A stretch of DNA of 64,000 nt. It comes from Pseudoalteromonas sp. FUC4 (GTDB lineage: Bacteria; Pseudomonadota; Gammaproteobacteria; Enterobacterales; Alteromonadaceae). This document shows positions 1 through 64,000 of this stretch, in pieces. Position numbers and translations under genes: made by a program. Every line of letters begins with the position of its first letter. Positions within the stretch are counted from its first letter, which is position 1. Location of the stretch: assembly GCF_008370255.1 (NCBI RefSeq), contig NZ_SEUI01000005.1, forward strand, positions 56,006 to 120,005, read 5' to 3'. Under the pieces are notes generated by a model. It was not told where the DNA came from. It ran no database searches and saw only the letters and a program-made list of their open reading frames with translations.

Positions 1-1
1 G

Positions 2-1096
2 CTTATCCTTGTTGTTAATGTTTTAAAGTACCCGTTTTTTCGCTTTGGTATGGAATACACACTCGCCACTAAAAATAGCCTAGTGGAAGGGTATAAAAGC
101 AAAGGCCCATTTTACTTCTACAGTTTTATTGGCTTAAACATCGTTGCCGCCGTAGTTAATACCGCTGGCGTATTACTGCTTACCGCAAGTTTACTGCATT
201 ACGCACTGCCTGTAGTGATAGAGGTAACACTGCTATGTTGGATATTATTAGGGGTGTGCTTAGCCATATTATTGTTAGGCCACTTTAAAGCGCTCGATAG
301 TGTGGCTAAAGGCATAATGGGGTTATTAACGCTGGCTACCGTTATTGCGTTAGTTATCGCGTTTAGTAATGGCCCAATGGCGCCTGCTGACTATGTTGGC
401 CCATCACCATATGAGCTTGCTATGCTGAGCTTTATGGTCGCGTTAATGGGCTGGATGCCAGCACCAATAGAAATATCAGCGCTTAGCTCTTTATGGCTAA
501 AAGAAAAACAAGCCCAGCAAACAGTAACTAAAAGCCAAGGCCTGTTCGATTTTAACGTAGGTTACTGGCTTACAGCTGGCTTAGCACTGGTGTTTTTTAG
601 CTTAGGTGTATTAGTGCAGTACGGGCAAACCAGCAGTATAGAACTCGGCGGTGTCGCGTTTGCCAAGCAGCTTATTGATATGTATGCATTAACAATAGGC
701 GAGTGGGCAAGGCCGCTTGTATCAGCAATCGCCTTTTTATGTATGTTTGGCACTACACTCACCGTGCTAGACGGCTACGCCCGTACGCTTAACGAATCTC
801 ATAAACTACTTGGCTTTGGGCAATCAAAACACAGCTTAAATATTTGGTTAATACTACAAGCACTTGCCGGTATGGCCGTTATTTTATTTTTTAAATCAGC
901 CCTTGGCCCCATGCTTACGTTTGCCATGACGCTTTCGTTTGTTACAACGCCTGTTTTTGCATGGCTTAACTTTAGCCTTGTGCGCTCAGAGTCAACTATC
1001 AAACATAGCGTATTATTGCGCAGCTTAACCTGGCTAGGCTTAGTGTACTTAGTTGGTTTTGCTGTTGCGTTTGTATTATGGAAACTAGCAGCCTAA
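2..1096 (+). CDS. Nramp-like divalent metal transporter (5' truncated)
   Basis: The reading frame is open from the left edge, so the N-terminus lies outside the window; an internal ATG at 50 is not the start because the codons before it (ending KYPFFRFG) continue the family sequence that leads into the GY loop. About nine hydrophobic segments are visible. The family moves divalent cations (Mn, Fe, sometimes Mg) across the inner membrane with protons. The helix that normally carries the metal-binding MPH motif here reads GWMPAPIEIS, so the usual His is replaced, as in Nramp-related proteins with altered ion choice. The substrate cannot be assigned. A hairpin follows the stop codon. Confidence 0.75.
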   Translation, partial: LILVVNVLKYPFFRFGMEYTLATKNSLVEGYKSKGPFYFYSFIGLNIVAAVVNTAGVLLLTASLLHYALPVVIEVTLLCWILLGVCLAILLLGHFKALDSVAKGIMGLLTLATVIALVIAFSNGPMAPADYVGPSPYELAMLSFMVALMGWMPAPIEISALSSLWLKEKQAQQTVTKSQGLFDFNVGYWLTAGLALVFFSLGVLVQYGQTSSIELGGVAFAKQLIDMYALTIGEWARPLVSAIAFLCMFGTTLTVLDGYARTLNESHKLLGFGQSKHSLNIWLILQALAGMAVILFFKSALGPMLTFAMTLSFVTTPVFAWLNFSLVRSESTIKHSVLLRSLTWLGLVYLVGFAVAFVLWKLAA

Positions 1097-1109
1097 ATAG
1101 AGCCACTTA

Positions 1110-1137
1110 CTTTAGGGTTTTAATTAAAGCCCTAAAG
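1110..1137. terminator. Hairpin after the Nramp-like gene
   Basis: A 12-bp stem with one G-T wobble (CTTTAGGGTTTT and AAAGCCCTAAAG) closes on an AATT loop 13 bases after the stop codon. No T-run follows on the plus strand, so it is a weak intrinsic terminator at best, or an RNA-stabilising 3' hairpin. Confidence 0.5.
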
Positions 1138-1175
1138 CCCTCAAGCATTAAATTCTAGGATTAAACGAGGTATAA

Positions 1176-1391
1176 ATGGATATTAGAATAGGTGAGCTTT
1201 CAAACCCACACGTTATAAAGCTACTACAAGCGCATCATAACGATATGCTGAAACATTCACCTGTGAGAGCTTTTACGGTCTCCTCTTTTCATGAAGTTCA
1301 TAAATTAATCTATATTCAACAACTGAATGAGCTGGAAATTTGTACAGGTACTAATGATACAGTTCTGTTATTCTGTCTTAATAGATACTAA
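1176..1391 (+). pseudogene. GNAT acetyltransferase remnant (internal deletion)
   Basis: This 71-codon ORF starts like a full-length GNAT acetyltransferase of the Hpa2 type (MDIRIGELSNPHVIKLLQAH, then NDMLKHSP), the stretch usually followed by an ESxHALDL motif. After residue 29 that similarity stops. Near the end LEICTGTND resembles the segment LxLETGSxD that lies shortly before the last helix and strand of the same family. The acetyl-CoA binding core is missing, so the gene appears to have lost its middle and then its tail. An intact family member is about 150 residues. It could instead encode a short novel protein, but two family end-pieces in the right order favour decay. Confidence 0.55.
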
Positions 1392-1644
1392 AAATTCTCG
1401 AATTCATTTTCACACTAAAAACATAGCTATATATAACAAATAGTTCTAAAGTGTGTTTTTAGAGAGGTGCAAGGCAATTCACGGCGATTAAAGACGATTC
1501 ACAGGAACGGTATTGTTGTAACTGTTGTAACGGTCAGTTATATTCTTTTACACGGTAAATATTTAAACAAATCAACATTTGTATATTTAGGTACCGCTTG
1601 GTAGTAAAGCAATACTACTACTTTTCCACGCCAGGAGACGTAAT

Positions 1645-1680
1645 ATGATTACATACAATGAAGAAGATTGGCCAATATAG
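1645..1680 (+). CDS. Candidate 11-residue micro-ORF (MITYNEEDWPI)
   Basis: An ATG sits 8 bases after a strong ribosome-binding site (CCAGGAG) and is followed by ten codons and a TAG. Twenty bases later comes a clear Rho-independent terminator. Upstream is a 6-bp hairpin (GTAGTA, AAGCAA, TACTAC; 1601-1618). The layout of leader, SD, tiny ORF and terminator suggests a self-contained short transcript: a leader peptide, a small RNA with an upstream ORF, or the 5' stump of a lost gene. No family is recognised. The rest of 1392-1644 shows no other gene. Confidence 0.3.
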   Translation: MITYNEEDWPI

Positions 1681-1700
1681 CCCGTCACTAGTTTTAAAGA

Positions 1701-1725
1701 AAAGAGCCTAAATGGCTCTTTTTTT
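1701..1725 (+). terminator. Rho-independent terminator
   Basis: Stem AAAGAGCC / GGCTCTTT with loop TAAAT, followed by a run of T. It separates the micro-ORF region from the membrane-protein gene that starts 19 bases later. Confidence 0.85.
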
Positions 1726-1743
1726 GTTCTAAGGGATGAATAA

Positions 1744-2394
1744 GTGAGTAAGCGTGATTCAATGAAAAGTATTTTTATTCTTTGGTTTATAGTGGCTCCT
1801 GTTGCAGGAATTTACTTTATATCAAAGATGGACCCTAAACTGTTTCCAAGCGGAGCTGTTTTGCTCTCTGCTCTACTAGCCTTATCCGCAGCTTTAGCTG
1901 GAATGTTTTACCAACGCCAAACAGCTAAAGAAAAAAATACATTAGATTTTCAACAAAAACTCAAAGATGATAAAGATTATTTAGCTCATGTGGTTGTGTT
2001 AGGAGGAATAATACATAGCCTTGAAAGAAAACAAACACTCTTGGAACTTGCAAAGCCTGAAAACTCTAATGATCCTAGGGTTATGTCTATACGTTACGTT
2101 TTAAATACTTGGGAACAAGCGGCAAATGCTATTAAACATAAGTTGTATGATGAAGATTTTTTGTACTCTTCACACAAGTCTTCTGTTATCGATCTTAGTC
2201 TACACTTAAGACCATTTATTAGAGCACGGCAAAAGAAAAATATCTCTCTTTATTCTGACTTTAGTCTATTGGCATTAAAGTGGACCATCAAAAGAGATAG
2301 TTTTGAATCACAACAAACAAAAAAAGAACTAAAACGTATATTCAAACAACTTGATAAAGTTAAGTCTGGAAAAATAAACCCGACACAAAAATAA
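1744..2394 (+). CDS. Unrecognised two-helix membrane protein
   Basis: This protein of 216 residues matches no family I know. Two hydrophobic helices lie at about residues 9-28 and 36-55, followed by a cytoplasmic, charged, mostly helical tail rich in Lys. The GTG start is chosen because AAGGGA lies 7 bases upstream; a second possible start is the ATG at 1762, just before the first helix. It is AT-rich, stands alone between a terminator and a hairpin-rich gap, and next to a decayed gene, all consistent with an accessory or acquired gene. No function is proposed. Confidence 0.6.
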   Translation: MSKRDSMKSIFILWFIVAPVAGIYFISKMDPKLFPSGAVLLSALLALSAALAGMFYQRQTAKEKNTLDFQQKLKDDKDYLAHVVVLGGIIHSLERKQTLLELAKPENSNDPRVMSIRYVLNTWEQAANAIKHKLYDEDFLYSSHKSSVIDLSLHLRPFIRARQKKNISLYSDFSLLALKWTIKRDSFESQQTKKELKRIFKQLDKVKSGKINPTQK

Positions 2395-2483
2395 ACCTGC
2401 TTTAGCGAGTTACTTAAGAAACTCGGGAAGTTGGTTTTTTCTAGTTCATTCATTATTTTTTGTCGAGTGGTGTGGCCATTTAT

Positions 2484-2509
2484 CCGACCTACATAACAAG
2501 GTAGGTTGG
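2484..2509. other. Intergenic stem-loop
   Basis: CCGACCTAC and GTAGGTTGG form a 9-bp stem (one G-T pair) with an 8-base loop. A second imperfect hairpin, GAGCTG..TTGATA..TATCAA..CAGCTC, spans 2572-2605 and overlaps the stop codon of the downstream minus-strand gene. Neither has a convincing T-run. They lie between convergent genes and may end transcription weakly. Confidence 0.4.
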
Positions 2510-2593
2510 TTAACCCGAAGCGCCACCCAACAAAGTTATATGTTCACGCTTAAAGCTGCGCGGTTGGCACTGAGCTGTCATTGATATTAACTA

Positions 2594-3781
2594 TCAACTC
2601 AGCTCTTTTATTGCGCTACTTATCCCATCTAGACTCAACGGGTACATTCTGTTATCCATTAGCTGCTTTATAAAGCCAATCGATTGATAGTACGGCCAGT
2701 GTTCAACGGGTTGTGGGTTGAGCCAAGCGACTTTATCAAAGTGGTTTGTTATACGTTGCAACCATGCACTGCCGGGCTCTTCGTTGTGGTGTTCTACGGA
2801 GCCGCCAGGGTAGGCTATTTCGTATGGGCCCATAGTGGCATCGCCTACAAATATTACTTTGTAGTCGCTAGTGAACTTGTTTATGAGCGTCATGGTGTCT
2901 ATTACGTTTGAGTGGCGGCGTGCGTTGTCTTGCCAAACGTGCTCGTATAAACAGTTATGAAAGTAGTAAAACTCTAGGTGTTTAAACTCGCTGTGGGCGG
3001 CGCTAAATAATTCTTCGCAGGTATGAATGTAGTCATCCATTGAGCCGCCAATATCAAACAGCATGAGTACTTTTACTGCATTGTGGCGCTCGGGCGCCAT
3101 TTTTACATCAAGCATGCCGCCTTGTTTTGCAGTAGCGCGAATAGTCTCGTTTAAATCAAGCGTGTCGCTTGCGCCTGTGCGGGCAAACTTACGTAACTTT
3201 TTAAGGGCGAGTTTAACTGTTCGCGAACTAATTTCTCTGTCGGTGTCGAGGTTTTTGTATTCTCGTTTATCCCACACTTTTACCGCTTGGCGATTACGGT
3301 TGCCGTCTTGCCCTATACGCACGCCTTCGGGGTTATAGCCGTATGCACCAAAAGGTGATGTGCCGCCAGTGCCCACCCATTTATTGCCGCCTGCGTGGCG
3401 TTTTTGTTGCTCTTCTAAACGCTCTTTTAGGGTTTTCATAAGCTCGTCGAGTCCACCCATAGCTTTTAGCTGAGCTTTTTCTTCATCGCTTAGGTTTTTT
3501 TCAAACTCTTTACGTAGCCAATCTTCAGGTAAGTTGTGCTGTTGCTTTAAACTCTCGAGCAAATCAAGGTCGGCAATACCGCTAAAGTAGTCGCTAAAGG
3601 CTTTGTCGAATCGGTCAAAGTGCGTTTCGTCTTTTACCATTATGGTACGAGCTAAATGGTAAAAGGCGTCTACATCGGCAAATATAACGCCTTTTTTTAA
3701 GGCATGAATTAAATCGAGTAACTCGCGCAAGCTCACCGGTAAACGGTATTTACGTAGCGTGAAAAAAAACTGTACTAACAT
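2594..3781 (-). CDS. VWA domain protein, CoxE-like
   Basis: A 395-residue protein with an N-terminal helical region and a C-terminal von Willebrand A-type domain. The metal-site motif near residue 242 reads DIGGSMD; the classical MIDAS is DxSxS, so the first Ser is Gly here. The basic middle part (about 130-210) may be flexible. The start codon lies one base after the stop codon of the upstream MoxR-type ATPase, so the two are surely cotranscribed and probably translationally coupled. MoxR ATPases with VWA partners act as chaperones for assembly or activation of other protein complexes; the client here is unknown. Confidence 0.85.
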   Translation of the reverse strand: MLVQFFFTLRKYRLPVSLRELLDLIHALKKGVIFADVDAFYHLARTIMVKDETHFDRFDKAFSDYFSGIADLDLLESLKQQHNLPEDWLRKEFEKNLSDEEKAQLKAMGGLDELMKTLKERLEEQQKRHAGGNKWVGTGGTSPFGAYGYNPEGVRIGQDGNRNRQAVKVWDKREYKNLDTDREISSRTVKLALKKLRKFARTGASDTLDLNETIRATAKQGGMLDVKMAPERHNAVKVLMLFDIGGSMDDYIHTCEELFSAAHSEFKHLEFYYFHNCLYEHVWQDNARRHSNVIDTMTLINKFTSDYKVIFVGDATMGPYEIAYPGGSVEHHNEEPGSAWLQRITNHFDKVAWLNPQPVEHWPYYQSIGFIKQLMDNRMYPLSLDGISSAIKELS

Positions 3782-3782
3782 G

Positions 3783-4631
3783 TTAGCGACGGCTCATAAA
3801 GGCAAGTTTTTCGATTAGGCTTATATCTTGCTCATTTTTAAGTAATGCGCCAAACATTGGCATTAAACCGCCTTTTTTAGCTTTGTCGTGCAGTGTTTTA
3901 GCGTCTATGTCTTCAGCCATTAAAAGCTTTAACCAGTCGAGTAATTCGCTGGTGGAAGGTTTCTTTTTAAGGCCGCTTGCTTCGCGCAGGTTAAAAAACA
4001 CTTCAAGTGCTTGGCGTACTAAATCCTGTTTAACGTTAGGGTAGTGCACGTCAATAATTTGCTGCATTTCATCGCTGCTAGGAAAATCAATATAGTGAAA
4101 AAAGCAGCGGCGTAAAAATGCGTCCGGCAATTCTTTTTCGTTATTTGATGTGATGATTACAATAGGGCGCTCTTTTGCGACAATGCGCTCGTTAGTCTCA
4201 TAAACATGAAACTCCATTTTATCAAGCTCAAGTAGTAAGTCGTTTGGGAACTCTATATCGGCTTTGTCTATTTCATCAATTAAAAGCACTGGGCGTTTGC
4301 CGTTAAGCTCTGCATATGTAAATGCCTGCCAAAGCTTACCTTTAACTATGTAGTTACTAATGTTGTGTACGCGCTCGTCACCTAGTTGGCTGTCGCGCAG
4401 GCGCGAAACCGCGTCGTACTCGTATAAACCTTGCTGCGCTTTAGTAGTCGATTTTATATGCCACTGAATAAGTGTGGTATCTAGGCTTTTAGCCAACTCC
4501 TCAGCCAGCATAGTTTTACCTGTGCCTGGTTCGCCTTTAATTAAAAGTGGTTTTTCAAGCATAATGGCAGCATTTACAGCTTGTTTAAGCGCGCTACTCG
4601 CTATGTAATTGTCAGTTGAATTAAATTGCAC
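3783..4631 (-). CDS. MoxR-family AAA+ ATPase
   Basis: A 282-residue single-domain AAA+ protein. The Walker A motif GEPGTGKT lies at about 36-43, Walker B is LLIDEIDKAD, and an arginine-finger segment DAFLRRC follows. A C-terminal lid domain contains the FNLREASGLKKKPSTSELLDW-type helices. It is of usual length for the family. It forms a two-gene unit with the VWA protein just downstream, the classic MoxR/CoxE pairing, and probably remodels a partner complex in an ATP-dependent way. Its upstream region is short (52 bases to the DUF1653 gene), and that gene may belong to the same transcript. Confidence 0.9.
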   Translation of the reverse strand: MQFNSTDNYIASSALKQAVNAAIMLEKPLLIKGEPGTGKTMLAEELAKSLDTTLIQWHIKSTTKAQQGLYEYDAVSRLRDSQLGDERVHNISNYIVKGKLWQAFTYAELNGKRPVLLIDEIDKADIEFPNDLLLELDKMEFHVYETNERIVAKERPIVIITSNNEKELPDAFLRRCFFHYIDFPSSDEMQQIIDVHYPNVKQDLVRQALEVFFNLREASGLKKKPSTSELLDWLKLLMAEDIDAKTLHDKAKKGGLMPMFGALLKNEQDISLIEKLAFMSRR

Positions 4632-4683
4632 GGTGTACCCTTGTCTGGTCTGAGCAGTAAGTTATTTTGTCATAATGCCATAG

Positions 4684-4923
4684 TTAAGCAGCAGGTCCAA
4701 TATAAGCAAAACGCGGTATAGTTTTACCGTCTTTTTCTATTGTTTCGTTAAACATGCTTAATGGGCGCGCCCATATACCAAATTCACCATAAAGTGCTTG
4801 GTAAATCACAAGTTGTTCCTCGGTTTCGCTATGGGTGGCAACATGAATAACTTTATATTGCGGGCCTTTGTAGTGTTGGTATATGCCTGGTTTTAGGGAA
4901 AGTGGTTTTATTGCTGTAGTCAT
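4684..4923 (-). CDS. DUF1653 family protein
   Basis: A 79-residue protein with the conserved DUF1653 pattern: [14 protein letters not shown] near the N-terminus, [16 protein letters not shown] in the middle and PRFAYIG at the end. It is soluble, one domain, and complete for the family. The molecular function of DUF1653 is not established. It is divergent from the DUF2947 gene, sharing a 60-base promoter region, and lies upstream of the MoxR/VWA pair on the same strand. Confidence 0.85.
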
Positions 4924-4983
4924 GTTTTGATCTCTTGTATAATTTGGCTTTGCACTTTTAATGTTAACTAATTTGCCAATACT

Positions 4984-5463
4984 ATGAACTATATTTCTTT
5001 AGATGATTACAAAAAGGCGTGGGTTTTTCGCCACAAAGATTTACCTGTATCTGATGAAGACGCAGCAAAAATAAAGCCTATGAGCGACGAGCGCGCAGCA
5101 GTACTTTGGACAACCATGGTGAGCCGTGAGTTTGATCACCCTGATTTTTTTGAAGACACCGATTGGTGTGGCCAAGAAAAAAACTTTAGCCAAGAAGCAG
5201 ATTGGCAAGATGCGTGGGAAAATGGTGATGCACTACCACCAGAAGCAATCTTAACGTTTTTAGATTGGGAAGCTAACACCACGGTTTATTTTTGTATGGC
5301 GCGCGATAATATTATCGAAACGACGTTTGATGTATTTAAACGCAATTGGCAAAACTTTATGTTTTTAGCTGATGGCAGTTTATTGATTGGTAAAAAGCGT
5401 AATACGGTTGTGCAATTTTTAGAATCAGGTAAAGCAAAATTAGGTGAAAAGCCAAGCGCTTAA
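4984..5463 (+). CDS. DUF2947 family protein
   Basis: A 159-residue acidic soluble protein resembling DUF2947 proteins of Vibrio and Shewanella relatives (N-terminal [18 protein letters not shown], central DTDWCGQE). No catalytic motif, signal peptide or membrane helix is visible. The family has no known function. Gene order, divergent from DUF1653 and upstream of the ftsB block, suggests a core rather than an accessory gene. Confidence 0.65.
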
Positions 5464-5538
5464 AATAGTGCGCTGCGCTTAAAAAATATTCAATACTGTG
5501 TTATAAAACATTTACCTGGATATTTTTGAGTACAGCTA

Positions 5539-6174
5539 TTGGTCGCTAAAAATCAGTCACTTGGTGCTCAGCAGCAAGTTGAAATTTGGCAAACTGATGC
5601 ACAAAAAGTGTTGTATGCACAATTGTGTAATGCGTTTTATCAGCGTGAGGTTCAGCGATTAGTTGCAGAGCCTAATACCGATAAACTGCGCCGCCAGTTA
5701 AAAAGCCTACCTTATTATATTGAGCGAGCTGCAACGTTAGTTGCCAATGGTGACACGCCTTTTACGCTTGATGCACAAAATGGTACGTGGCTTGAAAAGC
5801 AAAAACCGACCCCACCCGATGTGAATGTTCAAGCTAATGAACTTTTTTATCAAACGTATGCCAAAGTGGGGCTTATTGTGCCCGTTATATTGCATGGCTA
5901 CGATCAGGTGCGTCTTAGAATAGACAGTATCGATCAGTTAGGTGAAAATAAGCTGCATTGTAACGAGCTTGGTTGGTTTGATTTTTTAGGAAATGGGCTA
6001 GAGCAGCAAAATGCTCAGCTAATAAAGCCAAGTAAGGTGAGTTTAACCGCTGCATGTTGCGGGCATCAGTGGCAGTTTTCGAAGCGTTGTATGCCACGGG
6101 TTTTATCACTACGCGAAATGCTTTTAGCGGGTAGTATTAATTGGCGTAATTTAAAGCGCCCCTTAGCGTATTAA
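5539..6174 (+). CDS. Conserved hypothetical protein upstream of ftsB
   Basis: A 211-residue protein without signal peptide or membrane helix. The start is a TTG; the in-frame stop four codons upstream and the lack of any ATG before residue 184 leave few alternatives. The middle (about 95-160) looks like a small beta-rich domain, and a CCGH..C cluster near residues 172-183 could bind metal or be structural. No family is recognised. It lies 37 bases before ftsB on the same strand and may share its transcript. Confidence 0.6.
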   Translation: MVAKNQSLGAQQQVEIWQTDAQKVLYAQLCNAFYQREVQRLVAEPNTDKLRRQLKSLPYYIERAATLVANGDTPFTLDAQNGTWLEKQKPTPPDVNVQANELFYQTYAKVGLIVPVILHGYDQVRLRIDSIDQLGENKLHCNELGWFDFLGNGLEQQNAQLIKPSKVSLTAACCGHQWQFSKRCMPRVLSLREMLLAGSINWRNLKRPLAY

Positions 6175-6211
6175 AGTTAAGGTATTTGGAATTTAAAATA
6201 AGGAGTGTTAA

Positions 6212-6499
6212 ATGCGTATTTTTCAAGTTGGCTTACTGTGCTTAGCACTGTTTGTACAATACAGGTTATGGTTTGGTCATAATGGTTTACAAGACTACAC
6301 ACGACTAAAAGGTGCAGTAACGTCGCATCATCAAACCAACGAAAAACTCATTAAACGTAATAAAGTACTTAAAGCCGATATTGAAGACTTAAAGCTTGGC
6401 CAAGAAGGCATTGAAGAGCGTGCACGCAACGAATTGGGAATGATTAAACCGGACGAAACATTTATTCGTGTTTTACCGGGCAAACAATATGACAAATAA
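6212..6499 (+). CDS. ftsB: Cell division protein FtsB
   Basis: A 95-residue bitopic protein: a short cytoplasmic N-terminus, one membrane helix at about 5-20, a periplasmic coiled coil at about 28-62, then the conserved RNELGMIKPDE segment. FtsB pairs with FtsL and binds FtsQ in the divisome to activate septal wall synthesis. A good ribosome site (AAGGAG) precedes the ATG. The last codons overlap the start of ispD, as in E. coli and relatives. Confidence 0.92.
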   Translation: MRIFQVGLLCLALFVQYRLWFGHNGLQDYTRLKGAVTSHHQTNEKLIKRNKVLKADIEDLKLGQEGIEERARNELGMIKPDETFIRVLPGKQYDK

Positions 6500-7190
6500 A
6501 CAGACTATTGCAGCAATTGTACCTGCGGCGGGTGTTGGCAGTAGAATGCAGCACAATGCGCCTAAGCAATATATACAATTAGCCGGTAAAACCATTTTAG
6601 AACACACCTTAGCTAAACTTTCTCAATTACCTCAATTACGCACTATTGTTGTTGCCCTTAGCGACAGCGACCCCTATTTTGACGAACTCCCACTGCTTGA
6701 TAATCGCATTGTGCGAGCCAGTGGCGGTAAAGAGCGAGCCGACTCGGTGCTTAACAGCTTGCTTTTTTTAGCGCCTAACCCACCAACATGGGTGTTGGTG
6801 CATGATGCCGCTCGTCCATTAGTTAATATTAGTGATATAGAGCGTCTGATTGACGAATGCATAAACGCTGATGAAGGCGGTATTTTAGCTAGTAAAGTAA
6901 AAGACACCATAAAACGTGGCCACACTCATGCCCTACAAACTGTGCCACGAGACGATTTATGGCAAGCCCTTACCCCGCAGTTTTTTAAATATGACGAGCT
7001 TAAAAATGCACTGCAAAATGCATTAGCAAGCGGGGCTACTATTACCGATGAAGCCAGTGCAATTGAGTGGGCGGGTAAACCGGTTAAGCTTGTAGCAGGT
7101 CGTAGCGATAATATTAAAATAACCACGCCAGAGGATTTAGACCTGGCTGGGTTTTTATTACATAAACAAAAAAACGAGAGTGGATTATGA
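6489..7190 (+). CDS. ispD: 2-C-methyl-D-erythritol 4-phosphate cytidylyltransferase
   Basis: IspD joins CTP to MEP in the third step of the non-mevalonate isoprenoid pathway. The 233-residue protein shows the nucleotide-binding [10 protein letters not shown] motif near its start, VHDAARPLV near 100, and the C-terminal TTPEDLDLA segment. An in-frame ATG 21 bases upstream exists, but starting there adds seven residues before the usual MTNKQ start; the internal ATG places residue 1 where the family begins. It overlaps ftsB by 11 bases and ispF by 4 (ATGA), so the genes are translationally coupled. Confidence 0.95.
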
Positions 7191-7684
7191 TACGAATTGG
7201 CCATGGTTTTGACGTACATAAATTTGGCGGCGAAGGCCCGTTAACTATTTGTGGTGAAAAAATTGATTACCCACAGGGCTTTTTAGCGCACTCAGATGGT
7301 GATGTTGCTATTCATGCATTATGCGATGCTATTTTAGGCTCACTTGCAATGGGTGATATTGGTAAGCACTTTCCAGATACGGCAAGCGAGTATGAAAATA
7401 TCGATAGCCGTATTTTACTTCGCCATGTGGTGGGCTTAGCTAAAAAGCAAGGTTATGTACTTGGCAATGGCGATGTGACTATTGTTGCTCAGGCACCAAA
7501 AATGTTGCCTCATATTCAAGCTATGCGCGCTAATTTAGCCAGCGATTTAAATTGCGACCTTAGCCAAATTAACGTTAAAGCCACTACTACCGAAAAGCTA
7601 GGCTTTGAAGGGCGCAAAGAAGGTATTTCGAGCCATGCGGTGGTTATTATGAGTAAAGAGCTTGCGAGTACAAAAAACGCATGA
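7187..7684 (+). CDS. ispF: 2-C-methyl-D-erythritol 2,4-cyclodiphosphate synthase
   Basis: IspF cyclises CDP-ME 2-phosphate to MEcPP, releasing CMP. The 165-residue protein has the family's zinc ligands D9 and H11 (GFDVHKF) and H43, the AHSDGDV motif, and the C-terminal [15 protein letters not shown] segment that binds the cytidine nucleotide. Length is usual. ATGA overlaps link it to ispD on one side and truD on the other. Confidence 0.96.
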
Positions 7685-8733
7685 GCGATTTAAATTATTT
7701 ATACGGTGCACCGCTTTCTAAAGCTGATTTTAAAACCACAGCTGAAGACTTTATGGTTGATGAAGACCTAGGTATAGAATTTACCGGCAGTGGCGAACAC
7801 GTGTGTTTGCAGGTGGTTAAAAAAGGCGAAAACACGCAATACGTTGCAAAGCTAATTGCACAGCGTGCGGGTGTTTCACCGCGCGACGTAAGCTATGCAG
7901 GCATGAAAGATCGCCACGGTGTGTGCTCACAGTGGTTTAGTGTAAAAGTACCAATAAAAAAGCCTATCGATTTTAGTGATTTGAATAGTGAGAGTATTTT
8001 TATTGTGTCGCAACAGCGCCACGACCGTAAGTTACGTACGGGCTGCCACAAAGGTAATAAATTTACTATTACGCTTCGTAACGTAACCAAGCCTCTTGAT
8101 ATTTTATGCCGTATTAACGCAGTACGCGCAGGTGTGCCTAATTACTTTGGTGAACAGCGCTTTGGTCATGGTGGTCATAACTTAGTTATGGCTGAAAAAA
8201 TGTTTGCCGGTGAGCGTATTCGCGATAAAAAGTTGCGCGGTATTATTATTTCAGCAGCACGGTCGCATGTATTTAATCAGTTAGTGAGCTTACGTGTAAA
8301 AGAGCATGGTTTAGCTAAAACAATGCACCGTGAAGTATTTATGCTCAGCGGCAGTAATGCATTTTTTGAAGATGCAATTAATGACGAAAACATAGAGCGA
8401 TTAGCCACTGGCGATATTATGATGTCGGCACCTATGGTGGGTAAAAGTGAAAAAGGCTTAACCGAGCAAGAAAAAATTTGGCTCGAACCTTTCCAAACAT
8501 GGTGTGATGGTTTAGGTGAGTTAGGCCTTAAAAATGAGCGCCGAATGCTGCGCTTAATTCCACAAAACTTAACCGTTGAAACACTTGATGAAACCACACT
8601 AAAACTAAGCTTTGGTTTGCCAAAAGGGTGTTTTGCAACCGCATTATTACGTGAGCTGGTGGATTACACTGATGCTAGCCCTCGAGAGCGCAAAGAAAAG
8701 GATAATGGCATAAATGAAGATACTGTTAAGTAA
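7681..8733 (+). CDS. truD: tRNA pseudouridine(13) synthase
   Basis: TruD isomerises U13 of tRNA-Glu and others to pseudouridine. The 350-residue protein has the catalytic motif [14 protein letters not shown] with Asp77 as the likely nucleophile, and the characteristic [12 protein letters not shown] segment at about 154-166. Both the catalytic domain and the inserted TRUD domain are present. It overlaps ispF by four bases and surE by twenty. Confidence 0.95.
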
Positions 8734-9478
8734 CGATGATGGCGTAAATGCCAAAGGCATTGCGGTTTTATATCAGGCGCTTATACAAATTGCAGATGTA
8801 ACCCTTGTTGCACCTGATCGCAACTGTAGTGGCGCAAGTAATTCTTTAACACTTATGAACCCACTACGAGCGACTACACTCGAAAATGGTTTTATGTCAG
8901 TTAATGGCACACCTACTGATTGTGTACATTTAGGTGTAAATCAGTTAGCTGATGAAAAGCCAGATCTAGTTGTTGCAGGTATTAATCATGGTGCCAATTT
9001 AGGCGATGACACGCTTTATTCCGGTACTGTTGCGGCTGCAACTGAAGGTCGCCATTTAGGTCTGCCTGCAATTGCGGTATCGCTTTGCTCACATAATGGC
9101 GATCATTTTGAAACAGCCGCCGCGGTTACCGTAAATATTATTAAAGGCTTGGCTTCGCACCCGCTGCCAAAAGATCAAATAATAAATATTAATGTGCCAG
9201 ATATTCCATTAAGTGAATTAAAAGGGGTGCAAGTAACACGCCTAGGCACTCGCCATAAAGCCGAAACTATGACTAAACAAACCGATCCTTGGGGTCGTGA
9301 TATTTATTGGTATGGATCGCTAGGGACTGAAAGCGATGCAGGAGAGGGGACCGATTTTCACGCTATTAACAATGGCTATGCATCGGTGACGCCACTGAGT
9401 GTTGATATGACAGCTAAAGATAGCTTAAAAGCAGTAGGAGAGTGGTTAGCCGATTTGGAGATTAATCGTGCTCGCTAA
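8714..9478 (+). CDS. surE: 5'/3'-nucleotidase SurE
   Basis: SurE is a metal-dependent nucleoside-monophosphate phosphatase linked to stationary-phase survival. The 254-residue protein begins with the metal motif [13 protein letters not shown] (D8, D9), has the SGASNSLT loop, and the [20 protein letters not shown] motif. Length is normal. Its start lies inside truD and its end overlaps pcm by 11 bases, the same surE-pcm-nlpD-rpoS order as in enteric bacteria. Confidence 0.95.
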
Positions 9479-10106
9479 TTATACCCGCAGTGCAAAAGCG
9501 CTATCTGACTTACTAAAGCGTGAAGGCGTTGAAGATACACAAGTACTCAGTGCTATAGCTGATATTCCGCGCCATATTTTTATAGATGATGTGCTAAAAC
9601 ACAAAGCCTATGAAAATACAGCGCTACCTATTGGACAAGGACAAACAATTTCTCAGCCTTATATAGTAGCGCGTATGACAGAGCTACTTCGCTTAGCTGG
9701 TGTGCGCAATAAAGTGCTAGAAATAGGTACCGGCTCTGGATATCAAACTGCAGTATTGGCCAAAACGTTTACGAAGGTTTACTCGGTAGAGCGTATTAAA
9801 ACACTTCAGTGGCAGGCAAAAAGACGTTTGCAGCAACTCGATTTATATAATGTAACCATGAAGCATGGCGATGGTTGGCAAGGCTGGCAATCACAAGCGC
9901 CGTTTGATGGTATTATAGTGACTGCTGCGGCTTCTAAAGTTCCGCAAGATTTACTTGCTCAGTTGGCCGATGGTGGCGTGTTATTAGCGCCAATTGGTGA
10001 GAGTGTTCAAAAATTAGTAATGGTTATCCGCAAAGGCGATAATTATAAAGAGCATGTTATTGCTCCTGTTAGATTTGTGCCGCTAGTACCTGGCGATATT
10101 GAATAG
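9468..10106 (+). CDS. pcm: Protein-L-isoaspartate O-methyltransferase
   Basis: Pcm methylates isoaspartyl residues with S-adenosylmethionine to start repair of aged proteins. The 212-residue protein has the [13 protein letters not shown] substrate loop and the SAM motif [15 protein letters not shown]. The start is GTG, supported by TTTGGAG seven bases upstream within the surE tail. It pairs functionally with surE as a stationary-phase maintenance gene. Confidence 0.95.
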
Positions 10107-10115
10107 GAATTCATT

Positions 10116-10694
10116 TTGAAGTTGTTTACCAAGTTATACGATATGGCCCTAGTGTGGGCAAAACACCGTCATGCGGAACGTTATTTAGCTGCAATGAGCT
10201 TTGCAGAGTCTGTTTTTTTTCCAATACCACCCGATGTCATGCTTGCACCTATGTCGCTTGCGCAACCTAAAAAAGCATGGCGCTTTGCGAGCTTTGCCAC
10301 AATAGCGTCGGTTTGTGGTGGCATAATTGGCTACTTACTCGGTTTTTGGTTATTTGAACCCGTTGTTGAGCCATTAATTGCGCAAATGCATTGGCAAGAA
10401 AAGTTTGATATCGCACTCAATTGGTTTAAAGATTACGGTGTTTGGGTTGTGTTTTTAGCTGGTTTTTCGCCGATACCATATAAAGTATTTACGATTGGCG
10501 CAGGGGTTTTGCAAATGGCATTTTTGCCATTTTTAATAGCATCAGCCATTGGACGCGGTGCGCGATTCTTTTTAGTTTCAGCCTTAATGAAGTGGGGCGG
10601 AGCTCAAATGGAGCGAAAATTACGTCAGTATATTGAAATACTTGGTTGGGGATTAGTGATATTAATTGCGCTAGCTTACTTTTTATTACGTTAA
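10116..10694 (+). CDS. YqaA-family inner membrane protein (DedA-like)
   Basis: A 192-residue protein with about four membrane helices and the two re-entrant motifs of the SNARE-associated/DedA fold: SFAESVFFPIPPDVM near 28-42 and AGFSPIPYKVFTIGAG near 115-130. Such proteins are linked to lipid scrambling or transport and membrane homeostasis. The start is a TTG shortly after TAGGAA; it lies 9 bases after pcm. It separates pcm from nlpD, which are adjacent in E. coli. Confidence 0.88.
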   Translation: MKLFTKLYDMALVWAKHRHAERYLAAMSFAESVFFPIPPDVMLAPMSLAQPKKAWRFASFATIASVCGGIIGYLLGFWLFEPVVEPLIAQMHWQEKFDIALNWFKDYGVWVVFLAGFSPIPYKVFTIGAGVLQMAFLPFLIASAIGRGARFFLVSALMKWGGAQMERKLRQYIEILGWGLVILIALAYFLLR

Positions 10695-10735
10695 GCGTTA
10701 AAAATATCAATTTTCTAATTTAGGGGAAAAATACA

Positions 10736-11560
10736 ATGAATAAACAGTGTTTACTGTATGTAGCTATATTTATTAGTATTTTTCTCTTTGGTTGCTCTTC
10801 TCGCCATGTTCCTGCACCTGTTAGTAGCTTAAATAATAATGTTAATGATTTAGGTCATACTATTAACATTAATGGGACTAGCTATAAAGTACAAAAAGGA
10901 GATACGCTTTATTCTATTGCCTTTAGTGCTGGGCAAGACTTTAGATTACTTGCAAAAAACAATTCAATTCCATCACCTTACACTATTTTTCCTGGGCAAA
11001 ATATCTCTTTAATCCCTAAGCCTAAAAAAATTAAAAGGGATGAAAAATATACGAACCCGAGTAAAAAGTCCACAAAAAAAACACAAAAAAATAACATAAT
11101 ATTAAAGAAAGAGCTTGATCCCCCAAAACAACGAGAGTATGTTCAGAAACAAGCCAGTAACAAAGTTAGTAATACTAAACGTTTGTCGAGCAGTAAAGTT
11201 AAGTGGTCTTGGCCTGCAAAGGGCAAAATTACCAAACGCTTTTCTAATAAGGAAAACGGTTATAAAGGTTTACAGATTACTAATCGCAAAGGGGCTTCAG
11301 TCTTAGCCGCGGCACAAGGAACTGTGGTGTACGCGGGTAACGCTCTTCGAGGGTACGGTAGTTTAATCATATTGAAACATAATGATGATTACCTAAGTGC
11401 TTACGCACATAACTCGAAATTACTTGTTAAAGAAAAGCAGAAGGTTAAGGCAGGACAAAAAATAGCAGAAATTGGTAATTCAGAGTCTCCGGTCACCGCG
11501 CTTCGTTTTGAAATTCGCTACCGAGGGCAAGCTGTCAATCCTGCTAAATACCTACCCTAA
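10736..11560 (+). CDS. nlpD: Lipoprotein NlpD (LysM and LytM domains)
   Basis: A 274-residue outer-membrane lipoprotein: signal peptide with lipobox ending FLFGC (Cys20), a LysM peptidoglycan-binding domain at about 52-95 (YKVQKGDTLYSIA), a Lys-rich linker, and a LytM/M23 domain at about 160-272. The first metal-ligand motif of active LytM enzymes is replaced (GLQITNRKGA), so the domain is probably inactive, as in E. coli NlpD, which activates the amidase AmiC at division. In many gammaproteobacteria the main rpoS promoter lies within this gene, and rpoS starts only 35 bases downstream. Confidence 0.93.
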   Translation: MNKQCLLYVAIFISIFLFGCSSRHVPAPVSSLNNNVNDLGHTININGTSYKVQKGDTLYSIAFSAGQDFRLLAKNNSIPSPYTIFPGQNISLIPKPKKIKRDEKYTNPSKKSTKKTQKNNIILKKELDPPKQREYVQKQASNKVSNTKRLSSSKVKWSWPAKGKITKRFSNKENGYKGLQITNRKGASVLAAAQGTVVYAGNALRGYGSLIILKHNDDYLSAYAHNSKLLVKEKQKVKAGQKIAEIGNSESPVTALRFEIRYRGQAVNPAKYLP

Positions 11561-11595
11561 TTTTTAGGTATTGATAATTGCTCGGGAGAAGGCTT

Positions 11596-12570
11596 ATGGC
11601 TAGCGCAGCAAAACTTGACACACACACTACGACTGACGAAAAATTCGATGACATCGCTGCTGATGAAAGCACAACTCTACTAGATAAAGTAGAAGATGAT
11701 GAAATTTTTGCTAAAGAAGAAGTCACTAAAAATCTTGATGCAACCCAACTTTATTTAGGCGAAATTGGTTTTTCTCCTTTGCTTAGTGCAGAAGAAGAAG
11801 TGTTTTTTTCTCGTAAATCACTTAGAGGTTGTGAAGCCTCACGTAAACGTATGATTGAAAGTAACCTACGTTTAGTTGTTAAAATAGCACGTCGTTACAA
11901 TAATCGTGGCCTTGCTTTACTCGATTTAATTGAAGAGGGTAACTTAGGTTTAATTCGCGCAGTTGAAAAATTTGACCCTGAACGCGGCTTTAGATTTTCG
12001 ACTTACGCTACATGGTGGATACGTCAAACAATTGAACGTGCCATTATGAATCAAACTCGCACCATTCGCTTACCTATTCATGTAGTTAAAGAACTTAATG
12101 TTTATTTACGTACAGCTCGAGAATTAACTCAAAAACTTGACCATGAGCCAACAGCTGACGAAATTGCAGCTTGCCTAGATAGACCCGTTGAAGACGTAAC
12201 TAAGATGCTACGTTTAAACGAAAGAATTGCATCAGTAGACATGCCGATTGGTGGTGAAAATGACAGTGTTTTACTTGATATCATTCCTGATGAAAAAAGT
12301 GCAGGACCTGAAGGCGAAGTACAAAATAATGATATTAATAAGCACATTGTAGATTGGTTAGGTGAATTAAACCCTAAACAGCGCGAAGTGTTAGCACGTC
12401 GATTTGGATTACTTGGCTACGAGCCATCGACACTTGAAGATGTAGGCCGTGAAATAGGCTTAACACGGGAACGTGTAAGACAAATTCAGGTAGAAGCATT
12501 ACGTCGTCTAAAAGACATTTTACAACAAGAAGGTTTAAGTACAGATAGCTTGTTTAATCAGTTTTCGTAA
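11596..12570 (+). CDS. rpoS: RNA polymerase sigma factor RpoS
   Basis: The general stress and stationary-phase sigma-70-type factor, 324 residues. Region 1.2 starts at [16 protein letters not shown], region 2 contains [20 protein letters not shown] and [11 protein letters not shown], and region 4 has the helix-turn-helix [20 protein letters not shown]. The ATG is preceded by GGGAGAAGG; a longer frame from an upstream TTG has no such site. It lies 35 bases after nlpD and ends at a strong terminator shared with the convergent mutS. Confidence 0.97.
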
Positions 12571-12602
12571 CTGGTAAAATAACTTAAAAGACTATGTGTG
12601 TT

Positions 12603-12636
12603 AAAAAGCCGAAGAATTTATTCTTCGGCTTTTTTT
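12603..12636. terminator. Bidirectional terminator between rpoS and mutS
   Basis: A 14-bp stem (AAAAAGCCGAAGAA / TTCTTCGGCTTTTT) with a TTTA loop and T-runs on both strands lies between the two convergent genes. Confidence 0.92.
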
Positions 12637-12661
12637 ATGCTTGTACATTAGATGATATAAA

Positions 12662-15247
12662 TTACAACAATGCTTTTAGTTTATATAACAAATCGTGCGC
12701 TTGGCGTGGCGATAAATTATCAGGGTCAATTGCACTTAACTGCTCATCAACTTCAGAAGGGGCACTTTGTACAATTTCGTTATTAAAAGTAAAGGCTTGT
12801 TGCTCTGTATTTGGTGCAGTAACGCTTTGATGATTTTCAAGTAACTTAAGTTTTTGCTTTGCTTGTGCAATCACAGCTTTTGGCACACCCGCAAGGGCAG
12901 CTACTTGTAAGCCAAAGCTTTTACTTGCAGCGCCATCAAGTACGGTGTGCATAAAGGCGATTGTATCGTTATGCTCTATTGCATCAAGATGGACGTTTAC
13001 AAGGCCCGTTGTTTGCTCAGCAAGTTCTGTTAACTCAAAGTAATGCGTAGCAAATAATGTTTTAGCTGATATTTTGGACGCTAAATGATCGGCTGTCGCA
13101 TATGCAAGCGATAAACCATCGTAGGTACTTGTACCGCGGCCAATTTCATCCATTAATACTAAAGACTGCGCAGTGGCATTATTTAAAATAGTGGCGGTTT
13201 CGGTCATTTCTACCATGAAGGTTGAGCGACCTGATGCTAAATCGTCGCTTGCACCAATACGTGTAAATATACGGTCGATATTACCAATTTTAGCGCTGTC
13301 TGCGGGCACGTAACTACCAATATGCGCCATGAGAACAATAAGTGCTGTTTGGCGCATATAGGTTGATTTACCGCCCATGTTTGGACCAGTAATAATGAGC
13401 ATTTTACGTTGGCTGTTTAACTCTACAGGGTTGGCAATAAACGGTTCTTTCATTACTTGCTCAACAACAGGGTGACGACCTTGTTTAATGCTTATATTGT
13501 CGTTATCGCACAATTCTGGTTTTGCATAATTGAGTGCAAATGCACGTTCGGCCAGATTATTTAATACGTCTAAATCAGCCAGCGCTGCTGCCATCATTTG
13601 TAATTGCTCAATATGCGGAGCAATAAATCTAAATAGCTCTTCATATAATTGCTTTTCAAGCGCGAGAGCTTTTGATTGGCTACCGAGTACTTTATCCTCG
13701 TGTTCCTTAAGCTCTGGAATAATGTAACGTTCATTATTTTTAAGCGTTTGGCGACGAATGTAGTCGGCTGGAACCAAGTGCGCATTAGCTCTACTTACTT
13801 CAATAAAAAAGCCGTGTACTCGGTTATAGCCAATTTTTAATGTACTAATGCCTGTACGTTCACGCTCGCGTTGTTCAAGCTGCTCAAGTACATCGGTTGC
13901 ACCTTTGCTTAAGTTACGCCATTCATCAAGTTCACTGTTGTAACCAGGGGCAATAACGCCACCGTCACGAATTAGTACCGGTGGGTTATCGATAACTGCA
14001 CGTTCTAATAACTCTTGTAAATCAGGGAGCTCAGGCGAGTGCTTGATAATACCCGCTATACGAGGATTGTTAGCGTCAGCTAACAAAGTATGCAGTGGTG
14101 CAAGTGCTTGTAATGCACTGCGCAGGCGAGTTAAATCGCGCGGGCGAGCTGTGCATAAAGCTAGGCGTGCAATAACACGCTCTACATCACCAATCTCTTT
14201 TAATGATTCGTGTAATTCACCGCAAAGTTGTACGTCTAAAATTGCACTAATTGCATTTAAGCGTGAATTTAGCTCGTCTTTATTACGAATTGGTGTATGA
14301 ATACGGCGCTTAAGTAAGCGAGATCCCATTGGCGTTGCTGTTTTATCAAGTACTTGAGCAAGTGTATTTTCAAACCCGCCCGATAAATTAACGGTAAGCT
14401 CTAAATTTTTACGTGTTGCGGCATCTAAAATAACTGCATGCTCGTTGTGTTCAAGTGTAATTGCACGAATATGCGGCAGTGCAATACGTTGTGTATCTTT
14501 TACGTATTGCATTAAACAACCTGCAGCAACAAGTGCGCTGTGGGCTTTATCTACGCCAAACCCCACTAAATCTTTAGTACCAAACTGCTCGCATAATAAG
14601 TGCTGAGCCGTATCTAAGTCGAATTCCCACTCTGGGCGACGACGAGCGCCTTTTATATGCTCAATTAAATGAACGTTCTCAAAGCTTTCGCTATACAAAA
14701 GTTCTGCTGGCGATAGGCGTTGAATAGTTGAGCTAAAGGCTTCGTCGGTATTTACTTCAACAATGTTAAAGCGACCCGAGTTAATATCAAGGTATGCAAT
14801 GCCATATAGGCCTTTTTTACTTTGCCAAACGCTAGTAAGTAAGTTGTCTTGTCGTTCTTGTAAAAGCGCTTCGTCAGAAATTGTACCGGGTGTAACTATA
14901 CGAACAACTTTTCGATCGACAGGGCCTTTACTGGTTGCGGGGTCACCCACTTGTTCACAAATAGCAACTGACTCGCCCATTTGTACCAAACGAGCTAAGT
15001 AGTTTTCTACCGCATGATAAGGTACGCCCGCCATAGGGATAGGGTCGCCGCCAGCTTTACCGCGATGAGTTTGCGAAATATCGAGCAGTTGAGCTGCGCG
15101 TTTTGCGTCATCAAAAAAGAGTTCGTAAAAATCGCCCATACGATAAAACAATAAAATATCGCGATGCTCTGATTTTATTTTTAGATACTGCTGCATCATA
15201 GGGGTTTGTTGTTTTATAGTGTGTGGTGCATAAAGATCAAACGACAT
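12662..15247 (-). CDS. mutS: DNA mismatch repair protein MutS
   Basis: MutS recognises mismatches and small loops and starts repair with MutL. The 861-residue protein has the N-terminal mismatch-reading motif ([14 protein letters not shown]), connector, lever and clamp regions, and the ABC-type ATPase with Walker [12 protein letters not shown], the signature region [14 protein letters not shown] and Walker [11 protein letters not shown]. The C-terminal tetramerisation helices are present. ATG is preferred over a TTG four codons upstream. It is divergent from pncC with only 21 bases between start codons. Confidence 0.97.
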
Positions 15248-15268
15248 GTATTTACCCAAAGGCTGAAT

Positions 15269-15766
15269 ATGGAATTACATCAAGAGATTAAAACACTTGC
15301 TGCGCAATTAGGCGCTATTTTAACGGATAAATGCTTATGGATCACTACTGCTGAGTCATGTACTGGTGGCGGAGTGAGTTATGCGCTTACCGATACCCCT
15401 GGAAGCTCAGCTTATATTGACCGTGCATTTGTCACTTACAGTAACCAAGCAAAGCAAGATTTACTAAATGTGAGTGCAGGCACATTAGCGCAATATGGTG
15501 CAGTGAGCGAGCAAACTGTACGTGAAATGGCAATCGGTGCTATTAAGGCAACAAATTCAAATATATCTATAGCTGTATCTGGCATTGCGGGCCCCGGAGG
15601 TGCTACTGATGGCAAACCTGTAGGACTCGTGTGGTTTGGCATACAAATTAATGACAAAGTACTGACCTTTAAACAAATATTTACTGGTGATAGAGCTCAA
15701 GTTAGGCTGCAAGCTATTGTATTTGCATTGAAAAGTGTAATAGATGAGATAAAATTAAAAAATTAG
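15269..15766 (+). CDS. pncC: Nicotinamide-nucleotide amidohydrolase (CinA C-terminal type)
   Basis: A 165-residue single-domain protein of the PncC family, which deamidates NMN to recycle NAD by-products. Motifs are [16 protein letters not shown] with the probable catalytic Ser, [23 protein letters not shown] and PVGLVWFG. Only the C-terminal CinA domain is present, as in E. coli PncC. The ATG at 15269 with AAGG eight bases upstream is preferred over the 21-codon longer frame, which would run into the mutS start. It lies directly upstream of recA. Confidence 0.93.
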
Positions 15767-15767
15767 C

Positions 15768-15795
15768 TTGATACTGTGATTTCATACAGTATACT
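15768..15795 (+). promoter_or_regulatory. recA promoter
   Basis: TTGATA and TATACT are spaced by 16 bases and overlap the SOS box completely, the same arrangement as in E. coli recA. The start codon lies 29 bases after the -10 element. Confidence 0.85.
15772..15791. promoter_or_regulatory. LexA (SOS) box upstream of recA
   Basis: TACTGTGATTTCATACAGTA fits the gammaproteobacterial LexA consensus CTGT-N8-ACAG with flanking TA on both sides. LexA bound here would cover both promoter elements and repress recA until DNA damage. Confidence 0.95.
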
Positions 15796-15824
15796 TGTCT
15801 GCATTAGCTGGATTGGAGAACAAA

Positions 15825-16868
15825 ATGAACGATAACAAACAAAAAGCGTTAGACGCAGCACTATCACAAATTGAACGTCAATTTGGTAAAGGCTCAATCA
15901 TGAAATTGGGTGATAACAAAGCGTTAAATATTGAATCTGTATCTACAGGCTCATTAGGTATTGATATTGCTTTAGGCATAGGCGGCCTACCTATGGGACG
16001 TATTGTTGAAGTATACGGCCCTGAATCGTCTGGTAAAACAACGCTTACTTTACAAGTTATCGCTGCTGCACAAAAAGAAGGCAAAACATGTGCCTTTATC
16101 GATGCTGAGCATGCTCTAGATCCAGTGTACGCACAAAAATTAGGCGTAAACATTGACGATCTTTTTGTTTCTCAACCAGACACCGGTGAGCAAGCGCTAG
16201 AAATTTGTGACATGTTAGTACGCTCAAGTGCTGTAGACGTAGTTATTATTGACTCGGTTGCTGCGCTTACACCAAAAGCTGAAATTGAAGGCGACATGGG
16301 CGACTCGCACATGGGCTTACAAGCACGTTTAATGTCACAAGCATTACGTAAGCTTACGGGTAATATTAAACGCTCTAACACGTTATGTATTTTCATTAAC
16401 CAAATTCGTATGAAAATAGGTGTAATGTTTGGTAACCCAGAAACAACAACGGGGGGTAACGCACTTAAGTTTTACGCGTCAGTTCGTATAGATATTCGTC
16501 GTATTGGTTCTGTAAAAGAAGGCGACGAAGTTGTTGGTAATGAAACCCGCGTAAAAATTGTTAAAAACAAAGTTGCGCCGCCGTTTAAACAAGCTGAATT
16601 TATTATCATGTATGGTGAAGGTATTTCTAAGCAAGGTGAGCTAATTGACTTAGGTGTTAAGCACAAAATTGTTGAAAAAGCAGGTGCTTGGTATAGCTAC
16701 TGTGGTAACAAAGTTGGCCAAGGTAAATCTAACTCAATTAAGTTTTTGAAAGAAAACCCAGAAATTGCAGATGAGATTGAAGGTAAATTACGCGACATGC
16801 TTTTACTAAAAGCAACTATTGAACCAGAAGACGGTGAAGATAAGTTAGGCGACGAAGCAGACCTTTAA
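15825..16868 (+). CDS. recA: Recombinase RecA
   Basis: RecA forms filaments on single-stranded DNA, drives strand exchange and triggers LexA self-cleavage. The 347-residue protein has the Walker A motif GPESSGKTT, Walker [19 protein letters not shown], the DNA-binding loop region [17 protein letters not shown], and an acidic C-terminal tail ([15 protein letters not shown]). The ATG is preceded by TTGGAG; a TTG ten codons earlier lies at the -10 element and cannot be the start. No recX follows; the next gene is on the other strand. Confidence 0.98.
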
Positions 16869-16916
16869 ACTGCATCAAAATGAGTTATTAAGCTTGGTTT
16901 GACCCGAGCTTTAAAG

Positions 16917-16947
16917 AGCGCTAATCAGCAATGGTTAGTGCTTTTTT
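16917..16947 (+). terminator. recA terminator
   Basis: AGCGCTAA and TTAGTGCT form an 8-bp stem with one G-T pair and a 10-base loop, followed by six T. Confidence 0.75.
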
Positions 16948-16976
16948 GTTGTTCAAAACTTAAAGCGGATAAAAAT

Positions 16977-17007
16977 AAAACGACACGCTAAAAGTGTGTC
17001 GTTTTTT
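16977..17007. terminator. Second terminator downstream of recA
   Basis: AAAACGACAC / GTGTCGTTTT with a 9-base loop and T-runs in both directions. It may end readthrough from recA and transcripts arriving from the minus-strand receptor gene. Confidence 0.75.
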
Positions 17008-17078
17008 AATTTAACCTATAAAAATATACGATTACATAGCACATGAGCTATTGCACTGCAATAGTAATTACTACACTA

Positions 17079-17239
17079 ATACCAACCTGCATAAATCTTT
17101 GATCAATTTAACGAATTAAATAGCACTATAACGTCGTTAAAAATTTTTTATTTAGAACAACTAGATACAAAAATTTTTGCCTAGTTCTAGCGTAATTTTC
17201 TTAACGTTAAATAGACCCCATATATAAGCAGATTGGTAT
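17079..17239. repeat. MITE-like imperfect palindromic repeat
   Basis: A 161-base stretch without a coding frame whose ends are inverted copies: ATACCAACCTGCATAAAT on the left and, reversed and complemented, ATACCAATCTGCTTATAT on the right. Further in, ATTTAACG and AGAAC..ACTAG recur inverted, and the centre is the perfect palindrome CAAAAATTTTTG. The left arm is about 30 bases longer than the right. Size, terminal inverted repeats and lack of genes fit a MITE or a large REP-like element; no transposase is nearby. It fills most of the gap between recA and the TonB-dependent receptor; the remaining bases show nothing else. Confidence 0.65.
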
Positions 17240-17317
17240 AAGAAGAGCAAAGCAATCATACGCTATACATTTTAATCGGGAGAAGAGCTAAGAATGCGCC
17301 CTAATTAAAATAGAACT

Positions 17318-19426
17318 TTAAAAGCGATAAGTTAAGCTAACTTTACCGCTAATAGGAGAGCCATAAAAACCAACATTGGCTAAGCTAGTAATATGTTTTT
17401 CATCTGTGATGTTATCAATGTTAGCTTGAATTGATAAGTCTTCGCTAGCATTCCATCGAGCAAATGCATTCATAAGTAAATAAGAATCCTGCTTAACGTT
17501 ACTGGCTAAATTCGCGGTTTTCGATTGCCATTTACCCGCTAAACCAACCTGAAACTCAGGTAGTTGGGGGAGCGTATAATCCAATGAAAAATTAACAACA
17601 TTTTCAGGTTCCCATTCGTGAGAGCTATCGCCTGCGTCATCATTAATATCTAGGTATGTATAAGCAAATACAGCGTTAAGATTATCAGTTATATGTCCGG
17701 TTAATTCTAATTCAAAGCCCTGAGTATCTTGATCTGCTCCTTTATAGTAAGTAAACCCAGATGCATTTAGACCAGCATAAGTTGCAATATTATCTTGTTT
17801 GGCACTAAATACTGCAAAGGTTGCAAGTAGGCGATCATCAAGCCATTGAGTTTTAACACCTACTTCGTAATTAACACCTTTACTTGGATCTAAAAAGTTA
17901 CCGTCGTAATCGTATTGCTCTTGTGGTTGATAAATATCGGAGTAGCTTACATATACATTGATATCATCATTAATTGCATACGTTGTTGCAAGGTAAGGGC
18001 TTACCTCACTTTCATCATTATCTATATCAACGCCTTGACTAAAACCTGTGCGCTCATAATCGATAGCGTTAAAGCCTGCAATAACAAATAGGTCACTTGT
18101 TAGATTTAATTTAGTTGAACCAAAAAAACGCTTCAAAGTAACATCAATATCAGCATATTTAGTTTGCTCGCCCCAAATTGGTTCAGCGATCGCATCTAAA
18201 GCATATGGAAAAGCAGGAGCTAAACCATAAGCTTCTGTCGTTGCATCATCGTAAGAGTTAGTAAAAGAGTAGGATGTGCTTTGTGAAATACTTCCACCAA
18301 GCATTAACTCATGCTCTTGACCAAACAAGCTGTATTCACCCTTAGCCGTTATATCAAACAAATCAGCTGAGAACTCTGTATCATATCGTCCAGGAAGACT
18401 GGCTAAACCTAAATTAGTTTCACTATCAAACATTCCATAAGGGTCATAAAGATAAAGTAATTTGCTTTGATCTTCTGAGTCTTGGTAATTATAAGTTGTT
18501 TTAATTTCCCAATTATTATCGAATACATAAGTATATTCAATAAAAGCTGTGGTATTAAGCGTATCCCATTTAGTCCACTCTTGAGTAGTACTAGTACCTA
18601 CATCCCACTCTGCTTGTGTACCATCGGCATATGAAAGTGGTAATCCTCCCCACATGGTTCCATCTGTATTGGCATCTTGATGTGAAGCACCAAATGAAAG
18701 TGTTGAATTACCAGTAAGTTGTCCATCAACTACAGCAGAGAAGTAAGTACGATCGTTTTCTAAACCATCAAGGTATGAATCAGAGCCTTCTGCAGCACCA
18801 ACAACACGTGCAGCCCAGCTACCAGAATCTGTTAATAAAAATGAATAATCAGCTTGTAAGCGCTTTAAACCATAAGTACCTACAGAAATGCTTACTTCAC
18901 CTTCATTCTCATTTGTCGGACGCTTTCGAACATAGTTAATTGTACCCGCAGCATTACCAACGCCTGTTAATTGCCCATTAGCACCACGAATAACTTCTAT
19001 TTTTTCATAACCATAACTTTCCATTGCACCTGTAACAAGGCCCCAGTTATTAGGCAGTCCAACTCCATCAACTTGTGTGCTTTTAATATCAAAACCACGT
19101 GATGTATATCGTGTACGGTTAGTTTCACCTTGTTCTACAGTAATACCCGTTGCCATTTTCATTGCGTCATTAATACTGTTTGCTGCAAAGTTTTGAAGTT
19201 GCTCTGCGCCTATTACACTAATAGATTGTGGTGTTTCGTTAAGTTCCATAGTTAAACCAGTAGCACCTTGGCTAACTCGGTCTTGACGTACACCAACTAT
19301 TAATATTTCTTCCATTGTTTCGTTGTTATTTTCAACTGTATTTTTGGTTGATGTTTCTTGTGCTTGAGCTGAAAAGCCCATGGCTAAAACTAATGAAGAA
19401 AGTGCAAAAGTGCGATTGAGTTTCAT
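17318..19426 (-). CDS. TonB-dependent siderophore receptor
   Basis: A 702-residue outer-membrane receptor. It has a signal peptide (cut after AQA near residue 22), a TonB box (EEILIVG near 40-46), a plug domain (SISVIGAEQLQNFAANSIND; RGFDIKSTQVDGVG; EVIRGANGQLTGVGNAAGTI) and a 22-strand barrel ending in LTYRF with the terminal Phe needed for insertion. The plug resembles receptors for hydroxamate or mixed siderophores (FhuE/FpvA group), so ferric siderophore uptake is likely; the ligand is not determined. A possible Fur site lies upstream. No siderophore synthesis or ABC uptake genes are adjacent. Confidence 0.9.
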   Translation of the reverse strand: MKLNRTFALSSLVLAMGFSAQAQETSTKNTVENNNETMEEILIVGVRQDRVSQGATGLTMELNETPQSISVIGAEQLQNFAANSINDAMKMATGITVEQGETNRTRYTSRGFDIKSTQVDGVGLPNNWGLVTGAMESYGYEKIEVIRGANGQLTGVGNAAGTINYVRKRPTNENEGEVSISVGTYGLKRLQADYSFLLTDSGSWAARVVGAAEGSDSYLDGLENDRTYFSAVVDGQLTGNSTLSFGASHQDANTDGTMWGGLPLSYADGTQAEWDVGTSTTQEWTKWDTLNTTAFIEYTYVFDNNWEIKTTYNYQDSEDQSKLLYLYDPYGMFDSETNLGLASLPGRYDTEFSADLFDITAKGEYSLFGQEHELMLGGSISQSTSYSFTNSYDDATTEAYGLAPAFPYALDAIAEPIWGEQTKYADIDVTLKRFFGSTKLNLTSDLFVIAGFNAIDYERTGFSQGVDIDNDESEVSPYLATTYAINDDINVYVSYSDIYQPQEQYDYDGNFLDPSKGVNYEVGVKTQWLDDRLLATFAVFSAKQDNIATYAGLNASGFTYYKGADQDTQGFELELTGHITDNLNAVFAYTYLDINDDAGDSSHEWEPENVVNFSLDYTLPQLPEFQVGLAGKWQSKTANLASNVKQDSYLLMNAFARWNASEDLSIQANIDNITDEKHITSLANVGFYGSPISGKVSLTYRF

Positions 19427-19512
19427 GTTTTCCCTTAATTAATATTTAATATTATTTGTGTTTATTTAAATAATTGGGACATTCTACTATTTAGAATCAA
19501 CAAACTCAAACA

Positions 19513-19531
19513 AAAACTATTATCATTTGTA
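19513..19531. promoter_or_regulatory. Possible Fur site upstream of the receptor
   Basis: On the minus strand AAATGATAAT matches the core of the Fur consensus GATAATGATAATCATTATC; about 12 of 19 positions agree. It lies about 90 bases before the receptor start, where an iron-responsive operator would be expected. The right half is poor, so the call is tentative. Confidence 0.4.
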
Positions 19532-19645
19532 AACGCGTTAACGCTGCTTTAGGGGAAATTACTTAGTCTGTAAATAATATTATGATTAGGATAAACGATA
19601 CGGCTTATAAAAATATGGTTGTTTTTTTAACTTAAATTGAATTAT

Positions 19646-19669
19646 AAAAAAAGCGGCCTAGGCCGCTTT
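19646..19669 (-). terminator. Terminator of the porin gene
   Basis: A perfect palindrome AAAGCGGCCTAGGCCGCTTT is followed on the minus strand by a T-run. It lies 23 bases after the porin stop codon. Confidence 0.88.
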
Positions 19670-19691
19670 ATAAATTAATTAGGTTTTACTA

Positions 19692-20858
19692 TTAAAAAGA
19701 GTACTTAACAGAAAACTGTAAGCGGTCTAAATCTCCATCAACGCCGCTTTCAGTTTCACGCTCAGCATGCTTTAGCTCAGCACCAAAAGTTAGGCGTTTA
19801 ACCGGTGAGTATAGAATATTTGCGCTGTAGCTTTGGCTCGATTCTGTCGGATCGCCAGAAATAGCTAATAAATCAGTGTTGTTATCAGCGCTAAAGAATG
19901 AGTATAAGAACGTTGAGCGCCATTTGCTTGTCCATTTGTGCTGGTAAGCAACAAAACCAGAAGTTGAATCAATCGCATCTAGTTCATCGCCATTAAGTAC
20001 TGCGCCATGTGCAACGTTTAAGCCTACGTAACGGCCTAAGCCTTTACCTTGAGTAAGCATAAATTTAAGGTTGTCTTCTCCAAGGTTTATTTTACCTGAA
20101 GCACTTACACCAAATGATGTTTCATCAGCATCAACACCGCCGACCTTGTAAGTAAGTTGACGTGCCAGCGCTGCAACAACAACATTACCCCAATCTGCTT
20201 TGTGAGTATAACGAGCTGTAAAATCAGGTAATGATGCATCATCAGTGACTACCATACCGCTAGTCGTAGAAATTGTACTTTCTGGGTTTTCTAATGAGAA
20301 AGACCATGCGCCAGTTGTATATTTAATTTGCGATTGACGCACAAACACAGTGCCCTCAGCTGGACCTACAAAATCAAGTGTTTCAGCAAGTGCGCCTACA
20401 TTTTGGAAGTTAGACCATGTTTGACCAAATAACCAACCATCGTAAGTAACAAACGCGTGGCGAATACGTGGTGCATAAGAGTTTGACACTCGCTCATTAC
20501 CACCAGTTGCAGAGGCTAAAAAGTCAATTTCAATTTTAGTTTTTACGGTCTTGCCGTTATCCATTAACGTTGAAGTACCAAAGTTAAAGCGTGACTCACG
20601 AGCATGCATATCAAATACAGCATCTGAGCTGTTATCATCGCCCACTGTTAGCGTACTTGGTACGTAAAAGTCACGACCTACGTTTGAGCCTGCAGGCGCA
20701 CCCGCTGAATAATCACTCCACATAGAGTCGAGTTTAATGTATCCACCGTAAGTAAATTCCGTATCACCAATTTTTGCGGCAGTCGCTGCATAAGCAGTGC
20801 TTGATAATGCACATAATACAGCGCTTGCTGCTAATGTTTTTAATGGGGTAAATTTCAT
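19692..20858 (-). CDS. DcaP-like trimeric porin
   Basis: A 388-residue outer-membrane protein with a signal peptide (AYA near residue 24) and repeated amphipathic beta-strands ending in LQFSVKYSF with a terminal Phe. The start of the mature part (GDTEFTYGGYIKLDSMWSDY) and the RHAFVTYDGWLFGQTWSNF segment are typical of the DcaP family, porins that admit small carboxylates. It stands alone with its own terminator and diverges from acs across a 440-base gap; a link with acetate or dicarboxylate use is possible but is inference. Confidence 0.85.
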   Translation of the reverse strand: MKFTPLKTLAASAVLCALSSTAYAATAAKIGDTEFTYGGYIKLDSMWSDYSAGAPAGSNVGRDFYVPSTLTVGDDNSSDAVFDMHARESRFNFGTSTLMDNGKTVKTKIEIDFLASATGGNERVSNSYAPRIRHAFVTYDGWLFGQTWSNFQNVGALAETLDFVGPAEGTVFVRQSQIKYTTGAWSFSLENPESTISTTSGMVVTDDASLPDFTARYTHKADWGNVVVAALARQLTYKVGGVDADETSFGVSASGKINLGEDNLKFMLTQGKGLGRYVGLNVAHGAVLNGDELDAIDSTSGFVAYQHKWTSKWRSTFLYSFFSADNNTDLLAISGDPTESSQSYSANILYSPVKRLTFGAELKHAERETESGVDGDLDRLQFSVKYSF

Positions 20859-21300
20859 TGTGGTGTCCTTTATAGGCTACTTGTTGTTTGTTGCTTTTTT
20901 TTTCATGTAAGGCTGTATTACTTGCTACGAGTATTACTTACGAATAAAAAAGGGTGTTAGTTTCGCTTTTCAATACACATATTGTTTTCATTCGTTAAAT
21001 AAAGCTTTAGCACGTAATACCGCAAATATCTTTATTAAAGTACACAAACACTTTTGAATATGTGCAATATTTACTCAATTACCTATTGGTCTATAAGACT
21101 AAGGTTTTAGAGTTGATTAGTTTGCATTTACTTACATTTAACGCGTTGTATTATTTATGTAAAAAAATTGAAAGCAGGTGGATTATAAACTACAAATGAG
21201 TAAATTGGAGTAGAGTACAACTAAGGTCTAATACTTAATAAAGTACTGCTGAGTAATCCTTGATAAAAGCTTAAGGCAAGTAATTTAAATGGAGACGAAG
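20859..21300. promoter_or_regulatory. Divergent porin/acs control region with repeated GGTCTA motif
   Basis: This 442-base gap carries no gene. Two related motifs lie on the acs side: GGTCTATAAGACTAAGG at 21088-21104 (with the palindrome GTCTATAAGAC) and CTAAGGTCTAATACTTAAT at 21221-21239. Both share GGTCTA followed by ACT or CTTA, and ACTAAGGT occurs at both places. They may be operators for the LuxR-type regulator encoded just after acs. The porin-proximal half is AT-rich with no clear motif. The acs ribosome site GGAG lies at its end. Confidence 0.4.
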
Positions 21301-23241
21301 ATGTCACAAAGTATCTATTCAGTTCCTGCGCATATTAAAGATGCGACTCTCATTGATAAAAATAAATATAATACGCTTTATAAGCAATCTGTTGATGACC
21401 CTGAAAGTTTTTGGGGTGAGCATGGCAAACGCCTCGATTGGTCTACTCCTTACACTAAAGTTAAAAATACCTCTTTTGATAAAGGCCACATCAGCATTAA
21501 ATGGTATGAAGATGGCTATTTAAATGCGTCTTACAACTGTATTGACCGCCACTTAAAAACGAAAGCAGACAAAGTTGCGCTTATTTGGGAAGGTGATGAT
21601 CCTTCTCAAAGTGAGAACATTACTTATCAGAAACTTCATGATGAAGTGGCTAAATTTGCCAATGGTTTAAAAAAACTGGGTGTACAAAAAGGTGACCGCG
21701 TAGCTATTTATATGCCAATGACTCCACAAGCGGTGTATGCAATGCAAGCTTGTGCACGTATTGGTGCTATTCATTCTGTTGTATTTGGCGGTTTTTCACC
21801 ATCGGCTATTGCTGATCGTATTAGAGATTCTGGCGCTAAGGTTGTTATTACTTCTGATGAAGGACGCAGAGCAGGAAATTGTGTTCCATTAAAAGCAAAT
21901 GTAGATGAAGCGGTATCGCAAGAAACTGTAACCACAATTGAGCACGTTATTGTACATCAATTAACGGGCGGTGAAGTTGATTGGAATGACCATGATATTT
22001 GGTGGCACGAGCTAGTTGCTGACTTACCAGCAAAGTGTGAACCTGAGCCTATGAACGCTGAAGATCCTTTATTTATACTGTATACATCAGGTTCTACGGG
22101 TCAGCCTAAAGGTGTTGTACATACCACAGGTGGCTACTTAGTTTACTCATCAATGACACATGAGTACGTATTTGATTTAAAAGAAGACGATGTGTATTGG
22201 TGTAGTGCCGATGTAGGTTGGATCACAGGACACAGTTATATTGCGTACGGGCCATTAGTAAACGGATGTACTCAAGTTTTATTTGAAGGTGTACCCACTT
22301 ATCCAACTGCAGGGCGTATGGGCGAAGTAGTTGATAAACACGGTGTGACTATTTTATATACCGCCCCTACAGCAATTAGAGCACTAATGGCTAAAGGTGA
22401 TGAGCCTACAGCTTCGTCACATCGCGATAGCTTACGTATTTTAGGTTCAGTAGGTGAGCCAATAAATCCAGAAGCGTGGACGTGGTATTACGAGAGTATT
22501 GGTAAATCTAATTGCCCGATTGTTGATACGTGGTGGCAAACAGAAACCGGTGGCATTATGATCACACCACTTCCGGGTGCTACTGATACAAAACCAGGCT
22601 CTGCAACACATCCATTTTTTGGTATTGCGCCTGCATTATTTGATGCTGAAGGTAATACACTCGAAGGTGCCGTAGATGGTAATTTAGTTATTTTAGATAG
22701 TTGGCCATCGCAAGCGAGAACTGTTTATGGCGACCATGAACGTTTTGAACAAACTTATTTTAGCGCCTACCCAGGAGTTTACTTTACAGGTGATGGTTGT
22801 CGTCGTGATGAAGATGGTTATTACTGGATCACAGGTCGAGTAGACGACGTACTTAATGTTTCGGGACATCGATTAGGCACCGCTGAGATAGAAAGCGCGC
22901 TAGTTGCGCACGAAGCAGTAGCAGAAGCGGCAGTAGTGGGTTACCCGCATGATATTAAAGGCCAAGGTATTTATGTTTACATTACGCCTAACGAAGGTAT
23001 AACAGTAAGCGATGAGTTAACTAAAGAGGTACGTAATTGGGTTCGTAAAGAGCTCAGCCCAATCGCTTCTCCAGATATGATTCAATGGTCCCCGGGTTTG
23101 CCAAAAACACGTTCAGGCAAGATTATGCGTCGTATTTTACGTAAAATCGCTGCAAATGAGCACCAACAACTCGGTGATACATCAACGCTTGCCGATCCTT
23201 CAGTTGTCGATGAACTAATCGAGAACAGATTAAATCGTTAA
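21301..23241 (+). CDS. acs: Acetyl-CoA synthetase
   Basis: Acs activates acetate with ATP and CoA to acetyl-CoA. The 646-residue protein shows the AMP-binding motif [19 protein letters not shown], the WWQTETGG segment, the [20 protein letters not shown] hinge and the C-terminal [11 protein letters not shown] motif whose Lys is the usual acetylation target. The second ATG is preferred because GGAG lies ahead of it, while an ATG four codons earlier would include that site in the coding sequence. A LuxR-type response regulator gene follows at 104 bases. Confidence 0.96.
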
Positions 23242-23288
23242 ATGTGCGTTAAAAACTTGATTACAAGTTGATTCTAAACGTAGTATAT

Positions 23289-23326
23289 CGGCTGTCAGTA
23301 AAGGTTTTAAACCTAACTGGCAGCCG
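23289..23326 (+). terminator. Long hairpin between acs and the response regulator
   Basis: CGGCTGTCAGTAAAGGTTT and AAACCTAACTGGCAGCCG pair nearly throughout, with one bulge and one mismatch. Only a weak T-rich tail (AATTTATT) follows, so it probably attenuates rather than fully stops readthrough from acs into the regulator, whose ribosome site begins nine bases later. Confidence 0.55.
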
Positions 23327-23345
23327 AATTTATTAGGAGTGAACC

Positions 23346-23996
23346 ATGAGTCAGTTTTTAATAGCGGACGATCATCCGTTATTTCGTGAAGCACTAAAGG
23401 GCGCACTGAGCGCAAAATTTGAGGGTTTAGAGGTTTTTGAATCATCCGATTTTGACAGCACACTGCAAGTGTTAAGCGAGCAAGAGGATCTTGATATATT
23501 ACTGCTAGACCTTCACATGCCAGGTAATGGTGATTTATACGGTCTTATTCGTATTAGAGAAGAATACCCAAGCTTACCTATTGCCGTTGTTTCAGGTAGT
23601 GAAGACGTGAATATCGTTTCTAAAGTAATGGGTTATGGCGCTATGGGTTTTATTCCTAAATCATCATCGTCTGATGATATTGCCAGTGCGATTAACCAAA
23701 TACTTGAAGGCGATACATGGCTACCAAAAGAGCTAAAAAACAAAGTAGCTGAAATTGAAGGTGAAGATAGAGAAATAGCAGCGCAAGTTGCCTCATTAAC
23801 GCCCCAACAATACCGAGTGCTGCAATATTTGCACGAAGGTTTACTTAATAAGCAAATTGCTTATGAACTACACATATCAGAAGCGACAGTAAAAGCACAC
23901 ATTACAGCCATATTTAGAAAACTCGGCGTGTACAATCGTACTCAAGCCGTTTTAATTGCCGCAAAATTAAAACTAGAACCGATAGAGCAGGCATAA
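23346..23996 (+). CDS. LuxR-type response regulator (CrbR-like)
   Basis: A 216-residue two-domain regulator. The receiver domain has the acidic pair ADD (8-9), phospho-acceptor Asp55 (LLLDLHMPG) and Lys near 109 (FIPKS). The C-terminal NarL/LuxR helix-turn-helix spans about 150-205 (LTPQQYRVLQYL; NKQIAYELHISEATVKAHI). In Vibrio and Pseudomonas the CrbS/CrbR system drives acs expression, and this gene directly follows acs, so a CrbR role is plausible. The partner kinase is not in the window. A terminator follows. Confidence 0.8.
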   Translation: MSQFLIADDHPLFREALKGALSAKFEGLEVFESSDFDSTLQVLSEQEDLDILLLDLHMPGNGDLYGLIRIREEYPSLPIAVVSGSEDVNIVSKVMGYGAMGFIPKSSSSDDIASAINQILEGDTWLPKELKNKVAEIEGEDREIAAQVASLTPQQYRVLQYLHEGLLNKQIAYELHISEATVKAHITAIFRKLGVYNRTQAVLIAAKLKLEPIEQA

Positions 23997-24032
23997 TTTA
24001 TATTTTAAAAGTTACTTGCTTATCTATGAGCA

Positions 24033-24064
24033 AAAAAATGCCAGCAACAATGCTGGCATTTTTT
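24033..24064. terminator. Bidirectional terminator
   Basis: ATGCCAGCA / TGCTGGCAT with an ACAA loop, flanked by A-run and T-run, lies between the response regulator and the convergent purU. Confidence 0.9.
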
Positions 24065-24096
24065 ATATGTAGAATAATTAAGCAGTTGGAATAATG

Positions 24097-24927
24097 CTAA
24101 GAAAACACCACGGTTTTATTACCATTAATAAATAGCTTATGTTCTGAGGCAAGTTGGAGCGCTTTGCTAAATACAGTTTTCTCTACGTCTTTACCCATTT
24201 TTGCCATCATTTCTGCAGTATTAGCGTGCGTTACGCTTGTTACGTCTTGAAGAATGATAGGCCCTTCATCCAGCTCATTGTTTACAAAGTGAGCCGTTGC
24301 GCCAATAATTTTTACACCGCGCTCAAAAGCCTGGTGATAAGGCTTTGCGCCAATAAAGGCAGGCAAAAATGAATGATGAATATTAATGATTTTATTTTCA
24401 AAACGGCCAACAAACTCAGGGCTTAAAATACGCATGTATTTAGCTAAGCCAATAATATCTGGGTTGTAAGAGGCAATAACATCACCTACTTGTTTATCGT
24501 GCTCTGCGCGAGTTAAGCCTACATGCGATACAAAATGAAAAGGTACATCAAAACCTTTTGCTAAGGGCTCTAAATCAGGGTAGTTAGCTATTACAGCTAA
24601 TACTTCAATATTTAATGCTTGCTCAAATTGCTTAAGCAACACAGTGCCTAAACAGTGTGCCTCTTTAGTGGCGAGTAAAACTACTTTTGTTTTAGCGCCA
24701 TTATGTAAAGTAAGCTGAGCGCCTTTTGGTAATAGTGCTTCTAACTTATCTAAAAAGTCGCTTTGAGGTTCACCAGTTAGTTCTGTACGCATAAAAAAGC
24801 GTTTTGCATCTTTATCTACAAATTCGTTATTACGTGTAATGTTTAAATTGTGTTCATGACACAGGCCTGTAATTTTGGCTATTAAGCCTACATCATCGGC
24901 ACATTGGGTGGTTAGTATATAACTCAT
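24097..24927 (-). CDS. purU: Formyltetrahydrofolate deformylase
   Basis: PurU hydrolyses 10-formyl-THF to formate and THF, balancing one-carbon pools and feeding formate to purine synthesis. The protein has an N-terminal ACT domain (about 1-80; TTQCADDVGLIAKITGL) and a formyltransferase-fold catalytic domain with NIHHSFLPAFIGAKPYHQA and LDEGPI. The start at MSYILTT gives 276 residues, close to the E. coli enzyme; a longer frame would add 48 residues unlike the family. Confidence 0.93.
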   Translation of the reverse strand: MSYILTTQCADDVGLIAKITGLCHEHNLNITRNNEFVDKDAKRFFMRTELTGEPQSDFLDKLEALLPKGAQLTLHNGAKTKVVLLATKEAHCLGTVLLKQFEQALNIEVLAVIANYPDLEPLAKGFDVPFHFVSHVGLTRAEHDKQVGDVIASYNPDIIGLAKYMRILSPEFVGRFENKIINIHHSFLPAFIGAKPYHQAFERGVKIIGATAHFVNNELDEGPIILQDVTSVTHANTAEMMAKMGKDVEKTVFSKALQLASEHKLFINGNKTVVFS

Positions 24928-25059
24928 TTTCCTCATTCTACCCTGTGGTTTATACGTTATTATTTGGGTTTTAGCGTATAAAGCAAGGGCTTTGTGCACT
25001 AATACAGTATTAATCATGTTGTTGAGTATAAAAGAGGTAATAAAGTTAATTGAGGCATA

Positions 25060-25092
25060 AAAAAATGCCACCTTATTTACAAGGTGGCATTA
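25060..25092 (-). terminator. Terminator of the large membrane-protein gene
   Basis: AATGCCACCTT / AAGGTGGCATT with a 6-base loop, followed by seven T on the minus strand. Confidence 0.88.
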
Positions 25093-25106
25093 TTTGTAAC
25101 GTTTAC

Positions 25107-26993
25107 TTAGGCTTTAGGTTCAGGGGATAAGTTTTCTTCTTGTCTTAAATACCCGGCTGCTTCTTCGTCATCTTTAGCTATCGCTTGCTGTGTAGGTATA
25201 GCACGCGTTTGCTGGTTTAATTGATGTATTTGCGATGCATTACCTAAATCACGCTCGCTGGTGATTGAGGCGATAGATTCACGGTCTTTCAAAAATGCGA
25301 TAACGTCTTTTTTGATTGCTTGTAATTGGCCTTCGTCTTTATGCATTTCCATAATATGGCGAGGGTGCTCAAGGTTTTTCATACCCGTTGCTGCAAACGT
25401 AGTAGAAATAACACGAGATACAATAATCCAAGGAGTTATGCTACTGCGCACTAACGTATTTTCTGAGCGCGTACTATCATGAATACCCGTACCAGTTGAT
25501 ATTTTAGACTCAGTAAATGTGCCTTCACATTTAAAATATACCAATAGTGATTCAAACTGCATTTCAGCAAAAAATAAATGAGCTGTGTTTGTTAGCAATT
25601 GCGCAAATGCTTTAATGAGTATACCAATTAGTAATAAGTGAAAGCTTGTCATTAATAGCTCACTAAATTGAACAACATGTTGGTTATTAAATGCTTGTTC
25701 AAAGCTATTAATATTTGCCGCATCAATGTAATGGTAAATATTAATAAACGAATACGCTAAAAATACAGTAAACGCCAACGCAACCATATAAAGTAAGTTA
25801 CCGCTCACTAAAGAAATTAGTCTTGCTAACGAGAAGTTTTTACCTAAATCCATTGAGTGCAATTTAGGTTGAATTTCTTGAATCATTTCACCTTTAAAAC
25901 CGCCTTTTCCTTCAATTTGTTCTTGAAGCTTAGGGTCTAATTCTCTATAAACTCTATTCGGCACTTCTTTATAACGACGATTAGCCATTACTAAGTTATC
26001 AAGATTTATAAAGATTTCGTCTGGATGAACGGATTCTTGCCAGTTTTCACGTAGCTCTGATACTTCAGCTGAAGGTGTCACTGAATTTAAGCGTGCTTTA
26101 ATCATAATAAAAGCAAGCGCGCAGCTTAGAGTCGCGAATATAATAATTGCTATTAAGTACATTCCAGCATGAAGGCTCGGCAATTGTTCAAGCCAGCTAT
26201 CTATTTCTTGTTTACTAATGCGTTGCTCTTTCATTAACCATGACATAGACAGGCCAATAGCGATTGGTAGAATAAAAGATAAAGAAATAATTTTAGCGAG
26301 TGTACCAGTGCCAAGTGCTTCAATGTTTTTTTCAGCATTTCTAGAAATAGGTTTACCCGTAGAGCGCCACGAAAAAAGCACGTAAAACATTAATATTGCG
26401 CTATATACAGGAAATGCTAATTCGCCAGCTTCACCGGTAAAACCAGATAAAGACACAAATGCCACAAGGCCATAAGCAATAAGGGCAACAAGTGTACTTA
26501 CCCATGAGCCAAATAAGCGCTGGGCAACATTACGAATCGGATAAGGTAGAAATAATAACTTAGGAATTAAGCTGTGAAGTAAACGTGATAAAAAACCATT
26601 AGGTTCTTTGAACGTACTATTTTTACGACCAACCAGCATTTCTTCGAGTGATTGTGCGCTGTAGGCTACTTCTTTTTTCTCTTCTTGGGCAGTTGATGCT
26701 TCTGATTTACTGTAGTTATAAGCAAGTGATGTAGGGTGATTTCGACCTACAAAATATTTAAGCGTTGCATAAATACCAGAAGATAATGAGCGAATGCCGA
26801 ATGCTAAAATAAGCATGCCAAACACCATTAAAATCCATCCAGCTGTTGTATCTTCTTTCACTGAGCCCGCAGCAATAACCAGTAAACTAATACCCGCTAT
26901 AGACTCAATGAGTCCTCTTAATGCTGTTACTTTACCTTCCAGTTTGAAGGGGTTTTTTAGTCCAAGATCAATCGATCCGTAATCAAAAGCCAT
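25107..26993 (-). CDS. Unrecognised 628-residue multi-pass membrane protein
   Basis: I do not recognise a family. About eight hydrophobic segments occur: two near the N-terminus (about 30-75), two at about 165-210, one near 235-255, one near 280-300, and two at about 395-420 and 450-475. Between them lie soluble stretches, including a cytoplasmic-looking segment (about 310-385) and a charged, Gln-rich C-terminal tail of about 130 residues. No catalytic or transport motif is clear. The second ATG is preferred because GGAG precedes it. It is monocistronic with its own terminator, between purU and a topoisomerase. Confidence 0.75.
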   Translation of the reverse strand: MAFDYGSIDLGLKNPFKLEGKVTALRGLIESIAGISLLVIAAGSVKEDTTAGWILMVFGMLILAFGIRSLSSGIYATLKYFVGRNHPTSLAYNYSKSEASTAQEEKKEVAYSAQSLEEMLVGRKNSTFKEPNGFLSRLLHSLIPKLLFLPYPIRNVAQRLFGSWVSTLVALIAYGLVAFVSLSGFTGEAGELAFPVYSAILMFYVLFSWRSTGKPISRNAEKNIEALGTGTLAKIISLSFILPIAIGLSMSWLMKEQRISKQEIDSWLEQLPSLHAGMYLIAIIIFATLSCALAFIMIKARLNSVTPSAEVSELRENWQESVHPDEIFINLDNLVMANRRYKEVPNRVYRELDPKLQEQIEGKGGFKGEMIQEIQPKLHSMDLGKNFSLARLISLVSGNLLYMVALAFTVFLAYSFINIYHYIDAANINSFEQAFNNQHVVQFSELLMTSFHLLLIGILIKAFAQLLTNTAHLFFAEMQFESLLVYFKCEGTFTESKISTGTGIHDSTRSENTLVRSSITPWIIVSRVISTTFAATGMKNLEHPRHIMEMHKDEGQLQAIKKDVIAFLKDRESIASITSERDLGNASQIHQLNQQTRAIPTQQAIAKDDEEAAGYLRQEENLSPEPKA

Positions 26994-27303
26994 TGAATTC
27001 TCCATTTAAATAGCACCCCACTTGCGGGGGACAAAGTGTAATTAATCTGAACTTAGGATAATAAATCTATCTCAAGTAGTTATTTTTAGCGCTGAGTCCA
27101 TCAAGTTTAATCGTAATAGACTCGCTGCTGGCGCGTAAGTTCTACCTACTTTTACAAAAACCTAAATAGAATTATTAATATATTAAGTCGTTATAGTTGT
27201 TGTTAGTTTTTATTATATATCAATAATCCTGTTCAGTTTGAGGTTATTTTAAAGTGATACATTTTATATTTAGACGCATGCTTTAAATATAATTGGAGGG
27301 TAA
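26994..27303. other. Gap between divergent genes
   Basis: About 310 AT-rich bases hold the promoters of the large membrane protein and topoisomerase IB. A short C-rich/G-rich inverted pair (CCCC..GGGG at about 27013-27029) is the only structure seen. No ORF, repeat or clear operator is visible. Confidence 0.5.
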
Positions 27304-28281
27304 ATGAAGCTAATTTATGTAGATGATAATTTGCCAGGGATCACTCGTAAACTTAAACATAAAGGTTGGCTTTACTTTGATCCAATCGGTAAGCAAATAA
27401 AAGAGCAAAATGTGATTGATCGTTTAAATGGATTGGCATTTCCGCCGGCCTATAAAAACGCCTGGTTTTGCCCAGAAGAAAACGGGCATATTTTAGCGAC
27501 AGGGTTTGATAGTAAAGGGCGAAAACAATACCGCTATCATCCTGAATTTAGAGCGCAACAAGAGGCTAAAAAATATCAAGCATGTGGAGTGTTTGGTAAT
27601 AAACTTCCTTTATTAAGAGCACGTTTAGAAACAGATTTACAAGGCGATGAGCTTAATATTGAACGTACTTTAGCGGCAGTTGTAAGGCTTATGGATTTAG
27701 GTGCGCTGAGGGTAGGTAATGAACGTAATGTAAAGCAGAATAAAAGTTTTGGTGCTACAACATTACGCACACGCCATGCAAAACTCACGGGTAAAAATAT
27801 TCAGCTAAAGTATCGGGCTAAATCAGGCAAGGAGCGTGAAGTAAATATAACCGATAGAGTGCTTAGCCATGTAATAAAGGACCTACAAGATTTACCCGGC
27901 CAGCATTTATTCCAGTATATAAACGAAGGTGAGCGCACAAATGTTACATCAGGTGAAATAAATCAATACATTCAGCAAATAATGGGTGAGGAGTTTAGTG
28001 CAAAACACTTTAGAACTTGGCGAGCAAGCGTTATTGCATTCAAACAATTAGCTAAAGCTAAAGGGGCGCTTACTTTAAAAAGCATGCTTGATAGTGTCTC
28101 CGAGCAACTCGGTAATACTCCAGCTATAGCACGCAAATCTTATGTGCATCCCGATTTAATTACGCTGTGTAAAGAAGATGAAGATACTCAAACTACGTGG
28201 AGAGAGTCCCTTTCATTACCACGAAAAACGAAGTACTTGAGTCGTTATGAGCGCGGCTTTTTAGCTTTTTTAAACGATTAA
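27304..28281 (+). CDS. DNA topoisomerase IB, poxvirus type
   Basis: A 325-residue eukaryote/virus-like topoisomerase IB that relaxes supercoils by a 3'-phosphotyrosine nick. Active-site residues visible are Arg136 (GALRVGNE), the KxFGxTTL-like segment NKSFGATTLRTRH, the HFRTWRAS motif near 235-242, and nucleophile Tyr280 (ARKSYVHPDL). Length matches bacterial members. It is monocistronic. Such genes are scattered among bacteria, often with signs of transfer, but base composition here looks like the neighbours. Confidence 0.9.
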   Translation: MKLIYVDDNLPGITRKLKHKGWLYFDPIGKQIKEQNVIDRLNGLAFPPAYKNAWFCPEENGHILATGFDSKGRKQYRYHPEFRAQQEAKKYQACGVFGNKLPLLRARLETDLQGDELNIERTLAAVVRLMDLGALRVGNERNVKQNKSFGATTLRTRHAKLTGKNIQLKYRAKSGKEREVNITDRVLSHVIKDLQDLPGQHLFQYINEGERTNVTSGEINQYIQQIMGEEFSAKHFRTWRASVIAFKQLAKAKGALTLKSMLDSVSEQLGNTPAIARKSYVHPDLITLCKEDEDTQTTWRESLSLPRKTKYLSRYERGFLAFLND

Positions 28282-28490
28282 TTGCCATGGCAACTTTACA
28301 CACTTGGGCATATTAATTACATATTCACTAATCTAATTTATTTACGTATAAAATACGAGTTTTTAAAAATCATTAAATTTCAAAGGGTTAATCTGAAAAT
28401 TTAATTTGGCATTACCGTTGCACCTCCAGTGTACTACTTAGTGGTAAGTACATAAGCATTTATCAACGATATTTAGCGAGGAGGTACACA

Positions 28491-29816
28491 GTGAAGAGGT
28501 CATTTTCAAATCAAGCGCTTTCTAAAGCAAAGGGTTTTACATTAAAAACTGCATTGTTTATTGGCATGAGCGGCTTATGCTCAGCACCCACTTTTGCTGC
28601 GAATGAGCTTGAGAGTGTAGTACTCGCTAACTCTTCACTAACTACTTACAACTCACAAAAGTACATGCAAGCTGATGACAGCTATTACTTTGACCAATAT
28701 TCAGCCCAGTTAATTGAGCGCACTGAAAAAGCGATTAATTGGTATCAAGAAATAGTTAACAACGGTGGTTTTACACACTTATATAACGACGAATTGCTTG
28801 AACTGGGCAGTAATAATAAGCAGGTGAGCTTACTTGCACAGCGTTTATATCAAGAGCGTGACTTAAAAAGTAATGTATGTGACGAAGCTATATGCACGTT
28901 TGATAAAGATATAGAGCAAGCTGTTAAGCAATTTCAAAGCCGCCACGGTTTAAAAGTTGATGGCCGAGTAGGTAAGCGCACCTTTGCAACGCTTAACATT
29001 CCCGCAAAAGAAAAACTCGATAAATTAAAACTTAACTTTTATAGAATAACTAACTTTGCTGGCGCAAGTGATGAGCAATATGTGTATGTAAATATTCCTG
29101 AGTACAGCTTACGATTTATAAAAACTGGCGATGTAAAATTAAAAAATAACGTAATTGTAGGTAAACCAAATTGGGAAACACCTGCATTCAGCGACGAAAT
29201 AGAAAAGTTTGTAGTTAACCCTGAGTGGCGTATACCCACTTCAATTGCCACCAAAGAAATTGCTCCAAAGGTAGCCGAGGATCCTGACTATCTTGTAAAA
29301 AATAATATTGAAATTAGAAAAAACAGTTACCTAGATTCGCAAACTGTTAATCCTAACAATATTGATTGGGGTTCTATTAAGCCGTACCAATTTGATCACT
29401 TTTTAGTAAAACGTGCTGGTGAAGAAAATCCTCTAGGAGAAGTTAAGTATTTATTCCCTAACGCTGAAGCAATTTATGTTCACGATACACCAGCTAAGCA
29501 GCGCTTTAGCCAATCAAATCGTGCTTTATCGCATGGCTGTATAAGGATAGAAGAACCCTTTTCGTTAGCGCGTGAGATCATTAAGCACGAAGGAGAGGCA
29601 CAAACACTCAGTCATATTGATAGCGCACGTGACCAAAATAGTACTCAAACGTTTCATTTAGATGAGCCTCTTCCTATTCATTTAGTCTATTGGACTGCAT
29701 GGGTTGATGAAAACAAACTGGTTAACTTTAGAGATGATATTTATAAACGTGATAAAAAAGCACTTTTAAACAATAGTAAACAGTCGGTAATTGCTGCTTT
29801 GTTAAAAAATAAATAA
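28491..29816 (+). CDS. L,D-transpeptidase, LdtD/YcbB type
   Basis: A 441-residue periplasmic enzyme forming 3-3 peptidoglycan cross-links. It has an N-terminal signal-like segment (cut near TFAA, about residue 37), a peptidoglycan-binding domain at about 104-170 (IEQAVKQFQSRHGLKVDGRVG), and a YkuD catalytic domain with SHGCIRIEEP where Cys350 is the nucleophile and His348 its partner. GTG start with a near-perfect GAGGAGGT site. Its stop codon overlaps the next gene by a base; the pairing with a MepK-like peptidase is the same as ycbB-ycbK in E. coli. Confidence 0.9.
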   Translation: MKRSFSNQALSKAKGFTLKTALFIGMSGLCSAPTFAANELESVVLANSSLTTYNSQKYMQADDSYYFDQYSAQLIERTEKAINWYQEIVNNGGFTHLYNDELLELGSNNKQVSLLAQRLYQERDLKSNVCDEAICTFDKDIEQAVKQFQSRHGLKVDGRVGKRTFATLNIPAKEKLDKLKLNFYRITNFAGASDEQYVYVNIPEYSLRFIKTGDVKLKNNVIVGKPNWETPAFSDEIEKFVVNPEWRIPTSIATKEIAPKVAEDPDYLVKNNIEIRKNSYLDSQTVNPNNIDWGSIKPYQFDHFLVKRAGEENPLGEVKYLFPNAEAIYVHDTPAKQRFSQSNRALSHGCIRIEEPFSLAREIIKHEGEAQTLSHIDSARDQNSTQTFHLDEPLPIHLVYWTAWVDENKLVNFRDDIYKRDKKALLNNSKQSVIAALLKNK

Positions 29817-29827
29817 TGAGAGGGGTT

Positions 29828-30829
29828 ATGCAATTTATTCATTATATTTCTATCGCCATATTCACACTTATATTTAGCAACAGTGTATTTGCTGAAGCGC
29901 CTGTAAAGGCTGCGCATCAAGTGGTTGATATAAAAAATAAAGCTAACTTTGAAGATGCAGAATTTAGTCTAAAAATTAACGATATAGTTATGCCGTACTC
30001 AGTGTTTTCGGTATTCGTAATGCCCCAAGAGCAGGTTGAGTTTGAAGTGCTATTTGCGCAATCAAAAAATTCCTACACGCTAATTAATACCCAAGGGAAC
30101 TCGAAGCTTACAGACACCAACCGCTGGCAATGGCAAGCTCCCAAAGAGCCTGGTTTAACAACGGTAATTATTGAGTCGCCCGATAAAAAACAGCGTATGA
30201 AAATCAACGTTTTTGTAAAAGTACCCGCAAGCTACGTTGAAGGAGGAAAGCTCAAGTATTACCACATTGGCCACTACCCTAAATCTTCACAAATTAAAGA
30301 CACTTCACACTACATAGTGCCCGATGGCTTTGTTAAGGTGACGCCTGAAAATGAAAACGTAAAAATTTCACCTCACTTTTCACTAAAAGAGTTTGTTAGT
30401 AAGCAGCGAAGTAAGCACCCAAAGTATTTATTTTTACAAAATAAGTTGCTACTTAAACTAGAAAAAATACGTAAAGAACTCATTTTAGAAGGTATACCTG
30501 TTAGTAACATGGTGGTTATGAGCGGTTATAGAACTCCGTACTACAACAAATCAATTGGCAATGTAAAACTTAGCCGACATGTCTTTGGTGATGCTGCCGA
30601 TATTTTTATAGATAACGATGGCAACTACCGTATGGATGATATTAATAATGACGGTAAGCATTCAATTGGTGATGCTAAAGCGATGGCCGATATAGTGGAG
30701 TCGTTAGCTAGACGTGAATCATTTAAAGGTTTACTAGGTGGTTTGGGTATTTATGGGCCTAAGTCGCACAGAGGCGCATTTATACATGTTGATACGCGTG
30801 GTTTTAAAGCGCGTTGGGTGAGTAAATAG
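29828..30829 (+). CDS. Peptidase M15-type endopeptidase, MepK/YcbK-like, with Ca-loop insertion
   Basis: A 333-residue secreted protein: signal peptide (cut near VFA), an N-terminal beta-rich domain of about 150 residues absent from the short E. coli protein, then an M15-type zinc peptidase domain with SGYRTPYYN, SRHVFGDAAD (His251, Asp258) and FIHVDTRG (His320). MepK cleaves the 3-3 cross-links made by LdtD, so the pair would balance that cross-linking. Just after the second zinc ligand, two acidic loops (DNDGNYRMDD and DINNDGKHSIGD) resemble EF-hand or dockerin calcium loops. The second ATG, five bases after AGAGGGG, is preferred to one overlapping the ldtD stop codon. Confidence 0.82.
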   Translation: MQFIHYISIAIFTLIFSNSVFAEAPVKAAHQVVDIKNKANFEDAEFSLKINDIVMPYSVFSVFVMPQEQVEFEVLFAQSKNSYTLINTQGNSKLTDTNRWQWQAPKEPGLTTVIIESPDKKQRMKINVFVKVPASYVEGGKLKYYHIGHYPKSSQIKDTSHYIVPDGFVKVTPENENVKISPHFSLKEFVSKQRSKHPKYLFLQNKLLLKLEKIRKELILEGIPVSNMVVMSGYRTPYYNKSIGNVKLSRHVFGDAADIFIDNDGNYRMDDINNDGKHSIGDAKAMADIVESLARRESFKGLLGGLGIYGPKSHRGAFIHVDTRGFKARWVSK

Positions 30830-30939
30830 TTATATTAATAAATATATTAGCGCAAATATCACCTAGCATATTTAAAAAGTGCTGGTAAAACTCATATTAC
30901 CAACACTCTTTGAGACAAGCTTATCAAAAGCTAATAGCA

Positions 30940-31257
30940 TTAAGATAACAAGGCCCATGTCATTAAGATGCTAAATGCGTACGATTCGCTAAAGTTAATT
31001 TGGCGGACATTAAAAATATCTGAAAATAAACGATTCCAAATTTCGTTAAATAACTTTGATAAAACTAACGTACTAGCGATCCATATCGCTAAAAGTAATG
31101 TCGTTTTTACAATCAAAGAGTCAATATACATATCTATAAGGGCATTTGATTCGTGTGTACTTCCTACTTCAAAATTAGTCAATGCAAAAACAAAGCTTAT
31201 AGCCCATAAGGCTATTGTGGCTAAGATATTAAAACGTGTTGTAATTCCTTTTTCCAT
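30940..31257 (-). CDS. Small three-helix membrane protein
   Basis: A 105-residue protein with hydrophobic helices at about 9-27, 48-66 and 90-105. AAAGGAAG precedes the ATG. The overlapping plus-strand frame is less credible because only this strand encodes regular membrane helices. No family is recognised. It lies 87 bases after pelG on the same strand and could be read with the pel transcript, or be independent. Confidence 0.55.
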   Translation of the reverse strand: MEKGITTRFNILATIALWAISFVFALTNFEVGSTHESNALIDMYIDSLIVKTTLLLAIWIASTLVLSKLFNEIWNRLFSDIFNVRQINFSESYAFSILMTWALLS

Positions 31258-31344
31258 TTAAATACTTCCTTTGATAATAAGTTTTTATTACATAGATGTT
31301 GTAGTTAATTTAGTCTGTATAGTTCCCATTAAATGCACTACATG

Positions 31345-32709
31345 CTATTGCAGCATAAACGTTTCGTATTCTAAATCTTCAAACTGTTTTGAAAGCCAAA
31401 ACAATCCCACTACTGAGGTAATAATAGTTGCTAATGCAAAGCCGTAACCATAAAACTGCGGCCCAAAAGTGATTGATAGCAAAGTTAAAACAACGTTTAT
31501 TACCAAAAATAGCCCCGCTAAAAACAGGACGGTTGAGCGTTTATCTAAATAAAACAAAATATTTAAAATAGACAAAAATATAACTTGTACACCCACACCA
31601 ACTACATCAATAAATAAAAGCGTTTTATAGTTTGGATCAATACCAATAAAGGTAAGTATTTGCTCGCCCCATAATAATAAGCAGGCAACGGTAATACCTT
31701 GAATTTTAAATATATCGTATAAACCGGCACGTGCAGTTTGGATCATGTTGTCTTTCAATATATAGATCTCCTCAAGAGGTGAGCCTTTACGAATAGCGGT
31801 GTAAAAACGGTCGTACTCTTCTACAAAGTCGGTTTCCATTTTTACTAAAAATACTGCCATACCGGGAATAATAGACAAATAGGCTAAAAATATAGGTAAG
31901 TCGTAAATTGGGCTAGCTCTTAACGTGCCAATAATTTGAATTGATGTGCTTGGCGAATACCAAAAAATGATTTTATCAGCCCATACACCAATGTTATAAA
32001 ACAGACCACAAAAGAATAGGCTGTAATACACTTTTTTATTGCTTAAAAAGTCAAAGCTTATAAGTTTTTCACCGGGATAACGGCGAATAATCATAAACAA
32101 AAAGCTAAAAAAGAGCAGAGCTTCGCCTGCAAAAAACGCAAAAAATAAGCCATCTAACTGCCAGTCTCTTAATAAGTATGCAAGTAATACCATAAAGGCG
32201 TAACCACTTAGCATGGTTATTAAAATTAACCGGTACTCTTTCATACCCGATAGAAAAATAGCGCCAAGCCACTGATTACATAAGCTTACAAAGGCACCTA
32301 AAATTATAATCTTAGTAACAACGGGTATAGGGATCATAGGCCAAACCGCTAAGCCGACTAATAGCGCGGCTATTGTTGTTACAAGTTGTGCCCCGAGTAG
32401 GTTAGGGAGTACTTTTGCCTCTTCTTTTTGAAAAAGTAAATCGGCAATAAATCGAGTTAATAATAACTGCAAACCCCCCGTTAAAATAAGTGAAGCGGCC
32501 ATCATGTAGGTAACGAGTGTTAAAAACTGAATGATAAGTACTTTAGGTAATACAATGCCTAAACTTAAAATACCAATGAGCATGAGCGCTACAATAGAAA
32601 GCAACCAAGGGCCCGAGCCTATTAAGCCCGCGTAGCCGTATGCTTCAAAAACTGAGAGCAGGGTATTTTTTTTGAGAATTTTTCGTATCTCAAAACCTAT
32701 TCCGGCCAT
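31345..32709 (-). CDS. pelG: Pel polysaccharide membrane protein PelG
   Basis: A 454-residue protein with about 12 membrane helices, of the Wzx/MOP-like group. PelG is part of the inner-membrane PelDEFG complex that makes and moves the Pel polymer. The N-terminus (GIGFEIRKILKK, then TLLSVFEAYGYAGLIGSGPW) is typical. It overlaps the end of pelF by 13 bases. It is the last gene of the pel operon. Confidence 0.93.
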   Translation of the reverse strand: MAGIGFEIRKILKKNTLLSVFEAYGYAGLIGSGPWLLSIVALMLIGILSLGIVLPKVLIIQFLTLVTYMMAASLILTGGLQLLLTRFIADLLFQKEEAKVLPNLLGAQLVTTIAALLVGLAVWPMIPIPVVTKIIILGAFVSLCNQWLGAIFLSGMKEYRLILITMLSGYAFMVLLAYLLRDWQLDGLFFAFFAGEALLFFSFLFMIIRRYPGEKLISFDFLSNKKVYYSLFFCGLFYNIGVWADKIIFWYSPSTSIQIIGTLRASPIYDLPIFLAYLSIIPGMAVFLVKMETDFVEEYDRFYTAIRKGSPLEEIYILKDNMIQTARAGLYDIFKIQGITVACLLLWGEQILTFIGIDPNYKTLLFIDVVGVGVQVIFLSILNILFYLDKRSTVLFLAGLFLVINVVLTLLSITFGPQFYGYGFALATIITSVVGLFWLSKQFEDLEYETFMLQ

Positions 32710-34214
32710 GCCATTGTATCCTTATAAAGTTTATCGTAACGGGCAAACATGTGGCTCTCGTCATAAAATTTTTGTACGCGGTCTAGGCCGCTTTGTTGAT
32801 ACTCAAGCCAAGTTTGCTCATTTGTTAGCATGTTTGATATTTGCTTTGCTGTTTCGCTCGGAGAAGCTATTGAGACAACTTCACCGGCTTTACCTAACGC
32901 CTTATCTTCATCAGTTCCGCCTTCTATTATTTCACGGCAAGAGCCCACATCACTAGCAAGTACAGGAACACCTGCTGCCATGGCTTCTAAAAGCACTAAA
33001 GGTTGCGCTTCCGAAATAGAGGTTAAAGCTACAATCCCGAGTTTTGGTAAGATTTTGGTAATATCTTGCATACCTAAAAATTTAACATTATTTTGTAAAT
33101 CAAGGCTGGCTACAAGTAATTCACATTCATTGTAATATTGTGGATCTTCTTCAAAGGGGCCAATGATCCAGCCTTCTACTTCTGGCAATACCGACTGCGC
33201 TTCTTTAATCGCACGTATGAAGGTTTTAATATCTTTTATAGGCACTACGCGTCCAATTAATCCAACAATAGGTGGGATGTGTTTTGGGCGCTGCTCAAGC
33301 GCTTCAATAAAACGTACTGTTTTAATGCCGTTAGGAACTACGAATGCTTTTTCTGGTGCGGCACCATCTTTTATTTGGCGTTGCCTATTACCGTCGTATA
33401 GCGAAATGATTTTATCGGCTTCTTGATATGTTGTTCGGCCAATTTGCTCAAAAAAGCTGATCCACATTCGGCGAATAAAGCCCATCTCGGTATTTAAGTT
33501 TTTACCTAGGGTTTGTTCAGACTCTTTGATCCAACTGGCTTGAATAAGATCTATTTTTCTCTCTTTGGTGTAAATACCATGCTCGGTCAACAAAAAGGGA
33601 GTATTACTTATTACACTGGCACCAGATCCTAAAATACCCGCATACCCGGTAGATATTGAGTGAATAAGTTTAACTTTAGGGAGCCCTCGTGCAATTTCGG
33701 CTATTTTAAATAACGGTTTATATAAATTGCGGTATGACCAAAAGAAGTCAATAAAAGAGGATTCATCACAAAAAGTTGAATAGTAATTAGTGAGTACTTG
33801 CCATGAAGATTCACTATATAAAAAGTCGGCTTCGTTAATGCCATCTTTTTTAGCTAAAGTTTCAAATGCAAACTTTAATAATTCAGTCGGAATTGGCTCG
33901 TTACAATCTCTAAAATAATTTTGCAGTTGCTGCCAAAAATCAAAGAGTTCTTTTTTATATTTAACCCCGTGCTTAGCTTTTATTTCAGAAGTGTCATTTT
34001 GTACTAAATAATGAACATGCAGCTTGGTAACGTTTTCAGGCAAAGTATATTGAATTTCACCATAATGCTCAGGCGCTCCACCTATAAAAACAAGCTCAAA
34101 GTTATAATGAGGTAACCCTTCAATTATTTGATGAACCCAGCTAGATACACCGCCACGCACATAAGGGTAAGTACCTTCTAAAAGCAGTAAAATGTCTGCA
34201 TTTTTGTTACTCAT
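32697..34214 (-). CDS. pelF: Pel glycosyltransferase PelF
   Basis: A 505-residue cytoplasmic GT4 glycosyltransferase that polymerises UDP-activated N-acetyl hexosamine into Pel. The N-terminal domain begins LLLEGTYPYVRGGVSSWVHQ, and the nucleotide-binding domain contains VGLIGRVVPIKDIKTFI and the E-x7-E type motif EAQPLVLLEAMAAGVPVLAS. The chosen ATG has AGGAG eight bases upstream; a start ten codons earlier lies well inside pelE. It overlaps pelE by eight bases. Confidence 0.95.
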   Translation of the reverse strand: MSNKNADILLLLEGTYPYVRGGVSSWVHQIIEGLPHYNFELVFIGGAPEHYGEIQYTLPENVTKLHVHYLVQNDTSEIKAKHGVKYKKELFDFWQQLQNYFRDCNEPIPTELLKFAFETLAKKDGINEADFLYSESSWQVLTNYYSTFCDESSFIDFFWSYRNLYKPLFKIAEIARGLPKVKLIHSISTGYAGILGSGASVISNTPFLLTEHGIYTKERKIDLIQASWIKESEQTLGKNLNTEMGFIRRMWISFFEQIGRTTYQEADKIISLYDGNRQRQIKDGAAPEKAFVVPNGIKTVRFIEALEQRPKHIPPIVGLIGRVVPIKDIKTFIRAIKEAQSVLPEVEGWIIGPFEEDPQYYNECELLVASLDLQNNVKFLGMQDITKILPKLGIVALTSISEAQPLVLLEAMAAGVPVLASDVGSCREIIEGGTDEDKALGKAGEVVSIASPSETAKQISNMLTNEQTWLEYQQSGLDRVQKFYDESHMFARYDKLYKDTMAWPE

Positions 34215-35190
34215 GCCAATACTCCTGTAAATGACGTAATTCACTGCCCTTAGGTTGTTCTGGGAGTTCTTTTAAGTAGCGTTTACAGTCGTCAAACTTA
34301 TTCATACAAAAGGCAACTTCGGCTTTATAAGGGAGAACATGACGCCTTGCCATGCCCGACTCAGTTGCTTTGAGTAAATACTCATGGGCTATTTCGTATT
34401 TGTTTAAGGCTAAAGATATACGCCCTAAAAATATAAAGGTTGCAGGTGTTTTTACGTGCTCAACACTTTGCTGTGCAAGTGCTTCTGCTTTTTCTAAAAC
34501 GTATTTTCGAAGCGCACCTTGGGCTAAACCTAAGTAGCTAAGTTCCCAATAAAGTTCGGCTAGTTGTTTTTGTAAATTACTTAACTTTGGTTGCTTAGTC
34601 GTAATGGCTATTTCTTGCTGGTACAAACTGATTTTTTCGTTGAGTTTGGCTTCTTTACCATCAAGGGTTGAGTAGGCGAGTAGGCGAATATCATCCTCTA
34701 AATCTTTAAGTGCTAGCTTTAAAATAGGAATAGATTGTGAGTCACTCATGTGACGAGCTGCCATTACTGCACTTAAACGTTTATTTGGTTCACTCGCGTG
34801 CTTTAAAATAGCTTTTAGCCCGCCCATAGAATAGGTCGGGTTTGCTGATATTGCTTTAGCCTCAAAAGGAAGCTCAGGTATTTTATGCTCTTCAATTTCT
34901 ATGTCATCGTTTTTGAGAGGTTTACACAGAGCAAATGTAAGCGCTACTACAACGCCAATAATTCCAAGTACAGGTAATGTAAATAATAATAAAAACATGA
35001 GCAAAAAAGAGCTATAAGGAGTGGTTTTGTATTTTTTAGGTATAAAAACATAGCTAACAATAGCAAAAAAGATGCTAGCAAAAGCGTGTAATAATATAGC
35101 TAAAAACCAGTTAGGTGTTTCCAGTACTTCTATTAGTGCAAAGTACTGACAGATACACCCTAATATAGCTGCTACAATAATTATAATCAT
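34207..35190 (-). CDS. pelE: Pel complex protein PelE
   Basis: A 327-residue inner-membrane protein with two to three helices in the first 90 residues and a C-terminal cytoplasmic helical-repeat (TPR-like) region at about 120-325. PelE links PelD to PelF in the synthase complex. Sequence conservation of this family is low, so the assignment rests on its place between pelD and pelF, the topology and the length. It overlaps both neighbours by a few bases. Confidence 0.88.
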   Translation of the reverse strand: MIIIIVAAILGCICQYFALIEVLETPNWFLAILLHAFASIFFAIVSYVFIPKKYKTTPYSSFLLMFLLLFTLPVLGIIGVVVALTFALCKPLKNDDIEIEEHKIPELPFEAKAISANPTYSMGGLKAILKHASEPNKRLSAVMAARHMSDSQSIPILKLALKDLEDDIRLLAYSTLDGKEAKLNEKISLYQQEIAITTKQPKLSNLQKQLAELYWELSYLGLAQGALRKYVLEKAEALAQQSVEHVKTPATFIFLGRISLALNKYEIAHEYLLKATESGMARRHVLPYKAEVAFCMNKFDDCKRYLKELPEQPKGSELRHLQEYWHE

Positions 35191-36485
35191 GAAAGTGAAA
35201 CCAATCTCTTTATGTCATCTGAGCTTATAGGCAGAGCGAGTTGCTGTTCAATAACTATATCGATTTCAGCTAAGGTGTTACCTGTACGCTCTTTGCACCA
35301 AGTGTTCACTCGGGCAATAAATCCTGCTTTTTCAAGTTCATCAGCCAATGGCATTAATAGCAGTAATATTTGATTTTTATCATCATATAAGTAAATGTCT
35401 AAACCACGACGAGCTTCACTTAAATAACTCATAAGTTGAGTTGATTTATCAGTAATATTGTTGGCTTTGATTTTCAGTAACTGCGATGGAATGTTGTATC
35501 GTTTGGCTTCTTTATTCGCGCGTTTAATTTGACGAATAAAGTACGGAGATTCCTCATAGGTCATTACTGGATTTGTTATTTCATGGCGCAGCAGGTCGCC
35601 AATATGTCCTGCCATTACAGCAAGTAATGTAAGAGTCGTATTTTTGAGCGCAAAAAATTGTATTCTTTCAACCAAAATAACGCCGTAAATAGTATTATTT
35701 ACGTCGATAAGGGGAATTGCTATATGGTATTTGCTTGTACCCGATGCCGCTTTTTCGTCTTTTACCGATACTAATTCTTTTTCTTCAATCATCGCTAATA
35801 TAAGAGGATCATCTACAGTTACTTGACTCATGTTGCCGATAGAGGCAAGTGGTGGTTCTAAAACGGTATCGTTTTCAACTTTATATAAACCCGCCCTTTC
35901 AAGTGAGCCATACTCAACAAATAAATCGATTATTTTTTGCGCTGCACTATCAAGTCTTCTTTCTTTTAGTCGCCCGATAGTGGTTCTTACTGCTTGTAGT
36001 GATTCGCGCAAACTTAAAGTATGGCCCGCTAGCATTTGCTCAATTCTATCGTGAGATGAATTAATTAAATGATATTGACGAGTAAAGGTTTCAAGGCGGT
36101 CGGTTACGTATTCGAGCTGAATACTTTGCTGTTGATTAGTACGCTCCCACACATCTCTAAATTCGCCAGTGATCATAATTACAATAATGTAGCCAATCAT
36201 GGCGTTAATATTAAAGTCGCTTTGCGATGATAAAATATTTGCTTGAAGTAAAAAAAGTTGGCCAACAAGCAAACATAAAATACTAATAAAGCCTTTTGAA
36301 AAGCCATAACGTAGAGAAACTAAAAGTGGGCCAAGTACAGGCCACGAGAAACCTCCCTCAGTCCAAAATGGGTCCTCTGCGTTAAATAATACAGGCAGCC
36401 CTAAAGCAAGCGCGGTAAATATAAATACCTCAGCCCATATTTGTAGCTCAGGAACGTCTCTTGGTCTAAGGAAATGTGTTTTCAC
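35187..36485 (-). CDS. pelD: c-di-GMP receptor PelD
   Basis: A 432-residue inner-membrane protein: four helices in residues 18-106, a coiled connector, a GAF domain at about 160-295 and a degenerate GGDEF domain at about 310-430 without an active GGDEF sequence. PelD binds c-di-GMP through an RxxD inhibitory-type site to switch on Pel synthesis; here RGLD at 360-363 fits that motif, and Arg392 or Arg400 may provide the distal ligand. It overlaps pelC by an ATGA and pelE by four bases. Confidence 0.94.
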   Translation of the reverse strand: MKTHFLRPRDVPELQIWAEVFIFTALALGLPVLFNAEDPFWTEGGFSWPVLGPLLVSLRYGFSKGFISILCLLVGQLFLLQANILSSQSDFNINAMIGYIIVIMITGEFRDVWERTNQQQSIQLEYVTDRLETFTRQYHLINSSHDRIEQMLAGHTLSLRESLQAVRTTIGRLKERRLDSAAQKIIDLFVEYGSLERAGLYKVENDTVLEPPLASIGNMSQVTVDDPLILAMIEEKELVSVKDEKAASGTSKYHIAIPLIDVNNTIYGVILVERIQFFALKNTTLTLLAVMAGHIGDLLRHEITNPVMTYEESPYFIRQIKRANKEAKRYNIPSQLLKIKANNITDKSTQLMSYLSEARRGLDIYLYDDKNQILLLLMPLADELEKAGFIARVNTWCKERTGNTLAEIDIVIEQQLALPISSDDIKRLVSLS

Positions 36486-36997
36486 TCACTAACCTCTATA
36501 TAAGAAATTAAATCGGCAATCACATCTTGTGCTGTTGCTGCAATGCTATCGCGACCCCAACCACTTTTAGCAATAGTTCCCGTCCAAATTGGCGTTGTTT
36601 GCCCGTTAACTGTGAGTGATAAGGTCAGTGCTACAACAGGCTCACCATCAAGACCTGCTTTATAGCGCCACTCTTCAATGCTACCTGTTAGTACATAGTC
36701 AGCTTGTTGAGTGCTTAACCATTGCATAGCATTGTTTAAACGGTATTGATCGTCCAGTGGTGGAAGCTCTTTAGTGTTTTCGCGAGGAGCGCGTATAAGA
36801 GTTGGCAAGTTATTTTGCTGCCAAATACTGGCTAAAATATCTTCAGCACGTTCACCAGCAAGCGGTGTTTGAGCATGATTAACTAGTGGCATAAGTGCCA
36901 CTGTTTTTGAAGGGCTAAGCTCTACATCATCAGCAACTCTGCTGGTGGTACAAGCAGATAATAGTAATACCAAACACGGTATAATTAAACGAAACAT
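36482..36997 (-). CDS. pelC: Outer-membrane lipoprotein PelC
   Basis: A 171-residue lipoprotein with lipobox LLLSAC near residue 15 and a compact domain. In Pseudomonas PelC forms a dodecameric ring under the PelB pore that guides the cationic polymer. The second ATG is preferred: GGAGAG lies just before it, and it puts the signal peptide at the normal length. Only 14 bases separate it from pelB. Confidence 0.88.
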   Translation of the reverse strand: MFRLIIPCLVLLLSACTTSRVADDVELSPSKTVALMPLVNHAQTPLAGERAEDILASIWQQNNLPTLIRAPRENTKELPPLDDQYRLNNAMQWLSTQQADYVLTGSIEEWRYKAGLDGEPVVALTLSLTVNGQTTPIWTGTIAKSGWGRDSIAATAQDVIADLISYIEVSE

Positions 36998-37011
36998 ACT
37001 CTCTCCTAACA

Positions 37012-40000
37012 TTAAAAATGTACGTAATAACCTAATTGTAATTGTGTATCTGAGTTACCCACTTTATTACTACTTTGGTAACCCAGCTGTAATTTAAATA
37101 AATCATCGCCTAGTACAGACCAACCAGCACCACTTGAAACAGATACATCTACTGTATCGTTAAGTGTTTGATAGCCAGTACTTATATCAAATAGCCACGA
37201 AGGATTTGCACCTAAATAAGGCGGCTCTAACGAACCTGTTGAAGCAAAAGACGTGCCTAGTGCAAAGCGTCTAAATGGTTGAAGATCAACTATTAGAGGC
37301 CTTGTTTCTGTGTTTATTAACGCATTTACACGCTCAAAGTCTTGCCATTGCGCACTAAAGTAAGCGTTCCAAATTGGGCGGTCTTTTAAAATGCTGTACT
37401 GATAACGCGCGTTATATTCTTGGCCATTAATGAGTGAGCTACCATCGTTTCTTCGAGAAAATGACATTGCCGCAGCTGAAAGCTGCACATTTTGTCTATT
37501 ATCAATGTTGTAGTTAACATAGGCCGTGGCTTTATCTAGCTGAGCATAGCTAAGTAGCGCTTCTGATTGGCGGTTTTCAACATTATATTCAAGTTTTAAA
37601 CCTACCTGAGTACGAGAATCCCATTGATAACGAGAATCAAGACTAAGACCTTGGCGGCTGACTAAGCTGCCTTGGTGGGAGTCAATTTTTGCATCAAAAT
37701 ACCAACGACCAAATGTCATTTTATCTTCTATGGCAAACAGTAACCCGTTGTTATCAAGGTTTTGCTGATTGCTCAAACTTAATTTCCATTGCCCATTAGC
37801 ATAAGGGAAATAAACATTCACATCATACTGACTGCTATTTAAACCAGCCTCTGGCGATAGGTTAATTTCAAGCGCTCTAAAGTAGGATGAGCGTGCATTT
37901 CTAAGTAAACTCAATTGTGATTCGTCAAGCTCACCAGTCAGCTCTTCATACCAGCGCTGCATTGTTGCGTATGGCTGCTTTAAATAGAGTAAGGCGTTGA
38001 GCTCATCTAATTTGCTTAGTGAACCTTCGGCTATAAGTTGTTTTGCTTTATTAAACTCGCCATTCGTCATATAAAGTTGTAGTTTTTGCCATGGCTCTAA
38101 TTTTTGTGCAGCCCTGCGCGCTAACCACCAGTTTGTTTGAGGTTCACCAATAGTGTCGGGCGCAAGTTCTTCCATTGTGTTTAATTGCATTAAATGAGGA
38201 ACCGCCATCGCGCCCGCCCAGCGAAACATTAAGCCTCTGTATGCATATTTATCTTTAGGTAAGTGTTGCAGTAAATAGTGATTAAGTTCAGCAGCATTTG
38301 CATAATAACCAAGTTGTTTCATTACATCGGCTAAGTTAACCAGTGTTGTTAAATCACTTGGCTCTGCAATGGCCAATTTACGCAAATAAAAGTAGGCACT
38401 GTTATATGACTTTTCATAAATAGATAAGCTAGCTAAGAGCTGCGTCCACGCATAGGAAGTATCGCTTTGAGAATAGCGCGTTAAAATGCGGCCAATCATT
38501 ACAGTGTCGTGCATTTGCAGCGCTAACCAACCTTGTGCAAGTACAACATCAGGGTCATATTCACTTAATTTAGCAGCGCGGTTTAGGGTTGTATAAGCTG
38601 AATTTAAATCACTTTGATTTTGATACCAATTTGAAAGAATTAACCAAGCAGGGTAGAGGGCTTTATTATAGCGTTGCTTATCAAGTTCAGCGTGAATGCG
38701 TGCAACTGATTTAGCGTCATTTACTTGTGTGCTTAATAATGCAATTTGAATCAGTTGACGATCAGTCTGCGATTCACTTTTCCATAAATAATCAAGAAGC
38801 TCTTGAGGCCGGCCTTCAAAGCGTAATTGTTGGTAATGTAGCATGTCGCCTACGCTTAAAGGACTTATTTTTTGTAGTTGTTCTAATGCAAACAATTCGT
38901 GGGCTTTGTCGTTAACTCGCATAGCCATGTCTACATTGGCGCTCCAAAACTCATCATCAGAACTTTGTTGCTTGCTTTTTAGTACTTGCATAGCACTTGT
39001 GAAGTCGTCTTCTAGCCAAAAAGCACGTGCTATCCAAAGTAAGTCCTCTTCACTTTTAGGTCCTTTATATGTAGGCCATAAAGCTCTTAATGCTTTTAAA
39101 TTACCGGTGTCGTGAAGTACTTTCGCTTTCCAATATTGCGATAAGGCACTCCTACCATTTATTTGTTCAAAACGCTCAATATTATTTAACTCTTGCTTTG
39201 TATTACCTATAAATTCATTGGTTTTCATCCAATTAGTAAAACCACTACCTTTCAGCTTTCTATTTTGGGCTTTATATTCGTATATGTCATTGGCATCTTG
39301 GTATAAATACAATGCAGTTGCATCGTTAATACTATTAGTAAGCATTGCAGGAGTTACAGCTCTGTTTGACATTAGCCATGTAAACTCTTTGAGCGCTTCT
39401 TTAGGCTTATTTTGCCAGCGCTTTACTTTCCAGTTAAGTAAACGTAGTTCTTTGTCATTTGGAGTTTGTAGTAATAACTTGGCGAGTAATTGCTCAGCCC
39501 CTTTTGCATTGCCATTGGCTAAACGTAGGTGCATTGCTTTTGTTAAGTAGTCGGTGTTATTTGGCTCGGTCTTTAATAACTTCTCAATTGCTTGAGCCGC
39601 GTCCTCTGTGTTGCCAGCTAAGTTAGCTAAATAAAGTGTACGCTCAATGTTGGCTTTATCACCATAGGTTTCCCACCATGCGTAAGCTTGTATCGGATTA
39701 TTCGCCCCAAGTGCAGTTTCAATTGCTTTGACTGCAATGTCAGCATTTATGTTTGCTTTATAAATATCGAGTGCTTTATTTGGTTCGCCTGCGCTTAACC
39801 AGTAATCGGCTGCAATGAGTGGCTGCTTGTTTTTTTGATAATACTGAGCAACTTTTGCGTTTAGCCCAACTGCTTTGGCAATAGCCAGTATTTGTTCGTT
39901 CCAGTTTTTATGGACACTTATTTTTAAAGATAACTCTTCAAAGCGATCGTCAACTTTAGCACCGCTTGCTAGCCATAATGAGTAAAGTAGCTTTATTTCA

Positions 40001-40293
40001 AGAGTTGCTTTACGCTCACCTCTAGGTAGTTTTTCAAGCTCGTTAGTCGCTTGCGAATACTCGCTAAGCTCTATATGTAGCTCAACTAATTTTGCGCGTA
40101 GCTTTTCGTTGTTTGGCTCTGTGTTAAGCGCTGCATTAAGGTACGATTTTTCAAAAGTATAATCTTGTGAAAGTGCATCATCTTCAAAAAATAAGGTATG
40201 GGGGAATAATGCATATAGTGCAAAACAACTTACAGCTAATATAGCTAATATTGTTTTTATAGAAATTAACTGAGGGCGCTTTTTAGCATTCAT
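37012..40293 (-). CDS. pelB: Pel export protein PelB (TPR and outer-membrane barrel)
   Basis: A 1093-residue protein with one N-terminal membrane helix (about 11-28), a long periplasmic stretch of TPR-like helical repeats (about 45-800) and a C-terminal beta-barrel of about 280 residues ending in LGYYVHF with terminal Phe. PelB docks PelA through its TPRs and exports Pel across the outer membrane. Length is close to the Pseudomonas protein. It starts on the last base of the pelA stop codon. Confidence 0.95.
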   Translation of the reverse strand: MNAKKRPQLISIKTILAILAVSCFALYALFPHTLFFEDDALSQDYTFEKSYLNAALNTEPNNEKLRAKLVELHIELSEYSQATNELEKLPRGERKATLEIKLLYSLWLASGAKVDDRFEELSLKISVHKNWNEQILAIAKAVGLNAKVAQYYQKNKQPLIAADYWLSAGEPNKALDIYKANINADIAVKAIETALGANNPIQAYAWWETYGDKANIERTLYLANLAGNTEDAAQAIEKLLKTEPNNTDYLTKAMHLRLANGNAKGAEQLLAKLLLQTPNDKELRLLNWKVKRWQNKPKEALKEFTWLMSNRAVTPAMLTNSINDATALYLYQDANDIYEYKAQNRKLKGSGFTNWMKTNEFIGNTKQELNNIERFEQINGRSALSQYWKAKVLHDTGNLKALRALWPTYKGPKSEEDLLWIARAFWLEDDFTSAMQVLKSKQQSSDDEFWSANVDMAMRVNDKAHELFALEQLQKISPLSVGDMLHYQQLRFEGRPQELLDYLWKSESQTDRQLIQIALLSTQVNDAKSVARIHAELDKQRYNKALYPAWLILSNWYQNQSDLNSAYTTLNRAAKLSEYDPDVVLAQGWLALQMHDTVMIGRILTRYSQSDTSYAWTQLLASLSIYEKSYNSAYFYLRKLAIAEPSDLTTLVNLADVMKQLGYYANAAELNHYLLQHLPKDKYAYRGLMFRWAGAMAVPHLMQLNTMEELAPDTIGEPQTNWWLARRAAQKLEPWQKLQLYMTNGEFNKAKQLIAEGSLSKLDELNALLYLKQPYATMQRWYEELTGELDESQLSLLRNARSSYFRALEINLSPEAGLNSSQYDVNVYFPYANGQWKLSLSNQQNLDNNGLLFAIEDKMTFGRWYFDAKIDSHQGSLVSRQGLSLDSRYQWDSRTQVGLKLEYNVENRQSEALLSYAQLDKATAYVNYNIDNRQNVQLSAAAMSFSRRNDGSSLINGQEYNARYQYSILKDRPIWNAYFSAQWQDFERVNALINTETRPLIVDLQPFRRFALGTSFASTGSLEPPYLGANPSWLFDISTGYQTLNDTVDVSVSSGAGWSVLGDDLFKLQLGYQSSNKVGNSDTQLQLGYYVHF

Positions 40294-43001
40294 TATCGAG
40301 CAGCTCCATTACAGTTAAGGTATCCATAAAATTGACCTTTTGGTAGATTAAAGTGCGTTACATTAGAGCGTGTTACCCCTTTAAACTGCTTACCTAAATT
40401 AGATACGAATTCGCAAGATTGTGCATTAATTAAATCAAGTGAAGCAGGTACCCACGCTTTAAAGCTGACAGGGCCATTAACTTGCCAGTTATCAATAACT
40501 ACATTCGCTGATGCTAAATAAGGTTTTTTACTATTTTGGCTGTGATCAAAACTTAGGCGAGCTATGTTACTAATAATATGTATGTAGTCACCTTTTTCAG
40601 TAACGCCTGATACACCCTCACTTTGAGCAATGTTTGGCATATCAAAATCAGTAGGAATTCGTAAAGTGCGAATATATTTCGAGCTAAATAACCATTCATT
40701 ATTACTGTTTTTTGCTAGCGCAGAAAAGTAAAAGTCTTTTGCTACTTTTGCGTAATGGCTCAAATGTACCGGTGTATTTGGTCTTGCTAAAACATAATCT
40801 ATATTATGTTTGAGGGCATCTAAACCAGCAAGAACCTCACCAGAGTAAAAGTGATAATAAATAGTGTAAGGTTTTAGCCTATATGGTTTTTCTGTTATTT
40901 CAAACGTTTCGGTTAAGCGTCTAAAGCCGTAATAAGGACCATGCCATAGGTTTGTATATACGTTTTCATTTAATATGGGGGCGTAAATTTGATACAGCAA
41001 ATCTCGCTCTGGTCTGCCTATTGGTGATACATGTGTAAGGCTTGGGTTATCGGCATTTACATCAGTATTACCGCCATTAACGTTTAATACGCCTGCATCA
41101 CGGGCAAGCTCAAGCGCTTTAGGACCGGGAGTTGCATCGCCTGACCACAAAATCATTACTGTTTTTTTATTTTTAGGTGTGAGCTTTTCATCAATGTACT
41201 TTATCGAATCGGTGATTTCTTTTTTTAGGCTGATTGTGTTGTAGCCAGGTACATCAAGGTGAAAACCGTAATCAGTGTCATCTTCATTTATTTTTTTTCG
41301 CCCAGATAGCGCTGTCCAAAAATAGGGATGACTATAAGTATGCGAAGCAATTTCTACATAAGGTAAATTAAAAATACTACGCGCAATATCTTCAAGTTTG
41401 GCGCTTTGTTTAGCGTGAATACCGCCTTCTTCAATGTCAGCTTGGATCACTGATGACGTTAAAGGCAGCTTATAGCGTTTAATTATCTCATCGCGAATTA
41501 CTTCTGCTGAATAGGGTTTGCCTTCGTAATGGGCAACACTTGTAAATCCATCCCCATCAATATGCAGTGTAAGCATTCGCCTGCCACTTTCAGTGGTTGT
41601 ATCTGGCACTAATATAGGCGGTAGGCCCATTGCTTGAGTAAGCAATGTACGCGGGTCAATAACCCATTTGCTGCCTTCCATCGGAAATGTGTCAATTAAC
41701 CAAGGAGCGGCCACGACAGCACCATATTTAGTTTTAGCCGCTTGTACAATACTTACATTATTAGCAGACTTTATTGTTATCAGAGCGGTGGCTTCAGTAA
41801 CTAACTTAATCATGTATGGTTTAACAATTGGAGGCGGTGTTGTGGACTCCCCTTTAAGCCAAGGTACAAAGATATCTTGTTTGTATGGGCCTTGAGGTAG
41901 TATGTTTAACGATTCAATACCTAAGCTTAATAGTAATTTACTTGATTGTGGTAACTCGCCTAAAATGAGTTCTGGTACAAGACCTAAATTAGCTTCAAGC
42001 CAATTAGTAAGTGTTGGTGTGTAAAACGCATCGCTTGTGGTCCACGAGATAATACCTGCATGTAAGCTAGGATCAACCAAAGGTAAGTCGCGCTTTGCCA
42101 TATCTATGTAGTCAGGTATATATCCCAAATACTCAATCATGGTTGCTAGTTTTAAATGTACGGTTGTGTAAATGAGTGGTTTTACATTACTGTTGTACGG
42201 AATTAGAATACGCCTTGGTACTGGTGATATGGTTGATGTACCCCATGTTTGCAAGTGCCCATCCGTTACCCAAGGTGTAAAGCCAGCTTGTTTTATTTTT
42301 TGTGCCATCGCAAGACGGTTATCAGGCTTTGCATAATCAATTACTTGTACTTTAAAACCTAAGTTTTGTGCTGTTTTTAGTTGTGCACTTAGCCAAGCTT
42401 GATCGTTCTTGGTGGTTAGTTTGTAGCTATCATTAGTCGGGTTATAATGGCTATATAAACCTTCCGCAACTAAGTCATTGGCTAATTCGGACAGTTTAGG
42501 TAATAACTCAAAGCCGCGGTTAAGAATAAGATGCTTATTAAACTTACCAGAGAGATTTTTTATAATTGCAACTAAGCCATCTTGCTGATCTGATTTACTG
42601 TGCTTGTCATCTAAAAGTTGATAGCTGTCTAGCGTATCTAAAAATAAACCACTGAAACCACGCGCTTTTAAAGTAGCTGCGCGATCTTGCATTTGTTGTT
42701 GCCAATGCGTAGATGTTAAATCGGCAATGTGACTATTCCAGTTAGGGTTAACTGAAAGTGAAGACTCACTTTTATTAAACGATTCACCTACACTTAAATA
42801 AGCATAAACAGCTATGTTACGCTGTTTGAACCAATTAAGTTCGTGCTCAGTCACAAGGTCAGGCTGGACGACAACACGAGAGTAAAAAGTCATTTCGGCT
42901 AATGGCATCGGCGCTGAGTAGTAAAAAGCGATACTATTGTTTACAGGCGTTGAGAATGCATGAGTAGACACTAAAAGTGCAAGGTATAAAATATATTTCA
43001 T
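40293..43001 (-). CDS. pelA: Pel hydrolase/deacetylase PelA
   Basis: A 902-residue periplasmic enzyme and first gene of the operon. After a signal peptide (about 1-18) comes a glycoside-hydrolase domain (about 22-255; FYYSAPMPLAEM, GFSGLFLDTLDSY), a middle domain, and a polysaccharide deacetylase domain whose metal and base motifs read HIDGDGF (Asp482/484) and SHTYSHP (His554, His558). PelA deacetylates Pel, making it cationic, and trims it. No strong ribosome site is seen before the ATG. Confidence 0.94.
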   Translation of the reverse strand: MKYILYLALLVSTHAFSTPVNNSIAFYYSAPMPLAEMTFYSRVVVQPDLVTEHELNWFKQRNIAVYAYLSVGESFNKSESSLSVNPNWNSHIADLTSTHWQQQMQDRAATLKARGFSGLFLDTLDSYQLLDDKHSKSDQQDGLVAIIKNLSGKFNKHLILNRGFELLPKLSELANDLVAEGLYSHYNPTNDSYKLTTKNDQAWLSAQLKTAQNLGFKVQVIDYAKPDNRLAMAQKIKQAGFTPWVTDGHLQTWGTSTISPVPRRILIPYNSNVKPLIYTTVHLKLATMIEYLGYIPDYIDMAKRDLPLVDPSLHAGIISWTTSDAFYTPTLTNWLEANLGLVPELILGELPQSSKLLLSLGIESLNILPQGPYKQDIFVPWLKGESTTPPPIVKPYMIKLVTEATALITIKSANNVSIVQAAKTKYGAVVAAPWLIDTFPMEGSKWVIDPRTLLTQAMGLPPILVPDTTTESGRRMLTLHIDGDGFTSVAHYEGKPYSAEVIRDEIIKRYKLPLTSSVIQADIEEGGIHAKQSAKLEDIARSIFNLPYVEIASHTYSHPYFWTALSGRKKINEDDTDYGFHLDVPGYNTISLKKEITDSIKYIDEKLTPKNKKTVMILWSGDATPGPKALELARDAGVLNVNGGNTDVNADNPSLTHVSPIGRPERDLLYQIYAPILNENVYTNLWHGPYYGFRRLTETFEITEKPYRLKPYTIYYHFYSGEVLAGLDALKHNIDYVLARPNTPVHLSHYAKVAKDFYFSALAKNSNNEWLFSSKYIRTLRIPTDFDMPNIAQSEGVSGVTEKGDYIHIISNIARLSFDHSQNSKKPYLASANVVIDNWQVNGPVSFKAWVPASLDLINAQSCEFVSNLGKQFKGVTRSNVTHFNLPKGQFYGYLNCNGAAR

Positions 43002-43488
43002 TAATAATTCATTTTCATTAGATTATAGCTGTAACTCAAAGTGACGTATTCCGATTTAATGCTAGTTATTTGGTGTTAGTAATATAGGGTTGTTATATGT
43101 TAATAAAACGTTTATGTGTATATTCATTATTTATATGAACCTAAAATCTATACTAACATGGGTAATGCGCAAACTCATTACATAGGGATTAATTAGCCGC
43201 TTTAATACGCCATCAAATTAAGTTTAGATCAATCCTGTCATTAGAATTTTAAATCTATTATGAGAGGGTGGGAAATTATACATTAATTAATACGAAGGTC
43301 TCAGTGTTTTTAGTGTCAAAATACCTACCTTGCAACTATAATATCTGCCAATTGAACAATGGTATGAGTTTACTCCCACCAACCTTGTTTTTATTTACTT
43401 TGCTTTAAATCCAACAAAACAATGTAAACATTCGAAATTTAATTTTGGCTATTGTCCTATATATGCATTTATACACTCTGGAGAAACA
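43002..43488. other. Divergent control region of pel and a chemoreceptor
   Basis: This 487-base AT-rich gap lies between pelA and the chemoreceptor gene and must hold both promoters. I see no ORF with a ribosome site, no strong inverted repeat and no clear sigma-28 or sigma-54 element. The ribosome site CTGGAG ahead of the chemoreceptor is good. Confidence 0.5.
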
Positions 43489-45156
43489 ATGAGTAATTTA
43501 AGCTTGAAAAACAAACTGTTGTTATTAGCTATTTTGCCCCTAATGCTACTTTTGATTAGCTTAATGCTGAGCTCTTATTATTTAGAGAATAAAAATCAGC
43601 AACAAAATTTTGAATCATTTCAAACTAAGCTGATAAGTGACAAGCAAACGTTATTAAGTACCGAAATTGAAATTGCTAGCAAAATTGTTCGCTATCAATT
43701 AGAAAATGGCTCTGAGCAGGATGCTAAAAACGCTTTAAGAGACTTAACGTTTGGCCAAGGTGGTTATTTTTTTATATATGATACAAATGGCGTTAGTGTT
43801 TTTCATGCATTATTAGGTGATGCTATTGAAGGGCAAAATAAAATAGGGATGACTGACCCTAACGGTAAAAAAATTATAGTGGGTTTACTGGAGCAAGCAA
43901 AAAAAGGCAGCGGGGCTTTTAACTATCATTTTCAAAAACCAAATACCACAGGTCTAGTTGAGAAAATGGGCTACGCAGCAATGATCCCCGGCACAAACTG
44001 GATGATTGGCACTGGTGCATATATGGATGATATAGACGCCGAATTAGTTAAATACCAAACGACAATGCAAGAACACATGAATGATAAAGTAATGACCTTA
44101 TTATTAATTGCTTTATTTTGGGTTGTTTTAACAATTATATGTGCGTTAATTGCCGCAAATACAATGGTAAAACCAATACAGCGTATGGCGCAAAGCCTTG
44201 ACGATATTGCCAAAGGTGAGGGCGATTTAACTAAACGTTTAGACATTGATACTAACGATGAAATAGGCCAACTTGGCGAAGCATTTAATATGTTTGTAAG
44301 TAAGTTACATGGCATTATTGCTAATGTGGTTGATGTAACACACGATGTAAAAACAGCTTCTGGTGATATAAATACACAAACACGATTAATTGAAGACAAA
44401 CTACTTAATCATAATCACGAAACAGACTTAGTCGCGACAGCAATTACCGAAATGTCAGCTACTTCTCATGAGGTGGCTCAAAATACAAACCAAGTGGCAG
44501 AGTCAACCCAAGCGGCAACGCAAGAAGTTGCTAAAGCGCAAGAGTGTGTTGATATTTCACTCAGTGAAGTGTCAAACTTAATGGGAGAAATTAACCTAGC
44601 TGCTGAACAAGTTGATTCACTCAGTGATCAATCTAAAAAGATTAATAGCGTACTAAGTGTAATTGGTGGAATTGCTGAGCAAACAAATTTACTTGCACTT
44701 AATGCTGCAATAGAAGCTGCGCGAGCAGGTGAGCAAGGCAGAGGGTTTGCTGTTGTTGCTGATGAAGTAAGAAGCCTAGCAAGTCGTACTCAAGTTAGCA
44801 CACTAGAGATTAGCGAAATGTTGAGTGAGCTACATAATTTAGTATCAGATGCAGTTGCTGCAATGCAAGCGAGTCAAAATAGTTGTAATCGCTCTGTTGA
44901 TTCGTCTCGTGCTATTTCAGAAAGTTTAGGCGCGGTAACAAGCTCAGTTAGATCAATTAACGACATGAGTACGCAAATCGCAACAGCAGCGCTGGAGCAA
45001 AGTAGCGTTACAGAAGAAATAAACCGTAATGTGTTTGCCATTCAAGAAATAGTTAATGAGTTGACTATTTCAAGCAAAACCACCTCTACAGTAGGTCAGC
45101 ATTTGGCTGCGCGTGGTGAAAACTTAGGCCAGCTTGTTGGTCAGTTTAAAATTTAA
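43489..45156 (+). CDS. Methyl-accepting chemotaxis protein with single Cache domain
   Basis: A 555-residue chemoreceptor: membrane helix at about 8-28, periplasmic single Cache domain (about 35-190; [34 protein letters not shown]), second helix at about 198-220, HAMP at about 221-275, and a signalling domain whose tip is [20 protein letters not shown]. No C-terminal NWETF pentapeptide is seen. Cache domains of this type often bind small carboxylates. It is monocistronic and ends at a terminator. Confidence 0.94.
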
Positions 45157-45178
45157 CAAAGCTTGAAGCTCTACACTA

Positions 45179-45205
45179 AAAGCCGCTAATAGCGGCTTTA
45201 TTTTT
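45179..45205 (+). terminator. Rho-independent terminator
   Basis: AAAGCCGC / GCGGCTTT with loop TAATA followed by ATTTTT, 22 bases after the chemoreceptor stop codon. Confidence 0.88.
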
Positions 45206-45262
45206 GTGGGCGATTTTTTGTAAAAATTATTGAATTTTTCGTATGCGTTAAGGTCTATCAGC

Positions 45263-45778
45263 ATGCAAATATACCTATACAGTGAAATAACCATGCAAAA
45301 CATGCCATCAATTAAACGTTGTACTCGAGAAGAGTTAGCGCCAGAACAAGATTTGGGGCGTTTAGTCTCTTTTTTACGTTCGAGATTAGCCATTCATGTT
45401 GATGCCAAGTTACTCCCTATGGACTTAACTTCAGCGCAATATATTGTGGTTGTACTACTTGCGAGAGAGTCGGTTAATACGCTTGCAGGACTCTGCGAGT
45501 ATATGGTTTATGACCGTGGCGCTATGAGCCGCTTACTAAACAGACTTGAAGAAAAAGGACTCATTATTAAAACGCAATGTGAGTTTGATAAGCGCTCAAC
45601 TATTTTGTGTTTAAGTGAAAAAGGTAAAGCGCTTTGTCCTGAAATTATGCCTGTAGTGAACGAAGTCTATGCGCAAGCATTAAATGGTTTTTCAGAGCCA
45701 GAAAAAAACCAAATAATCGACTTACTATTCAAAGCTATAAATAATCTTGATTTACTGCCAGACTCGCCTCAAAAGTAG
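45263..45778 (+). CDS. MarR-family transcriptional regulator
   Basis: A 171-residue winged-helix regulator. The HTH region reads VNTLAGLCEYMVYDRGAMSRLLNRLEEKGLI, with a wing near FDKRSTILCLSEKG. Helices before and after form the dimer interface. The ATG at 45263 is supported by AAGGTC eight bases upstream; ATGs at 45293 and 45302 lack such a site but would remove only an unconserved tail. A MarR-type palindrome lies 93 bases after its stop codon, ahead of the next gene. The ligand is unknown. Confidence 0.87.
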   Translation: MQIYLYSEITMQNMPSIKRCTREELAPEQDLGRLVSFLRSRLAIHVDAKLLPMDLTSAQYIVVVLLARESVNTLAGLCEYMVYDRGAMSRLLNRLEEKGLIIKTQCEFDKRSTILCLSEKGKALCPEIMPVVNEVYAQALNGFSEPEKNQIIDLLFKAINNLDLLPDSPQK

Positions 45779-45860
45779 ATTATCAATAAAATAGCGATAC
45801 TGTTTCAATAGAAAGTTAGCGTGCTAATTAGTTGATCTGATTGTGCGCAGAATCTAACTT

Positions 45861-45895
45861 TGATAATATAGTTGCCTAGGCAATTAAAGTTATCA
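45861..45895. promoter_or_regulatory. MarR-type operator palindrome
   Basis: TTGCCTAGGCAA (45872-45883) is a perfect 12-base palindrome with the half-sites TTGCC and GGCAA two bases apart, the same spacing and half-sites as the two E. coli marO sites. Flanking TGATAA and TTATCA extend the symmetry. It lies 17 bases before the kinase-like start codon, where a bound repressor could block transcription. Binding by the neighbouring MarR protein is inferred. Confidence 0.6.
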
Positions 45896-45911
45896 TCTTG
45901 TTAGGTTTGTT

Positions 45912-46661
45912 ATGATTGAAAATAATTTGTTAGTACAATTACAGCAGCAATATCCAGAACATACTTTTATGCAACAACACTTAAGTGTTGTCCATAAGGG
46001 ACGTTTTGCTAACGCGATTGTGTATCGATATAAAGATAATGAATTTGATTTAATTGTTAAAGATTTTAGCCAAAGTCCGTGGTTTATCCGCAAAACATTT
46101 GCACGTATGTCGGTAAATCAAGAGTATAAAGGGTTGAGCCGCTTAGCTGAGCTTGATGCAGTTGCTAACCGCTTTTGTAGATTGTCGCCTATAGCGGTTG
46201 CTTATAACTATATTGAAGGCACGCCACTGCGCGCTTTAATTCATGAAGACAAAACACTACCTGTTAACTTTTTTAGTGAGCTTGAGCGTCAAGTAGCAAA
46301 AATGCATCGCAAAGGCATCGTGCATTTAGACTTGCGTAATATGGGTAATATTTTATGCGGCGCAGACGGTAAACCTTATTTTATAGATTTTCAGTCCACT
46401 ATTAGCTTTTCTCGTTTTCCACGTTGGTTGCAACGCTTTATGCGAGGGTCTGACATGTCAGGTGTATATAAAGCATGGAATAAATTGGGTGAGCAACCTC
46501 TGCCACAAAAAAAGCAAGACTATTTAGAGCGCTTTAATCACGTGCGTAAACGCTGGATTTTTAAAGGTTACCCAATACAACGTGGCTATGCGTGGGGCGC
46601 TGCACTTATTACTCAATTTGTAGATTCTGACTTGGTACGAAATATTACTGATAGACTTTAA
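45912..46661 (+). CDS. Kinase-fold protein (RIO/lipopolysaccharide-kinase type)
   Basis: A 249-residue protein with a compact protein-kinase-like fold. The catalytic loop reads HLDLRNMGNIL (Asp140, Asn146) and the metal Asp lies in YFIDFQS (Asp159); Lys50 in LIVKDF is the likely ATP-binding lysine. The closest groups are RIO-like kinases and the small LPS-core kinases such as KdkA/WaaP. The C-terminal part is basic, which fits membrane or lipid association. Its substrate is unknown. The MarR-type palindrome just upstream suggests regulated expression, and a terminator follows. Confidence 0.78.
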   Translation: MIENNLLVQLQQQYPEHTFMQQHLSVVHKGRFANAIVYRYKDNEFDLIVKDFSQSPWFIRKTFARMSVNQEYKGLSRLAELDAVANRFCRLSPIAVAYNYIEGTPLRALIHEDKTLPVNFFSELERQVAKMHRKGIVHLDLRNMGNILCGADGKPYFIDFQSTISFSRFPRWLQRFMRGSDMSGVYKAWNKLGEQPLPQKKQDYLERFNHVRKRWIFKGYPIQRGYAWGAALITQFVDSDLVRNITDRL

Positions 46662-46712
46662 TTTCAAGCATAAACCGTAATTTAAAAACACCTAATTCAT
46701 TGTGTGATTTTG

Positions 46713-46747
46713 CCCATATTAGCCTAGCTAATATGGGATTTTTTTAT
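46713..46747. terminator. Rho-independent terminator
   Basis: An 11-bp perfect stem CCCATATTAGC / GCTAATATGGG with a CTA loop, followed by a long T-rich run, 51 bases after the kinase-like gene. The following 226 bases up to mgtE show no riboswitch-like structure. Confidence 0.88.
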
Positions 46748-46973
46748 TTTAAGTAATCCCTTTGGTTTGCTTACTTGTTGTTTAATCGCTCAAAAACAAT
46801 TCCTTTTACTGTTTTTTTAATTTTTTAAAATAAATATTAGTACTGCATTTAGTTTGCCCATACAATGCGCAAAAATAGCCTGCGCATGCTTAATAAGTTC
46901 ACGTTTTTCTGTAATTTTTTATTGTTCAAGTAGACTATAAATAATGTGCGCTTTTAAATTTTAAGGTTTTAAA

Positions 46974-48326
46974 ATGATTGAGTATCCGGTAGACCAACTC
47001 CCACAGCTCATAAATGATTTATTGCAATGCGATACAACAGAACGCAAAAATAAATTATTAGCAGATGCGCAGTTAACGCTTTCAACAGAGCACCTGTCAT
47101 TACTTTTTGAGGCGATACCAAAAGAACAACGACTTGAAATTTGGCAGTTACTTGATGAAGACACGCAACACGAAATTTTTGTTAATTTAAGTGAAGACAG
47201 CTGTTTATGGTTATTGCAAACACTTGATGACGTTGATGCATTTAAGCTTCTTGACGAAGTAAATGTAGAAGAACTGCTAGAACTTGAAGAAGTTATACCA
47301 GAGCGATTTGTTGAGTATGCAAAAAAGCAACTAGATGAAGCGCAAACCAAACAATATGATTTAGCGCAGCAATACCCGCCAGAACAAATTGGTCACTGGT
47401 TAGGTTTTGATTTTTTAAAAGTATCAGAAAAGCTAACAGCTGGTGGTGCTAAAAGATTGCTGCATAAAGGTTTACCGCAATATAGTGAAGTTATTTATTT
47501 AGTAAGCCGCAAGGGTAGTTTAATAGGTGAGGTTGCGGTAAATGATTTAATAAAAGCCAGCGACACCGATAACTTAATGACATTGGCAAATCATGACTTT
47601 TCATTGCTCCATGCTGATGATGATTTATATGAAGCGGCAGAAGTGGTGATCCACAGTGAAAAAATGGCACTGCCAGTGGTTAATGCTGATAACAAATTAC
47701 TTGGGCGATTAACCATTGCATCAGCGTACGAATTACGACAAGAAATTGCTGATGAAGCAGCCGCTAAAGCAGGTGGTTTACGTGAAGACGAAGACCTGTT
47801 CGCCAGTGTGCGAAAAAGTGCTAAAAACCGTGGCATATGGTTAGGTATTAATTTAGCTACTGCCTTTTTGGCGTCGTGGTTTATCGGTTTATTTGGCGCA
47901 ACGATAGAACAAGTTGTAGCACTAGCTGTATTAATGCCAGTGGTCGCTTCTATGGGCGGTATTGCAGGTAGTCAAACATTAACCGTTATTGTGCGAGGTT
48001 TGGCGCTTGGACAGGTTACAGATTCAAACCGTAGCGCTTTGCTTAAAAAAGAGCTACGTGTTGGCGCTGTTAACGGCTTGGTATGGGCGTTTGTAATTGG
48101 GTTACTTACCTTTTTATGGTTTAACGACTTAATGCTTAGCATTACGATTACGGTAGCCATATTATTGAATTTAGTGGCCGCGTCACTAGCAGGTGTTGTT
48201 ATTCCGTCTATTTTAGACAAAATGAAAATTGATCCTGCGTTATCTGGTTCGGTAATTTTAACTACCGTTACCGATATTGTTGGGTTTGTTACCTTTTTAG
48301 GTTTAGGCAGTTTATTGCTTTTATAA
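46974..48326 (+). CDS. mgtE: Magnesium transporter MgtE
   Basis: A 450-residue inner-membrane Mg channel. The cytoplasmic N domain (about 1-130, acidic helices such as LLELEEVIPERF) is followed by two CBS domains (about 135-255), a plug helix, and a five-helix membrane domain with the pore segment AVLMPVVASMGGIAGSQTLT. Mg bound to the cytoplasmic domains closes the channel in known members. Length is standard. The next gene is a CNNM-type protein. Confidence 0.94.
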   Translation: MIEYPVDQLPQLINDLLQCDTTERKNKLLADAQLTLSTEHLSLLFEAIPKEQRLEIWQLLDEDTQHEIFVNLSEDSCLWLLQTLDDVDAFKLLDEVNVEELLELEEVIPERFVEYAKKQLDEAQTKQYDLAQQYPPEQIGHWLGFDFLKVSEKLTAGGAKRLLHKGLPQYSEVIYLVSRKGSLIGEVAVNDLIKASDTDNLMTLANHDFSLLHADDDLYEAAEVVIHSEKMALPVVNADNKLLGRLTIASAYELRQEIADEAAAKAGGLREDEDLFASVRKSAKNRGIWLGINLATAFLASWFIGLFGATIEQVVALAVLMPVVASMGGIAGSQTLTVIVRGLALGQVTDSNRSALLKKELRVGAVNGLVWAFVIGLLTFLWFNDLMLSITITVAILLNLVAASLAGVVIPSILDKMKIDPALSGSVILTTVTDIVGFVTFLGLGSLLLL

Positions 48327-48332
48327 GCCTTA

Positions 48333-48365
48333 TGCTAATTCGTTTAATTAAGTGAATTGGTATTA
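48333..48365. repeat. Short relative of the palindromic repeat
   Basis: Read on the minus strand, TAATACCAATTC, then TTAATTAAACGAATTAGCA: the same ends as the left arm of the 161-base repeat near recA (TAATACCAA, then TTTAACGAATTA..AGCA) with the middle missing. It sits between mgtE and the CNNM gene. It may be an internally deleted copy or a REP-like unit. Confidence 0.45.
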
Positions 48366-48381
48366 CTAACAGGAAAATACA

Positions 48382-49443
48382 ATGACCTTTGAAGTCATGA
48401 TTTGGTGCGCAATTGCTTTGTGTATTTCACAATCGGCAATATTTTCGGGCTTAAACTTAGCGTTTTTTTCACTAAGTAGGCTTCAGCTTGAAATGGAAAG
48501 TGCAAAAGGCAACGAAGCAGCTATAAAAGTGATGGCACTTCGAAACGACTCTAACTTTTTACTATCGACTATTTTGTGGGGCAACGTAGGTATTAACGTA
48601 CTACTTACACTACTTTCTGATTCGGTATTAATGGGCGCAAGTTCGTTTTTATTCTCAACTATCGCAATTACTATTATTGGTGAAATAACACCGCAGGCTT
48701 ATTTTTCGCGTAATGCGTTAAAAATGGCGAGCTTACTTTCGCCGTTAATTAAGTTTTATCAGATTCTGTTTTATGTAGTTGCTAAGCCGACTGCTCTAAT
48801 TCTCGATGCATGGTTGGGTAAAGAGGGGATTACGTACTTTGCTGAAAGTGAGCTCAGAGGTATTATTCGCAAACACATAGAAGCAGAAGAAGCTGATGTT
48901 CAACACGTTGAGGGAATAGGCGCGCTTAACTTTTTTAGTTTGGATGAAATAAGCGTAACCAAGGAGGGTGAGGTAATTGATCCAGACTCTATTATTGCTT
49001 TGCCTACTAAGCTTGATTTGCCTATTTTCCCAGACTTTACATTAACGACTGATAATGAGTTTTTACGAAAACTACATAAGTCAGGTTATAACTGGGTGAT
49101 CATTACCAATGAAGACGGTTGGCCTTTATTAGTGGTAGATGCTGATGGCTTTTTAAGATCAGCGTTATTTGAGCCAGATACGTTTGACCCTTATCATTAT
49201 TGTCACAGACCTATAATTGTTGCTGACGAAGCGATGCGTTTGAGTGAAGTGATTTTAAAAATACGGGCTAATCATTCTTTAGATAAATCGTTTGATGGGG
49301 CCATTGATCACGATGTAGTATTAGTGTGGAGCGACGTGAAACGCATTATTACCGGCGCTGATATATTTGGTCGGTTACTCAAAGGTATGAGTGCACCAAA
49401 ACTCGAACTGCATGAAAATACAGAGAATAAAAAGCCGCTATAA
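48382..49443 (+). CDS. CNNM/CorC-type (DUF21) membrane protein with CBS domains
   Basis: A 353-residue protein: DUF21 membrane domain with about three to four helices (residues 1-145; FSGLNLAFFSLSRLQLEMES), an acidic helix after it (ESELRGIIRKHIEAEEADVQ), and a CBS pair (about 205-335). CNNM proteins handle Mg, often as Na-driven exporters. Placed 55 bases after mgtE, it may balance Mg import. The CorC_HlyC C-terminal domain of larger relatives is absent. The terminator stem overlaps its last codons. Confidence 0.85.
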   Translation: MTFEVMIWCAIALCISQSAIFSGLNLAFFSLSRLQLEMESAKGNEAAIKVMALRNDSNFLLSTILWGNVGINVLLTLLSDSVLMGASSFLFSTIAITIIGEITPQAYFSRNALKMASLLSPLIKFYQILFYVVAKPTALILDAWLGKEGITYFAESELRGIIRKHIEAEEADVQHVEGIGALNFFSLDEISVTKEGEVIDPDSIIALPTKLDLPIFPDFTLTTDNEFLRKLHKSGYNWVIITNEDGWPLLVVDADGFLRSALFEPDTFDPYHYCHRPIIVADEAMRLSEVILKIRANHSLDKSFDGAIDHDVVLVWSDVKRIITGADIFGRLLKGMSAPKLELHENTENKKPL

Positions 49444-49454
49444 AGCGGCTTTTT
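49429..49454. terminator. Bidirectional terminator overlapping a stop codon
   Basis: AAAAAGCCGCT / AGCGGCTTTTT with loop ATAA. The left arm encodes the last residues and the loop contains the stop of the CNNM-type gene. It also serves the convergent SH3 gene. Confidence 0.9.
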
Positions 49455-49474
49455 GTATTTAGTTGGATGGAGCT

Positions 49475-50080
49475 TTACGCCCAACCTTCGTAGCGCTTAC
49501 GACGTGACAGCACTATTGTTAATATAATACCTAAAAACAGGCCTAAAAACGCAATAGCACCACCGTAAGTAAGTAGCTGGCGTTTCTCTTTTGAGCTAGC
49601 AGCTTCTTTTTGAGTGCGCTCTTGCTCTAGCGTTGTTTTAAGCTTAGTGATTTGAGCAGATAACTGCAGATTTTGATCTGTTAAAGTTTGGTTTTGTTCT
49701 TGTAGCTGTGGAAGTTCTATTTGAGCTTGACGTAGCTTTTCTTGCATAGTGCTCATTTCGCTACTTAGTGTTTTGTACTGTTGGTGTAAGCCAGCTGTTT
49801 TAGTAATAAACTTAGTTTCTATCCAGCCTTCGCGGTCTTTATCATCTTTAATTTTTATAAAGCCGTTTTCTTCATTTGATAACAAGGTTAACTTTGTTCC
49901 AGCATCTACAGAGCCGAGTAGTCGATAATTTTTACTCGCCCCAGAGCGCATAAAAGTGTATAGATTATCGATAATATAAGCGGTGTTTGCATCCGTTGAA
50001 TTTGCAGGTTGTGCTTCTTGTGCATAACTCATGAATGTGGTGGCTGTTAAAAGTAGCCCTAATAAACAATGTTTTAGCAT
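49475..50080 (-). CDS. SH3-domain membrane protein, YgiM-like (TIGR04211 type)
   Basis: A 201-residue protein with a signal peptide (cut near YAQE, residue 20), a bacterial SH3 domain at about 32-95 (YTFMRSGASKNYRLLGSVDAG), a coiled coil at about 95-165 and a C-terminal membrane helix (about 173-193) followed by RRKRYEGW. This is the layout of the YgiM family, of uncertain role in the envelope. It is divergent from the triphosphatase gene, as ygiM is from ygiF in E. coli. Confidence 0.9.
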   Translation of the reverse strand: MLKHCLLGLLLTATTFMSYAQEAQPANSTDANTAYIIDNLYTFMRSGASKNYRLLGSVDAGTKLTLLSNEENGFIKIKDDKDREGWIETKFITKTAGLHQQYKTLSSEMSTMQEKLRQAQIELPQLQEQNQTLTDQNLQLSAQITKLKTTLEQERTQKEAASSKEKRQLLTYGGAIAFLGLFLGIILTIVLSRRKRYEGWA

Positions 50081-50387
50081 TTATCTACCTTGTTGATCTA
50101 ACTGCGTCCGTTATGAACGTGATTTTTATTTCACATAAGTAGCTAGATAGTATGGATTAAATAGATCAATAGCAAGACTGATATTGTAACCCAGTACGGT
50201 AACGCAGGAGTAGTTATCGAGTCCACTAGGTTACAAACCTCACGCCGCGTTTAAATTGCTCCTAGATAGAACGAATTTTAATCCGCAAAGGTCATCAGGC
50301 CCTAAAATAAGGTTAAAAAATTTGCATTGTTAAGGCGCTTTGTTTATTTTGAGCACTTATTTATTTTAAAGGTAATCCGCAAACCGA
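50081..50387. other. Divergent gap with an inverted repeat
   Basis: The gap holds promoters for the SH3 gene and the triphosphatase gene. TGTAACC (50185-50191) and GGTTACA (50229-50235) form a 7-base inverted pair around 37 bases that include GGTAAC and GTTATC. It could be a structured leader or an operator. No ORF is supported. Confidence 0.4.
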
Positions 50388-51911
50388 ATGGATACTGAGA
50401 TAGAACTGAAATTTTTGGTATCAGATGCCGTTATTCCACTGATCCCCTCGTTAATTACTCAATTTGCAAAAACGGTGAAGAATAAACCGTCTCGCAGCTT
50501 ACAAAATGCATACTACGATACGCCCAGCAGAGAGCTTAGAGCGCTTGATATAGGCTTTAGAACGCGTTGTTCTGACAGCGAATGCGAGCAAACTATAAAG
50601 CTTGCAGGTGAAGTGGTAGGTGGTTTACACCAACGTCCAGAGTACAATTTACCAATTGAATCAAGCCGCCCTAATTTAATGGCGTTTGATGCTGATATTT
50701 GGCCTCATGGCATGCAAATAAGCGCCATCTCAAAAAACCTGTATCCAATATTTAGTACTAACTTTATTCGTCGTACTTGGTTAATTGAAACCGAAAGTGG
50801 CGCTAAAATTGAAGTCGTACTCGATAAAGGTGAAATTGCGGCTTCGGGTAAAATTGAAATTATTAGCGAGCTAGAAATTGAGCTTGTTGAGGGTAGTCGT
50901 AATGAGCTGTTTGCATTTGCAGATATACTAGTTAGTCAAAACTGCATTCGCTTAGGTTTGTATTCTAAGGCCGCACGTGGTTATCGACTTGCTGATGAAA
51001 AGCCTTTAATGCCAAGCAAATCTATTGGTTTTGTACAATTACCAAAGTCGACTACTCAAGAGCGTGCTTTAGTTGAAGCCATGAACTTTGGCATTCGCTT
51101 TGTACAAAAGCACGAGCAATGCTATTTCGATAAGCCAAGTTTAAAAACACTTAAACGCGTAACTGACGGCATCAGTTTAATCCGCCATACTTTTTGGTTA
51201 TACGACGATATAGTATCTAAAGAAAGTACAGAGCATTTACGTACCGAACTTAAATGGTTATTAAGTGAATTAGCGTGGGTAGAAAACGCGATTCAATTAA
51301 AAACGTACACGTCTAAACGCCATGCTTTTTATAAAAAAATTAATGCGGCTCCAGCACTTGCTCAAGTCATTGGAGACTTAAAAGAGTTACAGCCAAGCAT
51401 TGACGATATAAATGCACTGTTTCACAGCGCACGTTATAATCGTTTGTTACTGTCGTTAACTACGTGGTTAATAGATAAACAGTGGCGTAAATATTGGGGG
51501 CAAACAGAGCTTCAAGCAGCTGAGCAAAATGTGTCATCTATTGCCAATAGGCTTTTTAATAAAGACTGGAAAAACCTGCACGAATTACTTCCAAAAGAGC
51601 AAACTCTCGATGTTGCGTCGTATTTAAACCTGCGCACTCAACTTGAAAATAGTTTACTGAGTGGTAACTGTTTAGGATCGTTATTTGATAAAGAAGAACG
51701 CCTAGAGTTTAGACTACCATGGCTTGATATTTCTCATGGTATTTATGAGTTAAGCACGCTTGAGTATTTAAAGCAGTTATGTGCAGGGCAAGAAGATGAG
51801 CAGCTTGCTAAAATCCAATCATGGCTAGAGCAAAAGTCTGAATATTTGGTGAGTGCCATGGAGCAAAGCCGTTTGGCTTCATTGGACATAGAACCTTACT
51901 GGCAAAAATAA
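50388..51911 (+). CDS. CYTH-CHAD protein, inorganic triphosphatase (YgiF-like)
   Basis: A 507-residue protein with an N-terminal CYTH tunnel domain (about 1-200) starting with the diagnostic ExExK motif EIELKF and a C-terminal CHAD helical domain (about 225-495) with conserved His and Arg-rich helices (LKTLKRVTDGISLIRHTFW; TSKRHAFYK). E. coli YgiF hydrolyses tripolyphosphate; CHAD domains bind polyphosphate. In E. coli glnE follows, but here a START protein begins on the base after the stop codon. Confidence 0.9.
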   Translation: MDTEIELKFLVSDAVIPLIPSLITQFAKTVKNKPSRSLQNAYYDTPSRELRALDIGFRTRCSDSECEQTIKLAGEVVGGLHQRPEYNLPIESSRPNLMAFDADIWPHGMQISAISKNLYPIFSTNFIRRTWLIETESGAKIEVVLDKGEIAASGKIEIISELEIELVEGSRNELFAFADILVSQNCIRLGLYSKAARGYRLADEKPLMPSKSIGFVQLPKSTTQERALVEAMNFGIRFVQKHEQCYFDKPSLKTLKRVTDGISLIRHTFWLYDDIVSKESTEHLRTELKWLLSELAWVENAIQLKTYTSKRHAFYKKINAAPALAQVIGDLKELQPSIDDINALFHSARYNRLLLSLTTWLIDKQWRKYWGQTELQAAEQNVSSIANRLFNKDWKNLHELLPKEQTLDVASYLNLRTQLENSLLSGNCLGSLFDKEERLEFRLPWLDISHGIYELSTLEYLKQLCAGQEDEQLAKIQSWLEQKSEYLVSAMEQSRLASLDIEPYWQK

Positions 51912-52577
51912 ATGATGCACTTTTGTAATAAAATTCAGTTGCAAAAGTGTTTATTCGTTATTCTTTTATTAGTTAGTTTTAACACTTACGCTGAGCCAAC
52001 ATGGCATTTGTATAAAAACAAAAATGGCGTAAGTGTGTATTATCAAAGCCACAGTGATAATACCTTTGAAGTAAAAGCACAGATGAGCGTGAAAGATGTA
52101 TCCACCAATGAGTTTTTAGAGTTACTTAGCGATACCGATGCTGCACCCCAATGGCTCGAAAATGTATCTCAGGTAAAGGTTATTAAGCACATAAGCCCAT
52201 CAGAAAATTTAGTGTACAGTTATTTTAATTCTCCTTGGCCTGTTAGAGATAGAGATAGCATTACTCATTCTTGCTATTCACAGTTAACTGTAAATAAGAG
52301 CCAATTGCTTATTAATGCTCGCCCTAATGAGCTGCCCCAAAATGATGGTGTTATAAGAATTACTACTTTAAATGCACGCTGGCTACTCAGTGAGAACAAA
52401 GGCCGCCTTGATATTGAATACCAAGTATATGCTTTGCCTGATGGGGCAATACCTACTTGGCTAAGTAATAAGGTCGGATTGAAAAGTACTTACAACACAT
52501 TTATGAATTTGCACCATATGCTTACACATAAAAAATACACTCCAAAACTACCTTTAATCAAAGCAGGTCAATGCTAA
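51912..52577 (+). CDS. START-domain periplasmic protein
   Basis: A 221-residue protein with a signal peptide (about 1-27, cut near TYA) and one START-type lipid-binding domain (WHLYKNKNGVSVYYQ, LLSDTDAAPQWLENV, YSYFNSPWPVRDRD, LHHMLT). The fold holds a hydrophobic ligand in a cavity; the ligand here is unknown. The ATG immediately follows the stop codon of the CYTH-CHAD gene, so they share an operon. Confidence 0.85.
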   Translation: MMHFCNKIQLQKCLFVILLLVSFNTYAEPTWHLYKNKNGVSVYYQSHSDNTFEVKAQMSVKDVSTNEFLELLSDTDAAPQWLENVSQVKVIKHISPSENLVYSYFNSPWPVRDRDSITHSCYSQLTVNKSQLLINARPNELPQNDGVIRITTLNARWLLSENKGRLDIEYQVYALPDGAIPTWLSNKVGLKSTYNTFMNLHHMLTHKKYTPKLPLIKAGQC

Positions 52578-52664
52578 ATATCGAATATATAATAATTTAA
52601 TGGTGTGTTGAGTAGTCTTTAACTACGCTTAAGTAATAATGACACGCTATTATTTGGAGAATTG

Positions 52665-53474
52665 ATGAAGTATTTAGTGGCTATCTTATGTTTGATACAC
52701 AGCTCATTCTTATTAGCTCAAGAATATACCTTTGGTGTAGTGCCGCAATACGAGCCGCAAAAGCTAAATACTATTTGGCAACCTTTGTTAAAGCAAGTAA
52801 GTAAGCAAACAGGAGTAACAATAAAGCTAATTACAGTTGAGTCTATTCCTGTATTTGAAAAAGCCTTTGCTAACGGTGAGTACGACTTTGCATACATGAA
52901 CCCATGGCATAGTGTTGTAGCGTACGAAAAACAGGGATATTTACCACTAATAAAAGATGCAGGGCGAAAGCTGCAGGGGATTTTGGTAGTAAATAAAGAC
53001 AGTGGTATTGATAATTTAAGCCAACTAGAGGGCGCTGAAATAGCATTCCCTGCGCCTAACGCATTAGGTGCGTCATTATTAATGAGAGCTGATTTAGCAT
53101 TGTTATACGGGCTAACAATAAAGCCTGTATATGTCCAAACTCATCCATCGGTATATTTAAATGTAGCACTGCACTCAACAATGGCGGGGGGTGGTGTAAT
53201 GGGCACATTTAAACAACAACCAGAAAGCTTACAAAACAAACTAAAAATTCTCTATAAAACGCGTGAAATTAGTCGCCACCCAATTGTCGCCCACCCAAAG
53301 GTTGATGCTGCAATACAGTTAAAAGTACAGCAAGCTATTTTAGATATAGGGCAAAGCTCAGAGCATAAACATTTACTTGCAGGTATCCCAATTATTAACC
53401 CTAGTATTGCAAATTTAGCTGAATATCAGCAGCTAACACAATGGGGGCTGCGTTCATTTTATGTTGAAAATTAG
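52665..53474 (+). CDS. PhnD-like periplasmic binding protein
   Basis: A 269-residue protein of the phosphate/phosphite/phosphonate-binding group: signal peptide (about 1-18), then YTFGVVPQYEPQKL, the EYDFAYMNPWHSVVAYE segment and FPAPNALGASLLMRADL. No ABC permease or ATPase gene is adjacent. Instead its last 14 bases overlap a hybrid histidine kinase gene, so it probably delivers a ligand signal to that kinase. GGAG precedes the ATG; a TTG one codon earlier is less likely. The ligand is not known. Confidence 0.85.
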   Translation: MKYLVAILCLIHSSFLLAQEYTFGVVPQYEPQKLNTIWQPLLKQVSKQTGVTIKLITVESIPVFEKAFANGEYDFAYMNPWHSVVAYEKQGYLPLIKDAGRKLQGILVVNKDSGIDNLSQLEGAEIAFPAPNALGASLLMRADLALLYGLTIKPVYVQTHPSVYLNVALHSTMAGGGVMGTFKQQPESLQNKLKILYKTREISRHPIVAHPKVDAAIQLKVQQAILDIGQSSEHKHLLAGIPIINPSIANLAEYQQLTQWGLRSFYVEN

Positions 53475-55692
53475 AGGGTTCCGTAGCTTAAGGGCGCAAA
53501 GCTTTATTGTTGTATTGATATGTGGCTTGCTTATGGCCTGTCTTTTTATGTTCTATGCACTGCCAGAGCAAGCCAGGTGGGTAAACGATGACTTGTCGAA
53601 GGCTGCTCAACGCTCTTTAGCGCAGTTATCGACTTCTATAACGACTCCGTTATTAACTAGGCAGTATGCAGAATTGTATGAAGAAATAGACAGCCAGTTA
53701 CAAACTCGGCCTAATTGGAAAAATATTAAAGTTGTTGATATTGATTCAAAAAACCAGCTCTACCCACTTGATAATTGGGCTGGAGCAAATGAAAACGGCG
53801 ATATGTTGTTATCTCAGCAAGTGATTTTTTTAGATAAGCCGTTGGCTAATATTAGTTTGGTAGTTAACTTTACTAATGAAATAAAGGAATCTTCAAAACT
53901 TCATTACACCTTAATATATATACAATTTATTATTTTAGTTATCGTTTTTATGGGTTTAGCTTGGCTGGTGGATTACAGGGTTACATCGCCTTTGAGGACG
54001 CTAAAACAGGGGTTTTCACGCTTAGCAAAAGGCGACTTTGATTGCCATATAGATAAACAGCAACAAAACGAAGTGGGCAGTGTAATAAGTGCATTTAATA
54101 ATATGGTTGATGAGGTTGCTCATAACCATCAAAAATTGAATGTATTACGTATTCAAGCAGAGTCGGCAAGTAAAGCTAAATCAGACTTTATGGCCAGTAT
54201 GAGCCACGAATTAAGAACCCCATTAAATGCAATTTTGGGCTTAGCCCAGCTGTATGGATATGATGAAAGTGCAAACAAGGTACAAAAAGAAAACGCGAAA
54301 AGCATTTATCAAGCCGGGGAACATCTATTATTACTTATAGACGATGTACTTGATTTAACGGCTATTGAGTCGGGTAATATGCAGTTTAGTTTTTCTTATG
54401 TGCCCATTAAAAGCGTATTAGAGGAGTCTGTAGAGCTCGTAACAGAGCTTATTAAAGGGCAATCAATAACGCTGAAATCACAAGGGCTTGAGTCCTTAGA
54501 AGGGCTAAGGGTTTATATTGACCAGCGCCGCTTTAAACAAGTAATGCTTAACTTGCTTTCAAATGCGATAAAATACAACAAACCAAACGGCAGTATTAAT
54601 ATTAATTGCCGGGTATTAAGTAATAAACAGTGCGAAATAGATGTAATAGATACAGGGTGTGGATTTGCTCCAGATGATATTTCTCGTTTATTTAAACCCT
54701 TTGACCGTTTAGGAGCTGAAACCAGTAAGGTAAATGGTACAGGTATTGGTTTAGTAATAACTAAGCAACTGGTAGAGCGGATGCAGGGCTCTTTAAATGC
54801 ACAAAGTGAGCAGCACAAAGGCTCTTGTTTTACACTAAACTTTAACAGCTTTGATGAAGCTGGCTTGCCAGCACAAGTGCAAGCTCCTCACATAGCACAG
54901 CAAAGTTTAGATACAGTCACTCTTCCTACGCTTGAGGTTTTAGTGGCAGAGGATCAGGTTACAAATCAGCAAGTGTTAAAACAGCAATTAACCATGCTTG
55001 GAGTATGTTCTACTTTTGTAAGTAATGGGGAACAAGCTTGGGAAACTCTGCAAAATAAATACTTTGATATTTTACTAACCGATATTCAAATGCCTTTACT
55101 TGATGGGTTAGGGTTAGCTAAAAAAATACGCGAAAACACCCGTTTTGATAAACTTATCATAATTGCAATTACTGCCAACATTACCAAAAACAATATAGAT
55201 AATTGTTATAGTTGCGGAATGAACGGCTTTTTAACCAAACCCATTGAGCTTGTTAAATTAAAGTCGTTATTAATGGAGCACTCGCAAACAATAGTTAATA
55301 CATGCTCAGAAAAGCCAGATGCTGAAAGTATAACTTCAGATAGTTTTGACCAACTCGATATTACGCTGCTAAAAGCAATGCTTGGTGATGACCCAGCAGT
55401 CCACTGCATGGTATTTAATGCGTTTTTACAAACAGCAGGGGAGCAAATTAAATTGGCTAATGCGTATGCCAAAAGCAAAAACTATGTTGATTTAGCTTTT
55501 CAGGCACATGCATTAAAGTCGTCGTCAAAATCGGTAGGGGCTATTAAACTGGCTGATATAAGTCAGCAGATTGAAACGCATGCAGAAAATGAATCTATTG
55601 ATAACAATGAAATGCAAAGTCTAGAGACCTGCTTTAACGATGTTGTTACTCAGCTTAAAAGTTACTGCTTAAGATATGAAAAACGCACATAA
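53461..55692 (+). CDS. Hybrid sensor histidine kinase (HAMP-HisKA-HATPase-REC-Hpt)
   Basis: A 743-residue kinase: two membrane helices (about 14-33 and 150-170) around a periplasmic domain of about 115 residues, HAMP (about 172-225), HisKA with phospho-acceptor His249 (SMSHELRTPLNAILG), HATPase with DTGCGFAPDD and GTGIGLVITKQLVE, a receiver with Asp541 (LLTDIQMPLLDG), and an Hpt domain with His683 (AHALKSS). This is a full phosphorelay lacking only the output regulator, which is not nearby. Overlap with the binding-protein gene suggests they work together. Confidence 0.93.
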   Translation: MLKIRGFRSLRAQSFIVVLICGLLMACLFMFYALPEQARWVNDDLSKAAQRSLAQLSTSITTPLLTRQYAELYEEIDSQLQTRPNWKNIKVVDIDSKNQLYPLDNWAGANENGDMLLSQQVIFLDKPLANISLVVNFTNEIKESSKLHYTLIYIQFIILVIVFMGLAWLVDYRVTSPLRTLKQGFSRLAKGDFDCHIDKQQQNEVGSVISAFNNMVDEVAHNHQKLNVLRIQAESASKAKSDFMASMSHELRTPLNAILGLAQLYGYDESANKVQKENAKSIYQAGEHLLLLIDDVLDLTAIESGNMQFSFSYVPIKSVLEESVELVTELIKGQSITLKSQGLESLEGLRVYIDQRRFKQVMLNLLSNAIKYNKPNGSININCRVLSNKQCEIDVIDTGCGFAPDDISRLFKPFDRLGAETSKVNGTGIGLVITKQLVERMQGSLNAQSEQHKGSCFTLNFNSFDEAGLPAQVQAPHIAQQSLDTVTLPTLEVLVAEDQVTNQQVLKQQLTMLGVCSTFVSNGEQAWETLQNKYFDILLTDIQMPLLDGLGLAKKIRENTRFDKLIIIAITANITKNNIDNCYSCGMNGFLTKPIELVKLKSLLMEHSQTIVNTCSEKPDAESITSDSFDQLDITLLKAMLGDDPAVHCMVFNAFLQTAGEQIKLANAYAKSKNYVDLAFQAHALKSSSKSVGAIKLADISQQIETHAENESIDNNEMQSLETCFNDVVTQLKSYCLRYEKRT

Positions 55693-55718
55693 AAAATGGC
55701 TCATAAAGAGCCATTTTT
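55692..55718. terminator. Bidirectional terminator
   Basis: AAAAATGGCTC / GAGCCATTTTT with loop ATAAA lies between the hybrid kinase and the convergent S10 peptidase. The stem begins on the last base of the kinase stop codon. Confidence 0.9.
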
Positions 55719-55731
55719 ATTTATCAATGCT

Positions 55732-57249
55732 TTAATATTTAGCCGCTTGTCCTTCTTTAGGTAAAGCGTGCTGTATAAAGTCACGTAAATCGTTGTTAGA
55801 GCTTTCTAAGTCAGCATGGCGAAGGTACATCATGTGTCCACTTCTGTAGCCTTTAAAGCTCAAACGATCTTTCATCTTACCGCTTGGATCTAATTGCCAT
55901 AACGTATATTTAGCGTCAAAGTAATTGGTTGCGCCATCAAAGTATCCTGATTGAATCATCACGTTTAGGTAAGGATTTTGCGCCATTGCTAAACGCAGGT
56001 TTTCGCCCGTATTGTTACCGGTTCTATCCCACGGATGAACATTACCAAATAAATTATATTTTACGTCTGTTTTATAGTTTAGCTCTTCACGCAAATAATG
56101 ATTAATTGCAGGGGTAAAAGAGTGTAACCAAGAGGTAAGTTCAGCCCAGTAGTCAGGAGATTCACCCGCGTCGCGTTTATCCATTCCTAAATAACGAGAA
56201 TCTAAGCGACCCACAGTTTGACCACGTTCACGTAGTAGCTCTTTCCAGAAAAATTGAGTTGGAACATCTAAGTTATTTTGCTCAACAAATTTTTCTGATA
56301 AGCCTGCGTAGTGCGCCATCTTTGTAATTATGCGACGTTTTTCATCAGCGTTAATAAAACCACCTTTAGCAAGCGCTGGAATTAACTCATTTACAGTAAA
56401 CTCTTCAACTTCAGGTAATAACTCATCAAGATCTTTAGCTTGTAAGTCGGCTTTAAGTGCTTTGTGATACCAAGCAGTCGCTGCAAAGTAAGGTAGGCGG
56501 TTAGCGGCCTTAATCGGACCGTCGCGCTTAATACCAATATCGGTAGGTGATACGAGAACAACACCGTTTATGTACATCCACTGACTGTTTTGAAGCTCAT
56601 GAGCAAGACCCGATACACGTGTTGTACCGTAGCTTTCACCAATTAAAAATTTAGGCGAGCGCCAGCGCTCTGTTCTATTTACAAAGGTATTTAGCCACTC
56701 AGCAAGGTATTTAATATCGGCATTAACACCAAAAAATAACTCTTTTTGTTTTGCTTTAGAAGGAAGTTCGCCTTTTTCGTTTTCAAGTACGCGAGAATAG
56801 CCAGTATTTACCGGGTTTACGTAAACAATATCGGCAATATCAAGTATAGAATATGGATTGTCTTTTACGCCATAAGGTTGAATTGGATAGCCTTCGTCAT
56901 CAATTTTTAATACGCGAGGGCCAGTATAAGCAAGATGCATCCATACAGAAGCCGAACCTGGCCCGCCATTAAATGAAATAAGTAATGGGCGAGTTGTTCT
57001 GTCGTCAACTTTGTCGCGTGTGTAGTAGGTGTATTGTAGTGTAGCAACCGCGTCGCCTTTATCATCCCATACAGGTTGTGTGCCTGTAGCTACGGTATAA
57101 CTAAAACGCTGGCCATTAATTTTAGCCTTATGTTGAGTAACTACTTTGCTGTCTACATCAATACGACGTTGGTTATCGGCAAGCGTGCTTGTACTAATTA
57201 TTAATGCGATAACGGTTATCGGTAAACTGATAATACGACTAAGCTTCAT
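55732..57249 (-). CDS. Peptidase S10 (serine carboxypeptidase-like)
   Basis: A 505-residue secreted alpha/beta hydrolase with signal peptide (cut near LADN, residue 24). The oxyanion motif is FNGGPGSAS (94-101) and the nucleophile motif is GESYG (Ser206); the Asp lies near QSGYFDGATNYFDA and the His in RSGHMMYLRH close to the end. Family enzymes remove C-terminal residues from peptides at acid pH; in marine bacteria they are usually periplasmic scavengers. It is monocistronic. Confidence 0.9.
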   Translation of the reverse strand: MKLSRIISLPITVIALIISTSTLADNQRRIDVDSKVVTQHKAKINGQRFSYTVATGTQPVWDDKGDAVATLQYTYYTRDKVDDRTTRPLLISFNGGPGSASVWMHLAYTGPRVLKIDDEGYPIQPYGVKDNPYSILDIADIVYVNPVNTGYSRVLENEKGELPSKAKQKELFFGVNADIKYLAEWLNTFVNRTERWRSPKFLIGESYGTTRVSGLAHELQNSQWMYINGVVLVSPTDIGIKRDGPIKAANRLPYFAATAWYHKALKADLQAKDLDELLPEVEEFTVNELIPALAKGGFINADEKRRIITKMAHYAGLSEKFVEQNNLDVPTQFFWKELLRERGQTVGRLDSRYLGMDKRDAGESPDYWAELTSWLHSFTPAINHYLREELNYKTDVKYNLFGNVHPWDRTGNNTGENLRLAMAQNPYLNVMIQSGYFDGATNYFDAKYTLWQLDPSGKMKDRLSFKGYRSGHMMYLRHADLESSNNDLRDFIQHALPKEGQAAKY

Positions 57250-57615
57250 TAGGTGTCCTTATTATTTTTGATACACCATTAAAGACATTAATGAGTTAAA
57301 TAACAAAAGTATTGAGACTAGTTGCCGATAATACTAGTTAAGTAAAATATAAATGCGCTTAAAGACGCGCATTTATCACTTTTATAGTTATTTTGAATTT
57401 AGTTTCTTTATTTAGTTAATTATAAAATTCAGGTATATTGCGGCCCTACTTGTATTGATTTTATATACAAGCTATCACTAATAAAATCTAATGGATTACG
57501 CTTTCAAGCACATCAGTGCACTCTACATCGGATGTTTATAGACAAACGCTATTACCGCAATAGCGTTGTATTTATTGTTTTGTTACTAAATTAATTAAAG
57601 GTAAAGAGAAGCTTT
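57250..57615. other. Divergent gap with two stem-loops
   Basis: TAAATGCGC / GCGCATTTA (57350-57375, 8-base loop) is a perfect 9-bp stem; CTTGTAT / ATACAAG (57449-57471) is a smaller one. Both lie between divergent genes, so they are not ordinary gene-end terminators. They may end short antisense transcripts or structure a leader RNA. No coding frame is supported here. Confidence 0.45.
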
Positions 57616-58839
57616 ATGCAAAGAGTATTAGTGGTTGAAGACAGTAAAGTAGTGCAGCAGGTACTTCGCCACTTAACTGCACAATACCTTGATGTAGCAA
57701 TTGATTTTGCCTGGTCTTTAGCTGAATGCGCAACCTATGTAGAAAAGCACGATTATACGCTTGCGTTAGTCGATCTAACTCTACCCGATGCTCCGCACGG
57801 TGAAGTTGCAAAATATACTTTATCTAAAAAAATTCCTACGGTTGTTTTAACTTCAAAAATAGATGAATACAAGCGCCAACAAATGCTTGAATTAGGTGTT
57901 GTTGATTATGTTATTAAAGATAACCGTGATTCTTACCACTACGCTGTAAAACTCGTTGCGCAATTACTAAGAAACCAAGGCTGTAAGGCATTAATAGCTG
58001 ATGATTCCATGTTGAGTCGCTCGTTAATGAAACAAATGCTTGAAAAGCAATTGTTCGATGTAACAGATGCCCACGACGGCCAACAAGCACTCGAAATATT
58101 AAAAACTAATCCTGATATAAAGCTACTAATGACTGATTACGCTATGCCCTCTATGGATGGCTTTGAGCTGGTTAAAGCGGTGCGTAATTTTAGAGGCCGA
58201 GACGATTTAGCAATTATTGGTTTATCGGGCGCTGGAAAACATGGGCTATCTGCACGATTTATTAAATATGGCGCTAATGACTTTTTAACAAAGCCATTTA
58301 TGAATGAGGAGTTTCATTGTCGAGTACTTCAAACAATGGAGCAGCTGTCGTTAATCTCAGATATTAAGGAAAGTGCACATAGGGATCATTTAACAGGGCT
58401 TCATAACCGACGCTATTTTTATCAATATGCAGAAAAGCTTCTTAAAAGTAAAAATCAGAAAAACACTCTAGCGTTACTTGATATCGATTTTTTTAAAAAT
58501 ATTAATGATACGTTCGGTCATGAAGGCGGCGATCAGGCTTTAAAACAGGTTGGCTCATTAATACGATCTACATTCTCAAAGTTTACGGTTGCACGGGTTG
58601 GCGGAGAGGAGTTTGCCATAATATTACCAGAGATAGAGCTTGAACGTGGTCGAGAATACTTTGAAGCATTTAGAAAAAAGCTGGCTAGTTACGATTTTTC
58701 TATAAGCGATAAATCAATTAAAATTACCACGAGTATAGGCTTAGCAGACTTTCAAGACACTAGCTTAACGCAGGCAATGCGTGTTGCTGACAAAGCATTA
58801 TACGAAGCTAAAAACCAAGGTAGAAACTGCGTGGTATAG
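57616..58839 (+). CDS. Diguanylate cyclase with two receiver domains
   Basis: A 407-residue cytoplasmic REC-REC-GGDEF protein. The receivers have phospho-acceptors Asp53 (ALVDLTLPD) and Asp174 (LMTDYAMPSMDG). The cyclase domain carries DIDFFKNINDTFGHEGGD and an intact GGEEF at 329-333, so c-di-GMP synthesis is expected. The inhibitory site normally RxxD five residues before it reads SKFT, so feedback by product is probably absent. No kinase gene is adjacent. It could feed PelD of the pel operon in this window, but that is inference. Confidence 0.93.
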   Translation: MQRVLVVEDSKVVQQVLRHLTAQYLDVAIDFAWSLAECATYVEKHDYTLALVDLTLPDAPHGEVAKYTLSKKIPTVVLTSKIDEYKRQQMLELGVVDYVIKDNRDSYHYAVKLVAQLLRNQGCKALIADDSMLSRSLMKQMLEKQLFDVTDAHDGQQALEILKTNPDIKLLMTDYAMPSMDGFELVKAVRNFRGRDDLAIIGLSGAGKHGLSARFIKYGANDFLTKPFMNEEFHCRVLQTMEQLSLISDIKESAHRDHLTGLHNRRYFYQYAEKLLKSKNQKNTLALLDIDFFKNINDTFGHEGGDQALKQVGSLIRSTFSKFTVARVGGEEFAIILPEIELERGREYFEAFRKKLASYDFSISDKSIKITTSIGLADFQDTSLTQAMRVADKALYEAKNQGRNCVV

Positions 58840-58847
58840 CTTTGTTA

Positions 58848-58893
58848 TATAAAGCTAAGCATGCAATTAATATAAAGCTAAGCATGCAATTAA
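58848..58893 (+). repeat. Perfect 23-base tandem duplication
   Basis: Two identical head-to-tail copies of a 23-base unit (TATAAAGCTAAGCATGCAAT + TAA) begin nine bases after the cyclase stop codon. Each contains the palindrome GCATGC. It looks like a recent slippage duplication. Confidence 0.9.
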
Positions 58894-58930
58894 CATATTG
58901 CACGCACCAATGTAGATAACTTGTTAAATT

Positions 58931-58957
58931 AACGCACCTGATTGGTGCGTTTTTTTT
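58931..58957 (+). terminator. Rho-independent terminator before glnK
   Basis: AACGCACC / GGTGCGTT with loop TGATT followed by eight T. It ends transcription from the cyclase gene. The same bases match an NtrC site. Confidence 0.85.
58933..58947. promoter_or_regulatory. Candidate NtrC-binding site
   Basis: GCACC-TGATT-GGTGC equals the NtrC enhancer consensus GCACC-N5-GGTGC. Its centre lies about 72 bases before the -24 element of the sigma-54-type promoter of glnK, within the usual enhancer range. A further half-site TTGCAC lies at 58975-58980. Confidence 0.65.
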
Positions 58958-59011
58958 GTTTTTTAGTTTCTGTTTTGCACTAACTTATTGTTTTAAAAAA
59001 TATAAAAATAG

Positions 59012-59027
59012 TGGCACAAAGGTTGGA
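59012..59027 (+). promoter_or_regulatory. Sigma-54-type promoter of glnK-amtB
   Basis: TGGCAC-AAAGG-TTGGA matches the -24/-12 consensus TGGCAC-N5-TTGCA with one change; the GG and GC positions keep the 10-base spacing. Transcription would start near 59038, before the glnK ribosome site GAGGGGG. Its presence rules out the longer upstream reading of glnK. Confidence 0.75.
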
Positions 59028-59073
59028 TTGTTTAACCCAACAGGATAACAATAAAGAGTCCGAGGGGGCCGCT

Positions 59074-59412
59074 ATGAAAATGATTAGTGCAATCATAAAA
59101 CCATTTAAATTAGACGACGTGCGTGAAGCACTCGCTGATTTAGGAATTGAGGGGATGACAGTAGTTGATGTTAAAGGTTTTGGACGTCAACGAGGTCATA
59201 CTGAGTTATATCGTGGTGCAGAATACCAAGTAGATTTTATTCCTAAGATCAAACTTGAAATTGCAACGCGTACTGAAAATTGTCAACGCGTTGTTGAAGC
59301 AATCACTAAAATTGCATCAACTGGTAAAATTGGTGATGGTAAAATTTTCGTATACGACTTAGATCAAATTGTTCGTATCCGTACTGGCGAACTTGACGAA
59401 GAAGCAATTTAA
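59074..59412 (+). CDS. glnK: P-II nitrogen regulatory protein GlnK
   Basis: A 112-residue P-II signal protein. The T-loop has Tyr51 (TELYRGAEYQVDF), the uridylylation target, and the ATP site region TGKIGDGKIFVYDLDQIVRIRTGE is complete. GlnK binds AmtB to block ammonium entry when nitrogen is sufficient. ATG at MKMISAI is chosen because the promoter lies inside the longer frame. It is followed after nine bases by amtB, supporting GlnK rather than GlnB. Confidence 0.94.
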   Translation: MKMISAIIKPFKLDDVREALADLGIEGMTVVDVKGFGRQRGHTELYRGAEYQVDFIPKIKLEIATRTENCQRVVEAITKIASTGKIGDGKIFVYDLDQIVRIRTGELDEEAI

Positions 59413-59421
59413 GGGGGTCTC

Positions 59422-60651
59422 ATGGAAAATACAATAATAGAACTAAAATTTTCACTCGATACCTTCTATTTTTTAATATCAGGTATATTAGTAATGTGGA
59501 TGGCAGCAGGTTTTGCCATGTTAGAAGCGGGCTTAGTTCGCTCTAAAAACACAGCTGAAATTTTAACTAAAAATGTCGCGCTGTATTCAATTGCATGTAC
59601 GATGTTTTTATTAGTTGGCTACAACATTATGTATGTAGACAATGCCGAAGGTGGTTTTATTCCTTCAATAGGCGCTTTAATTGGCACACAAGCTGCTGAT
59701 GCTGACCATTCTTTAGAATCTGACTTTTTCTTCCAAGTAGTATTTGTTGCAACGGCTATGTCGATTGTATCGGGTGCTGTTGCTGAGCGCATGAAGCTAT
59801 GGGCTTTCCTTGGCTTTGCTGTAGTACTAACTGGTTTTATTTACCCTATTGAAGGTTACTGGACATGGGGTGGTGGTTTCTTATCTGAAATGGGCTTTGT
59901 AGATTTTGCAGGTTCTGCAATTGTACATGGCGCAGGTGCAGCTGCTGCACTAGCAGGTGTATTAATCCTAGGTGCTCGTAAAGGCAAATATGGTAAAAAC
60001 GGTGAAATATACCCAATTCCAGGTTCAAACTTACCACTTGCTACACTAGGTACATTTATTTTATGGATGGGTTGGTTTGGCTTTAACGGGGGGTCTCAAT
60101 TACTACTTTCGGATAAAGAAAACGCAACAGCGGTAGGTCAAATATTACTTAATACTAATGCAGCTGCTGCAATGGGTGCTATTGCTGCACTGTTTGTATG
60201 TAAGGTACTTTGGGGCAAATCAGATTTAACCATGGTATTAAACGGTGCATTAGCAGGTTTAGTTGTAATTACTGCTGACCCACTTTCACCTTCTCCATTA
60301 ATGGCATGTTTACTAGGTTTACTTGGTGGCTCATTAGTTGTGTTTAGCATTATAGCACTTGATAAAGTTAAGATTGACGATCCAGTAGGTGCTATCTCTG
60401 TACACGGTGTGTGTGGTGCATTAGGTATTATGTTAGTACCGCTAACCAATGGTGATGCAAGCTTTGTTAATCAGTTAATTGGCCTACTTTGTATTCTTGC
60501 CTTTGTATTTGTAGCATCATTTATTGTTTGGACAGTGCTTAACAAAACAATGGGTATACGAGTAACTGAAGAGGAAGAACTAAACGGTATGGATCAACAC
60601 GATTGTGGTATTGAAGCCTACCCAGAGTTTGTTTCTGTTCGAAATAGCTAA
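59422..60651 (+). CDS. amtB: Ammonium transporter AmtB
   Basis: A 409-residue Amt family channel with about 11 membrane helices. Typical segments are DTFYFLISGILVMWMAAGFAML, the GFIYPIEGYWTWGGGFL loop, DFAGSAIVHGAGAAAALAG with its pore His, WFGFNGGS and ISVHGVCGALG. There is no cleavable signal peptide. The operon with glnK and the sigma-54-type promoter indicate nitrogen-limited expression. A terminator with a TTCG tetraloop follows. Confidence 0.96.
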   Translation: MENTIIELKFSLDTFYFLISGILVMWMAAGFAMLEAGLVRSKNTAEILTKNVALYSIACTMFLLVGYNIMYVDNAEGGFIPSIGALIGTQAADADHSLESDFFFQVVFVATAMSIVSGAVAERMKLWAFLGFAVVLTGFIYPIEGYWTWGGGFLSEMGFVDFAGSAIVHGAGAAAALAGVLILGARKGKYGKNGEIYPIPGSNLPLATLGTFILWMGWFGFNGGSQLLLSDKENATAVGQILLNTNAAAAMGAIAALFVCKVLWGKSDLTMVLNGALAGLVVITADPLSPSPLMACLLGLLGGSLVVFSIIALDKVKIDDPVGAISVHGVCGALGIMLVPLTNGDASFVNQLIGLLCILAFVFVASFIVWTVLNKTMGIRVTEEEELNGMDQHDCGIEAYPEFVSVRNS

Positions 60652-60681
60652 TAGTTTATTTAAATAATAGTGTGTTTACAC

Positions 60682-60709
60682 AAAGCCCTACTTCGGTAGG
60701 GCTTTTTTT
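60682..60709 (+). terminator. glnK-amtB terminator
   Basis: AAAGCCCTAC / GTAGGGCTTT with a stable TTCG tetraloop followed by T-run. Confidence 0.93.
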
Positions 60710-60801
60710 GTTTCAGGGGGGGTTAACTTTTCGGATGTTAGGGTATGCCCAATATGCTAAGCTCACACTCGTGAATAACCCTTGGAATAAATTACACTTA
60801 A

Positions 60802-63144
60802 ATGGCCGACAATAAAAAAACACCTACCAGCAAACCCGCAGCTAAACGTGCAAGTAAATCGTCAAGCACGACAAAAAAAAGCACATCAAAGGGCAGTAAA
60901 AAAACAGTGAAGCCCACTGCCAAACGCTCTTTTATGAGAAAAACATGGTCAGTGTTTTGGAAATTCAGCTTGGCTGTTTTTATTGCAATGGCAATGTATT
61001 TCATTTACCTAGATTCAAAAACAACACGTATATTTGAAGGTAATAAATGGCAACTTCCAGCACAAGTGTATGCTCGTTCTATGGAGTTTTATCCGGGGCA
61101 ATTTTTATCTAGCCAAGAAGTTGTGTTTGAGTTAGAGCGTTTACATTATTCATCTGTTAATAGATTAAGCAGAACAGGGCAGTTTGTTAAAACAGCAGAT
61201 AGCATCAAAATTTATCGCCGTGATTTTGAATTTTATGATGGTCTTGAAGAATCACATATTATTGAACTTCGTTTTGCAGGGCAAAAAGTTGCGACCATTA
61301 AAGATAAGTTCGGCAGGCGTGTAAACTCTGCTCGCCTAGAACCTGTGCAAATAGCGCGAATTGGTAACGACTCTAAACAAGATAGAGAATTTGTACCGCT
61401 AGATAAGTTTCCAGCCATGCTTAAAGATACGCTACTGGTGGTTGAAGACCGTGATTTTTATGAGCATCATGGTGTGTCGGTATTTTCTATTTTACGTGCG
61501 CTTTATTCAAATATTAAAGCGGGACGCACCGTTCAAGGTGGCAGTACACTTACTCAGCAATTAGCTAAAAATATTTACCTCACGCGAGAGCGTTCTCTAG
61601 TACGAAAAATAAATGAAGCCTTTATTGCTCTTATTTTAGATTATCGCTACTCAAAAGATCAGATATTAGAAGCTTACTTAAATGAAGTATACCTAGGGCA
61701 GTCATACAACCAAGGCATTCATGGTATGGGGCTTGCTTCTGATTTTTACTTTTCAAAGCCTGTAGACGAGCTTGAGTACGATCAAATTGCTCTGCTGGTG
61801 GCAATGGTTAAAGGCCCATCTTATTACAACCCACGTCGTTATAAAGAGCGCACAATGGAGCGCCGAGACTTAGTGCTTCGTCTAATGGTCGAAAACAAGT
61901 TACTTAGCACAAAAGAGTACCGTGCATCGCTTGATCGCCCAATTGATATTGCGCCAATGAAGGCCAGTTTACAAAAATCATACCCAGGCTATTTAGAGCT
62001 AGTAAACAGAGAGTTAAATAAATTATTACCTGATCAGCAAACACTTGATGCAGGCGTAAGAGTATTTACTTATTTTGACTTGCAAAAGCAAACAGCAATG
62101 GAAGAGTCGATTGAAAAGAGCTTACCGTATTTGGAAAACCGCCCTAGAACCGAAAAACTAGAAGCGGCCATGATCTCTGTTAACGTAGAAAAGGGCGGTG
62201 TATCTGCACTTGTTGCAGGGCGCGATGTTCGTTACTCAGGGTTTAACCGTGTTTTAGATACAAAGCGTAATATCGGCTCGCTGGTAAAGCCTGCCGTGTA
62301 TTTAACTGCACTGCAATTACCGCATTATAATTTAGCTACACTGCTTGATGACTCACCAGTACAGGTTACAAACGAGCAAGGTAAAGTGTGGCAACCAGAG
62401 AACTTTGATCATCAATACCGTGGTGCAATTCCTTTGTATAAAGCATTTAGTAACAGTATTAATATTCCAGCAGTGAATTTAGGCCTCGATGTAGGTGTTG
62501 ATAAGGTAGTTAACACACTAAAAGGTTTAGGTGCCACAGGGGCGATAGATGAATACCCATCGTTGCTTTTAGGGGCTGTTGAAATGTCGAGTTTTGAAGT
62601 TGCTCAGCTTTATACAACAATTGCTGCAGATGGCGAATATAAAAAGCTTACTGCAATTTCGGCCTTAACCGACTCAGTTGGTAAAGTACTTTATAAGCAT
62701 GAAGTAAATGCAGAGCCTCGTTTTGACAAGTCAGCAATGTATATGACTAAATATGCAATGAAGCGCGTAACGAAAGACGGCACTGCTAAACGCTTAAATT
62801 TACACTTCCCATCAATCCAACTAGCAGGTAAAACAGGCACTAGTAATGATTCACGTGATAGCTGGTTTGCAGGTTTTGATCAAAATACAGTGACTGTTGC
62901 GTGGCTTGGCCGAGATGACAACAAAAGCACGGGCTTAACAGGCAGTGTAGGCGCATTAGAAGCGTATATTCGTTACTTAAAGCCACTCAACCCACAAGCA
63001 ATAGCTGATACTCGTCCACCATCAATACGCTGGGCATTTGTAAATGAGCAAACGGGTAAGCAGGCACCACCAGGATGTGGCAAGGTGATTCAGCTACCAC
63101 TTAGAGCGAGTGAGTTTGAGCCAAGACCACAGTGTATACGTTAA
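60802..63144 (+). CDS. mrcB: Bifunctional penicillin-binding protein 1b
   Basis: A 780-residue class A PBP. A Lys/Ser/Thr-rich cytoplasmic tail (1-45) precedes one membrane helix (about 50-70), a UB2H-like domain (about 80-180), the glycosyltransferase domain with VVEDRDFYEHHG (Glu215) and GGSTLTQQLAKN, and the transpeptidase domain with Ser493 (GSLVKP), SIN (552-554) and KTGT (677-680). The UB2H-like region distinguishes PBP1b from PBP1a. It polymerises and cross-links peptidoglycan. It ends at a strong hairpin. Confidence 0.95.
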   Translation: MADNKKTPTSKPAAKRASKSSSTTKKSTSKGSKKTVKPTAKRSFMRKTWSVFWKFSLAVFIAMAMYFIYLDSKTTRIFEGNKWQLPAQVYARSMEFYPGQFLSSQEVVFELERLHYSSVNRLSRTGQFVKTADSIKIYRRDFEFYDGLEESHIIELRFAGQKVATIKDKFGRRVNSARLEPVQIARIGNDSKQDREFVPLDKFPAMLKDTLLVVEDRDFYEHHGVSVFSILRALYSNIKAGRTVQGGSTLTQQLAKNIYLTRERSLVRKINEAFIALILDYRYSKDQILEAYLNEVYLGQSYNQGIHGMGLASDFYFSKPVDELEYDQIALLVAMVKGPSYYNPRRYKERTMERRDLVLRLMVENKLLSTKEYRASLDRPIDIAPMKASLQKSYPGYLELVNRELNKLLPDQQTLDAGVRVFTYFDLQKQTAMEESIEKSLPYLENRPRTEKLEAAMISVNVEKGGVSALVAGRDVRYSGFNRVLDTKRNIGSLVKPAVYLTALQLPHYNLATLLDDSPVQVTNEQGKVWQPENFDHQYRGAIPLYKAFSNSINIPAVNLGLDVGVDKVVNTLKGLGATGAIDEYPSLLLGAVEMSSFEVAQLYTTIAADGEYKKLTAISALTDSVGKVLYKHEVNAEPRFDKSAMYMTKYAMKRVTKDGTAKRLNLHFPSIQLAGKTGTSNDSRDSWFAGFDQNTVTVAWLGRDDNKSTGLTGSVGALEAYIRYLKPLNPQAIADTRPPSIRWAFVNEQTGKQAPPGCGKVIQLPLRASEFEPRPQCIR

Positions 63145-63160
63145 TTTAAGATTACTTTAA

Positions 63161-63193
63161 ACAACAAAGCCGCTTATTTAGCGGCTTTGTTGT
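63161..63193. terminator. Hairpin between convergent mrcB and chemoreceptor
   Basis: A 14-bp perfect stem (ACAACAAAGCCGCT / AGCGGCTTTGTTGT) with loop TATTT. The T-runs are short, but the stem is strong and serves both strands. Confidence 0.8.
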
Positions 63194-63209
63194 GAGTTGT
63201 AGTTAACGC

Positions 63210-64000
63210 TTAAGATTTAAAAAACTGCATTGATTTGGTTAAATCATTAGATAAGCGACTTAGCTGCTGTGCATCTTGCAGCGTTGATTGAGCTGATGTT
63301 AGCGTCTGATCTGCTAAATTACTTACCTCTTGTGAATCATTCAATGCTTGTGTTGTGGCATTAGATTGCTGTTTAACACGCTCTGCAATAACTTCACCCT
63401 GATGTTTAATATCACCCATGCTTTGTTCTGCACTTTGCAATACATCATTAGTTTGATTGGCTGCTTTTACTGATTGCTCCATTTTTTCAACACTTGAGCG
63501 CATTTTTTGCTGAGTGTCGTCAGATGCCTGTTGTAAGGAACTAATAATTTGGTGAATTTCTTGGGTTTGCGTTTGTGTACGCTGAGCAAGTGTTCTTACC
63601 TCATCGGCTACAACGGCAAATCCACGACCATGCTCGCCGGCTCGTGCGGCTTCAATAGCGGCATTAAGTGCAAGCAAGTTTGTTTGATCTGCTATCTCAC
63701 TGATCCCTTTGCTAACTTTGCTAATTTCTTGGCTATCTTGTGCTAGCTTATCGAGCGCTTGTTGGCTTTCTGCAAATTCAATTTGTAGATTTTGCATATA
63801 TTTAGCAAGCTCCATTGTATTGTCTGAACCTTGTTTTACATGCATTGCAGCATCTTGCGCGGTAAGTGTTGCTTGGTGCGCTGATTCTTCAACTGCAAGT
63901 GCGTTTTGAGCCATTTCACTTAAAGCATTATAAATAGCGTTTACTCGGATTTGCTGTTTTGAAACGTCATTGCTTGTTTGGCTACTCGCATGTGATAGCG
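63210..64000 (-). CDS. Methyl-accepting chemotaxis protein (N-terminus outside window)
   Basis: The frame stays open to the right edge; the bases before the internal ATG at 63914 read [20 protein letters not shown] and onward, typical chemoreceptor sequence, so the gene continues beyond the window. The visible part, about 260 residues, is the signalling domain with hairpin tip [22 protein letters not shown] and a C-terminus of [10 protein letters not shown]. No CheR-docking pentapeptide is seen. The sensor domain is not visible. Confidence 0.92.

Follow-up and report, generated by a model that had tools for sequence, protein, structure and literature searches.

A single palindrome upstream of glnK-amtB in Pseudoalteromonas probably acts both as an NtrC enhancer and as the terminator of the preceding gene

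In the Pseudoalteromonas genome studied here, one palindrome between a gene for a GGDEF-domain response regulator and the glnK-amtB operon very probably has two jobs. As RNA it would form the terminator of the upstream gene, and as DNA it would be the NtrC enhancer of glnK-amtB. That one palindrome might end transcription as RNA and recruit NtrC as DNA was proposed in a first-pass annotation of the window, by which we mean the whole 64-kb stretch of DNA that was analysed. Comparison with relatives supports this proposal through a conserved core, a trend that links T runs to the direction of the upstream gene, and an outer stem that covaries. The features of the locus are listed in Table 1.

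Table 1. Features around the palindrome upstream of glnK (window coordinates) and loci of relatives in which the upstream stop codon falls in the core
Feature	Position	Strand	Basis or remark
Response regulator with GGDEF (diguanylate cyclase) domain, upstream collinear gene	57616..58839	+	
Degenerate second NtrC-like site	58904..58918	+	has a GCACC half-site 30 bp before the strong core
8-bp hairpin AACGCACC-TGATT-GGTGCGTT	58931..58951	+	terminator scan and RNA fold
NtrC core GCACC-N5-GGTGC (candidate enhancer)	58934..58948	none	motif and position-wise conservation; doubles as the five inner base pairs of the hairpin
Run of eight T (terminator tail)	58950..58957	+	its first two bases pair with the stem AA
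Sigma-54-type -24/-12 element TGGCACAAAGGTTGG	59012..59026	+	motif match and conservation
glnK, P-II nitrogen regulatory protein	59074..59412	+	below the curated cut-offs of two matching NCBIfam models
amtB-type ammonium transporter, marine subtype TIGR03644	59422..60651	+	675 bits, cut-off 514
Upstream GGDEF stop codon in the NtrC core	loci L010, L012, L013, L147, L148, L150-L152, L159, L161, L178, L179, L182, L185		

The stem of the upstream gene's terminator had been read as exactly GCACC-N5-GGTGC, and this was confirmed: the palindrome GCACC-TGATT-GGTGC forms the inner stem of an 8-bp hairpin that has the features of an intrinsic terminator, namely eight pairs (five of them G-C), a loop of five bases and a run of eight T. 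The RNA of 58920-58962 folded at -13.9 kcal/mol (z = -5.6), and none of 200 shuffled sequences folded equally well; the minus strand of the hairpin region also folded, at -12.8 kcal/mol. Within 58500-59500, this hairpin was the sole terminator-like site on the plus strand. Judged from these features, transcription of the upstream GGDEF gene is most likely ended by the hairpin RNA.

We compared the regions upstream of glnK from 99 genomes that were placed in Pseudoalteromonas by named relatives; throughout, sampled genomes were assigned to Pseudoalteromonas, Vibrionaceae or Enterobacteriaceae from the matches that they shared with named records. With gene direction taken from the longest upstream open frame rather than from annotation, the GGDEF regulator was collinear with glnK in 76 of the 99 genomes, and in the other 23 a different gene pointed away. 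A run of at least five T followed the core in 64/76 collinear versus 5/23 divergent genomes (Fisher, 5e-8, in a test that ignores relatedness), and the median minimum free energy of the 33-nt hairpin was -15.1 kcal/mol in the collinear versus -9.2 kcal/mol in the divergent group (p 7.5e-7). Under a looser terminator rule (at least five pairs, five of eight T), a terminator-like site was found in 74/76 versus 15/23 genomes (Fisher, 9e-5, again ignoring relatedness). On a glnK tree, orientation changed five times and the T-run state eight times. An independent-pairs test on this tree gave approximately 1.5 pairs that went the same way, none that went the other way and 2.5 that showed no difference, these pairs being too few for significance.

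The association had exceptions on both sides, and a strict rule, by which a terminator is present if and only if the upstream gene is collinear, was rejected. Twelve collinear genomes had T runs of only 3-4, and five divergent genomes kept a T run (L155, L158, L168 and L127 with six T each, L184 with five). On the glnK tree, the sister of L155, L158 and L168 is the collinear L134. L127 had no GGDEF gene within the stretch read and kept its T run with an outer stem broken past one pair; its sister, L123, has both the GGDEF gene and the stem. The exceptions L155, L158, L168 and L127 thus look like recent losses of the upstream gene. A comparison of G.T with A.C at outer pairs 1-5 (25 to 1 in collinear, 11 to 5 in divergent Pseudoalteromonas) was confounded with the T run and was set aside.

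It is possible that the palindrome is an NtrC site only, flanked by A/T tracts that are merely AT-rich or bent DNA, and that it brings about no useful termination. Any NtrC site can fold, and 18 of the 23 divergent genomes keep the core without a T run of five, as this explanation would predict. Against it, the T runs track the direction of the upstream gene, and none of the 76 collinear genomes had another terminator, by the looser rule, between the upstream stop codon and glnK outside the site. The outer stems of Vibrionaceae, described below, also covary, in 20 paired versions, and we consider an enhancer without a terminator unlikely.

The Vibrionaceae set comprised 69 places from matches to a pattern of the 78-bp layout (30 + 39 loci) and 18 named loci, 87 in all. 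One of these, L263, was dropped as no glnK was found, which left 86 loci with 65 distinct sequences; named and unnamed loci may coincide, and places that did not look like glnK on visual inspection, as well as further pattern-matched places, were left out. The upstream gene differs from that of Pseudoalteromonas: a collinear YacL-like gene was found in 83/86 loci (tblastn with one such protein). By the rule used, 50 of the 62 sequences with the YacL-like gene had a terminator at the site, and six of these had another one upstream. The remaining 12 had none either at the site or upstream, which agrees with an enhancer-only site, and it was not borne out that collinear Vibrionaceae lacking the hairpin use another terminator upstream.

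Among the 65 distinct sequences, core pairs 1-3 were invariant and pair 4 was present in all but one. Outer pairs 2, 3 and 4 were each seen as C-G, G-C, A-T and T-A. Outer pairs 1-5 were formed in 273 of 325 cells, compared with 191 +/- 6 when partners were shuffled (maximum 214 in 2000 shuffles, which ignore relatedness), and the proportion paired was 84% in register as compared to 52-62% when the register was slid 1-3 bases towards 3'. In 49 sequences the 4-bp outer stem was fully paired (with G.T allowed), in twenty different versions, for example GGCC/GGCC, AACC/GGTT, CCTT/AAGG, GGGC/GCCC, GCTC/GAGC and GGTC/GACC. The 45 sequences picked for terminator features were excluded as pairing evidence, having been picked for it. 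An alignment of relatives, suggested in the first-pass annotation as a check on whether stem pairs and enhancer bases are conserved together, thus gave a near-fixed core and, in Vibrionaceae, outer pairs that vary in a compensatory fashion. This is what an RNA hairpin built round a fixed protein site would look like. As a separate observation, a G at position -9 before the core, in a GTGA- or GGGA-like motif, was present in 64/65 distinct Vibrionaceae sequences and in 19/20 of those without terminator features.

The outer palindrome is symmetric as DNA too, and it could in principle be part of a longer site for a protein, NtrC or another dimer, rather than an RNA hairpin; the published NtrC consensus, as quoted in PMC8743547, does have T/A at outer position 1. 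Outer pair 1 lies outside the T run; there, T.G (which pairs in the RNA of this strand) was found 23 times and C.A (which does not) three times in Vibrionaceae. At this pair the NtrC consensus would favour a left T and a right A alike. T.G also exceeded C.A by 6 to 3 both in divergent Pseudoalteromonas and in the Vibrionaceae that lack terminator features, so the excess is not confined to terminators. The outer sequences vary widely between species and yet pair, which a sequence-specific protein would not need, and the T run is one-stranded and follows gene direction. Together with the 23 to 3 ratio, these observations make an extended operator very unlikely.

The DNA half of the proposal could not be taken from the motif. 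The NtrC consensus, or NtrC box of E. coli, is quoted as TGCACCAnnnTGGTGCA in the excerpted text of PMC8743547. With up to one mismatch allowed, GCACC-N5-GGTGC matched once in the window, where 0.92 matches were expected. In the 4.33-Mb genome, the exact core occurred in three copies versus none for the same pattern read backwards, and with up to one mismatch there were 68 matches versus 30. The second exact copy (L004:2223-2237), which has no T run, precedes an asparagine synthetase-like gene by approximately 260 bp; it is possibly a further NtrC target. The third is a plain terminator between an oxidoreductase-like and a CBS-domain-like gene (names read from translations) with no nitrogen gene adjoining, which indicates that a terminator can carry the core by chance. 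The motif match alone was rejected as evidence on account of these three exact copies, one of them in a nitrogen-unrelated terminator, and of the chance-level count in the window.

Similarly, the sigma-54 element could not serve as evidence on its own, since matches to its pattern with up to two mismatches were at chance level in the window (57 matches, 62.8 expected). A sigma-54-type promoter had been placed 65 bases downstream of the palindrome. The element is present on the plus strand, one mismatch from TGGCAC-N5-TTGC with the C at -12 replaced by G; its distance needed correction, as it starts 63 bases past the end of the core, or 78 bp from start to start. Since the motif is at chance level and has a nitrogen-unrelated copy, the case for the enhancer must rest on position and conservation.

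Both were found across the genus. Rather than keeping the hairpin and losing the GCACC/GGTGC bases, which would have spoken against the first-pass reading, all 99 Pseudoalteromonas genomes keep the site, 76 exactly and 23 with one mismatch to GCACC-N5-GGTGC. Seven core bases (G1, C2, A3, G12, T13, G14 and C15) were invariant in 99/99, C4 was kept in 98/99, C5 in 89/99 and G11 in 87/99, and the loop of five bases varies. From core to sigma-54 element, measured start to start, the spacing was 77-79 bp in 95 genomes and 68 bp in the other four, and a GCACC half-site was present 30-31 bp upstream of the core in 92/99. Vibrio and Photobacterium have the same layout of core and sigma-54 element, and variants of it occur in Shewanella, Moritella, Agarivorans and others; many of the more distant loci compared had no such site. 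When genomes of the order were scanned with a pattern of the 78-bp layout, 68 of 394 matched, and the reversed pattern matched one. In the family taken for Vibrionaceae the pattern matched 100 of 159 genomes. Some of these matches lie elsewhere than at glnK. A terminator that resembles an NtrC site by chance, with glnK driven from other sites, would fit the nitrogen-unrelated exact copy and the chance-level motif count; it is highly improbable given that the site stands at near-fixed spacing in 99/99 genus genomes, even without a T run, and is kept in Vibrio, Photobacterium and others. With respect to the sigma-54 element, the base at 59026 (C at -12 in the consensus) was G in 92/99 and A in 7/99 Pseudoalteromonas genomes, with TGGCAY-N5-TTG mostly conserved; this is a conserved departure from the sigma-54 consensus at glnK across the 99 genomes.

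The genome also encodes the proteins that such an enhancer would need for activity, NtrC (713.7 bits, cut-off 558.6) and RpoN (514.7 bits, cut-off 277). The ntrC gene clusters with ntrB-like and glnA-like genes, named from their translations, and NtrC-like palindromes precede glnA and ntrB.

In the two-function reading that we prefer, the hairpin and its U residues would end transcription at the end of the GGDEF-regulator transcript, as sequence and comparison suggest. As DNA, the inner 15 bp would bind a phosphorylated NtrC dimer, helped by the weaker site 30 bp upstream. When nitrogen is short, the bound NtrC dimers would loop to sigma-54 polymerase 78 bp downstream, and glnK-amtB would be transcribed; the protein families and the conserved layout point to this step. 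The two constraints would then act on different bases: protein recognition would fix the inner stem, and the outer stem and T run would be free to vary while they still pair and end in T.

The enhancer is probably the more constant and older element, and the terminator is probably an add-on that was gained more than once. We infer an order of enhancer first, terminator added, because divergent lineages have the enhancer with an outer stem of at most two pairs (many divergent Pseudoalteromonas, five Shewanella and one Moritella), and also because the upstream genes and the outer stems differ between the two families. Terminator trimmings may have been added round the enhancer where the upstream gene is collinear (GGDEF in Pseudoalteromonas, YacL-like in Vibrionaceae and possibly mdlB in E. 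coli), and where the neighbour is divergent most genomes appear to have weaker trimmings or none. It could also be that the overlap is itself regulatory. NtrC on the terminator DNA might be a roadblock by which termination is sharpened when nitrogen is scarce; transcription reading through from upstream might displace NtrC and so couple upstream transcription to glnK-amtB activation. We regard this extension as rather doubtful.

The component pieces are already known. In E. coli, mdlB and glnK are given as collinear at an RpoN/NtrC target in the accessible portion of PMC8743547, and the glnK-amtB enhancer described in that portion resembles the one in the window in the kind of core palindrome, the downstream sigma-54 promoter and the target operon. 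We found that in the mdlB-glnK gap of E. coli K-12 the core GCACTGTCATAGTGC lies inside an 11-bp hairpin that is followed by a short T-rich tract, TTCATTTT. In the window it is the core that forms the inner stem, and eight T follow, whereas in E. coli the right half pairs with an extra half-site on its left, and the T tract is both short and interrupted. In the open-access texts searched, we found no mention of a terminator role for this E. coli hairpin. A search of 40 enterobacterial genomes gave a match in 24; 27 of the 30 returned loci had glnK and three were second pieces, leaving 24 distinct places. At seven of these (L299, L302, L303, L309, L310, L311 and L315), a core hairpin was followed by at least five T within a few bases, as judged by eye and irrespective of upstream gene direction. 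Enterobacterial glnK enhancers also occur in hairpins with T-rich tails, and in several the extra left half-site is a pairing arm.

The nearest precedent is that of DNA-uptake sequences, which form Rho-independent terminators in Neisseria and Pasteurellaceae according to the available part of PMC1852404, where Vibrio is named too. Similar to the palindrome in the window, these are a DNA motif of other machinery that was co-opted, as an inverted repeat, for a terminator stem. They differ in being many copies of an uptake signal; the window has a single transcription-factor enhancer, which serves the next operon and occupies one orthologous place, and its outer stem evolves separately from the core. 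Ordinary intrinsic terminators of Pseudoalteromonas and Vibrio, as covered in the excerpt of PMC1852404, share with the window the stem, short loop, T run and collinear upstream gene, but the bases of the inner stem in the window are fixed by a second constraint. In the portions of the open-access literature searched, outside which most subscription papers lie, we found no report of an NtrC enhancer that doubles as a terminator.

If the two-function reading is correct, the palindrome would offer a clear natural example of one sequence that carries two codes with separable shares, the inner stem being set by the protein and the outer stem by pairing. Relatives with the enhancer and a divergent neighbour would be partial natural controls. 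The locus would also show how a ready-made palindrome can become a terminator when a gene lies upstream of an enhancer. As a caution, annotation software may call the same bases either a terminator or an enhancer.

Two observations concern the sequence just upstream. Between the upstream stop codon and the enhancer in the window, a 23-bp unit, ATATAAAGCTAAGCATGCAATTA, was seen by eye to be repeated in tandem (58847-58893). In 11 of the 99 Pseudoalteromonas genomes, the stop codon of the upstream frame (TAA or TGA) lies inside the 15-bp core, and all eleven G-to-A changes at core position 11 are present because the stop codon sits there. The same was seen in three named P. luteoviolacea records (L010, L012 and L013), which may be among the eleven. 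At these loci, the coding end, the enhancer and the hairpin share the same bases.
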